DNA from: Caenorhabditis elegans
Lineage: Eukaryota; Nematoda; Chromadorea; Rhabditida; Rhabditidae
DNA: 64,000 nucleotides
Assembly (NCBI RefSeq): GCF_000002985.6
Contig: NC_003280.10
Location: 4,274,501 to 4,338,500 of the forward strand
Direction of reading: 5' to 3'
Shown: positions 1 through 64,000 of the stretch, piece after piece
Numbering within the stretch: the stretch's first letter is position 1
How the letters are laid out: the number at the start of each line of letters is the position of its first letter
The notes under the pieces: generated by a model
Database searches by the model: none
What the model was told of the DNA's origin: nothing
The model's input: only the letters and a program-made list of their open reading frames with translations
Made by a program: the position numbers and the translations under genes

Positions 1-1703
1 CTTTTTAGGGTTAACTCAAGGTTTACGAATTTTCTTATTTAATTTTTAAATTATCAAAGCCTGAACCAAAGGAAACTGGTTCAAGAGTATTTTGGAATTA
101 GGCAGAGGTTCAGGTAGTCAAATATTTGTGTGCCTACCTAGTCTATCTGCAAAAAAACACAAATATCTTGGTCATCAGATTTTTTCAGTTTTCAAAATTT
201 TAAAATGACTTTTAATATTCAAACAAATTCTGAAATCTCTGGGCTCCGTGTTCGGTAGAGCGCATTTGCACACTTGGCGAGCTCTCTAAACTTGAATTAA
301 TTTGGGAATTTTTATGGAATTTAATGGAATTTTTATGGAATTTCTAGACGTTATACTTTCTAGAAGTCGAATAAAAACCAAAAAACAGAAAACAAGAAAA
401 AAAAACTTCCTCAATTTTCGTCTCCTCCATCCACCCCTCCTCCTCAAAAAAAAACCCATAGAAATGTTCAGCTTTACAAAACTAATTGCTTTGTTTTGTT
501 GTTTTTTTTCGACCCGTGCTCCTCCAAAAGCTTCTCCTCCATCATTTCAAGCCTTTCATCTATATTTTCCAAATTTTTTTAATTTTTTTTTCAGCAAAAA
601 AAACGTGACAAAACTGAACTGCTTGATGCAGTGTGTGCTTCGAGGAATTAATTATTCCCGGGGTTAAACAAAAAGACGAACTTTTTTCGCGCCCCGTTAC
701 TTTTTTTTCATCTTTTTTGTTTCATTTTCCCCACATTTTCCGCCCCCATTCAACTCATTCATCCGTTTTTCACCCTAATTAGACTTTTTGCTCCTCTTCT
801 GCGGCAGCCGTTTCATCATTGTTTGCAAGCCCCGTTCTGGGAGGGTAGTTCGCATGGGATTACTGAAATGTTGCCACTTTACTTAAGCTTGTCCGGGATT
901 TAGGTCAAATATTAAATTTTCTATAAAAGGCTTCCAAGAAGTTGCTTCCCACACTTTTTATTTTCTAGGATCTAACTTATTTGCAAATTTCTATTGTATC
1001 TATTTTTTTTCACACAAAGTTGCATTGTTGAAATTCCCGGGAGAAACCTAGGGTGCCGAACTTCTCGCCTACTTGCCTACCTACTTACCTAGCTACCTGC
1101 CTACCTATCTAACAACCTACCTGTCTACCTACCTACCTGCCTAATTTTCAAACCTACTTAAGGCAAACTTAAATCAATGCAAACAGATCCCAAATTTCCG
1201 GCAACATTTTTTAAAAAGAATTTTTCAAAACTTCTAGGCCACCAATCTAATTTATTCGATTCTAACAAAGTTCAAAGACCCAAAAATCCTATCTACTGTA
1301 ATTTTGAAAAGTTCTAAGTTTATTTATTAGTACTCTATTCAACATTTCCAATCATCAACGTCAATAGGAAATTTATGTTTCACCAAACTTCCTATTTTAG
1401 TCATCCTTTCCAGTTCTCTGATCGTTATGAGTACACCTAAAGCTTGAAGGAATTGGCATGTTGACGTTGAAAATTCTAGAAAAATTAATTTCAAAAAACG
1501 ATGAAAAAAGTTTTAGTCAACACAAACGCTGAAACTGAACCGTGTTTTTATTTACACTGCCTGAAATTCTTTTCAAGTTATTTATTTTGCTATATTTTTA
1601 CACATATATTTTATTCGAAAATATTGTAAATTCTCATTGCCATTTTTCTTACCTATCTCCAAAAAAACCCCAGAAAACCCCATCAATTTTTCCAAATTTC
1701 CAG
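1..1703. other. Non-coding flank with a GCCTACC repeat patch
   Basis: I see no convincing gene here. The stretch is AT-rich with pyrimidine runs around 410-780. A degenerate tandem of CCTACCTG/GCCTAC units lies at about 1066-1143. The same unit recurs in the introns of four genes in this window. The last bases before the downstream GPCR form a TTTCCAG acceptor at 1697-1703, which probably receives a spliced leader. Confidence 0.6.
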
Positions 1704-1713
1704 ACCTCAAAAA

Positions 1714-4626
1714 ATGGACTCAAACGTGAAATATTTCATGTATGAAATTTTTATTCCATCAATTATCATACTATGTTGTGTCGCCGCATTTCTCAATTTC
1801 ATGGTTGTCATCTCCCGGTTGTACTGTAAAATGCGATCAGCCTCACTGGAATTGACCTACTCGTTGGCGCTATCTGACACGTGGACAAGCATCGTCATTG
1901 GATTTTCCCTTTTTTGGAATAGTTACAAGCCGGTCGTCCTGAATATTCCACATTCCAGTTATTGCTTTCCGTTAACTCTTGAGGTTGGTTTTTTTTGAAA
2001 TGTGGCTCAAAAAGCCTAGAAATAAAGAAAAGCTAGGCCACTTTCAAAACTTGTTAAAATATTTCTAAAGGTATCCCTACCTATTTTTTGCCTGCCTGTC
2101 GCCTATTTTCTGAACTCGATCGGCGTACGCAGGTAAAAGTTTCCACAAGTATCTTGTAATCATCTATATTAATTTGCTCAAAATTCAATACGTGTACTTA
2201 GGGAGTAGGCACGCATGTAGGCAAAAGGTAGGCCTAGACGACCTTGAAGGCAAGCAGGCAGGCATTTTGGGCTCTATCCGAAACCCTACTACGCCTGCCT
2301 TGTGCCTACATGCATGCCGAGGTACCTACTACCGAAAAAAAAACACCTTTTTTTCATTTTCCGGTTGAAAATGCAATGGTCTCATCAAAAAAGAAAATGT
2401 CTACAAACCCTAAATCCTGGAGGTCATGTCCAAATTCAAAAAATTGGCGGTAGGCATGCAGGCAGGGAATAGGCATCACTACGTGAACTTTTCGAAATTC
2501 TTGATCTCTTGCTACTCGCCGAGCCGTGAAGAAACTTGATAGGTTGAGCAACACTAGTTCATCTAATAAATAAAATTAAACGCAACAATGCACACAAAAT
2601 GCAACACTTGAATTGAGTTGACGTGATGTACGGAGGATAAAATTATTCTGTTAGATGGAGAGTGCTCTTCTATTTGGAAAAATAATGAAATTAGGAATTG
2701 GTTCAGAAGAAAATCGAATTGAGAAACAAAAAATGATGTTAGAAATGTTCAAAGTTTAATGAATGGTTGTTATTTTGTGAAGTTGAAGTTTAAAGTTTAG
2801 AAGTTTTTTGGATTTAAAAAATTGCGGTAAACATGAACAAGAAAGTGACGTCATAAACCTGCCAGTTTGCCGTAATTTCTAGAAATCAATTTTAGAAAAC
2901 ATTTAATTTTATGAAACTTCACAAAACCCCCAACTTTCAGGCATTCCGAACCGGAGGTCTGCTTACCGGAATTTTCCATCTCGTCGCACTGGCATTCACC
3001 CATTACATGACCATTAAACGACCATTCGACCATCATAAAGTACTCCCGATTCGAACAATCTACATTATGATCTTCTTTATGTGGGCAACACCGCCAATGG
3101 CTCTTATGATCTATTTCGCCAGCAATTCGGGACAGGGATATCAGTAAGTGTTGTAACGGATTTGAAAAGCCTTTGATAGCTGTTCTAGGAACAAAAGCCC
3201 AATCTTGAGCCTAAGCCTTAGCCTAAGCCAAAGCCTAAGCCGAAGCCTAAGCCTAATTGTGAGCCTAAGCTTATGCCTCAGCCTAAGCGTAAGCATAAGC
3301 CTAAGCCTGAGCCTGAGCCTGAGCCTGAGCCTAAGCCTAAGCCTAATCCTAAGCCTAAGCCTAAGCCCAAGACTAAGCCTGAGCCTAAGACTAAGCCTAA
3401 GACTAAGATTACGCCTAAGCCTAAGCCTAAGCCTTAGCCTAAGCCTAAACCCAAGTCGAAGCTTAAGCCTTAGCCTAGGACACAGCCAAAGCCTACGCTT
3501 AAATTTAAGCTTAAGCCTAAGCTTAAGCCTAAGCCTAATTAGCCTTAAAACTACATCACAAGTTAAACGTATTCCTATTGTCAGTCAGCAAATTAAATGA
3601 AATCTAACTACTATTATACATACAAAACCACCCATTATATTCCATTATTCCAGAAGCGAGAAATGCATGGGCATCAAATTTTACGAGAACTTCTATTTCC
3701 GCGCACTTGTCTCTCTTATCATTGTCTTTCTCATCATTCTTACCACCATCTTCTACATCAAAATGTTACAAAAAATTACCGAGGTAGGTACAATGTTCAA
3801 CAACTTTGACAACTCATATCTTTGTTCATTTAAATGATACAGAAAAGTTTTAAATTACAAAACTATAGAGAAACAAATGAAAATTGTTTTGTTAGTTGGC
3901 AATTTTTTGATAAAATCAATGACAACCGAGATATGATTTGTCAAAGTTGGGCAATATTTTAACTTCAACTTCCAGGTCCGTAGCAAAACCGCTTCCAACT
4001 CCCAAACCCTCGGAGCATCTGCCCGTGGACGGCGTACAGTTGTGACTGCAGTTCTGATCTTCGGAACTTTCCTGATCGGGTGGATGCCAGCAAGTATCCT
4101 GTACATCTTGACTGCAGAAAGTATGCCCCTGTATAATAAGCACAGTGTCTCGATAACTATCATGTCGATCGCCGTGCTGGTCAGTATTATGGCGAAGACG
4201 TTGTGTAATCCAATTATCTATGCGACAAGGTAAGAGTTTTTGAGTAGACAGATAGGTATGCATGCCTTTGCGCTTACGCAACGCCTGTATCGCTATGTAA
4301 AGTCTGCCTGCCTAGATGACTACTTGACTACGTCATACCAACCTATCTGCCTACACCTCTGCCTATCGCTTATTATAGGCATTGATGTGCCTTCATTTGT
4401 GCCTACTAGGTGTCTACTAGGCAGGCAGGTCTTTGATACCTTCTTGAAAGCGTTACAACTTTAAACTCTATATACTTCCAGAATCCCTGAAATCAATCAA
4501 TTCGTGTTCCAAAAGCTGCTCTACCGCGTCCTACCCGGCCGGAATCCGACTATTCGAAGACAAAGTGAGCTTGAGCCACTGAAAACGAGATGCTCACAAC
4601 CAAATGCACATTCTGTGATGCTTTAA
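1714..4626 (+). CDS. Orphan rhodopsin-class (class A) G-protein-coupled receptor
   Basis: Predicted 333-aa seven-helix receptor from five exons: 1714-1983, 2941-3143, 3654-3783, 3976-4229, 4482-4626. All joints keep phase. Helices fall near residues 12-34, 45-68, 91-115, 124-148, 174-195, 221-246 and 258-284. TM6 carries GWMP in place of CWxP. TM7 ends in [12 protein letters not shown], where NPxxY followed by R-x-PE resembles the melanocortin/EDG/cannabinoid/adenosine receptor group; that grouping is my inference. The DRY site at the end of TM3 reads THYMTIKRP, so the acidic residue and arginine are replaced. Cysteines at the end of exon 1 (CFPLTLE) and in exon 3 (SEKCMG) could form the extracellular disulfide. 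The start follows an acceptor-like TTTCCAG by 10 bases. Introns 1 and 4 carry GCCTACC repeats and intron 2 a telomere-like array. The ligand is unknown. Confidence 0.88.
3200..3545. repeat. Degenerate interstitial telomeric repeat (GCCTAA)n
   Basis: About 340 bp of GCCTAA units, the complement of the nematode telomere hexamer TTAGGC, with scattered variants such as GCCTGA, GCCTTA and ACTAAG. It lies inside intron 2 of the GPCR. The spurious Ser-Leu-rich open frame across it comes from the repeat. Confidence 0.9.
4250..4440. repeat. GCCTACC/GGCAGGCA repeat patch in last GPCR intron
   Basis: Irregular array of TGCCTGCC, CTACCTGCC and GGCAGGCAGG units filling most of the intron at 4230-4481. 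It is the same family as the patches near 1.1, 2.2, 6.7, 36.8, 42.5 and 44.5 kb. Confidence 0.7.
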
Positions 4627-4757
4627 ATGTGATAAGCAGATTTTTATATATATGTACAATTTGTTGCCTTTTCTTGTCCATTTGCTCTCCAACTCTCTAT
4701 ATTTGTGATAATTTATTGTTATTTTTGGGAGCACACTTGAAATTCTGGTTTTTTAAT

Positions 4758-4763
4758 AATAAA
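4758..4763 (+). promoter_or_regulatory. AATAAA polyadenylation signal of the GPCR
   Basis: Canonical AATAAA about 130 bases after the GPCR stop codon, at the usual short 3' UTR distance for nematode genes. Confidence 0.6.
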
Positions 4764-4817
4764 GATTTTAAGAAATATATTTTGTGAAAAAATTATTAAA
4801 GTTTGAGTTTATTTCTG

Positions 4818-5190
4818 TCAAGGTAGAGTTCTCTTTCACGAACCGCCGAAAAAAGTATAGCTTGCGGCGGAACCCGGATGAGGTTGGCCGCAAAACTCAT
4901 TTTTCCGATTTGTCAAACTCAATAGTTATAAAGGTTTTATTATTATGAAGAAAGATTGAAAGCAATTAAACGTACATATAATATTAAAATTTGGGTTGAT
5001 TTGTGTCTAGTCGGAGTTCAAGAAAACTGGTGGAGGATGTGTGCCGTCATTGGTGGCCTAAGAATTATGTATGACGTCATTTCTCTCCCACGAGATGCAG
5101 CTAGAGAGAACTCAAGCACCCGACATCATCTGGGTTCCGCGGGCCGCTTCAAAAGTATAGCAAGTGGCGGAGCCCGGAAGATGTCGGAAG
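4818..5190. repeat. Inverted-repeat element between the GPCR and the astacin-like gene
   Basis: The left arm (about 4825-4895) and right arm (about 5095-5180) share GGTTCCGC/GCGGAACC, AAGTATAGC and AGAGTTCTC/GAGAACTC blocks in opposite orientation, separated by about 200 AT-rich bases. This looks like a non-autonomous terminal-inverted-repeat element (MITE). It lies in the roughly 660-bp gap between two convergent genes. Confidence 0.55.
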
Positions 5191-5288
5191 CTCAAACTAA
5201 ACACAATTTAAACCCCGATTAATTAACAAATTTCTCAAAATTCAATATTTACACACATTATGCCAAGGAGATCATCATTATCACCATA

Positions 5289-7328
5289 TTACACCGTCTT
5301 GTGCTTCTTCACCACTTTCGCTTTTCTCGCCTTCTTTGTATTCTTTGCTAGAAGCCTCTTATAAGCCCAAAGCCTCTTCTTGAAACTATCCAAATCCTTA
5401 GCTCTCGGAACAACACATGGTCCACGTGATGGATCGGCGTCTACGATCTTCTCGGGACAATACATACTATTCAGCTTTACAGTATCCCATTTGGTAAGCA
5501 GCCCGACACGTTGACCGGCTCCGATATCTGCGTCGTTTCTTGCTGGGCAGTAGGGAGTGAGCCGGAACTTTTCACGAGCCCAAAGGGGTACTGTAATGCT
5601 CTCCGGGTCGAATGGCCAGGTTAGTTGGATTGGGTTGTAGTCCGGAGTTCCGAGGTTTGGAATTCCGCCTCTGGAATTTTGTGGGGTTTTTTGGCTTAGT
5701 TTTTTGAAAATCAGTTAATTTTAATTTTTGTGGATATTCACGGAAAATTTAAAAATTTAATCACATAATAACAGCAACCACCACGTGGCCGCGAGCGAGA
5801 AAAAATCGGCCACCGGTTTGTTGTTTGTGGCCGACTTTTTTCCAGTTCTATCGAGCTATTTATAAGGAAAAAAAAATAGACAAATTCTGAAAGCCAGCCG
5901 CCTTTTTTGTAAATTTCCGAAAATCGGTGGCCGAGTTTTCTTCTTTTTTTTTCTAGGCCACGTAGCAAAAACTGCCGTTTTTCTCCAATTTTTTCTTTGA
6001 AAAATCAATTAAAAATGTAATACTTTTTTTTCGAAATTTCTCAAAAAATGTCTCACCCGATAGCCTGAACATAAGACACCGCATCAGGTCGATACAACTC
6101 CCTCTGCAATCCCATAAATCTGACCAACTGATCCATAACCAAACCCCTCGAATTATTAAAATTACTAGTAACAAATGAGGATTGTGCAACATAAAGAATC
6201 GTTCTATCCACTAATCCCTCAACAACTGCATCCGAATATGCAGCAAATTTCCCTGATTTTCGAATCAAAACATGTGGGGAATTTGCATCCCATCGATCGG
6301 CATGATACCATGGTTTGTAGGCTTGTTCTTCGAATTTCACGCAGGTACGTCGCCCGATTTGAGCGAATGCGTCTCGGAGAACATTCTTCTCGAAATCGGT
6401 TAGGCTCGGCCAGAAATACACTTTTTGAACCGGTTTTCGGAGAGTTCGATCTTCGAAATCTACTGCGTCGATTCCATTCGCACTTTTCGTTCCGACAGCG
6501 AACGCCTGCAAAATAGGTATCAGGAAAATCGAAAAACTCAAATTTTTAGTTTTCAAAAAATTACTTGAAATTTTAGTTTTTTTTTTGTTGTTAAAATGAA
6601 GATTTTAACATTGAAAAAAAAAACATATCCTTCCTGTGCCTACACGGTGGCCTACGCCTACCTTGTGCCTGGTCTAAACCGTCTATGCGTACTTTGAGCA
6701 TAAACTGGGGCCTACTACGCCTGCAACGTGCCTACACCTATTACCTACGCTTACCTTGTGCCTGATATACGCCTACCTAGTGCCTACACTGTCACCTACG
6801 CCAGCCTAGTGCCTTCACGGTAGTCTATGCGTATCTTGTGCCTACACTATTACCTACACCTATCGTCTGCCTGGCTTACGCTTGACTTGTGCCTAGACCG
6901 TGACCTACGCCTACTTTGTTCCTAGTCTAAACCTGATGTGCACCTGACATACGCAAGTTTTACGCCTACACTGTCACCTACAACTTTCGCATTCCTGATC
7001 TACGCCTACCATGCATTTACGGCGACCTACGGATGCCTAGTGCCTACACGGTGATTTACTACGCCTGGTTTATGCCTACGGGTTTACCTACACCTTACGT
7101 TTGCCTACTTGAAAATCAACGCCTACCCTTTGCCTACCCGGAGACCTATGCCTTCCTTGTGCCTACAGATTTGCCTATGCCTGTCATGTACCTACGCCTA
7201 CGCCAGGACGCCTACAAAATCCCCCACCGTACCTTTGCTCTCTTACAGTTGCTCTTCTTGACACCAACAGCCGTCGACGTGGCGAGACCAAAAACAATGG
7301 AAAAGCTGACAAGTATCAGTATCCGCAT
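5289..7328 (-). CDS. Secreted astacin-like protein lacking the zinc-binding site
   Basis: 308-aa prediction from three exons read right to left: 7233-7328, 6057-6505, 5289-5670, all in phase. Residues 1-20 (MRILILVSFSIVFGLATSTA) form a signal peptide. Exon 2 aligns by eye with the M12A astacin domain, including Cys at RRTCVKF and the stretch before the active site. The expected HExxHxxGxxHxxxRxD reads as DQLVRFMGLQRELYRPD, so all three zinc-binding histidines are gone while the following RPD is kept. The Met-turn SxMHY is also lost; PDYNPIQLTW sits in its place. The domain end GQRVGLLTKWDTVKLNSMYC is well preserved. The C-terminus is a short basic tail rich in K/R. No prodomain, EGF or CUB domain is visible. 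It is probably a secreted pseudoprotease. Intron 1 (727 bp) is almost entirely GCCTAC repeats. Confidence 0.82.
5771..5970. repeat. Palindromic GGCCAC...CTAGGCCAC element in an astacin-like gene intron
   Basis: Within the intron at 5671-6056. CGTGGCC plus AAAATCGGCCACC on the left mirrors GGTGGCCGAG plus TTCTAGGCCACG on the right. A second copy, interrupted by another element, lies at 32.73-33.39 kb, and fragments occur near 16.45 and 36.03 kb. Confidence 0.65.
6634..7216. repeat. Long GCCTAC/GTGCCTACAC tandem array in an intron
   Basis: Roughly 580 bp of degenerate tandem units around GTGCCTACACGGTGACCTAC and TACGCCTACC, occupying most of intron 1 of the astacin-like gene. This is the longest of the GCCTAC arrays in the window. 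No open frame across it has coding character. Confidence 0.8.
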
Positions 7329-7399
7329 GCCTTCTCTTTCGATATATCAACTGATAATAGAGAAAATAGACAAAAGATTTGATGGGGATGAAGGCTAAT

Positions 7400-8089
7400 G
7401 AGGTCAAATGAAATCGAAAAGTGGTGGCTGGTAGTTGCCTGGTTTGGTTGGAATGAAGCTTCTTCTTCTTCTTCCCGAGAGATGGGCGGTCTTCTCGTTT
7501 TTCTCTTCCCAAATCTGTTTTGGTCGTTGTTTTATAAATGTATATGTATGGATGAAGTTTGGCGAAAAAAAAAAGAAAGGCGGGAAATCAATTATTATGC
7601 CTCTCCTGCTTCAAGTGTTTCTCTATACACTTCACCACCACCACCACACCTATAAAATGTTTCAATTAAAAAACAACCTAATAATATAATGTTGTTCGGC
7701 TTTTCAGCGTGATGATGATCCGCTTTTAATTTATATATAGTGTGGAATAATGTAATAGCAGCAGCAGCACACAATTTGGCTGGGGGGCAATAAATTGGAT
7801 TCGGGTAGATCGGGGGGGGGGGGGGGGGAGGTAAATACAATACATAGAGAGAGACAGAGAAAATACGCAAAAACATAATTTTAAAAGTTTCAGTTGAACT
7901 GAGAGAGAGAGAAGGATTTGGTCAGGAAATACGATTAAGCGACCCGTAGTTTTACATTGAAAAAAGTTGTTAAAAAGGGTCTCGAGGGGAGAAAAAGGGA
8001 AAAGAAACAAAGTTTAGAATGGTGATAAATACGATTATATAGCACAGAATAAATAAATGCATGTATATATTTAGATAGTATAGTAGTAA
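7400..8089. other. Short intergenic region with a 17-base poly-G run
   Basis: It separates the 5' end of the astacin-like gene from the 3' end of the ANKRD13 homologue, both on the minus strand, so it probably holds the promoter of the former. It includes CTTCTT and CCACCA runs, an uninterrupted G tract at 7812-7828, and GAGA runs near 7850 and 7900. No supported gene. Confidence 0.6.
7812..7828. repeat. G17 homopolymer (G-quadruplex-prone)
   Basis: Seventeen consecutive G residues on the plus strand. Tracts of this kind are the substrate protected by the DOG-1/FANCJ helicase in C. elegans (established knowledge). The tract length is direct observation. Confidence 0.95.
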
Positions 8090-10415
8090 TTACAGATCGG
8101 GGAATCGCGTCGGATCCTCACGATACGACGTCGGGATCGTGAACATTTTGTCCTGAATGTCATTTGTGAACTGGAACTTTTGGAATGTGACTTTAGCGGC
8201 GATTGTGGCGAGAAGTGGGATTTCTGAAATGTTTTTCAATATTTTTTATTTTATAAAATGGTTTTTTTTTCATAATTTTTGATTTCCAAAGTTTTTGAAA
8301 TTATTGAAAACTGGCAGATTGCCAAAACTTTCGACTGCCGAAAAATTTAAGATTAATATTTTTTAGTGTTTTCAGAGAAACTGGGTAAATTGAAAAGTTT
8401 CAAAAATATAAATTTTTTTTTTATCGGAAAAATGTAGATTCACAACAATTATGTTGATTTTGATAGTTTTAAAATTGGAACATTATCATTTTTCGACTAG
8501 TTTATTGAGTTTTAAAAAATAAAAAAAATCTTGAAAACCGGCATTTTTAGTTTTACAGTTTTTGAATGCATTTTTAATTTTTTTCTGAATGTTCAGTGAA
8601 AAATCAAAAAATCAAAAAAACCAAAAATTTTCGATTTTTATGGAAAATCAGGATTTTATTCAAAAATTTAAGATTTTTTAAAATTGAAATTCAAGTTTCT
8701 TGAATAAAAATTTCAATATTTTTTATTCAAAAACTAAAGCTTTTTATAAAAACATTTAATAAAAAATCAAGATTTTTTTAAAATAAAAATTTCTGATTTT
8801 GTAAAACTAACAATTCAAGATTTTTTTAATTCAAAATTTTCTTATTGAACAAATTTAAGATTTTCTATAGAGATATGCCGATTTTGATACTTTTTGTTGA
8901 AAAAAATTCCTGAAAAATTATACATTTTGCGCAGAATTTTATAGTTCTTTGATTATATGTTCAATTTTTAATTTATTTGAAAAAAATTTTGGTGAAAAAT
9001 ATTTTCACTGCTGAAAAACTGCAAAATAAATAAAATAAAAAATTATCGAAAAATTGTTGATTTTTCAATTTTCCAGTTGAATTTTTTTTTCAACTTAAAA
9101 TTTAAAATTTTCGGTATTTTTAAACAAAAAATTGAAAGTTTGGCACCAAAATCAATAATTTTTGGCAAACAAAAAACTGCCGCTTTTCTCTCGGGGAGTA
9201 CACGAATTGGGTCAGCTACAGTAACCCAACTCTCAAAACTCACCAACACAAACAGGGAATCCGGGCGGTAATCTCGCCGAGCAGAATCTTCTCAGCTTAT
9301 CCAAATGTTTGAACGGAGCAACAACTTCCAATAAATCAACGAGTACATCAACTGATAACGGGAATTCTTCACTCATCCCAACAAGAGCCTTAAACTGTTT
9401 TTCATTCGTCTTCACAATTTGTGGTCGACCCATTTGTGGTGGGGCTCCTGGAGCAGCTCCAGAATATTCTTCCCATGTTGTTGGAAGACGTCCCGGTGGG
9501 GGTAGCGATTTTCGGTGTTGGAGGCTCTGCAAAAACGACGATTTCAGTATTAAAGTTTAGATAAATATTCAATTTTTTTGCGATTGTTACATTTTTCATA
9601 CTGATTTTTAAAAAAGCTAGTATCGAAAAATCGAAAATTTTCGTTTTTTTTTCTCGTAAACTAGCTTAACATTTTGGAAGTTTTTAAACTTTTTAAAAAA
9701 GATTTTCCGGATAATCGAAAAATTTTCATTCAGAAATTCAGAGAAAAAAAACCACAAAAGAAAATCAAAAAAAAATTTAAAATCCCTCCAAAAAAGAGCT
9801 ACCAATCAGCGTCTTCAAAAAAAGGCAAAAAATTTTTTTTTTAAATCACGATTCTTTTCGTTTTTATTTTGTGATTTTCTGAATATGAGACTATTTTGAA
9901 TGAAAATTTAATTTTTTCGTTAATTTCTAATTTTTAATTTAAAAAAACCGACCAATCAGCGTTTTCGAACTCCGCCCAATCCATCTAATTGGTTGGAAAG
10001 TGGGCGGAGCGAATCGATGATTGGTCGGGGAAGGCTCTCATTTTAAAAGTTGAATTTTTCACGATTTCTCGTTTTTATTTTCTGATTAAAAATATGATCT
10101 TTCAGCATACTTTAAATTTCAGTAATTTTCCAAATAAAATGTTTTATTAAAAAAATTTAAAAAAAGGATTTTGCTTCGAATAACTCCAAAAAAAATCTAA
10201 AATTCAGAAAAAAAACCGACCAATCAGCGTCTTAGAACTCCGCCCACTGCATCTGATTGGTTGGAAAGTGGGCGGAGCGAATCGCTGATTGGTCTGGGAA
10301 TTTTGGAGGGAACTTAGCAAAAAAAGTGAAAAATCACGATTTTTTTCGTTTTTTTGTGGATTTTCTGAATTTGAGACTATTCTGGATTAAAATTTAGAAT
10401 GTTTTGTTCATTACT

Positions 10416-10449
<34 letters not shown>

Positions 10450-13400
10450 AGCCAATCAGCGTTCTCGAGCTCCGCCCACTCCACCTGATTGCTTGGAAAG
10501 TGGGCGGAGCAAATCGCTGATTGGTCGGCGAGTTTTGAAGGGAATTCAACAGAAAAAATTGAAAAATCACGATTTTTTTGGTTTTTATTTTGTGTTTTTT
10601 CTGAATTCGAAAATGTTTTATAAGCTCTTTTGGCGAAATTTCGGGGGGTTTTTTTTTTCAAACTTCAGCATTTTTTTCAAAAAAAAATAATAACCCACCG
10701 AAAACTCATCATCATTAACCGTATGTCCACTGGTCAAACTGTGCAAAATTGATTTATTCTTCTTAACATCATCACTTGTCAAGTGTTCCCTACGTTTCCG
10801 CGTCGTTAATTTCAACCCTTCAACACTATAAAAATTGACAGGAAAATCGCCCATTTGTTCTTCTCTTGCATGTTTGAATACCCATCCCGAGTAGGCTTGT
10901 TTGAAACCGACGGTTTTCGTTGACATGTGTGCATTTACGATATCTGTTGACATTAGTACATCCACTTCTTCATCAATTTCAGCTTCGGATTCTTCCCGTC
11001 GTCCACGCTGAAAAAACATACTCATTTTTCACCTTATAATTTTTTTTTTGGCGGGAAATTCAAATTTTCTGAGAAATTATTTCAAGCCGAGAGAGATTGA
11101 AATTCCATATCACATTTAATGGAGAAATAACTAAAAACTTGATTTATTTTAATTTAAAAATGTAGTAGCGCCACGCCTATGGTACCACAATGACCAAATA
11201 TCATAGTAAAAAAATTTGAAATAAATGTTCTAAAATCTCTAAAAATGCTCCTGATACCGAATATCGCAGTGAAAAAATTCAAAAAATTACCCTGATTTTA
11301 TATTAATTTTTAAAATTCGAAAATCCATTGGTTACCTAGTGTTAAATTCAAACGACACATTTATTTTGCATGAAAACCGTGCCGCAGGTGTGGATTTACG
11401 AGATGAATATTTTTCATCTATTCTAGATAATTTAATTTTCATACCAATTTTTCCGATTTTTCTCGTTTTTTCGTTGTTTTACTGCAAAACTTTTACATTG
11501 TAATTTTTCTTGTGATATTCTTTAATTTTTGACTTTTTATTGATGAAAACAAATAAAATTACATGAAATATTTTCTTTACTGAAAATAAAATATTTCATG
11601 CACTTTTTTTTGCTTTCATTAATAAATTATAGAATTTCACAAGAATTTCAATGTAAAAGTTTTACAGTAAAACAACGAAAAATAAGAAAAATCGGAAAAA
11701 TTGGTATGAAAATTAAATTATCTAGAATAGATGAAAAATATTCATCTCGTAAATCCACACCTGCGGCACGGTTTTCATGCAAAATAAATGTGTCGTTTGA
11801 ATTTAACACTAGGTAACCAATGGATTTTCGAATTTTAAAAATTAATATAAAATCAGGGTAATTTTTTGAATTTTTTCACTGCGATATTCGGTATCAGGGG
11901 CTTAGATTGGGCCGATAGAAAAATTTTGGAAAAAATTTAAAGATCAAAAAAAATACATTTTCTTTCACTCTCTCGGTTTGAAAATGGTTATTTCCTAAGC
12001 TTTTTATTTTATTTTTCACTTGAAAAAAATTATTTTTTTTAATTCAAAAAAATGAAAATGCGAGTATTAACCTGAAAAACTTTAGTCTTATTATCCATCA
12101 CAACGAGTTGCTCGCCAGGCGGTGCATCCACATTGAACAAAAAAGTGATATCTCCACGTTCCCAATTCCTTTCACTAAAATCCGCGAGCGTTGTGTCCAT
12201 TCTCAAAAGATTTCCCTTTTTATAAATTAGACAAACATCTGATGGAAGTATTCTTGATAATAGTGGAATCCATGATTGAAAGTCCCATTTGAATTCCATA
12301 TAAAAATCGCCGAGATCTTGAAACATTTTCATCAGATGCGGTTTTCCACGTGACATTTTTTCGTTTGTCTGCGTTTTCAGCTTTCGCAGCATTTCGGTTA
12401 CTGTAATTATGAAGAATTTGGGGAAAATTAAATTTTGGTATTTTTTATTAATTTTACGCCTCAAAATAATCAAAATTTTGCCTGAAATTCAGAAAAACCA
12501 CAAAAACGGAAAAAAAATCATTTAAAAAGTCGATTTTCCTTCCAATTTTGGCTAATTTCCCCACCGATCAGCGTCTTCGAACTCCGCCCACTGGTTCTGA
12601 TTGGTTCAAAAGTGGGCGGAGCGAATCGCTGATTGGTCGCAATTCTCATTTTGGAGGGAATTGAAAAATCACGCTTTTTAAGTGGGGTTTTATATATTTT
12701 TTGTGAATTTTTTCGTATTTCTTTTTGTGGATTTCTGAATTTCAGACAAATTCTGAGTTTTTGAAGCGAAATTCTCATTTTTCAAATTTTTCCGTTTTTT
12801 TTCTTTTTTAAAATTTATTATGACAATGTTATAGAATTTTAATTTTTTAAATGTTTCCTGAATTTTTTTCCAAAAATGTAATTTTTTTTCCAAATATTTT
12901 CGATATCAAAAATTTCAAATATATTACAAATTGCAATCTAAAATCGTAATTTTTCAAAATTTCTGATAAAAAATATTCGTTAAATTTTGAAAAAACCATA
13001 TTTTTGGAAAAAAAAATGAAATTCGTCCTTTTCCGAAATATTCATTTTTCGTTATACATTTTTTGAAATTAACTATTAAAAAATTTAAATTTTTTTTGAC
13101 AAAAAAATCAATGTTTTATGAATACTACTTAAAACTTTTGAATACACTTTTTAAAAAATTTCAAAGATTTTTATACTGATTTTTGAAATAATCAATGATT
13201 GAAATTATATATCTTTTTTTTCGATATTACTAAATTAAAAAAAAATTCTAAAAATAAAATCCTACATTTTTTACTACTTTAGGCAACTTTATAACTTGGA
13301 AAAAATGCCAAAAAATTTTTTGTTCCAAAATTTTCAAAATTTCAAAAAACTTACTAATCTGCCGATCCCCATAGCTAACAGACTCCATCAACGGATTCCA

Positions 13401-13673
13401 TCCATCAATATTCTTAATTCTGACAGGCGCATTATTGGCCAATAAAATGGCTATAGCCTCTCGATGTCCCAACATCGTCGCAATATGTAATGCCGTATTT
13501 CCGTGTGTATCCTTTTCCGATAGACTTCGACCGGCTCTCAGCAATTGCACTATCGAATGTGTATCGTTAAAGAATGCGGCTTTATGTAGGGGATAGGCTT
13601 CATGGTCGAGACGTGCTGCCATTCGTTGGCCTATTATCCACGCGTCTTCTGTTCGAAATTTCGATGACATCAT
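8090..13673 (-). CDS. ANKRD13-family ankyrin protein with GPCR-chaperone domain
   Basis: 457-aa prediction from five in-phase exons read right to left: 13355-13673, 12072-12400, 10699-11007, 9244-9526, 8090-8223. Residues 27-100 hold two to three ankyrin repeats (YPLHKAAFFNDTHSIVQLL, HGNTALHIATMLGHREAI). The rest is the ANKRD13 'GPCR-chaperone' region, with DFYMEFKWDFQSWIPLLSRI, LPSDVCLIYKKGN and LRMDTTLADF. Later come RLPTTWEEY, LPPGFPVCVEIPLL and the C-terminal RFPDL. No ubiquitin-interacting motifs follow, so the architecture is closer to ANKRD13C, which works at the ER on receptor folding, than to the endosomal A/B/D forms; that subtype call is inferred. The start ATG lies 33 bases after a TTTCTCAG acceptor. 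The frame stays open across those 33 bases, so an unseen upstream exon is possible. The long introns hold the palindromes listed below. Confidence 0.88.
9948..10529. repeat. Three tandem copies of an ACCAATCAGCG...CGCTGATTGGT palindrome
   Basis: Near-perfect hairpin units of about 80 bp at 9948-10029, 10216-10296 and 10448-10528, separated by about 150-190 AT-rich bases. Each has outer arms CCAATCAGCG/CGCTGATTGG and inner arms CTCCGCCCA/TGGGCGGAG. All lie in one intron (9527-10698) of the ANKRD13 gene. Further copies occur at 12560-12639 and about 63385-63486. Confidence 0.9.
11251..11898. repeat. Foldback element: about 650-bp near-perfect inverted repeat
   Basis: The arm beginning CCTGATACCGAATATCGCAG at 11251 is matched in reverse complement by the arm ending at 11898. 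Pairing runs almost continuously to a centre near 11575 (ATGAAATATTTTC / GAAAATAAAATATTTCAT). It lies inside the ANKRD13 intron at 11008-12071. Transcribed, it would form a hairpin of roughly 300 bp. The high arm identity suggests recent origin or ongoing correction. Confidence 0.92.
12560..12639. repeat. Fourth GTGGGCGGAGC palindrome copy
   Basis: Same hairpin family as the 9948-10529 cluster, inside the next ANKRD13 intron (12401-13354). The inner arms CTCCGCCCACT and AGTGGGCGGAG are intact. Confidence 0.85.
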
Positions 13674-14021
13674 GACGGATGTGGTAGAGGACCAGATGGA
13701 GAAGAGGTCCTGAGAAATATTAAATATTAAAGAAAATACTTTAGAATATGAATTTGATACAAGAGAATTCGCAAGACGAATAGAGAAATATCAATTGATT
13801 TTTTTAACGAATTGAGCAATATATTCTCTTGTAATTTTTACGGGACACTGACACCTTTGGTCCTGACAAAAATCGGATATTATAGAATATTCATTCCAAT
13901 ACAGTAGAGTTCAGATGAAGAAAGGAGCAAAAAATATTCGATTTGTATAAATAAAAAGGCTTTCTAGAACTATTTTGGTATTATTAGATTGCGTATTTCG
14001 TATTTGTATAAGACGTTTAAA

Positions 14022-14850
14022 TCAGGAGTGGCCAATAATTTTCGGCAAATATTCCGGCAAAATCGGCAAATAAATGTTCATTTGGTAATTGACGAACTAT
14101 CGAATAAAACGAATTTCATAATGTTAAAACAAACATTTTCAATCTTAGCTTCAAGCTTTGAACAAGAAAAAAGTCACATTTTCAATAACTACCCAGTGAA
14201 TAATGACATTCTAACAAGAAAAAAAATAAACGGATTAAGTGGAGACGCAGACAACAAAAAAGGTGTGAATGTCAAGACTCATTTGTCTTTTCTTGATGAA
14301 AACTTCTGATAACAAAAAAGAACAACTGATAACAGGATTAGGAATATATATGATTAATTTGATTTAAATGGCACAATGTGTCAGATGGGTGTAGAAAAAT
14401 TGGATTACCTATCAAATTATCTGGAAATCTGCGGGTTTTTCTGAAAATTTCAAAAAATTTGGTGTTTTTTTCTGATCAAAATGGATGAAGTTTAGCGCAA
14501 CTTTTAATTTTTATGTGAATCAGAGTGGGCGGCAATTTTTTTGTCGGCAAATTCGAAAAATTGCCGGTTTGCCGATTTACCGGAAATTGTCATTTTCGGC
14601 GAATTGCCGATTCAAAATGGTGTAGGAACATTCAGAGGATGCGTACAATTTTGCCGATTAAAATTAAAACTCTGAAATTTCCAAAAAAAAAACAAAGAGG
14701 CTTTGACGAAAAATTTCGGCAATTTGGCATATTGTCTGTTTGGCGGTTTAAAGGAAATTCCCAATTCTGGTAATTTGCCGGTTTGCCGGAAATTCTGATT
14801 CCGGCAATTTTACGATTTGCCGAAAAAAACGTTTGCCACCCACCCCTGGC
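14022..14850. repeat. CGGCAAAT-family dispersed element, copy 1
   Basis: Opens with TCAGGAGTGG then CGGCAAATA units. A unique AT-rich middle follows, then dense TTGCCGGTTTGCCGGAAAT units at 14524-14840, and it closes with CACCCACCCCTGG. The termini mirror each other (CAGGxGTGG / CCACCCCTGG). A block reading GTAGGAACATTCAGAGGATG followed by CGTACAATTTTGCCG (14623-14660) recurs inverted at 23450-23500 and 59650-59690, which ties these clusters into one family. Confidence 0.75.
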
Positions 14851-15367
14851 GAAGACTTTTTTTTTTAGAAAATCACAATTTCAATTCTCTAGATTTTACT
14901 ATTACCACCTCACCATAAAACTAGGTACAAAAAAATTTGGCACTCTGCCAACACAATTTCCCGTATCAATTTCTATGATATAACCTTCACATAGAGGAAA
15001 TCAGATCAAAACGAGTGAAAAAGTGTGAAAGAGATACATGCGCATCACCGCGCCTAGAAGGGATATGAGATGGCCAAAAAAACTAAAAAGAAAAAAGTAA
15101 ATTGCAAAAAGTCGATGCATTTCAAGGTGGAACTCGAGTAGAAAATGTCATGGAACGGAGGTAAAGGAAGAGAATTTTCTAGGCTAAGCTATGCTACTCA
15201 TAAATTTGACTTTTTACAAAAACTGCCATGTTTTTGGGAATTGGGAAGTGTATAAAATGTATAAAATATACTTTCTATTTTAAATTTTTTGCGCAATTTC
15301 TGGTTTACACATCAATTTTTTACTTATAGTTAGTTAAGCTTTTTCTGTAGATGTTTACCCAAATTTT

Positions 15368-15868
15368 GCAAAAAAAATCGGCAAACCGGCAAATTGTCGG
15401 AATTAACAATTTCCGGCAAATCGGAAAATTGCCGGAATTCACAATTTCAAGCAAATCGGCAAACCGGCACCTTGCCGAAAATGAAAATTTCCGGCAAATA
15501 GACAATATGCCTAAAATGAAAATTTCCGACAAATCAGCAAACCGACAAAATACCGGAATTTAAAAGTTCCGGCAAATCGGCAAATTGGCAATATGCCGAA
15601 AATGAAAATTTCCGGAAAATCAGCAAATCGGCAAGTTGCCGGAGTTAACAATTTCCGGCAAATTGCCGGAATTCACAATTTCCGGCAAATTTGCAAACCG
15701 GCAAATTGCCGGAATTGACAATTTCTGGAAAATCGGCAAACCGGCAAATTGCCGGAATTAACAATTTTCGGCAAATTGGCGAATTGCCGAAATTTACAAT
15801 TTCCGGCAAATCGACAAACCAGCGAATTGTCGGAATTGAAAATTTCCGGCAAATCCTTGAGAGCGGAA
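15368..15868. repeat. CGGCAAAT minisatellite, copy 2
   Basis: About 500 bp of roughly 35-bp degenerate units alternating TTTCCGGCAAATCGGCAAA with TTGCCGGAATT spacers. No unique core is visible. Open frames on both strands across it are repeat artefacts. Confidence 0.85.
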
Positions 15869-18007
15869 TTTTCGACATTTTTTCTTCAGAAATTAAGTAG
15901 AATATAAGGTTTCAACTACATTTTCCGATAATTTTCGGAGTCATTTTAACTCAAAACGCAAACATTTTTTCGAAGAGCTAACAACTGAAATCACCTCCAG
16001 CCTTAAAAGGTCTTCTCTCCTCGTAAAACTTTGCCTAGCCTAGTTTTCTATTGAATATGCCCAGAGAAGAAGACTTTCGAATGACATAAAAGTCATAGAA
16101 GCGACGACGAGGAAACCCATCAATTATTCAAAATTATAATACCAAGAGAGGTGCGTTCATTGAATATATTGTGTTGGAAGGAAGGAGAGGGAAGCCAAAT
16201 ATTTGTATGTGTTCATTTTTTGAATGATCAAATATGTAAGCACACAACAATAAATCGAATCAACGATAATTTCCCCTTTTTTTGGCCATTTTCAGTGTGT
16301 TCTCGATAGGATTTTTGGAATAATCCGATCGTAATTTGGCATGCCACACATACACACATAGAATTACCTTTCACTTTTCGACTGGGAGGGTTATTATTTT
16401 TGGGTTTATGTTGAAAATTATGTTTAATATAGGAATTCCGAGGTACAGCCATTACATGGCCGTAATAAGCAAAAAAAACTCGGTCATCCTCAAAAAAAAA
16501 TAGCTGTCGTTTTTTTTTTGGTTTTTTTAAATGTTTTTTTGGTCTAAAAATTGGGTTTTTTCGGGATTTTTTTTGGTTTTTTTTGTTGCAAAAATGGGTT
16601 GTTTTTTTTCTAATTTTTATTTAAAAAAAATTTTAAAGACATAAATTCGAAATTTAATTGTTACTTTTTCGGATTTTCGGAAATAATTTTAGTAAAAAAA
16701 TTTTTAAAGATTTTTTTGGGTTTTTTTTTTGCAAAAATGATTTAAAAAAACATTTTTTAGTAAAAAATACAAAAACTCGAAAAGTTTTTTTTTTTTTTGG
16801 TTTTTTTTGTTGAAAAAAATTGTATTTTTGGAGAAAAAAATCACGAAAAATTTGAAAACAGTATTTTTAAACATTTCTTCTGGATAAAAAATTTTGTGTT
16901 TTTTTTAGGAAAAAAAAAGGTTTTTTTGGATAAAATTAATTTAAAATTTTTTTTTTCTATGTCAAAAACGGATTTTTTTGTTATTTTTTTCGGTTTAAAA
17001 AAAATTCAAAATTGTTTATTTTTGGGTTTATTCTTTTTATTTTTTATTTGGAAAAATTAGATTTTTTGGAAAAAAAATTCACAAAAATTGTTTCGAATGA
17101 AAAAAGTTTTTTTAAAAGTTTGTTTCATAGAAAATTCAGTTTTTTTTTGGAAAAAAAGGTTTTTTAGTTTAAAAAAAACAGAAAAATTCGAAAAAAATTT
17201 TGTTTTGAAATATTTTTAAAATTTCCTCTAAAAAGGTACTGAACCAAATTTTCGACATGAAAAAAAGTGGTCTACAGTAGTAAAAAAATGCATCCAACCA
17301 ACAAACTCAACGCCACAAAAATTTGTTGGGCAAAACCGAAAAACCCAAACACAAATGTCCACTCAAAAACCAGATTTAGGAGCACACACACACACGCACA
17401 CATAGAAAATGCCAAAACAATTTCCAAAATCTCAGTAGCGTCAGCACATGCAAACGAACCGAAATTGACCGGAAAACGAGTGAGCAAGAGAGAGAAGGCT
17501 AACACAATTCCGAAAAACAGCTTCCGACTGCAAAAGAATCGAAAAAAAAAACGGAAAGACCGCCACCGCCGCCTCACGCAATGCCAAAAAGTGTTATACT
17601 GCAACCATATACACACCCATATTTTTTTTTGAATGTTTTCTTCTTCTTCTTCTTCATCAACGCTTTTTTTTTGGTCTTCGGAACGAGACAACGAGACGTA
17701 GATATCATAGAAGAATGTGAAATAAGTACTACGGTTTTCAAGTAGAGAGAACAAAATTAATTGTTGCTGCTGCTGCCGTTGACGAAGAGGGGAACGAGAA
17801 TTAATGAGTGGGTGGTGAACCACTTTTCTTGTAGTGGAAACTGGAATTTTCAGACAGAAAATAAGCTTCCAAGAATGTTTCACCAATTTCAATTTGGGTT
17901 TCGTCGATTTTCAGAACTTTCATATTCCAAAAAAAACCGAGAAAAAATTGGTGTCTTTGAGAACGTGACCATTCAGCGAAACTACGTGGTGTCAGAGTGA
18001 CTCATTA

Positions 18008-18150
18008 CGGGTTGATCTACGTAGATCTACAAAAAATGCGGGAGTTGAGATGCAGAGTTCCCAACTGATTTCGCATGGTTAGGAGTGTGCTGACGTCACA
18101 TTTTTTTGGACAAAAAATTCCCGCATTTTTTGTAGATCAAACCGTGATCG
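18008..18150. repeat. Inverted repeat GTTGATCTAC...GTAGATCAAACC
   Basis: Arms TAGATCTACAAAAAATGCGG and CCGCATTTTTTGTAGATCAA flank a loop containing TTTCGCATGGTTAGGAGTG and TGACGTCAC. A diverged sister at 31773-31884 keeps the loop block TTTCGCATGGTTAAAAGT and the right arm. This is probably a small non-autonomous DNA transposon family. Confidence 0.75.
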
Positions 18151-19639
18151 GACAGCCTGGCACCATGTGAGTCTATGGAGTTGTGGGAAGAGCCGGGAAT
18201 TGGAATCTACAGCTCACTGAAATCGTACTAGGGGGTACTGTAGCTGCAAAAGTTTCGGTCGTGCCGAGACCTACAAAACTTCGAATTTTCGAAATACGGT
18301 ACCCATTACACCGACTTTCACGTGCATGAAGTGCGGAAAATTGGGTACCGTAGCTGAAAAAATTCGGTGGCGACGAGACCTGGAAAATTTCGATTATTCC
18401 AATTTTCACGAAAGTTAACGCCGTGTAATGTTTTCAGAGTTTGGCAAGTTTTTTCAGTCAAAAACACTTCAAATTTACGGCAAGAAATCAGTCAGAAACT
18501 TGAAATCTCGAGGGTTACGGTAGCCCCAAAAGTACGCAAAATGCGAATACCGTAACCTGTCACACCGAATTTCACGCAATTTTGAGCTAAAGCTCATTGT
18601 CTTCTACATTGTCTTCATATAAAAATATCATTAAAAAAAAAACCACAAGATTCTGTATTTGCAGATTTCCACAGCTACAGTAACCCGGAGAAAGAAAACT
18701 CAAAAAGTGAAGCTTTTCGACTTAAACTCTCAAGTTCACTTTATTTTTTTGAGAGAGCTTCCGCGAATGCGAATTAACCACCTCAACAGCTGCTCAACGG
18801 AAAGTTTAAAGCTTGATGTTCGTCATAATAATGAGCAACAGCTGTGCGGAGAGCACAAATCAGAGGGAAAAACCGAAAATTCGAAAAATTCCAAGACTCC
18901 ATATCAAACGAGTTGATAGAAGAAGTCGGTGGGAAAATATTCGAACGAAAAGTAGGGGAAAATGATGGAAAAATAATATGTTTACTTTTCGCCTCTGCGC
19001 CATTTTCCATCAAAAAATGGCTTTGCTGAACCATTAAATGGCAGGAGAGAGAGCAGGGGGAGAAAAGAGAGCAGCAGCAAACAGAAACCCGAGAATTCAA
19101 GAGTCTCTAGGTTCCCAATTTCATTTTGTGAGAAGAGTTCAGCAGAAGAAATACATGATCAGCTGGTGGTGCTAATTAGAAGGACGGGGTACTCTCTCTC
19201 TGTGAGGTGTCACTTTTAGTTGGAAATTTCCAACAAAAAAACTGACAAGGGAAAGGACAAACTTCTATCAAAATTCAGTGACATTTGATTTATATGAAAA
19301 TCGAGTTATTTTCTAGTTTAAAAAAATTGGGAGAACGCTCCAAATTCAACTTTCAGACAATTTTTGAGCGTTCTCCCTATTGTTTTAACTAGAAGAAACG
19401 GCAATTTTCAAATGAATCCTATGTTTTTTCTATAATCTATCACTGAATTCTAATGAAAAATATTGTAGAATTTCTGGCCGGCAATTGCCAAAAACCGAGT
19501 TTTATGGGTTGGGCACACTGTAATTGGCCTGTAATTTGGGTGAGAATTTCACAATTTTTTGTTGATGCACCGGAAGGAGAATGATTCACACTTTACTGAT
19601 GGACTGTACATCTGATCATCACTTGGAGAGACCGAAATG

Positions 19640-19775
19640 TTCACTTTTTTTGTGTTTTTTGTTCGATTGCACCATGTGTTTTCCAATAAAAATTAGTGTA
19701 AAAATATGGAAAAATCAAGTAATTTTCTATATTTTGACACTAATTTTTAGTCTAACAACATGGTGCAATCGACCA
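19640..19775. repeat. Inverted repeat ATTGCACCATG...CATGGTGCAAT
   Basis: GATTGCACCATGTGTTTTCC with AAAAATTAGTGTAAAAATAT on the left mirrors TTTTGACACTAATTTTTAG with AACATGGTGCAATCGAC on the right. The motif GATTTTCTATATTTT...CAGAAAAACATGGTGCAA also appears at 53405-53455 and, diverged, at 49590-49642. Confidence 0.65.
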
Positions 19776-20278
19776 ATTTCATCAATTTTCCACGTTTCTC
19801 CCCCACCAGATACGCCGTTCAATCGATTTCCCATAGCCCTCTCAAATGACCTTAACCTAGTCTCCGTTTCTTCTATATCAATATTCGAAATCTCTGATTC
19901 CCGTGGAAAAATCTTTATCTATCTATCTTCTCCTAGATGTATACATGTTTCTGTATGGTCAAGTCCTCCACTTTTTGTTGGATTTTTGGGATTTGAACAG
20001 CTTTTTGCTTTGAATTTTTTGTCTTGTAGGCTAAAAAATCTTGAAAATTTATAAAATTGAAATACCATTTTTGATAGTTAATTGAAATAAGTCAAAAAAA
20101 AATATTTTTTCCGAAATTTTTACCCAAAAGCTTTGCCAAACGTTTTATTGTGCTATTTTTCAAAATTTTAGCCTTCAAAACGAAATTTTTTCAAACTAAT
20201 ACTAGTGAAAAAGGAGAATTTTGCAATTTTTGTTGTCGAAATCCCGCATTTTATTACTCATTTGCGAAATTTTGCGCT

Positions 20279-20570
20279 AAAACTACGGTACCTGGTTTCG
20301 ACACGACAATTGTTAAATACAAACGGATATGCGCCTTTAAAGAGTAGTGTAGTTTTCAACTTTTGTTGTTGCGGATTTTTTCAAAATCGATTTTTCATTG
20401 TTTTTTTCTTTGAAAATATATATCAAAAATTATGAAAAATCGATTTAAAAATAATACCACAGCAACGAAAGTTTAGAAAATACAGTACTTTTTAAAGGCG
20501 CACACTCGTCTGTAGCTTACAAAAAAAATTGTCGTTTCGAGACCGGGTACCGTATTTCTTGCGCGACGAA
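20279..20570. repeat. Inverted-repeat element with GCGCCTTTAAA and GGTACC arms
   Basis: TACGGTACCTGGTTTCGACA and TGCGCCTTTAAAGAGTA on the left mirror ACTTTTTAAAGGCGCACA and CGAGACCGGGTACCGTA on the right. Related copies lie at 32995-33275 and 52745-52985. It ends just upstream of the rhamnose-enzyme start codon and may overlap its promoter. Confidence 0.8.
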
Positions 20571-20601
20571 ATTACTCGATAATTCTCAACTGAATTCCAG
20601 G

Positions 20602-23600
20602 ATGGTCTATACCCCGAAAAACGTGGTTATCACCGGCGGATGTGGCTTCATCGGTTCGAACTTTGTCAACTACATTCACGATGCTTGGCCGACGTGTAAT
20701 TTTGTGAACATCGACAAGCTCATTCTGAACAGTGACACTCAGAATGTGGCAGAGTCGGTGAGAAATTCCCCACGGTACAAGTTGGTACTCACTGATATCA
20801 AGAATGAGGCGGCGATTCTCAACGTTTTTGAGCAGAATGAGGTATGGATTGGAGAGCTTCTTCTAAATGAGACCTGTGCTCATTTGAAAGAGCACATTTT
20901 GGATAGGTCACTATAAAAAATTTAGCAAGCACTTTGAACTAGAAAAATGTCTCCAGATGTGGATTTTTGCCAGCTTTTGATGATTTTCAGAGTTTAGAGG
21001 TGGACAAACATTCTGAAAGCTTTTTGGAATTTTTAAGAAATTTCCAAAAAGTATTCAGAACGTTTACCTACCTCTAAACAGCCAAAAAATCATCGAAAGC
21101 TGGCAAAAATCCACAGTTGGAGAAATTTTTTTTCTAGTTCAAGGTGCTCCCCAGCTCCTAAATTTTTTGTAGTTACCAATCTAAACGATCCTATTTCATA
21201 TGACACAATGACCATCTTTAAATGCTAAAATTCAGATCGATACCGTAATCCATTTCGCCGCTGACTGTACTTCTACTCGGTGCTACAATGAGACCGCTGA
21301 AGCCGTTCAGAACAATGTTCTATCGTTCATCCAATTCTTGGAAACTGTTAGAACCTACGGAAAGATCAAACGATTCGTTCACATCAGTACAGACGAGGTT
21401 TACGGGGACTCTGATCTCTCGGAGAATGAACAAGGAAAAGTGGAATTCTCTCGACTTGTTCCAGGAAATCCGTATGCTGCCACTAAAATCGCCGGAGAGG
21501 CCTACGTCCGTGCCTACCAAACTCAGTACAACCTTCCAATTGTGACTGCCCGGATGAACAATATCTATGGGCCAAACCAGTGGGATGTCAAGGTGGTTCC
21601 AAGATTTATTGAGATTGCAAAGGTCCGTGGGGAATACACAATTCAAGGAAGCGGCAAGCAACTTCGCTCTTGGCTTTTTGTGGACGATGCTAGTGCAGGA
21701 TTGAAGGCAGTTTGTGAGAAAGGAGAACTCCACGAGATTTACAATTTGGGGACTTATTACGAGAAAAATGTTGCTGATCTAGCGAAAACGATTCAAGAAG
21801 AAGTTGATCTACAACTCGGAAGAGCCCACGAGCCACCAAAATACAAATCGATTCCCGATCGTCCGTACAATGATCTTCGCTATTTGATAAGTATCGAGAA
21901 GGCGAAAAATGATCTCGGCTGGGAGCCAACGACCTCGTTTGATGATGGAATGCGTCACACTGTTGCGTCGGCACTTAAGGAACATAAACATGTGAAGATG
22001 CACGTGGCAATCTATGGAGGAAAGGGATATGTTGGTCAGGAGTTGCAGCACGTGCTCAATGATAGACACATTCCATACGTGTTGGCAACGAAAAAAGTCG
22101 GATTTGATAGTGATGAAGAGGTAGGAGGAGAGGATGGAAAAATGTGGTTTTGCTGAATTGAAAATTTCCGGCAAATCGGCAAAACTGAACATTTCCGGCA
22201 AAACGGCAAATTGTCAAAATTGAAAATTTCCGGCAAATCCGCAATATGCCGAAATTGGAAAACGCCGGCAAAACGCAAAAGCCAAAATTGAAAACTTCCG
22301 GCAAAATGGCAAGTTGCCAAATTTGAAAATTTCCGGCAAGACGGCAATATGCCAAAATTAAAAAATTCCGGCAAAACGGCAAATTGCCAAAATTTAAAAA
22401 ATCCGGCAGAACGGCAAACTTCCGGGAAAACGGCAAATTGCCAAATATGGAAATTTCCGGGAAAACGGCAAATTGCCAAAATTAAAAAATTCCGGCAAAT
22501 CGGCAAAATGGCAAATTAAAAAATTCCGGGAAAACGGCAATTTTTTTTTCGAGCGTTAAACTACCATAAAATGGAAAATATTAAACTTTTCCAGGTTGAA
22601 AGAGAACTTGCCCTTCTTGGAGTGACCCACGTGATCTGCGTGACTGGAAGAACCCATGGGCCCGGCTGCAATACTATTGAATACCTCGAGGGTAGAGCTG
22701 ATAAGGTTTTCATTAACGTCAGGGATAATATGTATAGGTAGGTGGTCGAGAAAACTGATAGTAGGCACCTGTGCCGGTAATGAAAAGTACCGGCAAATCG
22801 GCAAACCGGCAATTTGCTGAGAATGCAAATTCCCGGCAAATCGGCAATTTGCTGGAATCGAAAATTACCGGCAAATTCGCTTTTTTCCAGCGCAACAATT
22901 TTGGCGCACATGTGTCGAAAATTGGGGCTGCACTATACGTACATTGGCACTGGTTACATGTTTGCTTATGATAAGGAACACCCGATTGGAGGCGCTGAGT
23001 TCAAAGAGGAAGGTTTGTGGGAAAAATATAATTTTTATAGTTTTAAAGGAGAATGCCGCAATTGAAAATTTCTGGCAAATCGGCACATTGCCGGAATTGA
23101 AAACTTCTGGCAAACCGTCAATTTGCCGGAATCGAAAATTACCGGCAAATCGGCAAATTGCCGGAATTTAAAATTACCGGCTAATCGGCAAATTGCCGGA
23201 ATCGAAAACTTCTGGCAAATCGTCAAATTGTCGGAGTTAAAACTTCTGGCAAATCGGCAAATTGCCGGAATTGAAAATTTCTGGCAAATCGGTGAATCGA
23301 CAAACCGGCAATTTGCCGGAATCGAAAATTTCTGGCAAATCGTCAAACTGTCGGAATTGAAAATTTCTGGCAAATTGGCATATTGCCGAAAATGTTCGGC
23401 AAATTGTGGTTTTGAACTTTTTTTTTGGAAATTTCAAAATTTCCAGTTCAATCGGCAAAATTGTACGCATACTAGGAATGTTCCTACATCTATTTTGAAA
23501 TTTTTGAAAAAAAAATTCCGGCAAATTGGCAAACCGGAAATTTGCAGAGGATCAAAATTTCCGGCAAATCGGCAAACTGCCGGAATTGAAAATATCTGGC

Positions 23601-24384
23601 AAATCGCCAAACCGGAAATTTGCCGGAAATTTTTCAAATTCCGGCAAATCGGCAATATGCCGGAATCGAAAATTTCCTGCAGATCGGCAAACTGGCAAAT
23701 TGGCAAACCGGCAATTGCCGCCAAACCCCTGATTACGACCAAATTTCTGTCATTCCCAGCAATTTTTGACTCTCCTCCACCAAAAATCTTTGCGGAAAAA
23801 TGTTGCTTTCAGACGAGCCGACATTCTTTGGTTCCGCTTATTCTGTTGTCAAAGGATTCACCGACAGACAAATGAACTATTTCAATCAAAATGTGAGTTG
23901 AAAAAGTGAAAAAGTGTTAGATAAGAATTATTTCATAAATTCTTTTTTTTTTTTGAAGGGCTGGGAAAACCTCAATGTACGAATAACGCTTCCACTCAGT
24001 TTGGACTTGGAACAACCACGAAACTTGTTATCAAAAATCATCAAATACAAGGAATTATTTGATATTCCAGTGTCACTGACCATCCTTCCAGATTGTATGA
24101 ATGCAATGTGCAATTTGATGGAACAACGAAGCGGTGGAACTCTGAACTTGGTCAATCCGGAGCCAATTAGTCTTTACGAAGTTGTGAAGATTTATAAGGA
24201 GATTGTCGACGAGACTGTCAATCCTACATCAATTGGAGTGGAAACTGAACGTGCTCAACATCTTCTGGCAACCAAGGGAAATTGCGCATTGGACACTGAA
24301 AAACTGCAGTCCTTGGCGCCGGTTTTGTCGGCGAAACAAAGTCTTATTAAGCACTTCAGCGAAATGACTAGTGCTGCTAAATAA
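20602..24384 (+). CDS. rml-4: Two-domain dTDP-rhamnose enzyme (RmlB-like dehydratase + RmlD/reductase-like)
   Basis: 631-aa prediction from six in-phase exons: 20602-20841, 21236-22120, 22595-22737, 22891-23012, 23813-23892, 23959-24384. The N-terminal domain (to about residue 340) is an extended SDR of dTDP-glucose 4,6-dehydratase type: Rossmann TGGCGFIGSNF (11-21), catalytic STDEVYGD, active-site YAATK, and RMNNIYGPNQW. The C-terminal domain starts MHVAIYGGKGYVGQEL and resembles the 4-keto-rhamnose epimerase/reductase half of plant RHM and UER1, with GTGYMFAYD and a second YSVVK. The protein would act in the cytosol making dTDP-rhamnose, a sugar of the nematode surface/cuticle (established for C. 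elegans). I recall C01F1.3 as rml-4; the symbol is from memory. Trans-splice acceptor TTCCAG lies 1 base before ATG. The last acceptor (TTTTGAAG) is non-canonical. Introns 2-4 are filled with CGGCAAAT repeats. Confidence 0.88.
22150..22545. repeat. CGGCAAAT minisatellite in intron 2 of the rhamnose gene
   Basis: About 400 bp of degenerate units of the form AAATTTCCGGCAAAACGGCA, filling most of the intron at 22121-22594. The prevailing variant CGGCAAAACGGCAAATTGCC is distinct from the neighbouring introns' variants, suggesting local amplification. Confidence 0.85.
22778..22880. repeat. CGGCAAAT repeats in intron 3 of the rhamnose gene
   Basis: Three or so units of ACCGGCAAATCGGCAAACCG in the 153-bp intron at 22738-22890, reaching to about 15 bases from the splice acceptor. 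Confidence 0.75.
23048..23740. repeat. CGGCAAAT element with internal core in intron 4 of the rhamnose gene
   Basis: Roughly 700 bp of TTCTGGCAAATCGGCAAATT units. A non-tandem core at about 23440-23510 contains TTGTACGCATACTAGGAATG followed by TTCCTACATCTATTTTG, which is shared with the elements near 14.6 and 59.65 kb. The end reads GCCAAACCCCTGATTACG, matching the CCCCTGA terminus seen at 57.49 kb. Confidence 0.82.
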
Positions 24385-25157
24385 TATAATTTATAACAAT
24401 TTTTTTGGAATGTTTTTTTTAAATTTAACTAATGAACGATTTAAAGGTGGAGAAAAATGCTTATTTTAAGCTGAAATATTCAAAATTTGCTAATTTTCGT
24501 TTTTATTTGATTATCATCCTTATATAAATATTTCGGTAATTTTCGAAATTTATTGCGTGTTTTTTCCGTCGATCGAGCAAAATTGAACTTGAATCAGCGA
24601 ATAAACGCGTAAAAACTGCTTAAATATGGATTAAAAAGTGATAATTGAATAAAAATTGAGATTTTAAATAGCTGAAAAAGAATAAAGCCTGAGGCGTCTA
24701 GAGGAAAACACGAGGAAAAAACAAGGAAAAACCGAGCAAAATCGAGATGAAAGGAATCGAAAAAGAAATCGGCGCTAAATTTCAAGAGGAAAACACAAAA
24801 AAAACACAAAAATATTGTTTGTTTTGGACTAACAGGTGCAAATAGAAAAAAAAACGAAGAAAAATAAATAAAACCAAGAAAAAAGTGGTGTAGATTTACG
24901 GCGCGATTGCCTAGAATCCGACACGCTGCGTACTCCGCTCGGAGAAGGTCTCGCAGGGAAGAGACGACGCGGGGGAGATTTACGATATTTTTTTCGATGA
25001 TGTGCGAATTTGTTTTCGTTTGTTTTGACTGTTTCTCTGTGTTTTTTGCAGATATTTTCCATATTTTCGCACAATTTTTAAGTAAAGTTATATTTAAACC
25101 GTCAAATCCATGATTTTCACTCCAAAAATCCTAATAATTTCGTCATTTACAGAGAAA

Positions 25158-26218
25158 ATGCTACGCACAGTGTCGCTGGCATGCTCAACGGCGAATTTGT
25201 GTAAGAACACCAAACCAGTCTGGACGCTGGCATCAGCCGCACGGTTTTCAGACAAAAATAAAGGGTTTGTGCTTTAATCTTTATTTTAATTCGATTCTTA
25301 ATATTTAAAATTTAAAATTTTCAGTGACGACCTGGAGACGGATTTGCAGAAGGATTTGAAGAAGTTGAACGAAATTCTGAAAACTGGAATCACGGAGACC
25401 GAGACGACGAGCAGCCCGAAAGAACCGCCGGTCGACAAGAATTTCATGAATTTCCGAAAACAAGCCGAGCAAGAAGCCTTTCAGCGGAGCAGCATTTTCA
25501 ACTGGAAAACCGTTCTTGGAACATTTGCAGTCGGCGGAACATGCCTTGCCGCTCTATTTTACATCAAGAAAATCCGTCTGGATGAGAGGGAAAAACACCG
25601 AAAACAGACGGCAGGAAAAGCGAGAATCGGTGGAGAATGGGAATTGATGAATACAGACGGGAAAATGGAAGGATCTCAGGAACTACGTGGAAATTGGCTT
25701 CTGATGTACTTTGGATTCACAAATTGCCCGGATATTTGCCCTGATGAGATTGAGAAAATGGTGAAAGTCGTGGAAATTATCGAGGCAAAGAAGGACGCGA
25801 CGCCGATCGTTCCCGTATTCATTTCAGTAGATCCTGAGCGAGATTCTGTTGCTCGAGTGAAAGAATATTGCTCCGAGTTCTCCAACAAGCTACGTGGATT
25901 CACTGGAACCACAGAGCAAGTTAATAAAGTTGCGAAAACGTTCAGAGTATATCATAGCCAGGGACCCAGGACAAATAAGCAAGAAGATGATTATATTGTA
26001 GATCACACGGTTATTATGTACCTAATTGGTGAGATTTTTAGATTTTTAGTATAAAAATTGGATAAAAACTCAAATTATTTAATTTTCCAGACCCCTCTGG
26101 CCAATTCCACGATTATTACGGACAAAATCGAAAAGCTGAGGAGATCGCCAACGTTATTGAAATGAAAGTTCTCAAATACCAAGCCCAGAACCGGAAATCG
26201 TTATTGAATTTGTTCTAG
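25158..26218 (+). CDS. sco-1: SCO1 mitochondrial copper chaperone for cytochrome c oxidase
   Basis: 312-aa prediction from three in-phase exons: 25158-25264, 25325-26028, 26091-26218. The first ~40 residues are basic and serine/alanine-rich, as in a mitochondrial targeting sequence. A single membrane anchor (TVLGTFAVGGTCLAALFYI) is near residues 98-116. The thioredoxin-like SCO domain follows, with the copper ligands CPDIC (C170, C174) and H263 in DYIVDHTVIM. It delivers copper to the CuA site of COX2 at the inner membrane. All metal ligands are present, so it should be functional. ATG lies five bases after a TTTACAG acceptor. It sits between the rhamnose enzyme and RAP74 on the same strand, with gaps of about 770 and 890 bp, too long for a typical tight operon. 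Confidence 0.95.
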
Positions 26219-27108
26219 ATTTTTTTACGTGTATTTTTTTTTGTTTTTTTTTCTGTTTAGGTAGCTATCTTCCATCTTTTTGTTGTAATTTTCAGCTCGG
26301 TTAGATTTTTTTTGTTTATTTAAAGAAAACCATTGCTCAGCTTAATTTTATTGAACTTTTTTTTTTGATTTTCAAGGCGTTCGATTGCTTTAATACCTTT
26401 TACGATTGAATTTCCTCACCATTTTTGCTCCAAAATGCCAGAAAAACCTAATTTCTCGTAGAGATTTTCAAAAATTGCGAAAAAAAAGCTAAAATCTCGA
26501 ATTTTACCAGTTTTTAATCAATTTTCTCTGATATTTTACGGATTTTTTGATACTTTTTTTGCGTTTATGGTTCAAAAAATGGAATAAACGATCAAATTTG
26601 CAATTAATGGAAAAATTGGAATAAAAATCAATTTCTGACCAAATAAATTGAGAAAGTATAAGATTTTAGCTGAAATGAGCTATTTTTCACCGATTTTTGC
26701 AAATATTTAGCTCCTCACTACAAGAAAAACGATAAGATTATGCAATTATAGGATACTCTGTAAAAAAAACCATTCAGACCGTTTTTGGACGAGCAAAATG
26801 AAAAATTCGAAAATTTAGCGGAATTTGGCTTTTCTGAGACAATTTTTTAAAGAAAAATATTTACAAAAGTCTTAAATTCAGGAAATCCACAAAAAAAAGC
26901 ACGAAAAATAATCGCAAATGAAAAAAAATTCAAATAAAAACTTCAAAAACCGTGATTTCTCAATTTTAGCCAAATTCCGAGGGAATTTGTGGTTTTCTTG
27001 AATTTTAGACTTTTTTGAAATTTACCTCGAAAGAATTCAGTTTTTTCAGGATTTTTTCTTATTTTAATGCGTAAAACATCCCATTTTTAACCCAAATTAT
27101 TTCCAGAA
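26219..27108. other. Intergenic spacer, AT-rich
   Basis: 890 bp between sco-1 and the TFIIF alpha gene. T-rich runs directly after the sco-1 stop are probably its 3' UTR, and TTATTTCCAG at 27097-27106 is the likely trans-splice acceptor of the next gene. I see nothing else. Confidence 0.5.
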
Positions 27109-30100
27109 ATGTCTGGCCTGAAACCTGTCAAACCAGAAGGAGTTCAAAGCGAGTTCAGTGTCCGCGTTGCAAAACGAAGCGATGATATCCGTTACTCTGT
27201 AATGATGTTCAACGGAATGGACAAAGTGGACACATCAAAATGGACAATAGACAGTGGTGTTACAATGGAGAGAGAGGATAATCAACGTGTAATTCTATCA
27301 ACACAGACAGTTCAAGAATACGGAGAAGGATCCGAGTATGGAAAAGCTGCGAGGGAAGAAGCTCGCCGAAAGAAATATGGAAGACAATCAAAAAAATATC
27401 GACTTGATAATCAGCCATGGAAGATGGCATTCACTGAGCCAGAAGGACGGCAGAGGCAAATGAGAGGAATTCGAGAAGGTGGTGCAAATGAGCATGCTGA
27501 TTATTGGGTTTTTCTGAAACCAAATCAATCTTCTGAGTTTAAAGCTTATAAAGTCGATGAATGGCATAAATTCCTGCCAGCGATTACTCATAAAACTCTT
27601 GATATTGATCAAGCCGAGGAGCAATTCTCTCAGAGATATAAAGTTATGAATCAATTCGCTTTGAAAGCAGCGATACAGAACCAATTGAGTGCGACGGATG
27701 AATCGGAAATGACAGAGCAGCAGAAACGTCTACTGAAAATTAAGGATGAGGCGAGCTCTGATGATTCGGATGGTGATGATGAGGGAGAGGGTGGTGATGA
27801 TGGAAAAAAGGCGAAGAATAAGAAAAAGAAGAAGAAGAATGCGAAACCGGCGAAAGAGAAGAGGCAGAGGGTTGAGGATAAGGATGATGTTGCTAGTGAG
27901 TAATAGCTCTGGCGGATTTTTTGAAATATCGAAGGAATAATTCGGAAAAATTCCGATTAAAAACATCGATTTTTGTTTGAAATGCCGAAAAATAGGAATT
28001 TTTTCGACCTTTTCAAAGAAAATCGAAAAATTAAACACAAATTGAAAAAAAAATTCGCCATTAATTTTTCCGATACTTCAAAAAAATCGAATTTTTGCTG
28101 TTTTTTTTTTGAAAAAACCGATTTTCCGAAAATTCAACAAAAAAAAAGAAATTTTGAAAAATCTAATTTTTTGTTTGTTTAAAATGTGAAAAATCGAAAA
28201 CTTAACGAAAATTGAAACAAAAATTCGACATTTCGTAAAAAAATGGATTTTTCCATTAATATCGAAAATAAATAAAAAATTTCGGATTTTTTTGTTTGAA
28301 GTATCGGAAAATATGAAAATTTTCTAGTTTTTCAGAAAAAAATCGTTTTTCTATCTTTTTTTTTTGAGGAAAAATCAAAATTTTCACACATTTCCGGCAT
28401 TTTAAACGAAAAAATATAGATTTTTGATTTCAGAAAAATAGAAAATGTTCAAGATTATGGTTTCTCATTTTACAAAAAAAAAAAATTTTAAGAATACGAG
28501 TCATCGGACGGAGAGGACGAGGGCCGCGAGTACGACTACATTTCTGACAGTGGAACTGATTCTGAGTTGGTTTCTTTTTTTGAAAAAATTTTTAATTTTA
28601 TTTTGGAAAAGAAAAAATAACAAATCTTTTAAAAATTCGTTTTTGATTTTCTGAAAAAAATTAAAAAATTTCGAATTTCTCTTTTTAAAAAATTCGTTTT
28701 GCGATTCTTATTCTAAAAAATAAAAAAATCGGGAAAAAATTTATTTTTCGATTTATTATGAAAAAAAATATTTAAACAAAATATAATTGCAAAAATAAAA
28801 ATAAAAAAATTTACTAATTAGTCGGAAAAATTGGGAAAAAATTTAAAATACCGAAAAAAATCAAACATTTTCGATGTTTGATTTTTTTTTTTCTGAAAAA
28901 ATTATAAAATAGAATATTTTCGATTTTCGCTGGGAAAAATTTAAAAAATCGAAGTTTTTCGGTTTTTTTTCTAGAAAATCGATAATAAATTTCCATTTTC
29001 TAATTAAAAATTGTTATTTTCCAATTTTCTTAGTAAAATTGAAAACTAAAAAAAAGTCCGAATTTTCTGAAAAAAAATTTGAAAAATTGAAAATCTTTTC
29101 CATTTTTCGTTTTTCTCTGAAAAAAATGTAATAAATCGAAAAAAAAATTAATTTTTCGATTTTCCCTTCAAAAAAAATTGAAAAATCAATGAATTACCCA
29201 TTTTCAGCCGTGAACAAGTTCCATCAGACGAAAAAATCGAGAAACAACTAGTCGGAGTTGCTGAAGAAGAAGGAGCACGTGAATCTGATAGCAGTGAATC
29301 TGAAGATGATTTAACGAAGAAATTAATGAAACCATATGGTGATAAGAAAAAAGGAAATGATATTGAAGAACGTGATTCATCTGGAACAGATTCTGATGTT
29401 TCCGACACTGAAAAACTCGATTCTGTAGTTTTTATGAAGGCTAACAAGGATGGAGAAGGCGGCTCGGGAGGAACCGGAAAAAAACGTCCACCAACTGAAG
29501 ATTCTGATCTTAAAATGGATAATCTTGGTCCGAGTGATGCGAAAAAAGCGAAACCGGCTGTTAAATTTGAGGAAGGACTCAATGAGGAAACTGTTCGCAG
29601 ATATTTGCGTCGTAAACCGCATACAACGAAGGTGAATTGGAAAATTCGAAAAATAGGAAAAATTTCAGAAAAAAAAATCGATTTTCTCAGGATAAAAAAA
29701 ACAACAAAAAAACGAAAAAAAAAATGTTTAAAAAGTTAACAAAAAAAGGATAATAAACTTTTTATTTATTTTTAAAATTAAAATTATGAAACTTGTGATA
29801 ATTGTAAGAAGGAAATTCAATTTTTGAGAAAATTGCACGAAAACTTTAAAAATATTTAAAATATAGGTATAATTTTTTCGAACGAAAAAAACAGAAAAAT
29901 ATATAAGTTAATGCAGAAAATACCAAGAAAGTTATTTTCCGCGAAAATTTCGATTTTTCGGAGAAAAATTAAAAATTAAAAAAAAATCAATTTTTTGGTT
30001 TATATTGAGAAGAAAACACATGAGAAAAAAATTCAATTTTATGCTAAAAATAAGAAAAACAGCCAAATTGAAATTTTTCGATTTTTCAAAACCTAAAAAT

Positions 30101-30656
30101 CAAAAAACTGGTAACAAAATAGATTTTTTGTTTTCAAAAAATTTAATACTATTTTTTTTTATAATAAATTTAAATCTAATCAATTTAACCTATGAGCATT
30201 TTTAAAAATTTTTAATTAAAAAAAATAGAAAATTTTTAATTTTTCACAAAATTCGGAATAAAAAACTTTAGAAAAATGAATTATGCTAGAAATTGCATCA
30301 TTTGTTCATAAAAAATGTTAAAAATTTGACAAAAAAGCAAGAAAACTCTAATATAAATTTTCAATTAAAAAAAATTATAATTTAAATAAAATTGAAAGCT
30401 GAAAAACCTATTCAAAAATCGCTCCTGTACCAAAAATTTCAGCGAAATCTGAAAAAATCCAAATTTTCTCATAATAAAATTCCATTTTTTGCAGGAACTC
30501 CTCCACAAAATGAACGGAAAATGCGGAAATATGAGCAAATCTGAAATGGTAACCCAACTGGCTTCAATTCTGAAAGCAATCGAACCGAATCAATCTCGAC
30601 AATTGAAGGGAAAGAAGGAAGTACTCTTCTTCTCACTTGTCAACACTATCGCCTAA
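27109..30656 (+). CDS. TFIIF alpha subunit (RAP74/GTF2F1 homologue)
   Basis: 481-aa prediction from four in-phase exons: 27109-27895, 28493-28565, 29208-29631, 30495-30656. The N-terminal part matches the RAP74 dimerisation domain, with FSVRVAKRSDDIRYSVMMFN, the basic KKYGRQSKKYRLDNQPWKM and DYWVFLKPNQSSEFKAYKVD. The middle is a long charged linker: acidic GDDEGEGG, then a lysine-rich run, then Ser/Asp/Glu-rich exons. The C-terminal ~65 residues form the conserved winged-helix that contacts the FCP1 phosphatase and TFIIB (EETVRRYLRRKPHTTK, ending FFSLVNTIA). It acts in the nucleus in RNA polymerase II initiation. ATG is two bases after a TTTCCAG acceptor. Introns 1-3 are long and nearly pure A/T homopolymer mix. 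Confidence 0.93.
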
Positions 30657-30858
30657 TTTTTTAACTATTTTTTCTTCTCTTAAAAATTATACAATCCTTC
30701 GCATTTTTATTTTAAATTCAAATTTTCCCGCCCAAAATTCTGTAAATGAACCAAAAGTTTCGCGATTAAAAAAATTTTATCGAAATATTTAAGTGCAAAA
30801 TATTCTAAAAGCTAGGAATTATAGATTTTTCAAAAAAATTCAAATAATTATGCAAGAA

Positions 30859-32450
30859 TCACTTGATCAAAGCCATCCACTCAGCCCACAGGCCTTCAAC
30901 ATTCTCTCCCTTATTCTGAATTTCAGTCCGAGCATCCTGAACAATCACTTCTCCCTGATCATTTACAATTCTCATGGCTGGAATTGTCTTGACTTCGTAT
31001 TTTTGCATCAGGGACCTGGAAAAAAAATATTATTCAATCGTAGAAAATTGTGATTTTGGGCACATCGAGAAGCCATTTTTGTGGATTTTTGACATTTTCG
31101 AGCATTTCCTAACGATTCTATTTTAAAAAGTACTAAAAAACACTAGAAAATAGACAAAAACTATAAAAAGTGCCATAATATGGGTGAAACCAGCGAAAAT
31201 AGTTGAAAAAGTTTGAATTTCGCGCTTTTTGAGATCGAAGTGCAATTGCGCTCCACTGTATCGGCGGGAGACCGGTGAATTCAAATTTTTTAGTCATATT
31301 TGCGGATTTCCGACTTTTTCTAGCAATTTTATGTCAATTTGAACCCAAAAATGCGAAAGAAGCCAATTTTGACGAAATATATATATTAAAAATTAAAAAT
31401 GCTAGAAAGTATAGAAAAAAAACTATAGAAATTACTTAAAATCAGTGAAATCGGCGAAAATAGTAGAAAACGTTTAAATTTCGCGCCTTTTCAGATCAAA
31501 GTACAATTGCGCTCCACTGTATCGGTGGGAAAATTCAAATTTTTCATCCAGTTTTGTTATATTTTTTAGCGTTTTCAAGGATTTTTACCTCAAAAGTGCA
31601 ATTTCGACATAAAAATCATTAAACCTACTTGAAAATACAACAAAAATGTCGAAAAAATCTTGAAAAAAAGTGAAAACAGCTAAAATAACTGAAAAATTTG
31701 AAATCGAGATTTTCCCGCCACGCTATTGGAGCGCGAATGCACTTTAATTATAATATCAAAATGTCCCATCTCGGGTTGATCTCCGAAAATTGCGGGAATT
31801 TAGACGTAGACTTCTGAACTGGTTTCGCATGGTTAAAAGTAAAAGTGTGCTGACGTCACACTTGAAAAAAGTAGATCAAACCGCACTCAAATGCACTCCA
31901 ATTCCAGATTTAATAAAAAATAATTGGCTCACATAATCTTATCACTTCCAAACGGAATATAAGTCCATTCTCCCTGATGTTCCTTGAAATAAGTGACAAG
32001 ATCCGAAGAATTCCGGTCACGAGAGACAAAGATTATCTCGAATTCTGGATGGGTCTTCTTAATTTCTTCAAAGAATTCCTTGAGTTTTGGGGTAAAAGCA
32101 CGGCATGGTGGGCACCAACTCGCGGAGAAGTATAGTCCGATTATCTGGAAAAAAGTTTCGGTTAAGCTCAGAAATTGCGCGTATAATATGGTGTATTTGG
32201 TCCGCAGATTTTTCTGTGTAAATGGGTCTCATCACGGGGGAACCTTTTTTTTTTAATTTTATTGATTTTTTTTTGTTGTAAAAATACACAAAAATATCTA
32301 GCGAAATCTACCAAAAAACAAAAATGCGCACTGCCGTGTTAAAGTTCGTGCCAGGACCCAAGTACTCACCTTTCCCTTAAGATGCTCCTCAGCTGGAAGC
32401 TCATCGCCCTCGCGGTTCTCCAAAGTGACTCCTTTCAAAAATTGAGGCAT
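30859..32450 (-). CDS. Nucleoredoxin/tryparedoxin-like thioredoxin-fold protein
   Basis: 149-aa prediction from three in-phase exons read right to left: 32370-32450, 31933-32144, 30859-31015. It is a single thioredoxin-fold domain with active site WCPPC at residues 37-41, followed by RAFTPKLKEFFEEI. Later come FEIIFVSRDRN and YEVKTIPAMRIVND, where cis-Pro follows TI; these are hallmarks of the tryparedoxin/nucleoredoxin branch. The length is usual for the single-domain nematode members. No signal peptide is visible, so it is probably cytosolic or nuclear. The ATG follows an acceptor TTTTCCAG by about 21 bases. It converges with the TFIIF alpha gene, with only about 200 bp between stop codons. 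Intron 2 contains a direct duplication and a GTAGATCAAACC repeat. Confidence 0.92.
31215..31530. repeat. Direct duplication in a nucleoredoxin-like intron
   Basis: A block containing AATTTCGCGC and CAATTGCGCTCCACTGTATC occurs at about 31217-31290 and again at 31469-31530. The reverse fragment GCTATTGGAGCGCGAATGCA is near 31723. It is probably part of a larger inverted-repeat element. Confidence 0.6.
31773..31884. repeat. Second copy of the GTAGATCAAACC element
   Basis: Diverged copy of the element at 18008-18150. The loop TTTCGCATGGTTAAAAGT and TGACGTCACA plus the right arm are kept, while the left arm is degraded. Confidence 0.7.
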
Positions 32451-32728
32451 TCTTGAACGAAATTCGAGGCTCTGGAAAAGTATTTTTTCAGTCAGAAAAG
32501 AATCAAAAAGTTGAAATAGGCGATTTTTTAAATAGTAGGCAACACTTTTTCGACAATAGTCATCATTTTTACACAGAGAATGACAATTAGAAACGATTAT
32601 TTTTCGATGACTTGTTACGGGGGGAGGAGGTATAGTCATTATGACACAAAAAAAGTAGTTCAGGAATATTTAAATTTCAAAAAGTTCACCACGAATGCTC
32701 CTTTAAAGGAAGAGTACTGTAGATGGTG

Positions 32729-33390
32729 AGTGTTGCTTTTAGGACATGGCCTAGAAAAACCGAAAGCTCGGCCACCGATCTATGTCAGATTTTTTTAACC
32801 AAATTCCAATAAGGATTGTAGATTTTTCGGATTTTTTTTCAATTGTCTCAAAAAAGTAGACGAGTGGCATAGTTTTTCCATTTTCTAGGCCACAGAAAAA
32901 GTGTACTGCTGTTGACACTGCTGACAATTGACAAATAACAAAAAACCAAAATGTTCCTTATCACAAACCATGTGTGATAATGATGGTGTAATCTTTGAAA
33001 TGTACAAAATACGATATTTGGTTTCGCCACGAACAGTTTTTTTTTCTCAAATCGAGTAAGAGATGTGCGCCTTTGAGCACTACAGTAACCCACTCCACAA
33101 TTCATTCGAGTGTTTCCTGATTCTTTTTTTGGTGAAAAATTTAACAGGAAAACCATTTAAAAAAACCGAAAAAAACTGAAATTGGGTTACTGTACTTTTT
33201 AAGGGCGCACACCTCTCCGCGCAGTCTCAATGCGAAAACATTTTGTTCGTGGTGAGACCAAACATCGTATTTTTTGACCACAAAATTGTAAAAATTAGAA
33301 AAAAAACTCGATCACTCTCCAAAAAGAAAACAATGGAAGACGTTTTTTATTTGGTGGCCGAGTATTTTCTAGGTCACGTCGGAATCGCCA
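32729..33390. repeat. Nested elements: GGCCTAGAAAA/CTCGGCCACC palindrome carrying another inverted repeat
   Basis: The outer arms are ATGGCCTAGAAAAACCGAAA with CTCGGCCACC on the left and GGTGGCCGAGTATTTTCTAG with GTCACG on the right. A GCGCCTTTGAGCACTACAGT...ACTGTACTTTTTAAGGGCGC inverted repeat (about 32995-33275) is inserted inside. This occupies most of the space upstream of the nucleoredoxin-like gene. No gene is supported between here and the satellites. Confidence 0.75.
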
Positions 33391-33813
33391 TGTGAAAAAT
33401 CAACTAGGTACTTAAAAAAAAGAGAACTATTTGAACAATGGACTTCTCAAAACTTCAAAACTCGATGCTCTTGAAAAAAGGGCGGAGCTTGAGCTCTTGG
33501 AAATTTGATCCAATTTTATGAATATTTGATGTTTCAACTTTCCAACACTTTTCGAAACAGTAAGCGAAAACCAAACTGCAAACATTTTAATTTGAAAAGT
33601 CGCAATTTTATAAAGTATGTCCAAGAGTTTTGGCTTACTTGTGCTCCGGATTAAGTTACACTAGACCCCTGTCACGTCACGATTTTGATCTTTGTGGAAG
33701 CTTTTTTGTGTTGTGTTGGGGGCCGAAAGTTTAACAAACTGAGAGCAAAAATGAATTTATGACAACAGAAAAAGCAGGTAAAAAAATTACTCTCTGGCTT
33801 CACAGAATATTTA

Positions 33814-34669
33814 TTTAATTATTTAATTAATATTTATTTATTTAATTAATATTTATTTATTTAATTAATATTTATTTATTTAATTAATATTTCTTTATTT
33901 AATTAATATTTATTTATTTAATTAATATTTATTTATTTAATTAATAATTATTTATTTGATTAATATTTATTTATTTAATTAATATTTATTTATTTAATTA
34001 ATATTTATTTATTTAATTAACATTTATTTATTTAATTAATATTTATTTATTTAATTAATATTTATTTATTTATTTAATTAATATTTATTTATTTATTTAA
34101 TTAATATTTATTTATTTAATTAATATTTATTTATTTATTTAATATTTATTTATTTAATTAATATTTATTTATTTAATTAATATTTATTTATTTAATTAAT
34201 ATTTATTTATTTAATTAATATTTATTTATTTATTTAATTAATATTTATTTTTTTAATTAATTTTTATTTATTTAATTAATATTTATTTATTTAATTAATA
34301 TTTATTTATTTATTTATTTAATTAACATTTATTTATTTAATTAATATTTATTTATTTAATTAATATTTATTTATTTATTTAATTAATATTTATTTATTTA
34401 TTTAATTAATATTTATTTATTTAATTAATATTTATTTATTTATTTAATTAATATTTATTTATTTAATTAATATTTATTTATTTAATTAACATTTATTTAT
34501 TTAATTAATATTTATTTATTTAATTAATATTTATTTATTTATTTAATTAATATTTATTTATTTATTTAATTAATATTTATTTTTTTAATTAATATTTATT
34601 TATTTAATTAATATTTATTTATTTATTTAATTAATATTTATTTATTTAATTAATATTTATTTATTTATT
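33814..34669. repeat. AT-only satellite, 19-bp unit TTTATTTATTTAATTAATA
   Basis: About 855 bp of a very regular 19-bp unit with 4-bp (TTTA) length variants giving 23-bp units, and almost no G or C over the whole length. No coding or RNA feature. Confidence 0.97.
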
Positions 34670-34987
34670 TGTCACTCTGTTGTCACCCAGTTGTCACTCA
34701 GTTATCACCCAGTTGTCACTCAGTTGTCACTCAGTTGTCACCCAGTTGTCACCCAGTAGTCACTCAGTTGTCACCCAGTTGTCACTCAGTTGTCACCCAG
34801 TTGTCACTCAGTTGTCACCCAGTTGTCACTCAGTTGTCACTCAGTTGTCACCCAGTTGTCACCCAGTTGTCACTCCGTTGTCACCCGGTTGTCACTCAGT
34901 TGTCACTCAGTTGTCACCCAGTTGTCACTCCGTTGTCACCCAGTTGTCACTCAGTTTACAACTGAGTGACAACTGGGTGACAACTGG
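34670..34987. repeat. GC-richer minisatellite, 11-bp unit GTTGTCACYCA
   Basis: About 28 tandem 11-bp units alternating CCAGTTGTCAC and TCAGTTGTCAC, abutting the AT satellite without a spacer. The last ~30 bp flip orientation (ACAACTGAGTGACAACTGGG), making a terminal hairpin. Two overlapping open frames exist only because the array of 11-bp units has few stops; I do not call them genes. Confidence 0.97.
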
Positions 34988-34989
34988 AT

Positions 34990-35075
34990 TTTTCTGAACG
35001 AAAAAGCCAAACGCGGAAATTAAACCCTACCGTACCCATTTTTAAAGGCGCAAGTCTTTATCAGGCAAAAATCCG
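34990..35075. repeat. Dispersed repeat with AAATTAAACCCTACCGTACC
   Basis: Reverse-complement copy of a sequence also found at about 45930-46020 and 48355-48450 (GCGCCTTTAAAAATGGGTAC, GGTAGG(A/G)TTTAATTTCCG, CTTTGGCTTTTTCGTTC). It directly follows the minisatellite hairpin. Confidence 0.8.
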
Positions 35076-35336
35076 GCCGCGTTTCTAAAATTCCAGGCAC
35101 AGTATTTTAAAAACAGATTTTTTAAGAGAAAAAATACTTGTTGAAATAAGTTTATTTACATCTCAAAAAATTAAATTTAACAAAATCGTAAAACTTAAAA
35201 CAATTACAACGAGATACATTTTTATTATACCAGTGGTTGCGGTGAGATAGAGTGAGACCGTAAGCTGCCAAGTTTGCCAGTAGGAATGACAGTTATAGGA
35301 GCTTCTGAATTGTATATTTAGTGAAGAAATCATGTG

Positions 35337-37715
35337 TTAAATCTCACTTTGCTTCTCAGAAACTGCTGCAGAAGATTTTTGAAACCTCAAAACGGCCAGC
35401 CCACTGAGAACTGCGAAAATCGCTATTAAAATCAGATGGTGCATCAAATGGAAATATTGTGCAGCGAAGAAAAGTAGAGTAGAAGCAATTCCCTGAAAAA
35501 ATATCAATAGAGCGTGTTTGCATTACTGAGAAATTCAAAAATAAAATAGAAAACTTACACTAGAAAATCTGAAAATCGAAAAAACAGTGCTGCTCTCATT
35601 CTGATAATATTTGGCGATATAAGAATAAACTTGTGTCTGCAGAATAGCATCTCCGAAGCCCAATAATGCAGAAATAGTCATCGCAGAGAGCACACTGAAA
35701 AATACGGATGTTGCAAGCTTGCTTCATTGAGAAAAGAAAAAACCTACCTCGCGCCAAAAACTGGACCATTCTTATCAGTATGTCCCAGTGGAGCATCATT
35801 GGGGAATGTCAAGGAGATCATAACACACAAGAAAATGTGTAAAATGAGAGCACAGAGAATGAGAGTATGCTGGCCGAATTTTCGGATTTTATTTCCAATG
35901 ACTGCGACTGAAAGTGATCCGATAACCTGTCCGCAGCCAGTGACAATCATTCCGATAGTTAGGATAGCAGTTGTATTGGTGGAAAGTTGAGATGTGAATT
36001 TGATGCATGCCGGGTAGATTGCTGAAAAAATTTATGGCCGAGTTTTTTACCTACATTTTTTTCGATTTTCCAGGATTTTTTAGGTTTCACGCGCAATTCC
36101 AAATTAAAAAAAACTCACAAATCCAGAAAGACCTGATCAATCCGGTGTAGAAAAAGAAAATCGTAAAGCAGAACATCCTTGGAGTTTTCAGCAATTTGAA
36201 GCTGTTGACTGCAAAAGTTTAGTTGTTGCAAATGAGCTCTATCGCACAGTTTCTCACCAAACGTTTCACAAAATGGAAGAATAGCTTGATTTTGAGACAC
36301 TTGACTTTGTGGAAGAAAGATACTATTGATTATGGATAAAACTGTGAATGTCATGAATACTATGAAGAAGATTTGCATCTGAAATTTCAAGAATTAAATA
36401 ATACAACTAAATCAAGCAAACTTGTCCATTGGCCACAATAGCATCAATGGAGGAGTTTTGAAAGTAGAAAAAGAAGAAAACTCCGCCAAAAATCAAGCTC
36501 ATTTTGTAGAAGCCCCATTGAATCGAGGTGTTCTTCTCGCGATTCGCTTCCGAAATATTTTCAGTGATATATTGCCCCTGGCCAACCCAGAGAACTGAAA
36601 ATATATCTTTTGGAAATATGTTTTACTTCAAGTTAATTTAATCAAATGGAAATATATTTTACTTCAAGTTAATTTAATCAAATTACCTAGGCACATTCAT
36701 GCCTGCCCTGCCTATCTACCTACCGCCTGTATTATAAATTTTGGGCCTACAATAAAAGCTTTTATGTTCGTAGGTTACGATATGTATTTGCTGAGCTATA
36801 GCTTTTATGTGTGTAATTTGACAGTAGGCACCAGTAGGTACAAGGTAGGCAGGCATACATTTCGCCTACTAAAAATACTTGAAGAGTTAAACGCCGTGAG
36901 GCTGTGTTTGGTCGCCTGCTTTCCATAGAACTTACGCGTTGCTCCAGCTCCGCCAAGCGCCGATGTCACCATTAAAATATACCGATTCGGGAACATATAG
37001 GCGGCCTGAAAAATTATTAAACACTCATGAAATACAGGATTTCCTCAGAATCTTCACTTCAACTTTTAGCATTTTTAAAAAACAAGATCAAAAGTTTACA
37101 GACTACAGCAAAAATGTCCTTTTGAATTCTTATTTTCATTCGAATTCAATAGGAGAAAAGTACAGTTTTCCAACAGAACGGGTTCACCTTGACCAACAAT
37201 TGTGTTCTATGGTTTGGTGGTGTTTATTTTGGACGTGGGCAGGCACACAAACACCTGCCTGCCTACACACACGCCTACTGCCAAAGAGGGGCCGTAACCT
37301 TTTTTTTTGGCAAATTGATTAATGTAAATGAAAGTTGATAGCATGTAGGTTGAAATGAGGAAAAAACGACTTTTGTTGAATTCAAAGTGTTTCAATTAGA
37401 TTTTTGATTTCTAGTACCGGACAAAACCAATACCTGCATACAAAAAGCCGCAACCATTCCAAGTACCATTGCCCATTTTCCAGAAATTCTGGATACCACA
37501 AATGGAGCAAAAAAGCAGCTGACCGTGTTGGTAAAGTACAAAATACAAAGCATCAAGTACCCGTCCCTCGCCTGAATACCACCAATATTTGCTTCAGACA
37601 GTCCATGAAACAAGGGCTCAGCGATGAATTCGTGGCTCAGAACAGCTGAAAAGAGGATCAGGAAGGAGGTGGAGACTCGGAGCATGTTCACTGTTTCACG
37701 GGATATTCCACACAT
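35337..37715 (-). CDS. UNC-93-like major-facilitator transporter A
   Basis: 433-aa prediction from eight in-phase exons read right to left: 37434-37715, 36936-37005, 36422-36594, 36258-36378, 36119-36208, 35748-36021, 35559-35694, 35337-35492. It is a polytopic membrane protein of the UNC-93-like MFS family. Supporting blocks are GGAGATLLWVGQGQYIT, FYTGLIRSFWISIYPACI, FPNDAPL and LLGFGDAILQTQVYS. UNC-93 itself regulates a two-pore potassium channel; a role for this shorter paralogue is unknown. It shares exon phases with transporter B 7 kb upstream, so the two are tandem duplicates. The first intron carries a GCCTGCCTAC patch, and a telomere-like array lies just upstream of the gene. ATG lies 34 bases downstream of an acceptor (ATTTTCAG), so trans-splicing or a missed first exon is possible. 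Confidence 0.87.
36604..36686. repeat. 41-bp direct duplication in an intron
   Basis: GGAAATAT(G/A)TTTTACTTCA followed by AGTTAATTTAATCAAA occurs twice head to tail inside the intron at 36595-36935, with one mismatch. It looks like a recent slippage duplication. Confidence 0.85.
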
Positions 37716-37842
37716 TTTGAGAGTTTCGAGATGGACTAGAAAAACAACTCTGAAAATTTGAATACAAAAGGGTTTGAAAAAAAAAACGTTTAGAAGAAGA
37801 GGAAGCTGTAGCCGAGAAAGAGGAAGCTGTAGTAGGACCAAG

Positions 37843-37995
37843 ATTAAGCCTAAGGTTAAGCCTAAGCCTAAGCCTTAGCCTAAGCCTAAGCCTGAGCCTA
37901 GGCCTGAGCCTGATCCTAGGCCTGAGCCTGAGCCTAAGCCTAATCCTGAGCCAAAGCCTAAGCGTATGCCGAAGCGTATTCCTAAGCCTGAACCC
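37843..37995. repeat. Second interstitial telomere-like (GCCTAA)n array
   Basis: About 150 bp of GCCTAAGCCTAAGCCTTAGC-type units with GCCTGA variants, same orientation as the array at 3200-3545. It sits just upstream of UNC-93-like A. A minus-strand frame running into it begins MLKFGIVSLIVAVASSGLTF (38096 downward), which looks like a signal peptide, but no continuation was found. Confidence 0.88.
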
Positions 37996-38189
37996 AGGCC
38001 TATAATTATCAAAAAAAATCTCGAATTGAGTTTTATACAAAAAGTCAGACCAGAAGAGGCCACGGCCACAATGAGACTAACTATTCCAAACTTGAGCATT
38101 TTATATGAAATTTTCAAAGTCTGTACATTGCCTCTATTATGCTCAAAATGTGTCATGTGAGGGGAGAACAAGGAAACCAAAATAGTTTC

Positions 38190-39910
38190 AAAAAACTGTG
38201 ATCTAGGTTTTAGAACTGGGGTTTCAGAACTTATTGAAAGTGAGAGGAAGTAGAATTTTCAATGAGTTCAGACCGTTTTTTCCCCGACAAAAGGCAACCG
38301 GGAAACCCTCATGAAAAGAGAAATATGATTGTATGATGTCTGGTTGAAGTTTGTCTCCTCCGATCTTTTGACTATTTTTCTCTCATCATTATGAATTCAA
38401 ATATATGTAGAATTTTGTTAAGAGTTCCTTGTCAGCTTTTTTTTTGCTAATTTGAAATTCAAAAAGAAAAAGGTTTAAAACCGGTGTTCCTGGGCACAGA
38501 CAGATCAAGTAGAGATTATGGTAAAATTGGAAGAAAAAATGAAAAAAAAGTCTGAAACTTTTATTTCTGGAATTTATGTGGTAAAAAGTGCATTCATTTT
38601 TTGTCTTATAGTGGGAAAAAATTGAGAGATATATGCTGAAGTGTTGCACTTTCGAAGATGCTGTATGTTTGATAAAAGAAATAATAACAACAATACGCTT
38701 CAAAATTCAAAAAAAAAACTTCCAGTATATTTTTTTTTCACAAAATGAAACGCTATAAAAAAAGTAAACTGGGATGTTCAAGAAGAACCAAGAACTTTTT
38801 GAATTCAATCTTTTTTAGAAGTTTTACTTTTTCTCTAATTTTTTCTAATTTAAATTTAAAATATATATGAGTTTTTGATAAGCTTTAGACAATGCGGAAA
38901 AAATTTCCGAACATTTTATCGGATTTTGTTGAAAATAATCTAAATAATCTTATACGTTTTACTTTTAGTAAGTTATCTGAAAGAACACAATTCTGAATAT
39001 TTTTTGTGAAATATTGAAAAAACTCTTCGGGCTCAATTTATTACTTAAAGTTATCGTTTTATCCTAACATAAGTGTTTTAATTCTATTTATTCTCTATTT
39101 TTTATATAATTTATCACTTTTAATCACTGTATTTTAGTTCTCAGTGACCAAAGCTGTAGTTCAAGACATGTTGCGTCGATTGTTGGTTCATTTAGACAGC
39201 TAATACATGTCTGATTGGGTCAATCAAAATCATGTCAATTGACAATTAAAAAAGGTTTAAAAATGGACGGCAACAATCGAATAAAACTTTAAAAAAACGA
39301 TACAATTTTTCTGAACCTTTGAAATGATTTTTACAAATTTGCAAACTTGAAACAAAAATTACTGTTTTTTTTACTTCCCGCGCAAATGAATGACTTTTTT
39401 ACCTATTTTAAGACCTATATATTTTAAAACAATATTCATGAATTTAATGCAAAATCTATAAAAGTGACAAAAATGCCCAGTTCAAGTCATGTACCAATCT
39501 CACAAATATCCTGAAAAATACAATAAAATTCCCAATTATTATAAATTGGCCATTAAAACATCAACTCTTTCCAGTTTTCCATTTGAAAATGTGTCAATTG
39601 TTCAGTTAAACAGCACATTAAAAAGTTACAAAAGAACATGAAAAAAGTTCCTGGAATGGAAATAGTTAGACACGCAATATGACAAAAAAAGGTTTTTGGT
39701 TCTGAAATTGAAAAGTGATCAATTTTTGCAGTCAGTTAGAAGCAGCTAGGACCATACAAATTTGGAACAATTCGCTATGAAAGTTTCAGACCTTTTTGCT
39801 GAATTAGTTAAAATGTGTTGTTTTGTAAACCAATTAAATAGCAACAAATCATAGTTCATGGCTTATCTATGTATTAAAAAAAACTTTTTTGAACTGGAAA
39901 TGTATTGGAA
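38190..39910. other. AT-rich intergenic region, no gene seen
   Basis: It separates the UNC-93-like A promoter side from the 3' end of the srw receptor; both are minus-strand genes. I found no repeat family, coding frame or structured RNA that I can support. Confidence 0.55.
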
Positions 39911-39916
39911 AAATAT

Positions 39917-41611
39917 TTATTTCTGAAAATGTTTGATATATTGAATCAAAATTGTGTTTTTCTTATTTCCCTTCCACCGAAACAATTGTTTTGCAGCATT
40001 TCGATAATTTGTTGCCATAAGATAGCATATCAATAGATGAATACTTCCATTAATGTTTGTCAACAAAGTGAAAATTATTGCAAGATTATCAATGATATCT
40101 CTGAAATCAAATAAACTGTATTAATATTTTAAAAGCATTAACATACGTTAAGCCAACGCATTTATATACAAAAAATCTTGATAAATAAAGTGTACCTTTT
40201 ATCAATGTAGGTATTAGAAACATAACTGTTTCAATTATAACCAACTTTGTAGTTCGAGTTGTTTGAATTTTACTTTGTTGATTCCAAACTGGTATACTTC
40301 TAATTTTTTGCTTTTTCAGTTGAAAAGTAAGAAGTATTGCAGTTATTGTGAGAATAATTGAGGGCAATAGCTTGAACACAATTACGTCGACTAAAATGAC
40401 AATTTTTTCCACTATATAAACAATTTGAGTGAAATTTTTCGAAAATCCTGGACAATCTGAAGGCGGTTTCCAAATCCATTTTGGATTTTCCCGAATTTTA
40501 ATAAAACTTGTGTACCAAAATGGTAGAATCAGGAGTGTTATCAGAATAGATGTTCGAATACTATTCTTTATAGTCATCAAACTAATTACTCTGAAATAAA
40601 AATTTTTTGTTTTTTGAAAGTTGATAGCAAAGAAGTGCCGGAAACTAGGATGTTTTTTGAACCAGTCGCAAGGCGCGTGCTCCACCTGGCTTACACCAAA
40701 TTGTTTCAATAAATCTCTAATAGTAAGTGCTAAATTTTCTGTGCAGTTACACCTTTTCCTGACGAAATTTTTTCTTTCAAGAAAATATAGAAGTTTCCAG
40801 ATTTTTCTAATTTTACTAGAAAGTTCTAGCAGTTTCTAAATTTTTCTAGAAGATTCTGAGTTTTTCTAGACGATTCCAGGTTTTCCTTGAAAAGTCTAGA
40901 AACTACTCCCGCCAAAATTTTTCTCAGAGAATTGGAACTCCTACAAATCGAAGACATTAAGCACACATAGTTTTTGACTAATTCCAATTGGCCGGGATAT
41001 ATGGTAAGTTGGTTCTACTTGAAAGTAAACCTCACATTTTGTTAAATGGGTATCTAATGAAAAGAGCTCGAAAAACACCCATTATTGAAGCAAACCACAT
41101 GGATATTTTTAGTAAATTACGTATACTACTAGATAACACTGCCAGTAATAACATTGAATGAGAAGTTGGGGAAGTGCTGAAAATAATAAAAATTATCGAA
41201 TAAATGTATATTCTCTAACACCATTTTTCATGAATAAATGATGCCTGAAAAATGTAATAAAAATAAATAATGAAAGAAATAATAATTAGCAACAATCGGA
41301 TTGTATCACAAATTGCAATTCCAATGAAAAACACATTAACTGAGAGATTTCTCATCGATTTTTGAGATAGAATAATCAAATGAACTATGTTTGCAAAAAA
41401 TCCGACGAAACAAATAGTAAAACTTACAAAATCCGCATAGAATCGAATACATCTATTGAATTAAATTAATATTAATAGAGAATATCTTTTAAAAACTATA
41501 ATAAATTAATCAAATTTACCTGACTTTAAGGTATATGAAAACCCAAAAGTTTCTTGATTCCTCACTAAAATTTTCAAAAAGAATCATAGTTTCGTTAACT
41601 TGATTGTTCAT
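39917..41611 (-). CDS. srw-type chemoreceptor GPCR
   Basis: 363-aa prediction from five in-phase exons read right to left: 41520-41611, 41222-41452, 41036-41176, 40147-40590, 39917-40100. It is a seven-helix receptor of the nematode srw family, a rhodopsin-like chemosensory group related to peptide receptors. Typical blocks are NIVHLIILSQKSMRNLSVNV and FFIGIAICDTIRL (TM1-2). The TM3 end reads WFASIMGVFRALFIRYPFN with FRA where DRY would be. TM5 is KLLPSIILTITAILL, and TM7-tail is NINGSIHLLICYLMATNYRN, the srw C-terminal signature. The donor ending exon 2 (ATG|GTGTTAG) is weak but phase and homology support it. No frame break is visible, so it is probably intact. It sits between two UNC-93-like paralogues. 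Ligand unknown. Confidence 0.84.
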
Positions 41612-41879
41612 TTTGTGAAGTTTGATATGTAAGACGTTGTCAAAAAAGGTAACGATTTAGAACTTTAAGTTTTATTACGTTTGCTTGTTTTCCTGTGACG
41701 CAGATATTTTTTCATTTTTTTCTGCGTGGTTCGTGTGTATTTATTGCAATTTCAAATTGATTCCAGTAAGCTGTTTGCAAAAATATCTGATTTATTCTGA
41801 TTAAAATATAGAAAATACCAATTAATCCTGCAGTGAGATACTTTTTATTAATTATAAAGCGCTGTTTTTGGAATGAACA

Positions 41880-41940
41880 TGAGGGGTGCGGCAAATTTTG
41901 AAATTCGCCGGGCTCGGCGAATTCGGCAAGTTCACATTTT
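41880..41940. repeat. Terminal fragment of a CGGCAAAT element
   Basis: GAGGGGTGCGGCAAATTTTG followed by TTCGCCGGGCTCGGCGAATT and CGGCAA. This is only one end of the family whose full copies start GGGGTGCGGCA (compare 56530), so it is a truncated copy upstream of the srw gene. Confidence 0.65.
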
Positions 41941-42298
41941 TGAAAAAAATTAGATAAAAACGTATTTGAAATAAAAATATTTCGAGGAAGGTGAGGTTTT
42001 CCCTAGTTTTATTTTCACAATCCGACAAAAAAACAAATTAAAATTTATACTAATCCGTTGTTTCTTTCCGATGCTCCGAAAAAGAACCCTCTATCGTCGA
42101 GTCGCTGCTTTTTATTTTTGTTGGCTCCGTGTTCTCTGAATTTAATTTTTTTTAACCGTGTGCACTCATATTATAAGTGAGCTGAGCTTCAAAGCTTATG
42201 TTAGTGTACCTTGAAAGAAATGCCTTTTTTTTTGTAACTTTTACTCGAGTTGAACTCTTTTAGGGTTCGTCTCGTTTTATTTGTTTATTTCTCTTCTT

Positions 42299-45200
42299 TT
42301 AGTTAAATAAACTCAAATTCAAATTCAAATGCCGAGTTTTGTGGAAATACAATCGTTGGGCTAGAACTGTTGTGATAGCTGATAAAATTGCAAAAACTCC
42401 GTAGAGAACGAGATGACCGGCCAGCGTGAAGTATTTTGAAACGAAGAAGGCTATTGTTGAAGATATCGCCTGAAAATTGAGCAGGGTAGGGGTAGGTCGC
42501 ATTGAAGGCAGGCAGGCAGTATTGTGCCTAAATTGTGTGTGGCAGTATTTCTCTGCATTTCGAACAGTCTAAATAATTATTTAAAATAAGCGCTAGGACA
42601 TTTTCAAAAGTTCTACTGAAAATGCGAATTTGACATGATGTACAGACATGCCTACCTGCCTTGTTGCCTGCCAGAATCCTATTCGAAAAAGCGGCCTACC
42701 AAGCAGACATTCCCACTTACACTGTAAAACTTGAATAGAGCAAATGCGTGAGACGATTCCTCCGAGTACCCGTCACAGAGGAACGAGTAGACTTGAGTCT
42801 GAATAATTGCATCACCGAAACCAAGAAGCCCAGAACAGAATATTGCTATATAGGCACTGAAAAAAATCATAATTTTAATTTTGAAAATTCCCTAAAAAAT
42901 ACAAACTTTGGCTCAAAAGTCCCAACATTCTGTGTAGGATGCAATGGTGCATCATATGGGAAGAACAAATAAATCAGTACAAAACATATCAAATGAAGTA
43001 CACAAGCAATCACTACAATCATATCTTTTCCGAGTATTCTGACACGTTTTCCGAGTACTGAGAATATTCCACCAGCTACAATTTGACCAATCCCGGTTGC
43101 AATTCCACTCATCGCTAGAAGTTTTGCGGTGTTATCTCCGAGTGCGGGGGTGAATTTGATGCAGGTTGGGTAGATTGCTGTAAGGTTTCAATTCAGCATG
43201 CCCATGTGCCTGCCTTCTGTAGCCACAAGCCTTTTGTAGGCACAACTTACCAATCCAAAAAGATCTGGAAAATCCTGTATAGAGGAAGATAGAGACCAGG
43301 AGGAGCATTGGAGATTCACGCATTATTTTGAACGTGGCTTCTGGAAATTTTTTACCAAAATTTTTATAGAAGGCTTTTAATTTTTAAGTAAAAATTTTTC
43401 TGAACTGGTTTTTTTTAAATTTCAAACAACCTGAAAATCCCATATATATATATATTTATTCAAATCGTCGTAACAAAACAGAAAGTATAGAATAATCACC
43501 GGGAGAAACAGACTTGAATAATTTGAATGATCCTGTAAACCAGAAGTAGTTAAGGGGATCAAGTTGGGTGGGAAAAATAATTAAACGGGATAGAATTTAA
43601 TCGTGATGCAAACATTTGACGGCTCATTGTCCCCGGAAGTAACTTGGCCATACGGTTCCATAGGTGAAGATTGACTAGTAGGAAGCTTTCGTTGATTGAT
43701 CCACAAGGGCACATCATGTACGGATATCTGGGTGAGCGAGCCTTCCTCACAGTTGATGCGGCATTCGGAAAGTGGTATTCACCAGACATGATGTTGTGAT
43801 AGGTCCTCAATATTTGAAGAATCCGCAGGTGTTGAACTGACTTTTGGTTCATCTGAGCTAGACGGTTTTCATATGATGAGTATGATAGATTGCAGCGTTG
43901 GAAGACTCTTCTCGAGAAAAACTTCAGTGGCGACTCCAGTTGTTTAATCAGATTTTTAGAGATCGGGTTGTAGATTTCACATCCGTAGTTTAATATTGGC
44001 TGCACATAGATATTGTACAATTTGAAGTAAAGGCTGGCATTTGTTGAGCGGAAGGATCGAAGTAACTGCCGGCATTTGAGAAGGGCTAAGTTCGAAATGA
44101 TGTTTATGTGCTTCTGGAAGTTCAGCTTGTCGTCGACGAAGATTCCAAGGTCTTTCACTGAGTCCTTTTTGGTGATTTTCATTCCGTTTGCATAATATTC
44201 ATTTTTTGGATTCCGCTTTCCAAAGTGAATAACATTGGTTTTGTTTTCAGCAAGGTTCAATTTCCATTTTGCGCACCAATCCGTCACGACATTGATTGAT
44301 TTTTGAATAGCGCTGACATTGTCACCAAGTAACTTGATATCATTTAATGTGATTTTTTCGCAATTTTCTCTACTCCGAAAAATTTTGGAAAACATTTCAA
44401 AACTAGGTCTCATACTGTTAGGTAGATAGATAGGCAGGCAAAAAGCAAAAAAAATCTGCCTACTTCCCTGACAACCTACGCCTGCCCGATGATGGGCTGT
44501 ATATGTGCCTACTGCCGAGCAGCTGAACTTTCATTAACAGTCAAAATGAAATAATCTTCAGTCAGTGACATTGTGCTCACACTCAATTTAGATTAGGTGG
44601 TAGGCAGGCAGGCATAAAGGCGACCTACCATAAACTCACTCAATGTCTTCGCGAACGTCTCATGCTTCTTTCTCTCCGGAACATACACTGATTGTGGCAG
44701 AAATGCCGTGTTAATCGCCGCCAATAGAGAAATGGAACAACAGATATAGACGAATGTTTTGTACTGAAAATTGGCAGAATTAGAAACAGATGGATGTTGG
44801 AAATACAATACATCTCCAGATTCCAGAAATTCGTTCATTTTTTGATTGTAGAACAGAACGTAGAGAAATATTCCACCACCGAGGAGGCTTGAAAAATCAA
44901 AATGGTACAGAGAATTGATGGAAGTACTCACCAGAACTTAAAAATGAACCAAGTCAGAGCAATATTTCGTTCAATAGTTTCACTTGTGCAGTTTTCCGTC
45001 AGATATTTTCCCTGGCCAACCCATATGACTGAAAGTTTCAGAACATTTGCGAAGCCCTCCTGATTCATACTTACAAGCACCACCGACACCCAAACTCGCT
45101 GAAGTAATGTACACATAATAAGTATTCATATGTATAAATCCATATTGAAATGCAATATATGCCGAAAATCTCAGAACCATTCCCCATTTCGCGGAAATCT

Positions 45201-45469
45201 TATCAATTATTGGAGCAACAAATAGGCAAGAAAGTGTGAAAAAGAAGTAAGTTATAGCAAAACTAAAATCAGTTTTGCTTTTGAAAAAGTGACCATATAG
45301 AAGAGACAAACCTATGATAACCGGCGTGAGGATCAATATTCCCACCGGTTTTATGCTTTTCCTCGATAAGTGGTTCTTGTATGTATTCTTGACTCATATA
45401 AGCAAAAAATAGGAGCAAAAATGAAATCGATAGTCGGAGCACATTTTTCGTCCCTTGGTCAATAGCCAT
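42299..45469 (-). CDS. UNC-93-like major-facilitator transporter B
   Basis: 436-aa prediction from nine in-phase exons read right to left: 45312-45469, 45075-45262, 44932-45028, 44812-44887, 44640-44763, 43251-43340, 42907-43177, 42721-42856, 42299-42469. It is paralogous along its whole length to transporter A: LSQEYIQEPL-type start (B has MSQEYIQEPL), GGAFIWVGQGKYLT, FLYTGFSRSFWIAIYPTCI, LLGFGDAIIQTQVYS. Introns differ: B has a 49-bp intron after GYH and one after FKF that A lacks, and lacks A's intron between FCMQ and AAYMF. The intron at 43341-44639 has grown to 1.3 kb by insertion of a dead LINE piece. No stop interrupts the frame. Transport substrate or channel partner unknown. Confidence 0.87.
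43559..44413 (-). mobile_element. Truncated, inactive non-LTR retrotransposon (LINE) reverse-transcriptase fragment
   Basis: A 284-codon open frame matching the 3' half of a LINE reverse transcriptase. It has VVTDWCAKWKLNLAENKTNV, VKDLGIFVDDKLNFQKHI and YVQPILNYGCEIYNP, then the usual tail ending LWNRMAKLLPGT...F. The polymerase finger/palm region is missing. At the point where the catalytic [F/Y]xDD box is expected the sequence reads TLNDIKLLG, so the site is lost. No endonuclease, 5' end or clear target-site duplication is visible. It lies in a UNC-93-like B intron, in the same orientation as the host gene. Confidence 0.88.
44410..44632. repeat. GGCAGGCA/GCCTACTTCCCTG patch in UNC-93-like B
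   Basis: GCCTAC-family units (TAGGCAGGCA, CTGCCTACTT, GTGCCTACTG) flanking the LINE fragment on its right, ending next to the splice donor at 44639. A related patch is at 42490-42700 in another intron of the same gene. Confidence 0.65.
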
Positions 45470-45924
45470 ATCCGAAATCGGAAGCCTCTAGATTTTTATT
45501 CCTGTAAAAACTACAAATTTGAAACAAAGTTTCAAAAAAAAGAAACTTGAAAAAAAATAATTTATGACTTGGAAAAAATATCAAAGGTTTATGACAAAGA
45601 CAAAAACTAGGCACTCTACTTTTTGTCATTTTTTATACTATCCAACAATATTATTCTTCTCCTTTTTCAGTCATCAGTGAAACTTTTTTCCGAATAATCC
45701 AGAAATTTGCATAATTCCCTTTAATTTGGAACGTTCAATTCGAGAAACTTGTTCAAAAACCGTCAATATGTATCGAAACGAGGAACTAACACAGCCAAGC
45801 ATCAAGTAATTGTATTTTTACTATAAAAGTGTTTTTTTTGGAATTGTAAATAAACCTTTTTCAACATGTGGTTTCCTCTTAAAACCTCTTTTATTTTTAA
45901 TTCTGTGCCTGGAAATTTCAAAGA

Positions 45925-46022
45925 CGCGGCGGGATCTTGGCCCGATAAAACTTTGTGCGCCTTTAAAAATGGGTACGGTAGGATTTAATTTCCGCTTTGG
46001 CTTTTTCGTTCAGAAAGATGTC
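45925..46022. repeat. Dispersed repeat, plus-orientation copy 1
   Basis: TGTGCGCCTTTAAAAATGGG, TACGGTAGGATTTAATTTCC and GCTTTGGCTTTTTCGTTCAG. Same family as 34990-35075 (inverted) and 48355-48450. Confidence 0.8.
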
Positions 46023-46354
46023 AATTAAATTCAAATTTTCCTTATTTTATTTGTTTTTTTTTTGGAAATAATATTGAAAAATATATAAATTATTCAACAA
46101 ATTCGAAATTCTTAATTTTACCTCCATTTAAATTAATTAACTACTCAATCGTTGCGAAACCCGTGCAAGAATTATACCATGTCCCTTGAAGCGGTACGGT
46201 AGGCCCACGTTTTGTTTGCCACGCTGGATTTATCGATTTTTCGGATCTTTTCTGAATTGTGCAGCTTTCTCTGTGTGATTTTGTCGTTAACTGGTTTTAA
46301 AAATATTATTTTTCCCAGAATATATTAAGTTTTAGAGTTTATCGATTGGAAATC

Positions 46355-47035
46355 ATGGTAAACACGTTGGAAGGCCTAGAATCGACGAGGAATTTGATTT
46401 TGAAGGAAAATCCAATGCGACGAGCCGCGGAACTTGTCGCCAGGTATTTTTAATTACGGCATTCAACTAAAATTTTAATTTGTATTTTTCAGACTATCGG
46501 CAGATGAAGTTACGATGCGTGCCGCGAAATACGAGCTGATCAAGTTCAATCGAGCATTCCAGAATTTCATGCTAGTGTTGGATGAGAATATTGAAGAGAT
46601 TCTGATGTCAAACGACAATTCTACTCGAATTCAGCTCAAGAAGCTTCCGGAATTTCCATCCTTCTCGGATTCGTTTATGCAAGAATATGAAAAAGCTCTT
46701 CTGAATGGCGCAGAGAAGCTCAAAGCTTCAACCTCCAGCGAAAAAGGATCCATCCCGTCAGTCTCCTTTTCTTCATCAATTTCAAGCTCTAGCGCCGAGC
46801 TATCAGATGCTCGATGCCTTATCTGTCTGGACGACGTTATTTCGACTGAAAAAACTATCAAATGCAATTCGTGTAGACGTCGGTTTCATCTCGATGTAAG
46901 ATTATTCATTTCAAAAACCTTTTCATAAATAAATTTCAAAATTTTCAGTGCGCTTCCCAATGGTTCAAGGAAAAGAGCGTTTGTCCAGCTTGTAATCGAG
47001 GGATGCTGGATCCAACGGAATTTCCATCTCTTTAA
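46355..47035 (+). CDS. Small RING/PHD-like zinc-finger protein, probable E3 ligase
   Basis: 192-aa prediction from three in-phase exons: 46355-46443, 46493-46895, 46949-47035. The N-terminal ~100 residues are charged and probably helical, followed by a Ser-rich linker (SVSFSSSISSSSAE). The C-terminal finger has ligands C138, C141, C154, C157, H162, C165, C176 and C179. This C4HC3 order is PHD-like, but spacing and the W at ASQW resemble TTC3/DZIP3-type RING domains, in which the fourth ligand would normally be His. The gene ends with DPTEFPSL soon after the finger. Ubiquitin-ligase activity is an inference. Distance to the next gene start is about 300 bp, which would suit an operon. Confidence 0.85.
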
Positions 47036-47105
47036 TACCTCGTTTTAATTAATTTTTCAATAATTTCATGTGTAATTCGTTTTGCTTTTTAATAATTACA
47101 GTTGT

Positions 47106-47111
47106 AATAAA
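47106..47111 (+). promoter_or_regulatory. AATAAA polyadenylation signal of the RING-like gene
   Basis: Canonical AATAAA 71 bases after the stop codon. Confidence 0.7.
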
Positions 47112-47333
47112 ACTATAACATAGCTTTTGGAGTGGTTTCGACGTCGATCAGAATTTTTCGGGATGTCGACTGAACTTGACTTGCATAAATTCAATCGCCT
47201 TAAAAAACACAGAAATTCGAACTTTTCTTATTTTTTTTCGGACAAAAAATTGAGAAAAAACGAAAAATTAATTTTTACAAAAAAATTAAAAATAAAAAAA
47301 ACTCGAACATTCTATGAATTTACAGCCAAAATC

Positions 47334-47482
47334 ATGCCAGACGCAATTCTACCGGACAATGATGATGATTTGGAGATGAATGAAGAACAGGAAGAGCCTC
47401 CTAGCTCAGGAAACGTGAAAAATGAAGATTTTGAGGAAATTGAAGAAGCTGTCAAGGGCGAGGAAAAACTAAGTTTCAGATA
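47334..47482 (+). pseudogene. Frameshifted copy of the DDX49 N-terminal acidic segment
   Basis: Begins with an acceptor-like TTTACAG, CCAAAATC and ATG, matching the DDX49 start at 54520-54534. It reads PDNDDDLEMNEEQE much like the helicase's acidic N-terminus. It then stops at 47480-47482 because an indel shifts the frame relative to the downstream copy. In the present transcript this would be a 49-codon upstream open frame ahead of the chimera's usable ATG at 47566. Confidence 0.75.
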
Positions 47483-47565
47483 AAGAAAAATCCGATGGAG
47501 AAGAAGGCGATGAATTCAAGTCATCAGATGACACCCCAAAGCCCATTCAAATCTCCGAAGACAAC

Positions 47566-48056
47566 ATGACAACTAAGAAATTCTCCCAGCTCGGCGTGTG
47601 CTCCTGGATCAACCAACAGCTCGAAACTATGCAAATTAAAACTGCGACGCCGGTTCAGGCGGCTTGTATTCCAAAAATTCTCGAAGGAAGCGAGGAACCG
47701 GAGCCGGTCCCGGAGCATGAAATTCTTACTGTTGTAATTAACAAGGTATACATCCCGAACACATCCAGTATACTTATACAGATTTTTTCAGACATCCAGT
47801 CAACATTTTGGATGCCATATTACAATCTCAAATGGCATCGCCAAGGTTCTTTCGGTTATTCCAGGATCGCCGGTAGATGAAGCTCTTTATGCTGGTGACA
47901 TAAACTTATCGATCGATGGAATAAATATTTATAATTATGTAAGAATTAGATTTTTTAAATGTAATTTTTTGTATTTTTTTGCAGGGAGGTTTAAGAGATT
48001 TCAAGAATCGAGGAAACATCACTTTGAAGGTCCAACGCACAATTGAAAAACAATAA
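47566..48056 (+). CDS. Chimeric protein: DDX49 Q-motif segment fused to a PDZ-like domain
   Basis: 132-aa prediction from three in-phase exons: 47566-47745, 47792-47938, 47985-48056. Residues 1-42 (MTTKKFSQLGVCSWINQQL..., through IPKILEG) duplicate the Q-motif region of the DDX49 gene 7.2 kb downstream. The DNA over 47498-47693 matches 54719-54914 without gaps, with about 8 differences by my count. Homology breaks at GGAAGCGA, exactly where the helicase reads on to DILG and Walker A. The remainder carries PDZ-like features: FGCHITISNG, VLSVIPGSPVDEALYAGD and LSIDGINIYNYGG. The helicase core is absent, so it cannot be a helicase. The in-frame stop upstream forces translation from 47566. Whether it is expressed is unknown. 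Confidence 0.75.
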
Positions 48057-48339
48057 CTTTCCTGATTTCTTTTCGTTTATGACTTCCAATTGATTGATGA
48101 AGATTATTTTTATTTCATTATTGATTCAAATTCATTTTTCAATGTAAAAAGATGGAAAAAACAGATATTCAGAAGTGAACTTGAAAAAGAGACTTTTTGC
48201 TCCCGCCTGGATGAAAAACCTTCGGGATCTTCAACATTTACCTATCTCAACTTTGGTGTTTCCTTTTCAGTTTCATTGTTATTCAGTTTGTCTTGGCTTG
48301 TACTTTGCACATATTGTCCATTCATACCGCAATTTGATA

Positions 48340-48452
48340 GCATCTCTTTCGATCTTTGCCTGATAAAGACTTATGCGCCTTTAGGAATGGGTAGTACGGT
48401 AGGGTTTAATTTCCGCTTTGGCTTTTTTGTTCATAAAAATTCCAATTAAATT
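48340..48452. repeat. Dispersed repeat, plus-orientation copy 2
   Basis: CTGATAAAGACTTATGCGCC, TTTAGGAATGGGTAGTACGG, TAGGGTTTAATTTCCGCTTT and GGCTTTTTTGTTC. It lies between the chimera and the TMEM222 homologue and may overlap the promoter of the latter. Confidence 0.78.
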
Positions 48453-48759
48453 AGAATTTTCCTATTTTTAGTTGCCGAATAAATATTAAATTTTCTTATT
48501 ATTCCAAGTTTTTTGCGCGTACAATACTGCGCATTGTGTGCAGTTTCGCCGCGCGGTGTTTGCGGACATTTGAATTTTCGATTTATTTTTTTCCAGAATT
48601 TTGCGTTTTTCGATTGTTTTCCTTCAATTTTGAGGCGATTTTTTGATTTTTCGGCTTAAAATTATCACGAAATTTTGTTTCATACATTTTAAACGTTTTA
48701 ATCACCTGATCTGCTCGTTTTTTTCCAATTCACCAGTGTCTATCTCCATTTCTAGGTCA

Positions 48760-49416
48760 ATGATGCCGCTCACCGACCGTGACATCTGCCCAGAAAACAA
48801 TCGGTATCCATACTGCATTGTTTGGACTCCGATTCCATGCCTGACGTAGGAAATATCTAATTTTATCCCAATAATCCAGCTAAAAATGCTGTTTCAGTTG
48901 GTTTTTCCCATTCATCGGCCACATGGGAATCGCGAATAGCCGTGGAATCATTCGAGACTTTGCTGGGAGCTATTATGTGGCGGTTTGTGCCCAAATTCAA
49001 TTTATTACTTCCAAAAAGTAGAATATTTTTAGGAAGACGACATGGGATTCGGCTGGCCCACAAGATACTGGCAATTAGGCCCGGAAAAGGTGGAAGGTGG
49101 CGCGGAAGTCTTCGATAGAGCAGTTCAAGATGCTTCCGACACGTATAAAACTAGAACTGTACGGTTTTTAATCGATTTTTCCGATCAATATTTCATTTAT
49201 TTCCAGCACAATCTCATCTGCGATAATTGTCACTCGCACGTGGCTCTGGCTCTCAACAAAATGCGCTACGATGAGCGCGAGGACTGGAATATGATCAATT
49301 TGGCGTGGTATTCACTGACAAAAGGAAGCTTCGTTCGTAACACGGATATGCTCGCTCAATACCTTCCATTCGTTATAATTGTCTTCATTTTCGTTGCGCT
49401 GTGGGCTTTTTTATAA
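48760..49416 (+). CDS. TMEM222 (DUF778) family membrane protein
   Basis: 168-aa prediction from four in-phase exons: 48760-48845, 48898-48982, 49033-49158, 49207-49416. Strong match to animal and plant TMEM222 throughout: YPYCIVWTPIPCLTWFFPFI, GHMGI, GIIRDFAGSYYV, EDDMGFGWPTRYW, HNLICDNCHSHVALALNKMR and WNMINLAWY. The C-terminus is a hydrophobic anchor (FVIIVFIFVALWAFL). The conserved Cys/His residues in CDNCHSH are typical of the family and of unproven role; some authors relate the fold to cysteine proteases. Start: two tandem ATGs follow a TTTCTAG acceptor, and I took the first. Confidence 0.93.
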
Positions 49417-49866
49417 TTTTTGACCATGGGAATTCTACAAAATGACCTATTTCATTATGTTTTCCAGCATATTTTCATTGAAAATTAGATTTATCTAGAA
49501 ACAGCATTTATTTCAGCCGAAACAGTTGAGAAAATGAACAAAAATGGACGTTTCAGCTGGAATAAATGGTAATTTCAGAGAAATCGAGGGATTTTCTATA
49601 TTTTTACACTGATTTTTCGTGAATAATGCTGAAAAACATGGTTAAATAGACTATTTTGTGGAATAATTTGATCTCATGTAAAATATAGTCCAACTGTTAA
49701 ATATTTCGTGTGATATATTATGTAAAATGTATTTTTTTTCTGTAATTTTCATATATATTTTTTTCAAGTTTTCTTGATGTTTAACCGGTTTGCAGCCGAC
49801 TTTTTGTCTATCTTCTATGTTTTTTTGTTATTTTTTACATTGAAAACCCCCTAATTCCAGCGAAAA
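49417..49866. other. Intergenic spacer with palindromic remnant
   Basis: 450 bp between TMEM222 and mog-2. It includes CATATTTTCATTG... and AGAGAAATCGAGGGATTTTC followed by CTGAAAAACATGG, related to the inverted repeats at 19.65 and 53.4 kb. It ends with the CTAATTCCAG acceptor at 49851-49860 used by mog-2. Confidence 0.5.
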
Positions 49867-51367
49867 ATGGTCCGTCTCACGACTGAGCTGTTCGCCGAGC
49901 GTCCACAATTCGTCAATTCGGTCAATATGCGGGAGATCAACTTGCGCGGCCAAAAAATCCCCGTAATCGAGAATATGGGAGTGACGAGGGATCAATTCGA
50001 TGTCATCGATCTGACTGACAACGATATCAGGAAATTGGACAATTTTCCGACGTTTTCTCGTTTGAATACGCTGTATCTTCATAATAATCGAATCAAGTGC
50101 GTAGTTTTCCGAAAAACGAGCGAAAAGTGGCTAAATTTAGCTAAAAATATAGAATTTTGCACCATATTTTGCTGGAAAAGCCCAAATTTTAGCTAAAAAT
50201 TCCAATTTTGCCAATTTATCCGTGTTTTAGTGCTTTTCCAGTCGATTTGTACCCAACTTTGGTTATTTTCGACTGAAAAGTACCGAAAAATGGGGTTTCC
50301 TGGCAGAATTCGGTGATTTCAGCTTGAAATAGGGTTTTAAAAAATTTTAAACCGGAAAATTCTGACAAACTTCCCTAAATTGAATTTAAAAAATTGAAAA
50401 AAAAACGTTTCTTTGCTCTGAAATTTCATGAAATTTCCAAATTTTTTTTTCGGCAAGTTGGCGAAAAATTCAGATTTAGCCGGATTTCGCTATTTTTTCC
50501 AAAAAAAAAAAACGAAAAAATCAGTTTTTTATGAAAGAACATAGGAAAAATATAATTTTTTTCCTGAAAAAGTTCGAAAAATTTTAAGCCATTTTTCGAA
50601 AAATCGAAGTTTTTTTCGGAAAGTAGGGGAAAAAATCGATTTTTCAGAAAATATCCTAAAATTTTGGTCATTTTCAAATTTTTAAAATACTTTCTCTAAT
50701 TTATTCTTCAAAAATTTAAATTTTATGGTTACTATTTCCTGAAAAAAAATTAAAAACCCTCCATTTTTCATTGCAAAACTGCTTTTTTCCCACATTTTCG
50801 AGCTCCATTCCCACCAATTTACCCCATATTTTCAGCTATATCGCACCCGACATTGCCACAAAACTTCCAAATCTCAAAACTCTTGCACTGACCAACAACA
50901 ACATTTGCGAGCTCGGAGACATTGAGCCACTGGCAGAATGCAAGAAGCTCGAGTACGTGACATTTATCGGAAATCCGATAACTCACAAGGACAATTATCG
51001 GATGTATATGATCTACAAGCTGCCGACGGTTCGAGTGATTGACTTCAATCGAGTCAGACTGACAGAACGTGAAGCTGCGAAGAAGATGTTCAAAGGAAAA
51101 AGTGGAAAGAAGGCGAGAGATGCGATTCAGAAGAGTGTTCATACAGAAGATCCATCAGAAATTGAACCAAATGAGAATAGTTCGGGTGGAGGTGCTCGGC
51201 TTACTGATGAAGATCGGGAGAAGATCAAGGAAGCGATCAAGAATGCCAAGTCACTCAGTGAAGTCAACTATCTTCAGTCGATTCTGGCATCGGGAAAGGT
51301 TCCGGAAAAGGGATGGAATCGTCAGATGGATCAGAATGGTGCCGATGGGGAAGCGATGGAGTCTTGA
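49867..51367 (+). CDS. mog-2: U2 snRNP A' protein (MOG-2)
   Basis: 253-aa prediction from two in-phase exons: 49867-50096 and 50836-51367. It is a leucine-rich-repeat protein: VIDLTDNDIRKLDNFP, LNTLYLHNNRI, LKTLALTNNNICELGDI and YVTFIGNPITHKDNYRMYMI. An LRR cap with FNRVRLTEREAAKKMFKGK follows, which is characteristic of U2A'. Together with U2B'' it binds U2 snRNA stem-loop IV in the spliceosome. C. elegans mog-2 encodes this protein and affects the sperm/oocyte switch (established, recalled). The C-terminal tail is charged and divergent. ATG is six bases after a TTCCAG acceptor. The single 740-bp intron is AT-rich. Confidence 0.95.
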
Positions 51368-52219
51368 AAAATCTTGAAAATTGCAGAATGTGCTGCTAAA
51401 ATTTATTTATTTATTTTATTTGATTTTTTTAATGTTAAAATGATACTCCTTGTTTTATTTATATTCTCATTTTTTTCCAATTTTTTCCCAGTCTGTCTTC
51501 CCTTTTTTTGTAATTTTTATATACCATAAAACAATATTTCCCCTATTATTTTTGATATTTTTATCGATTTTTCAAAGGTTCCCCGTGCCTTTTTATATTT
51601 GATTTTTTGAAATTTTTGCAACAAAAAGTTAGAAAAAAATCCTTTTTCAGCCATTTTTGTGTTTTCCGGCTATTTTTTATTATTTTATTAATTTTGAGAG
51701 GTTCCCACTGGGAACTTCCCAGCGCCTTCAAATATCTATTTGGAAAAAAAAGGTTTAAAAATTGGAAAAAACGCGGATTTTTTTTTGAATTCTCGCCTAA
51801 AATAATCCATTTTTTGTGTTTTTTTGTCATTTTTCCGCAAAAAAAAAACTTCAAAACCCTTAAAAAAATGCGTTAAAACTCTAAAATTACCCTAAAAATC
51901 GATAATTTTAGACTTTTTTTTTCACAAAAACTATCGATTTTTGGCTAATTTTAGAGTTTTCAACTTTTTTTGCTGAAAAATGACTGAAAATGTGACAATG
52001 AAAAACCGATAAAAAAAGCCGGAAAATACAAAAATGTAGAAAATCGGTGAGAAATTCAAAAATAAATCGGCTTTCACTAGTTTTTTTGCAAAATATTTTG
52101 AAAAATCTTTTTTTTTCAATTATAAAAATTTTTTTTGGTCAGTTTTGGCAAAAAAAACCAAAAAAAAACTGGCTCTCTACCATTAAAACAATTATTTTCA
52201 AAAAATCCACAACTTCCAG
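51368..52219. other. AT-rich spacer between mog-2 and pfd-2
   Basis: About 850 bp, mostly T/A runs. GGTTCCCACTGGGAACTTCC at 51701-51720 is a perfect inner palindrome of GGTTCCCA/TGGGAACT type, with GGTTCCCCGTG at 51578 beside it. No gene. It ends in AACTTCCAG at 52211-52219, immediately followed by the pfd-2 ATG. Confidence 0.5.
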
Positions 52220-53645
52220 ATGTCGGCCGCTCAAACCGCCGCCGCCACTCCAGCCGAGCAAGAAGAGCAACGAAAAGTCGTCGAAAAGTTCAAGGCTCTA
52301 CGTGATCAACAACAGGATATCGCCGCCGAAGTGACTCGAATCGAAGAGGAACGACGTGAATTTGGACGTGTTCTCGAAGTGATCAAGGATCTTGAACCGG
52401 ATCAGAAATGCTTCCGTTTGATTAGTGATACACTTGTCGAGTATACTGTCAAGGATGTTATTCCGGATTTGCAGAATAATATCGCTAATGTGAGGATTTG
52501 AAAGTCGGGAAAAATAGAAGAAAAGGCGGAGGAAACAGTCATGTGTCGATTTACGGAGTTTGTGTACTCCTCGTGGAGAAGATTTTACAGATTCCGGCTG
52601 AAATACCTGATTTTCGACCTTTTTTCTATATTTAACGCGTTTTAAATTGGGGATTTACAGTATTTCCGATGAAAATTGACAGTTTTTTGAAGCAAAAAAA
52701 AATATTTTTTCATCTGAAACACTGAATTTTCCGATTTGTTGCACCAAAAATACGGTATCTGGAAGCTATGCGCCTTCAAGGAGTACTGTAATTTGAAATT
52801 TGTGGAATTTATATTGATTTTCCGTAGTTTTTCGATAAAACACTTCAATTTTAACAAATCGAATGAAAAAATATAAACAAATCGATGGAAACTTTGCAAA
52901 TTCGGGTACTCTTTAAAGGTGCGCAGCGTCATGTATTCGAAACAAATGTCGTGTCGAGATCAGACATCGTAGTTTTAGCGCAAAATTTCGCGTTTTTACA
53001 CCTAAAAATTGAAAAAAAAAACCAGATTTTCCGTTTTTTTTATAGCGAAACCCCCAATTTGCGCTGGGAAATACTGTAAAAATACGATTTTAATATGGTT
53101 AAATACAAAAAATTGAAAAAAAAAACAGACTTCTCCTCGTGGAGTACACGAGCTGCGTAAATCGACACAAGACCATGATTTCACAGCCATTTTGCCATTT
53201 TTAATGCGAAAATTCATTGAAAATCAGTGTCAAAACATGGAAAATTAACGGTTTAATCTTAAAATAACAGTAATTTCAACGAAAATATTTGAGAAAACGG
53301 TCAAAAATGGTCTGAAAGTTGAATTTTGTTCAACTTTCAGGCAATTTTTGAGCTCTATCTTGGATATTTCGATTGAAAATAGTGTAATTTAAAGAGAAAT
53401 CGAGTGATTTTCTATATTTTGTCACAAATTTTCAGCAGAAAAACATGGTGCAACTGACCAGAATTACCGAAAATAATAAAATTTTGCAGTTGACAATCGT
53501 CTCGAAGCAGCTCAACGATCAGCTCGTCGAAAAGGGAAAAGAGCTGAACACTCACAAAACTACACACAACATTCGTCTGCTCACTGAGAAAGAATCTGCC
53601 GAGCTGAGAAAAGCTGAAGCTCTTGGACAATTGCCAAAAGCTTAA
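52220..53645 (+). CDS. pfd-2: Prefoldin subunit 2
   Basis: 141-aa prediction from two in-phase exons: 52220-52489 and 53490-53645. It is a beta-type prefoldin subunit: a long N-terminal helix with [20 protein letters not shown], the central [19 protein letters not shown] hairpin, and a C-terminal helix starting [19 protein letters not shown]. The heterohexameric prefoldin hands nascent actin and tubulin to the CCT chaperonin in the cytosol. The ATG follows directly after a trans-splice acceptor CTTCCAG. The single 1000-bp intron is almost entirely made of nested transposon-like repeats (52535-53460). Confidence 0.95.
52535..53172. repeat. Terminal-inverted-repeat element with a second element nested inside
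   Basis: Left end CATGTGTCGATTTACGGAG then GTGTACTCCTCGTGGAGAAG. Right end CTTCTCCTCGTGGAGTACAC, GAGCTGCGTAAATCGACAC then CATG. Inside it, at 52745-52985, a GCGCCTTCAAGGAGTACTGT...GTCGAGATCAGACATCGTAG inverted repeat of another family is inserted. The whole lies within the pfd-2 intron. Another large copy is at 59286-60055, and a solo end at 56460-56482. Confidence 0.88.
53220..53460. repeat. Inverted-repeat element abutting the pfd-2 acceptor
   Basis: CAGTGTCAAAACATGGAAAA on the left pairs with TTTTGTCACAAATTTTCAG plus AACATGG on the right. GTCTGAAAGTTGAATTTTG/CAACTTTCAGGCAATTTTTG in the middle forms an inner hairpin. It ends about 30 bp before the exon-2 splice site. A related sequence occurs at 19.33-19.38 kb. 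Confidence 0.6.
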
Positions 53646-54531
53646 ATTTCCCCTGCTTTAATTTTTTTCTCGATTTCCTACTGCTTTTTCATGTTTTCAT
53701 ACGTTTTTTCTTACTCTGTTTGTTGCCTTTTTTCTATATGCTCCCGTTAAAAGAACTTAAGTCTTGCATAAATTGAATTTGAATTTTTTTTCGATTTTTA
53801 ACTGCTTTATTATGGTTTTTGAAATCCAATTTTATCTTTTTTTTTTTGAAAAAAAAAACATTTTTTGGTTTAATAAGTTTTTTTTCCAAATTTCGATATT
53901 TTCCCCGTTATTCAACAAAATTCATCGATTTTTTCATCGTTTTCACATTTTCAGAATTTTTTTTCGAAAAAAACTGAAAAAGTAGCCTAAAACCGATAAT
54001 TTAACATTCAATCATATTTTTTGCGAAAAAAATTGAAAAAAAAACTATTTTTCAAGTTTGTCATTTTTTGATTGATTACTAACTTAAAAAATGGTTTTTT
54101 TTTTCAAATTTTTTCCCATAAAAAGTATAATTTAATGTTAAACTATCGATTTTTAGGGTACTTTTACAGTTTTTTGAGAAAAAATGTCTGGAAAAATGGG
54201 AAACCATGTTTCAAATTATAAAAAACTGCAAAAAGTGAAGAAAAATCAATAAATTTAGTCAAAAAACTCAACAAAAAAAGTTTTAAAAATTCGAACTTTC
54301 TCAATTTTTTTAGAAAAATGAAAAAAATATCGATTTTTCGAACAAAAAATCGAGAAAAAAGAAGAAATTATGGAAAAAATGAAATTCTTTCAAAAAAGTC
54401 GGAAAATTAATTGGAAATTATGGAAATTTTCCAATAAAATTTCAAAAAATACCGAATAATCAAGAAACGATGAATTTTTTTTTTGATTTTTCAACAAAAA
54501 ATCAAAAAATCTGAAATTTCAGCCAAAAACC

Positions 54532-57500
54532 ATGTCAAAAGTGTGCGATGCAATTCTATCGGACGACGATGATGATTTGGAGATGGATGAAGAGCAGGAA
54601 AAGCCATCTACGAGCTCAAAATCCGTGAAAAATGAAGAATTTGAGGAATTTGAAGACGGCGAAGATGTAGAGGATGAGGAGGATGAAGCTTCAGATGAAG
54701 ATGAAGAAGAATCTGAAGGAGAAGAAGGCGATGAATTCAAGTCATCAGATGACACCCCAAAGCCCATTCAAATCTCCGAAGACAACATGACAACTAAGAA
54801 ATTCTCCCAACTCGGCGTGTGCTCCTGGATCACTCAACAGCTTCAAACTATGCAAATTAAGACGGCGACGCCAGTTCAGGCGGCTTGTATTCCAAAAATT
54901 CTCGAAGGAAGCGATATTTTAGGTAAGGAATCGGGAAATTTTTGGTTTTCAATGAAAAAAAGCTAGAAAAAATAGGAAGTGTTCGAATTCGCCTTCAAAA
55001 AACTAGAAAAATCGGATAATTCTCGATTTTTCTTTTACTTTTGTTTTTAAAGGAAAATCGAAAATTTCCTAATTTTCCATCGAAATTTTCCCTGAAAAAA
55101 ACTAGGAAAATTAAAGCGGGAAATTTTTTATAATTTTTATGGAAAAAAGAAAGAAAAATTGAATAATTTTCGATTTCGCCTTCAAAAAGCTAGAAAAATC
55201 GGAAAATTTTAGTTTTTTTTTTCGTGAAAAAATTCAAAAAAAGAAGCAAAAATTATCGTTTTTTTCACTGAAAAAACTAGAAAAATTGGATAATTCTCGA
55301 TTTTTCTTTTATTTTTTTCAAAGGAAAAATCGAAAATTTTCCAATTTTCCCTCGAAAAATACAAAAATTTCAAAGTTCCCTTTAAAAAAATCGGAAATTA
55401 TTGAATTTTCTTTTAAAAAATTAAAGTTGGAAAATTTTTATTTTTTTCATGGGAAAAAGAAAGAAAAATTGAATAATTTTCGATTTTCCCTGAAAAAAAG
55501 TGAAAAAAATATTTAAAAATCTGAAATATTCTCGGTTTTTTAAATTTTTTCAGAAAAAAATCGTAATTTTTTCGATGTTTTCAGAGACAAATTATTTTAA
55601 AAAGTATATATTTTTTAAAATTTTTCCAAAAAAAAAAATTGAAAAATTGTTGAAATTCAATGATAAAATATTAAAATTTCCTTTAAAAATAAATAAATTT
55701 TCGCGAAAAATTCGATTTTTTTATAGGAAAATCAAAAAAACAACGGAAGAAAAATGTTTGAAATTAATCTAAAAATTCAATTTTTAATCCGATTTTTCAA
55801 AAAAAAAAACCGACATTCTTACAGGCTGCGCACGTACTGGAACAGGAAAAACCCTGGCTTTTGCAATTCCAATTCTTCAAAAACTCTCAGTTGACCCATA
55901 CGGAATCTATGCTCTAATTCTGACTCCAACTCGAGAGCTCGCCTTCCAAATCGCCGAGCAATTCACTGCTCTCGGAAAACCAATAACTCTGAAATGTTCT
56001 GTAATTGTTGGTGGCCGAAGTTTAATCCATCAGGCCAGGGAGCTCAGCGAGAGGCCTCATGTGGTTGTAGCCACACCTGGAAGGCTTGCAGATTTGATTG
56101 AAAGTGATCCTGATACAATTGCAAAAGTATTCAAAAAAATTCAATTTTTTGTGCTTGACGAGGCGGATCGGATGCTTGAAGGACAGTATAATGATCAACT
56201 TAAACCGATTTTTGAATCAATTTCTGAAAAACGACAGACTCTTCTACTATCGGCAACTATCACGAATAATATCAACATGCTTCATAGGGTCTCGACACGA
56301 AAACCATATTTCTTTGAGGATAAGGGAAAAGATGATGAGTCGACGGTTGATCGGCTTGAGCAGAAATATGTGGTGTGTCCGGTGGCTGTGAAGGATGCTT
56401 ATTTGGTTTATGTCGTCAAGAATTATAGGTGAATATTGATTTTATTGGCCTTGTGTACTCCACGAGGAGAAGTTTTTGGTTTAAGATTTTTTTGAAAACT
56501 ACGAAAATTTGTTCTATAGCTCCTGATCAGGGGTGCGGCATTTTTTTCCGATAAATTTAGCGGCGAAATGCCGGTTTGCCACAATTTGCCGGAAAAAACC
56601 TGATTACCGGAATTTAAATTTCTGGCAAATCGGCAAATTGCCGGTCTTGAAAACTTCCGGAAAATTGGCAATTTGCCGGATTAAAAAATTTCCGGCAAAT
56701 CGCCAAATTGCCGGAATTGAAAATTTCTGGCAAATTGGCACACCGGCAACTTGCCGGAATTGAAAATTTCCTGCAAACCGCCAAGTTGCCGATTTGCCGG
56801 AAACACAGTTTTAAGTGTTTCCGTCTCATAAAAAAAACCATCTAAACATTTCCGGCAAATCTGGTATCCGGCAAACGGCAAATTGGCAAATTGCCGGAAT
56901 TGAAAATTTCCGGCAAATCGCTGAATTGCCGGAATTGAAAATTTCCGGTAAATCGGCAAACTGACAACTTGCCAGAATTGAAAATTTCCGACGAATTGAT
57001 AAAGCGGCAAATTGGCAAACCGGCAACTTGTCGATTTGCCGAAAAAACGCCAATTTTCGAATTTTTTTGAAAAGTAAGCAAATCATATTGAAATATCTAA
57101 AGAAAACGGGAAAGAAAAATTCAAAAAGACACTATTGTTTCCGTTTTATAAAAATTCCTCTAAAACTTCCAGCAAAGTGATATCCGGCAAATTGGTAAAC
57201 CGGCAACTTGCCGGAATTGAAAATTTCCGGGAAACCGCCAAGTTGCCGATTTGCCGGAAAAAAACGCCAATTTCCGAATTTTTTAGAAAAGCAAACAAAT
57301 TCTATGAAAATATCTTTTAAAAACGAGAAAAATTTCAAAAAAGCACAATTTTAAGTGTTTCCGTCTTATAAAAAAATCCATCTAAACATTTCCGGCAAAT
57401 GGCAAATCGGCAATTTGTCGGAATTGAAAATTTCCGGCAAATTGACGAAGCGGCAATTTTCCGATTTGCCGAACGACAATTGCTGCCCCACTCCCCTGAC

Positions 57501-59235
57501 TTGAATGAATCCCGTGAAACTTTATAAAATTTCAGCGAAAAAAATCCCAAATCATCAGTAATGATTTTTGCCCAAACATGCCGTGAATGCCAGGCTCTTG
57601 CCTATATGTTCGAAGGACTTGGTTTCCGTGTTGGCTCTCTTCACTCTCAAATTCCACAGAAACAACGTCTGGCAGCACTCTCCGCTTTCCGTTCGAAAAC
57701 TCTTCAAGTCATTATTTGTACTGATGTAGCATCACGTGGATTAGATATTCCACACGTGGATCTTGTCGTGAATCATAATGTTCCACAGTGTCCAAAAACA
57801 TATATTCATAGAGTTGGACGATCTGCGAGAGCTGGTAGATTTGGATCTGCGCTGAGTTTTGTTACACAATATGATGTGGAACTTCTGCAGGCTGTGGAGC
57901 AGGTTATTGGGAAGAAGCTCGATGAGTTGAAGGTAAAAATTCAAACTTTCAGGAAAAATATCTGGAAAACCCAAAAATCAACTCGGATTTTCAATTTTTG
58001 TTTTTGAAAAATCCAAAAAATAAATTAAAAAATTGTTTTTTTTGTTGAAATTTCTGAAAAAAAATTACTAAAAATTTTAGAAAGTTTTCGTTTTTTTCCA
58101 TAATCAGGCTGTGGAAAGAATTGAAGGTTTAAAAAATGGAAATAATTGAGACAAAATTTAAGAAATTTCAAATTTTCGGTTTTCAACAACAAAAAATCGA
58201 AAAATTTATAGATTTATCTATTATTTCAGTTGGAAATTGATTGAAAACGAAAAATATACATTTTCCGACAAATCGAAAAAAAAATTTGATGAAAAAATAG
58301 AGAAATTATATAAATTTCTTCAAAAAAAAGATTAATCAAAAACTAAATCAAAAACTTGCTTTTCAAGAAAAAAAAAGGAATGAAGCGCATATTTACCTGA
58401 AAAAATATTTTAAAGAAAAATCTTTAAATCTTTAAAAAATTGAATTTTTTTTCTAAAATTTGATTTCAAAAAACATGAGAAACATATAATTTTCGGCAAA
58501 AAATAGGGAAAAATTGCCTAAATTTGAAGCTATATTTTTTTTTCGGAAAATCTAGAAAAAAAGCGAAAAAAAAACAAAAATTGCACTTCTTTTGTAATTT
58601 TCCAGTGCCATATTTTGGATAAAAAAGGAAAATTTTTAATTTTTTTTTCGAAAAAAGCGAGTTTTTCTGCTAAAAACACGAAAAAGGCGGAAGAAACATT
58701 TTTTTTCAAAAAATTTGAATTTCCCGCCAAAATATTGAATTTCCAAACTCCTTCCACTTTCAATGACGCCAAAAAAAAATATTTTCCTCTCATTTTTCAC
58801 TCTCTAGTTGACTGCGTTTCTCTCTATATTGACGCAAATAATTTTTTTTTCATCATTTTTTCCCCCGTCTCTTTTCATTTCTCTACACAAAAAATCTACT
58901 TTTTAATCAATAAATTCCCTTAATTTTCGCATTTTTTTCAGGTCAGCCCAAAACATGTCACCAAATACGTCACCCAAGTGCTTGTGGCGAAGAAAGAAGC
59001 CGAGTTGAAGCTGGAAAATCAGAAATTCGGAGAGAAAAAGGAGATTAATCGAAGAAAAGAGCTTCTGATGAGTGGAATGGATGAAGATGAAGCTGATAGG
59101 CATTTGGAGGAAATGAGGACTCGAAGAATGACAAATTCCAAGAGAAAGCTGGAGAAAATTAGTGGACAATTGGATAAAAGAGATCGATTTCAGAAGAAAT
59201 TGGCGGCGAAAAAAGTGAAAAAGGAAGAAAATTGA
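54532..59235 (+). CDS. DEAD-box RNA helicase, DDX49/Dbp8 family
   Basis: 561-aa prediction from four in-phase exons: 54532-54922, 55825-56428, 57536-57932, 58942-59235. Residues 1-80 are very acidic (Asp/Glu/Ser). Helicase motifs in order: Q-motif region KKFSQLGVCSW (~83-105), Walker A ARTGTGKT (133-140), PTRELA, ATPGRLAD, DEAD (242-245), SAT, FAQTCRECQAL, CTDVASRGLD and HRVGRSARAGR. The C-terminus is a Lys/Glu-rich helix with RFQKKLAAKKVKK. The family works in the nucleolus in 40S ribosomal subunit biogenesis (established for yeast Dbp8). All catalytic motifs are intact. The ATG is ten bases after an acceptor ATTTCAG. Intron 2 is filled with CGGCAAAT repeats. A partial copy of exon 1 lies at 47334-47693. 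Confidence 0.94.
56528..57500. repeat. CGGCAAAT element with matching termini in a DDX49 intron
   Basis: Begins TGATCAGGGGTGCGGCAT and ends GCTGCCCCACTCCCCTGAC, so its ends are inverted (CAGGGGTG / CxCCCCTG). Inside are roughly 35-bp units (AATTGAAAATTTCCGGCAAA, TTGCCGATTTGCCGGAAA) and three copies of a TTTAAGTGTTTCCGTCTTAT-AAAAAAxCCATCTAAA block at about 56815, 57130 and 57350. It occupies nearly the whole 1.1-kb intron. Confidence 0.85.
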
Positions 59236-59285
59236 ATTCATTTTAAATATTGTAATTTTTGTTCAGCTTGTGTCGATTTACGCGG

Positions 59286-60055
59286 CTCGTGTACTCCTCG
59301 TGGAGAAGTGCAAAATTTTTACAGTTTTTGCTCAAAATTACAGAAAACTGTTAACAAAATGCAAATTTTTGAACAATTAAAACAATTAAAAGTGGCCAAA
59401 AATTACCAAAAATTGCAAATCTCCACTTTTTCAAATTAAAATTACGGTATATTTTTGGCATTTAAAGTTGTGTTTGCGGCAAACGATTTTTTTCCGGCAA
59501 ATCGGCAAATTTGCCGGAATTGAAAATTTGCGGTAAATCGGCAAACCTGCAACTTGCCGAAAAAACGGAAATTGCCATAGATTTTCGGCAAATTGCGATT
59601 TTTTACCTTTTTTTTTTTTGATATTTCAGAATTTAAATTTTAATCGGCAAAACTGTACGCATCCTATGACTATTCCTACATCTAATTTGAAAATTGGCAA
59701 ATTCTATGAAAATATCTAGAAAACCGACAAAAAAATTTCAAAAAAGCACAGTTTCAAGTTTTTCCGTCTCGTAAAAATTCTTCCAAAAAATTCCTGCAAA
59801 TTTATGTTCGGTAAATCGGCAGGTCGACAATTCGCCGATTTGCCGATTTTGTCGACAAAGAAATTTGCCGAACAGCAACTGTTAACAAAATGCAAATTTT
59901 TAATTTAAAATTAAAATTTTTAAGTTGCCAAAAATCACCAAAAATTGAAAATCTCATTTTTTTTCTGGGATTTAAAGCAAAAAATCATTTTTTTTTAGTG
60001 TTAAATTCAAAATTCTAGTACTTTACTTCTCCTCGTGGAGTACACGAGCTTGCGA
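59286..60055. repeat. CTCCTCGTGGAG terminal-inverted-repeat element with inserted CGGCAAAT element
   Basis: The left arm TGTGTCGATTTACGCGGCTC then GTGTACTCCTCGTGGAGAAG pairs with CTTCTCCTCGTGGAGTACAC then GAGC at 60027-60050; the outermost right bases are lost. The block at 59465-59875 is CGGCAAAT-type sequence containing the ACTGTACGCATCCTATGAC-ATTCCTACATCTAA core. It lies between DDX49 and the MADF gene. Confidence 0.82.
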
Positions 60056-60255
60056 TTTCTGTTGTTTTAGATTTAAATTGTTACTTTTTTTGTTTTGTTT
60101 TGTTTTTTTGTTGTTGATTTCTTTTGAAAAAAAATCAATATTTTCTATCACATCTATTTTCTTTTTATTCCCCATAATGGTTTCCTTAAAACCTTCCTCA
60201 TAATATCTCTAAAAGCCGTCTCAAAAAGCGATTGCTCTAACACTTTCAGCTAATC

Positions 60256-63200
60256 ATGATCTCCAGTGAGCACAACTATCAGCATTTATATCACGAAGAA
60301 CAATACGATATGTGAGTTTAAAATGATATTTGGATAAATTTAGAAAAATCGAATTTTTGAAAAAAAAAATCAGATTTTTCTCAAAAAAGATCCAATTTAT
60401 TTTCCGATAAATTGGCGAAAAATCAACAATTTTTTATATATGAAAAAAGAAAATTTTTCTAATTGTAAGTACTTACGAAGTGCTAAAAATAATTTAATCT
60501 ACTAAATAAAAAAATTAAAAAAAAACTTTTGTTGTCAAAATTTTTTTTTTTCAACAAACAATTTTTTATTTTAAAAAGGTAAAAAATCAGTTTTTGCAAA
60601 CACTTTTTTTCGAAAAAAAAAAACGTTTTTTACTTTAAAAAAAAGATGTTTCTAAAAACCTTCGAAAAATACCAGATTTTTCGAAAAAATTGCAATTTTT
60701 TTAATACGAAAATTTAAAAAAGTTAATTTTCGAAACAAGTCCATTTTTTAATTATATATTCTATCAAAAAAAATTGAATTAAAAAAAAACTTGATCTTCC
60801 ATTAAAAACACATTTTTTTTCGATAAAAATCTTTAAAAATCTTAAGGTGTTTTTTCTTGAGAAAAAATACTCGATTTTCTTTTTAAAAAAAACTGCGCTT
60901 TTTTTGTAAAAAATTTAAAAAAAAATTAATTTCCGACAGAAAAACTATTTTTTAAAATTATATATTCGATAAAAATTCAAAAAATCGCGTTTTCCTTTAA
61001 GAACATATTTTTGGATAAAGTTTGATGTTATCAGTTTTTTTTTTCAAATTAGAAAAATCAAAAATTCACTCAAAAAAATCCCAAAAAGCATTTTTCCGAA
61101 AAAAAAGTTCGCTTAAAAAAATCAGAAAATTATCTGATTTTTCTAAAAAAAATCATAAATAACCTTTTTTTGCAGGAACTACACAGCGACCCGCTTCGGC
61201 GAGGAAATGATCGAACCGACATTCAACCTACGTCTCATCGAAGCCGTCCGTCATAGTCGATGCCTTTTCGACAATACAGACCGACAATACCGTAATACAG
61301 AATACAAAAATCGAGTTTGGCAGCGTCTGGTTACTGTACTCGGTTTTGATGGTGATCCGAGAATGTTATCTGCGAGATGGAAGCAATTAAGAGATAAATA
61401 TGGAAAAGAGAAGAGAAAACAAAAATATGGAAATGAGAAATCATCATGGCAATATTTCAAACATCTTCATTTTCTAGATCCACATATGACAGATCGAGCA
61501 GAAATATCACCATCTCGAAAAGAGCCAACTGGAGTTCATGAAAAGATTGCTGAGCCATGTTTTGGAAAAAATCTAATTCTTGAAGTGAGAAGGCATCCGT
61601 GTCTTTATGATGTTCGTGATCCAAAATATCGTCATGGAGACTGTCGTACTCAAGCATGGGGAATGATTATTGATAAACTACGATATCCTGGAACAGTTCC
61701 GTCGATTTATAAACAATGGAAGAAGCATCGAGATCGATATGTTAGGGAGAAGAGGAGGCTGAGGAATTTGGTAGGCATTTGGAGGCCTCATGAAAAGGAG
61801 AACTTATGGAAAATGGGATCTGGCAGGCGGCAGTTGCCGGTTTACCTATTTGCCGGAAATTTTGATTCCCGGCAAAGTGACGATTTGCCGGAAATTCTAA
61901 TTTTAGGCAATTTGCCGGTTTTCCGGAAATTTTGATTTTTGGCAAATTGCCTATTTGCCGGAAGTTTTCATTTTGGGCATTTTGCCGATATGCCGGAATT
62001 TTTAATTTTAGGCAATTTGGCGATTTGCCCGAAATTTTGATTTTTGGAAAATTGCCTATTTGCCGGAAATTTTGATTTTTGGCAAGTTGCCGATTTGGCG
62101 ATTTGCCGGAAATTTTGATAAACGGCAAATTTGGCGATTTGCCGGAAATTTTGATAAACGGCAAATTTGGCGATTTGCCGGAAATTTTGATATTCGGCAA
62201 ATTTCCGGTTTGGCGATTTGCCGGAAATTCTAATTTTAGGCAATTTGGCGATTTGCCGGAATATTTTTATTTTCGGGATATTGCCTATTTGGCGATTTGC
62301 CGGAAGTTTTAATTTCGGGCAATTTGCTGATTTGCCGGTTTGCCGGAAATTTCGATTTTCGACAAATTCGGCAAGTTGGAAATTTGCCGGAATTGCCGGA
62401 AAAAATCGTTTGCCCCTCCCTGCCTGGCACTGCCAACGCACAAAACTCAATTTTTCTTTGAGAAAAAATTGGCACAGTGCCAGAATCCCCTTTCTCAACA
62501 GTATCCCGTTTTCGTGGAGCCTCTATTTTTGTTTTAAACAGAAATTTTACAAATTTTTCTTAGCAACTTCAGGGTGATCCGAATGTTCAAGATGTGTCAA
62601 CTTGGGAGATGTATGATGATATGGCTTGGATAGATCAGCATTTGGATGAACGTACGAGCTTTTTTTCCTGGAAAATTAAAACAAAAAACCTTTAAATCAA
62701 ACTGATCCTGAATGCCGAAATACCATAAAAGGCCCCCGAAAAAAAAAATCAAAAATCATTAAGTTTGAAAAAAAATCGGTTGATTTTGGTTAATTTTCAA
62801 TTCTGACTAATCTCCTAATCATTTAAATTGCCGCGCCTTTTTCAGCGCCGCACTCCGTAGATCTGTATCTGCGCGACGTTAATTCTAGTTTTTCCCGTTT
62901 TTTCCTCGCAAGTGAAGACAATAGTGCGGATGCAGATCTACGGACAATAGTGTGGATGCAGAGAGATTCAGGATCAGTTTGCGCATTTTGAAGTAAAATC
63001 CCTCATTTACTCCTACTCCTCCAGCTTTAAAATCGTTTTTTTTCCTCAATATAAATACGAAAAAAGAGTTTAGTTTTAGAACTCTTGTTTTGACATGTAA
63101 AAAATTTCGCACCGCCATATGTGAAATTACGAATTACGCAGTTCCATGTATTATTTTACGTGGCTCCTAAAATCGCCGGAATAAATACTTTAAAAAAAAC

Positions 63201-63924
63201 TAAAATTTTGCAGAGCAACTATCTCGATGTGCTCGAAGTCTGAAACGAGGGGGAAACAATGACGGAGGAAATCAGGATGAAATGTCAGATTATGGAGATT
63301 ACGATGATGAGTGAGTGAGCTAAAATGAGCAAAAAGTTGATGAAAAAAAAAGAGGAAATTTGACTCTAAAATTGATCAACTTCTAACCAATCAGCGCTCG
63401 GCCCCTTCTCTTTTTTGAACCAATCAGCGACGACCTGTGCCGCTGATTGGTTCGGAATTGCGCGGAGTCGGGCGCTGATTGGTCGGAAGCAAATAGTGGC
63501 GGTTTTAAGACAATTTTCGGTGATTTCTATTAGATTCTCTAGAAAAATTGAAAAATTTTCAAAAAAAAAAATTCAAAGATTTAGAAAAATGAAATTTTAA
63601 AAATTTGGAATTTGCGAAAACTTGATGATTTGGTGCAATTTTTTCCGACAAGTAATCACAGATAATTCCAAAATAATAATTTTATTTTGCCAAAAAAAAA
63701 ATCAATAAACCCCTGAAATTTCCAGCATAAACTACGTGATGATGGCTGAAAAGCGACCAAACAACGGTGATGTACTTCTCGACGGAGATTCTGCATTCTC
63801 TGCATCAATTGTATCGGATCTAAGGACACTTGGAGAAGAAGCACGAATAATTGCAAAGCAGCAGATTATGATACTTTTGGAATCCGCTAAACCTCCGTCT
63901 ACACCTGCTCCTAATTATTTGTGA
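60256..63924 (+). CDS. Double-MADF, BESS-motif DNA-binding protein (probable transcription factor)
   Basis: 341-aa prediction from five in-phase exons: 60256-60311, 61176-61770, 62573-62651, 63214-63310, 63726-63924. Two MADF (Myb/SANT-like) domains lie at about residues 30-110 (FNLRLIEAVRHSRCLFDNT, VWQRLVTVLGFDGD, RWKQLRDKYGKEKRKQ) and 135-215 (LILEVRRHPCLYDVRDPKY, AWGMIIDKL, YKQWKKHRDRYVREKRR). A Gly/Asp-rich linker follows, then a BESS-like helix LDGDSAFSASIVSDLRTLGE and ARIIAKQQIMILLESA. The MADF-plus-BESS layout is that of Adf-1/DIP3-type regulators, where BESS mediates protein contacts. Exon 3 could alternatively begin at 62564 (acceptor TTCTTAG), adding QLQ in frame. Introns 2-4 each contain a different repeat family. 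Target genes unknown. Confidence 0.88.
60312..61175. other. AT-rich intron 1 of the MADF gene
   Basis: 864-bp intron, almost entirely A and T homopolymer runs. It contains no repeat family or coding signal I can name. Confidence 0.5.
61826..62425. repeat. TTTGCCGGAAATTTTGAT minisatellite in a MADF gene intron
   Basis: About 600 bp of roughly 35-37-bp units (GGCAATTTGGCGATTTGCCG, GAAATTTTGATTTT), the reverse-orientation form of the CGGCAAAT family. It includes two perfect consecutive units of TGATAAACGGCAAATTTGGC type at 62117-62180. It ends TTTGCCCCTCCCTGCC. Confidence 0.85.
62690..62990. repeat. Inverted-repeat element AAACTGATCCTGAAT...ATTCAGGATCAGTTT
   Basis: Ends ATCAAACTGATCCTGAATGC (62694) and GATTCAGGATCAGTTTGCGC (62967) pair. 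Inside, CCGTAGATCTGTATCTGCGC and GCGGATGCAGATCTACGG form a second, inner inverted pair. About 290 bp in the intron at 62652-63213. This family is seen only once in the window. Confidence 0.78.
63385..63486. repeat. Fifth ACCAATCAGCG palindrome, rearranged
   Basis: Outer arms ACCAATCAGCGCTCGGCCCC and GCGGAGTCGGGCGCTGATTG with GTCGG. An extra inner hairpin reads AACCAATCAGCGACGACCTG / GCCGCTGATTGGTTC. Related to the ANKRD13 intron copies but with a changed core. It lies in the intron at 63311-63725. Confidence 0.75.
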
Positions 63925-64000
63925 TTTTTATTGAATTTTCTAGCCGAAATTTTCAATTTTTTGTCCACTTTTTATTACCCAACCTCGAAATTTCTTCGAT

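Follow-up and report, generated by a model that had tools for sequence, protein, structure and literature searches.

What kind of gene lies at 47334-48056, on the plus strand of the 64,000 nucleotides of DNA analysed here (hereafter the window, positions 4274501-4338500 of what we take to be chromosome II of C. elegans N2)? Its predicted 132-residue product matches, at 100% identity along its whole length, a C. elegans database record, P0001, which carries the name 'RNA helicase', and the initial annotation had read the same bases as a new chimeric gene, in which a copy of the first exon of the helicase gene DDX49 is joined to a PDZ-like domain. The locus is real, and it belongs to a well-known class, that of partial or chimeric duplicates. 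The questions are where each part came from, how much of the copied piece is still read, and whether the result works as a gene.

The source of the copy is DDX49 (54532..59235, plus strand), with exons at 54532-54922, 55825-56428, 57536-57932 and 58942-59235 and a product of 561 amino acids, a splice model that agrees with the alignment to DDX49 of other Caenorhabditis species. The gene is listed as H20J04.4 (PMC12511879, Table 1, the part of that paper available to us), and its database record P0003 matches the Pfam families DEAD and Helicase_C. This record (488 aa) runs into the third intron and ends there, whereas 58942-59235 encodes the C-terminus that other species conserve and completes the 561 amino acids of our model.

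Local alignment places the copy at 47294..47693 against 54493-54914, both on the plus strand, over 396 aligned columns with 41 mismatches, plus gaps. It takes in the 5' part of DDX49 exon 1 and about 30 bp upstream, and lies about 7.2 kb upstream of its source as a direct, same-strand repeat. BLASTN within the window gives E 3.7e-120 for the copy against DDX49 exon 1. A whole-genome search with 47334-48056 (seven contigs, 100,286,401 bases) returned two matches, the query itself and DDX49 exon 1 (E 8.4e-118, 86%), and at such an E-value chance is excluded as the source of the likeness. The initial count, made by eye, of about 8 differences in 196 turns out to be exact: 47498-47693 and 54719-54914 differ at 8 of 196 ungapped columns, and over 47478-47693 there are 12 mismatches in 216. 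The 3' border is sharp, the match ending at 47693/54914 after GGAAGCGA, 8 bases short of the end of DDX49 exon 1 (54922). The 5' border is soft: the 32 bases of 47294-47325 are A/T-rich and differ from DDX49 by 7 mismatches and a gap, and the similarity of the 100 bases upstream of the two genes is marginal (42 of 1000 shuffles score as high). Hence the proposed short-range duplication, in which sequence of the DDX49 first exon was copied at the DNA level, on the same strand, and joined to PDZ-like exons, is supported, and alignment and splice model bear out that the match stops inside an exon and that an in-frame run into the PDZ-like domain follows over two more exons. Retroposition of a DDX49 mRNA is not favoured, as the splice acceptor is kept in the match; at best, SL1 and SL2 match 47240-47340 in 10 and 11 of 22 letters, and shuffled sequences do about as well (means 10.8 and 10.7).

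The gene model consists of three coding exons on the plus strand without a stop over 132 codons, separated by two GT..AG introns of 46 bases each. Exon 1 (47566..47745), which the identity to P0001 also covers, encodes 42 DDX49 residues from Met86 onward, the Q-motif segment, followed by the non-homologous EEPEPVPEHEILTVVINK. After intron 1 (47746..47791, GTATAC..TTTTCAG), exon 2 (47792..47938) carries the main part of the PDZ-like domain, according to the PDZ_6 match and the profile comparison given below; after intron 2 (47939..47984, GTAAGAA..TTTTGCAG), exon 3 (47985..48056) ends the domain, with the stop codon at 48054-48056. Chimera residues 1-42 align with DDX49 residues 86-127 and 40 of the 42 are identical, the two exceptions being N at 101 and E at 105 (DDX49 numbering). 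The region that contains TATPVQ, presumably the Q-motif, is kept together with the upstream aromatic residue, F91. Motif I (ARTGTGKT in DDX49), the DEAD box and the RecA domains are absent: the copy ends at 54914, and the bases for motif I belong to the second DDX49 exon, from 55825 on, outside the copied part. At E<=10, PDZ_6 and PDZ_2 are the only Pfam families that the 132-aa protein matches, and its NCBIfam matches are weak ones to bacterial helicases, confined to residues 1-42 (best 17.5 bits against 524). The record name 'RNA helicase' is misleading as a reading of this protein sequence, which has neither motif I nor the helicase core. The genes of clone H20J04 covered in the literature, as far as its available parts go, are H20J04.1,.3,.4,.5,.8 and.9, and a WormBase name of the chimera's own was not found; nor do titles and abstract openings in the open-licence literature describe a DDX49-PDZ fusion.

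The start region of DDX49 was copied as well. Between 47334 and 47566 the copy differs from DDX49 by indels that keep the frame (-9, -3 and -6 nt) and, further on, by -5 nt between 47460 and 47506. The former DDX49 start and its acidic N-terminus now form a 49-codon upstream open frame (47334..47483, plus strand; TAA at 47481-47483), within a stop-to-stop frame of 47124-47483. This is what the initial annotation had described, an acidic N-terminus that was copied yet frameshifted and that leaves an upstream open frame, and the net change of -5 nt and the TAA agree with it. Because other species keep the longer start, the -9 nt change is probably a loss in the copy; the changes of -3 and -6 nt may have happened in either gene. 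The acidic part may have been read for a while before its frame was lost, at which its earlier, in-frame indels hint. Past the closed upstream frame, the first ATG in the lower frame is at 47566, the likely translation start of the chimera, as in record P0001. To call translation from this ATG forced, as had been done, goes too far: a full listing of GT..AG pairs contains 12 stop-free joins, from three donors (47415, 47451 and 47473), by which the old start could be brought back into line with the PDZ frame. Such cis-splicing from the acidic N-terminus is nevertheless unlikely, since all three donors look weak against the worm consensus.

The reading that we prefer, with a probability of about 0.58, is that PDZ exons resident at the site captured a promoterless 5' piece of DDX49, that translation starts at Met86 and that the product is a PDZ-type adaptor. 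According to this reading, some 400 bp around the DDX49 start would have been duplicated at the DNA level to a position about 7.2 kb upstream, in the same orientation, and the duplicate would have come to lie 5' of PDZ-coding exons resident at that site. It would have supplied a splice-leader acceptor, an internal Met codon and an open segment of 42 codons, and probably neither a promoter nor a helicase core. The net frame change of 5 nt would have cut off the old start, and the protein would most likely begin at DDX49 Met86 and read into the PDZ-like exons. The transcript would most likely start at an older local promoter or arise by read-through from the RING gene, 0.3 kb upstream. As far as one can judge from sequence, the likeliest product would be a small PDZ-type adaptor, in which the DDX49 segment would be a leader for expression, not for helicase function.

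The most serious competitor, which we nevertheless consider unlikely, is that the locus is a neutral and decaying partial duplicate, annotated by a gene caller and not usefully expressed, with PDZ exons that are the remnant of an old gene. The broken upstream frame and the weak PDZ scores fit this view, and so do the many amino-acid-level changes in the acidic part. The sources of the P0001 cluster are, furthermore, only ncbi, uniref and nr; P0010, which matches DDX49, has an lgn tag, which we take to stand for read assemblies. On the other hand, the three exons have GT..AG borders and are stop-free over 132 codons. By a codon score trained on DDX49 codons alone, the PDZ exons, taken together, look coding in the annotated frame and in none of the other five, and 11 of 2000 shuffles reach as high.

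The comparison of the copy with DDX49 bears on the same point. By NG86, the 42 translated codons give dS 0.26 and dN 0.021, and in the out-of-frame part 34 codons without gaps (those with gaps were excluded, as was the stretch that follows them) give dS 0.286 and dN 0.128. Non-synonymous changes amount to 2 per 98.7 sites in the translated codons, as against 10 per 85.2 in the out-of-frame part (Fisher p 0.013, or 0.033 outside a 92-bp identical run that is discussed below), at equal synonymous change (p 1.0). This lower non-synonymous change in the translated part suggests constraint on it and argues against neutrality. Yet the acidic part differs much between species in DDX49 itself, and neutrality of the copy is not rejected if the 6 synonymous changes are split evenly between the branches (average probability 0.14); only with all 6 placed on the copy does the probability drop to 0.0019.

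Is the gene young, as the initial annotation had it? In our opinion it is so in relative terms only: no fused relative was found in the searched database, but synonymous divergence has reached 0.26-0.29. We aligned the C. elegans DDX49 model and record with 8 other proteins, two of which (P0010 and P0012) lack the N-terminus; the alignment did not take in C. bovis or two additional C. brenneri records. This leaves six informative rows, from C. briggsae, C. brenneri, C. japonica, C. remanei, C. angaria and C. auriculariae. DDX49 is the ancestral copy in this comparison, which was made at the protein level and not with outgroup DNA: it has the full-length structure seen in other Caenorhabditis, and N101 and E105 occur in the copy only. 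An extra DT at 74-75 is found in both C. elegans DDX49 and the copy and is absent from all six other-species rows. Since these residues are common to those two sequences only, they point to a lineage-specific duplication, although they lie inside a candidate gene-conversion tract. An F-containing acidic stretch (EEFEEFE in C. elegans DDX49, DFEEIE in the copy), which is likewise found in none of the six rows, lies outside that tract, in a low-complexity region that aligns poorly. C. inopinata, the closest sister species, was not among the DDX49 matches listed (120 of 4675).

The candidate tract is the longest mismatch-free run, 92 bp at 47497..47588 (plus strand). Its permutation p is 0.0006 over the 396 columns and 0.018 within 47484-47693, uneven constraint being ignored in both. 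The 27 codons between the out-of-frame and the translated part give dS 0.067 and dN 0.031, and this low dS fits the identical run; together they suggest gene conversion between DDX49 and the copy, which makes age estimates uncertain. Worm gene-conversion tracts are reported to cluster at 50-200 nt (PMC3966223, in its available part). One may build a bolder version of events on this. An orphan PDZ gene resident at the site would have captured the DDX49 5' end; the 5-nt change would have turned the old start into a harmful upstream frame; a new TTTCAG acceptor (47479) would let splice-leader addition remove that frame, leaving the internal Met first; conversion from DDX49 would keep refreshing the leader; and the PDZ protein would be under selection only in C. 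elegans. We regard this version as improbable.

It could also be asked whether the 3' part is a PDZ domain at all. In Pfam, PDZ_6 matches residues 79-127 with E 8.9e-4, at 19.4 bits against a curated cut-off of 27, and PDZ_2 reaches 17.1 bits against a cut-off that is also 27. The PDZ reading is therefore below the Pfam cut-off and is the weakest point in the description of the locus, though profile comparison supports it. With hhalign, the PDZ-like part (residues 56-109 aligned) reaches 83.7% against a hand-chosen set of 21 C. elegans PDZ segments, taken from 21 of 30 loci (L038-L067), and the full protein 79.5%; residues 1-60 reach 0.1%, and 30 shuffles at most 3.4%. For orientation, a worm PDZ catalogue counts 93 domains in 62 proteins (PMC3091786, available part). 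A single-sequence fold model of low confidence (pLDDT 35.9) has strands and helices in the order strand-strand-strand-helix-strand-strand-helix-strand, which is the PDZ order. Foldseek with this model gave 124 matches at E<=10 and none at E<=0.001, the best PDB row being a PDZ domain (E 0.45), and VIA-align did not place a PDZ domain among its best 50 rows. A search of solved structures by sequence was left out of the argument: of its 22 sequences at E<=1, malaria circumsporozoite constructs ranked first, with low-grade matches (9.9e-5 for the whole sequence, with no single stretch passing), and several Golgi-associated PDZ domains were among them, from E 0.077.

The origin of this part was sought in the genome and in protein databases. 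At E<=10 the genome searches, which score their best candidates and skip very common words, found no second copy by DNA (one match, the part itself) or by protein (three matches, its own three exons); one further search for a PDZ donor gave a single chance-level match on chromosome IV (E 9.4), and the nearest among the worm PDZ loci that were fetched has a phmmer E of 0.03. Among about 5.8 billion proteins the 132-aa protein has no relative but itself (6 candidates), and a search widened in length returned no longer relative of the PDZ part at E<=10 among 14 candidates. These database searches reach proteins that share 5-residue words and fall within the length range, so that a fast-evolving orthologue could be missed. 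A protein search, which the initial annotation had proposed for finding the PDZ donor, accordingly did not produce one; within the reach of 5-residue words and of the length range, the protein database contains no relative of the fused protein, in line with the claim that the fusion is new.

These results permit an explanation after the manner of the C. elegans gene fog-2, in which the partial duplication recruited non-coding sequence of its neighbourhood and the PDZ likeness is a coincidence. A 3' part with no genomic or database relative within search reach, and with weak single scores for PDZ, is what it would predict, but coincidence sits badly with a profile probability of 84% as against at most 3.4% in 30 shuffles, and with strands and helices that follow the PDZ order even in a low-confidence model; we judge it very improbable. 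Non-coding DNA is an unlikely origin for a PDZ domain, and the genome searches found no donor for it elsewhere. For these two reasons, it was probably a resident, single-copy PDZ gene that captured the DDX49 piece; that the PDZ part existed earlier as a gene is suggested by its domain likeness.

How would such a gene be transcribed? Donation of a promoter by the duplication had been claimed, and here we disagree. Above the acceptor the copy extends for no more than about 30 bp, and these contain 7 mismatches, so promoter donation is not favoured and the copy probably carried none in. Donation of a trans-splice site and first exon fares better, in that the acceptor sequence and the 5' part of exon 1 were copied, although the acceptor, whose last base is at 47325 (plus strand; aatttacag/CC, in DDX49 aaatttcag/CC), has lost one T relative to DDX49; its use in trans-splicing may be supposed from the sequence comparison. 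The copy has also gained an acceptor-like site at the end of the upstream frame, with its last base at 47479 (plus strand; taagtttcag/AT, thus TTTCAG/A), a candidate alternative trans-splice site. Directly upstream lies a RING-finger gene (46355..47035, plus strand; zf-RING_2, E 3e-10), a possible source of transcription. The copied start codon follows 299 bp after its stop, and an AATAAA occurs at 47106; at so short a distance, the chimera locus may be driven from the RING gene promoter.

On the DDX49 side, the gene is the fourth of a same-strand row that begins with an RTE1-like gene (PF05608), an LRR_9 gene and prefoldin-2 (Prefoldin_2). The gaps in the row are 453, 852 and 886 bases, which is wide for a worm operon, so it is possible that DDX49 has a promoter of its own in the 886-base gap; that gap falls outside the copy, and a putative promoter there was not taken along. 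That the duplication nonetheless brought its own promoter and that the protein is a decoy or adaptor for DDX49 partners is a far-fetched proposal: 40 of 42 residues and the Q-motif stretch are indeed as in DDX49, and a promoter could sit in the 886-base gap, but the copy has only some 30 bp upstream of its acceptor, DDX49 stands fourth in its row, and a Q-motif segment without motif I and RecA core is not known to bind partners alone, which leaves sequence identity as the one argument for a decoy. We take the LRR_9 gene of the row to be mog-2, H20J04.8 (PMC4132184, available part). A position of DDX49 within an operon is suggested by gene order, although the gaps are wide. In C. bovis a protein model (P0013) joins prefoldin and DDX49, and a Heterorhabditis record (P0016) carries Pfam domains of prefoldin and of a DEAD-box helicase; these fusions would fit a conserved neighbourhood or operon, or else repeated fusion by gene callers.

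The surroundings contain further repeats. One of them, 82-88% alike between copies, occurs at 34988-35170 (minus), 45835-46053 (plus) and 48351-48474 (plus), and a genome search with one copy gave three matches, all in the window (very common words skipped). The two plus-strand copies flank the block of RING gene and chimera as direct repeats. As stretches 45933-46053 and 48351-48474 they also lie about 300 bp before the starts of the RING and RTE1-like genes, and a shared promoter repeat was considered; the third copy (34988-35170) is behind a gene end, and the idea was dropped. Directly behind one repeat copy, 33800-34990 holds long TTAATTAAATAAATAAATA-type arrays beside a GTGACAACTGG-type unit, and related CCGGCAAATTGCC-type arrays occur at 56603-57470, 15375-15855, 22155-23725 and 61834-62394. 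An open frame at 43559-44530 (minus) is, judged by eye, presumably the C-terminal part of a non-LTR retrotransposon reverse transcriptase.

What makes the locus useful is less its class, which is already well known in worms and a common route to new worm genes, than its clarity. In a reference animal, it offers a clear case of exon capture with copies 7.2 kb apart and a 3' break known to the base, in which a conserved helicase gene contrasts with a partner for which no relative was found. It also explains how 42 copied residues gave a 132-aa PDZ-like protein the database name 'RNA helicase'. If the gene is expressed, it would allow one to test on a small scale what is gained with a captured first exon, here a start codon and a splice-leader site, and not a promoter or a domain.

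With regard to known systems, the available part of a survey of 290 young C. elegans duplicate pairs (PMC3449122) first classes 116 as chimeric and 21% as partial, and later reclassifies 43% of a 23-pair chimeric subset as partial duplication with recruitment. As in the chimeric duplicates of that survey, each copy here has sequence that is missing from the other. Strict chimeric duplicates, as described there, have at least two duplicated donors; here one donor, DDX49, was found, and the unique region has no second genomic copy by DNA or protein at E<=10. One genic donor together with unique exons from the new neighbourhood, which lack genomic matches, fits partial duplication with recruitment, with the qualification that the exons recruited here resemble a true domain. 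The possible conversion tract is of the size reported for worm paralogues (PMC3966223, available part). With DDX49/Dbp8 itself, the DEAD-box RNA helicase H20J04.4, the chimera shares 42 N-terminal residues, 40 of them identical and the Q-motif stretch included, but it is without motif I, DEAD box and helicase domains. The closest parallel is fog-2, which arose from ftr-1 in C. elegans (as told in the available part of PMC3449122): there too the 5' part of a neighbouring gene on the same chromosome was copied, the match ends inside an exon, and the remaining exons are native to the new site, with a donor for them found nowhere else in the genome. Unlike in fog-2, the recruited part here looks like a PDZ domain and was thus probably resident coding sequence rather than non-coding DNA, and the old start of the chimera was cut off by a frameshift, so that an internal Met is probably used.
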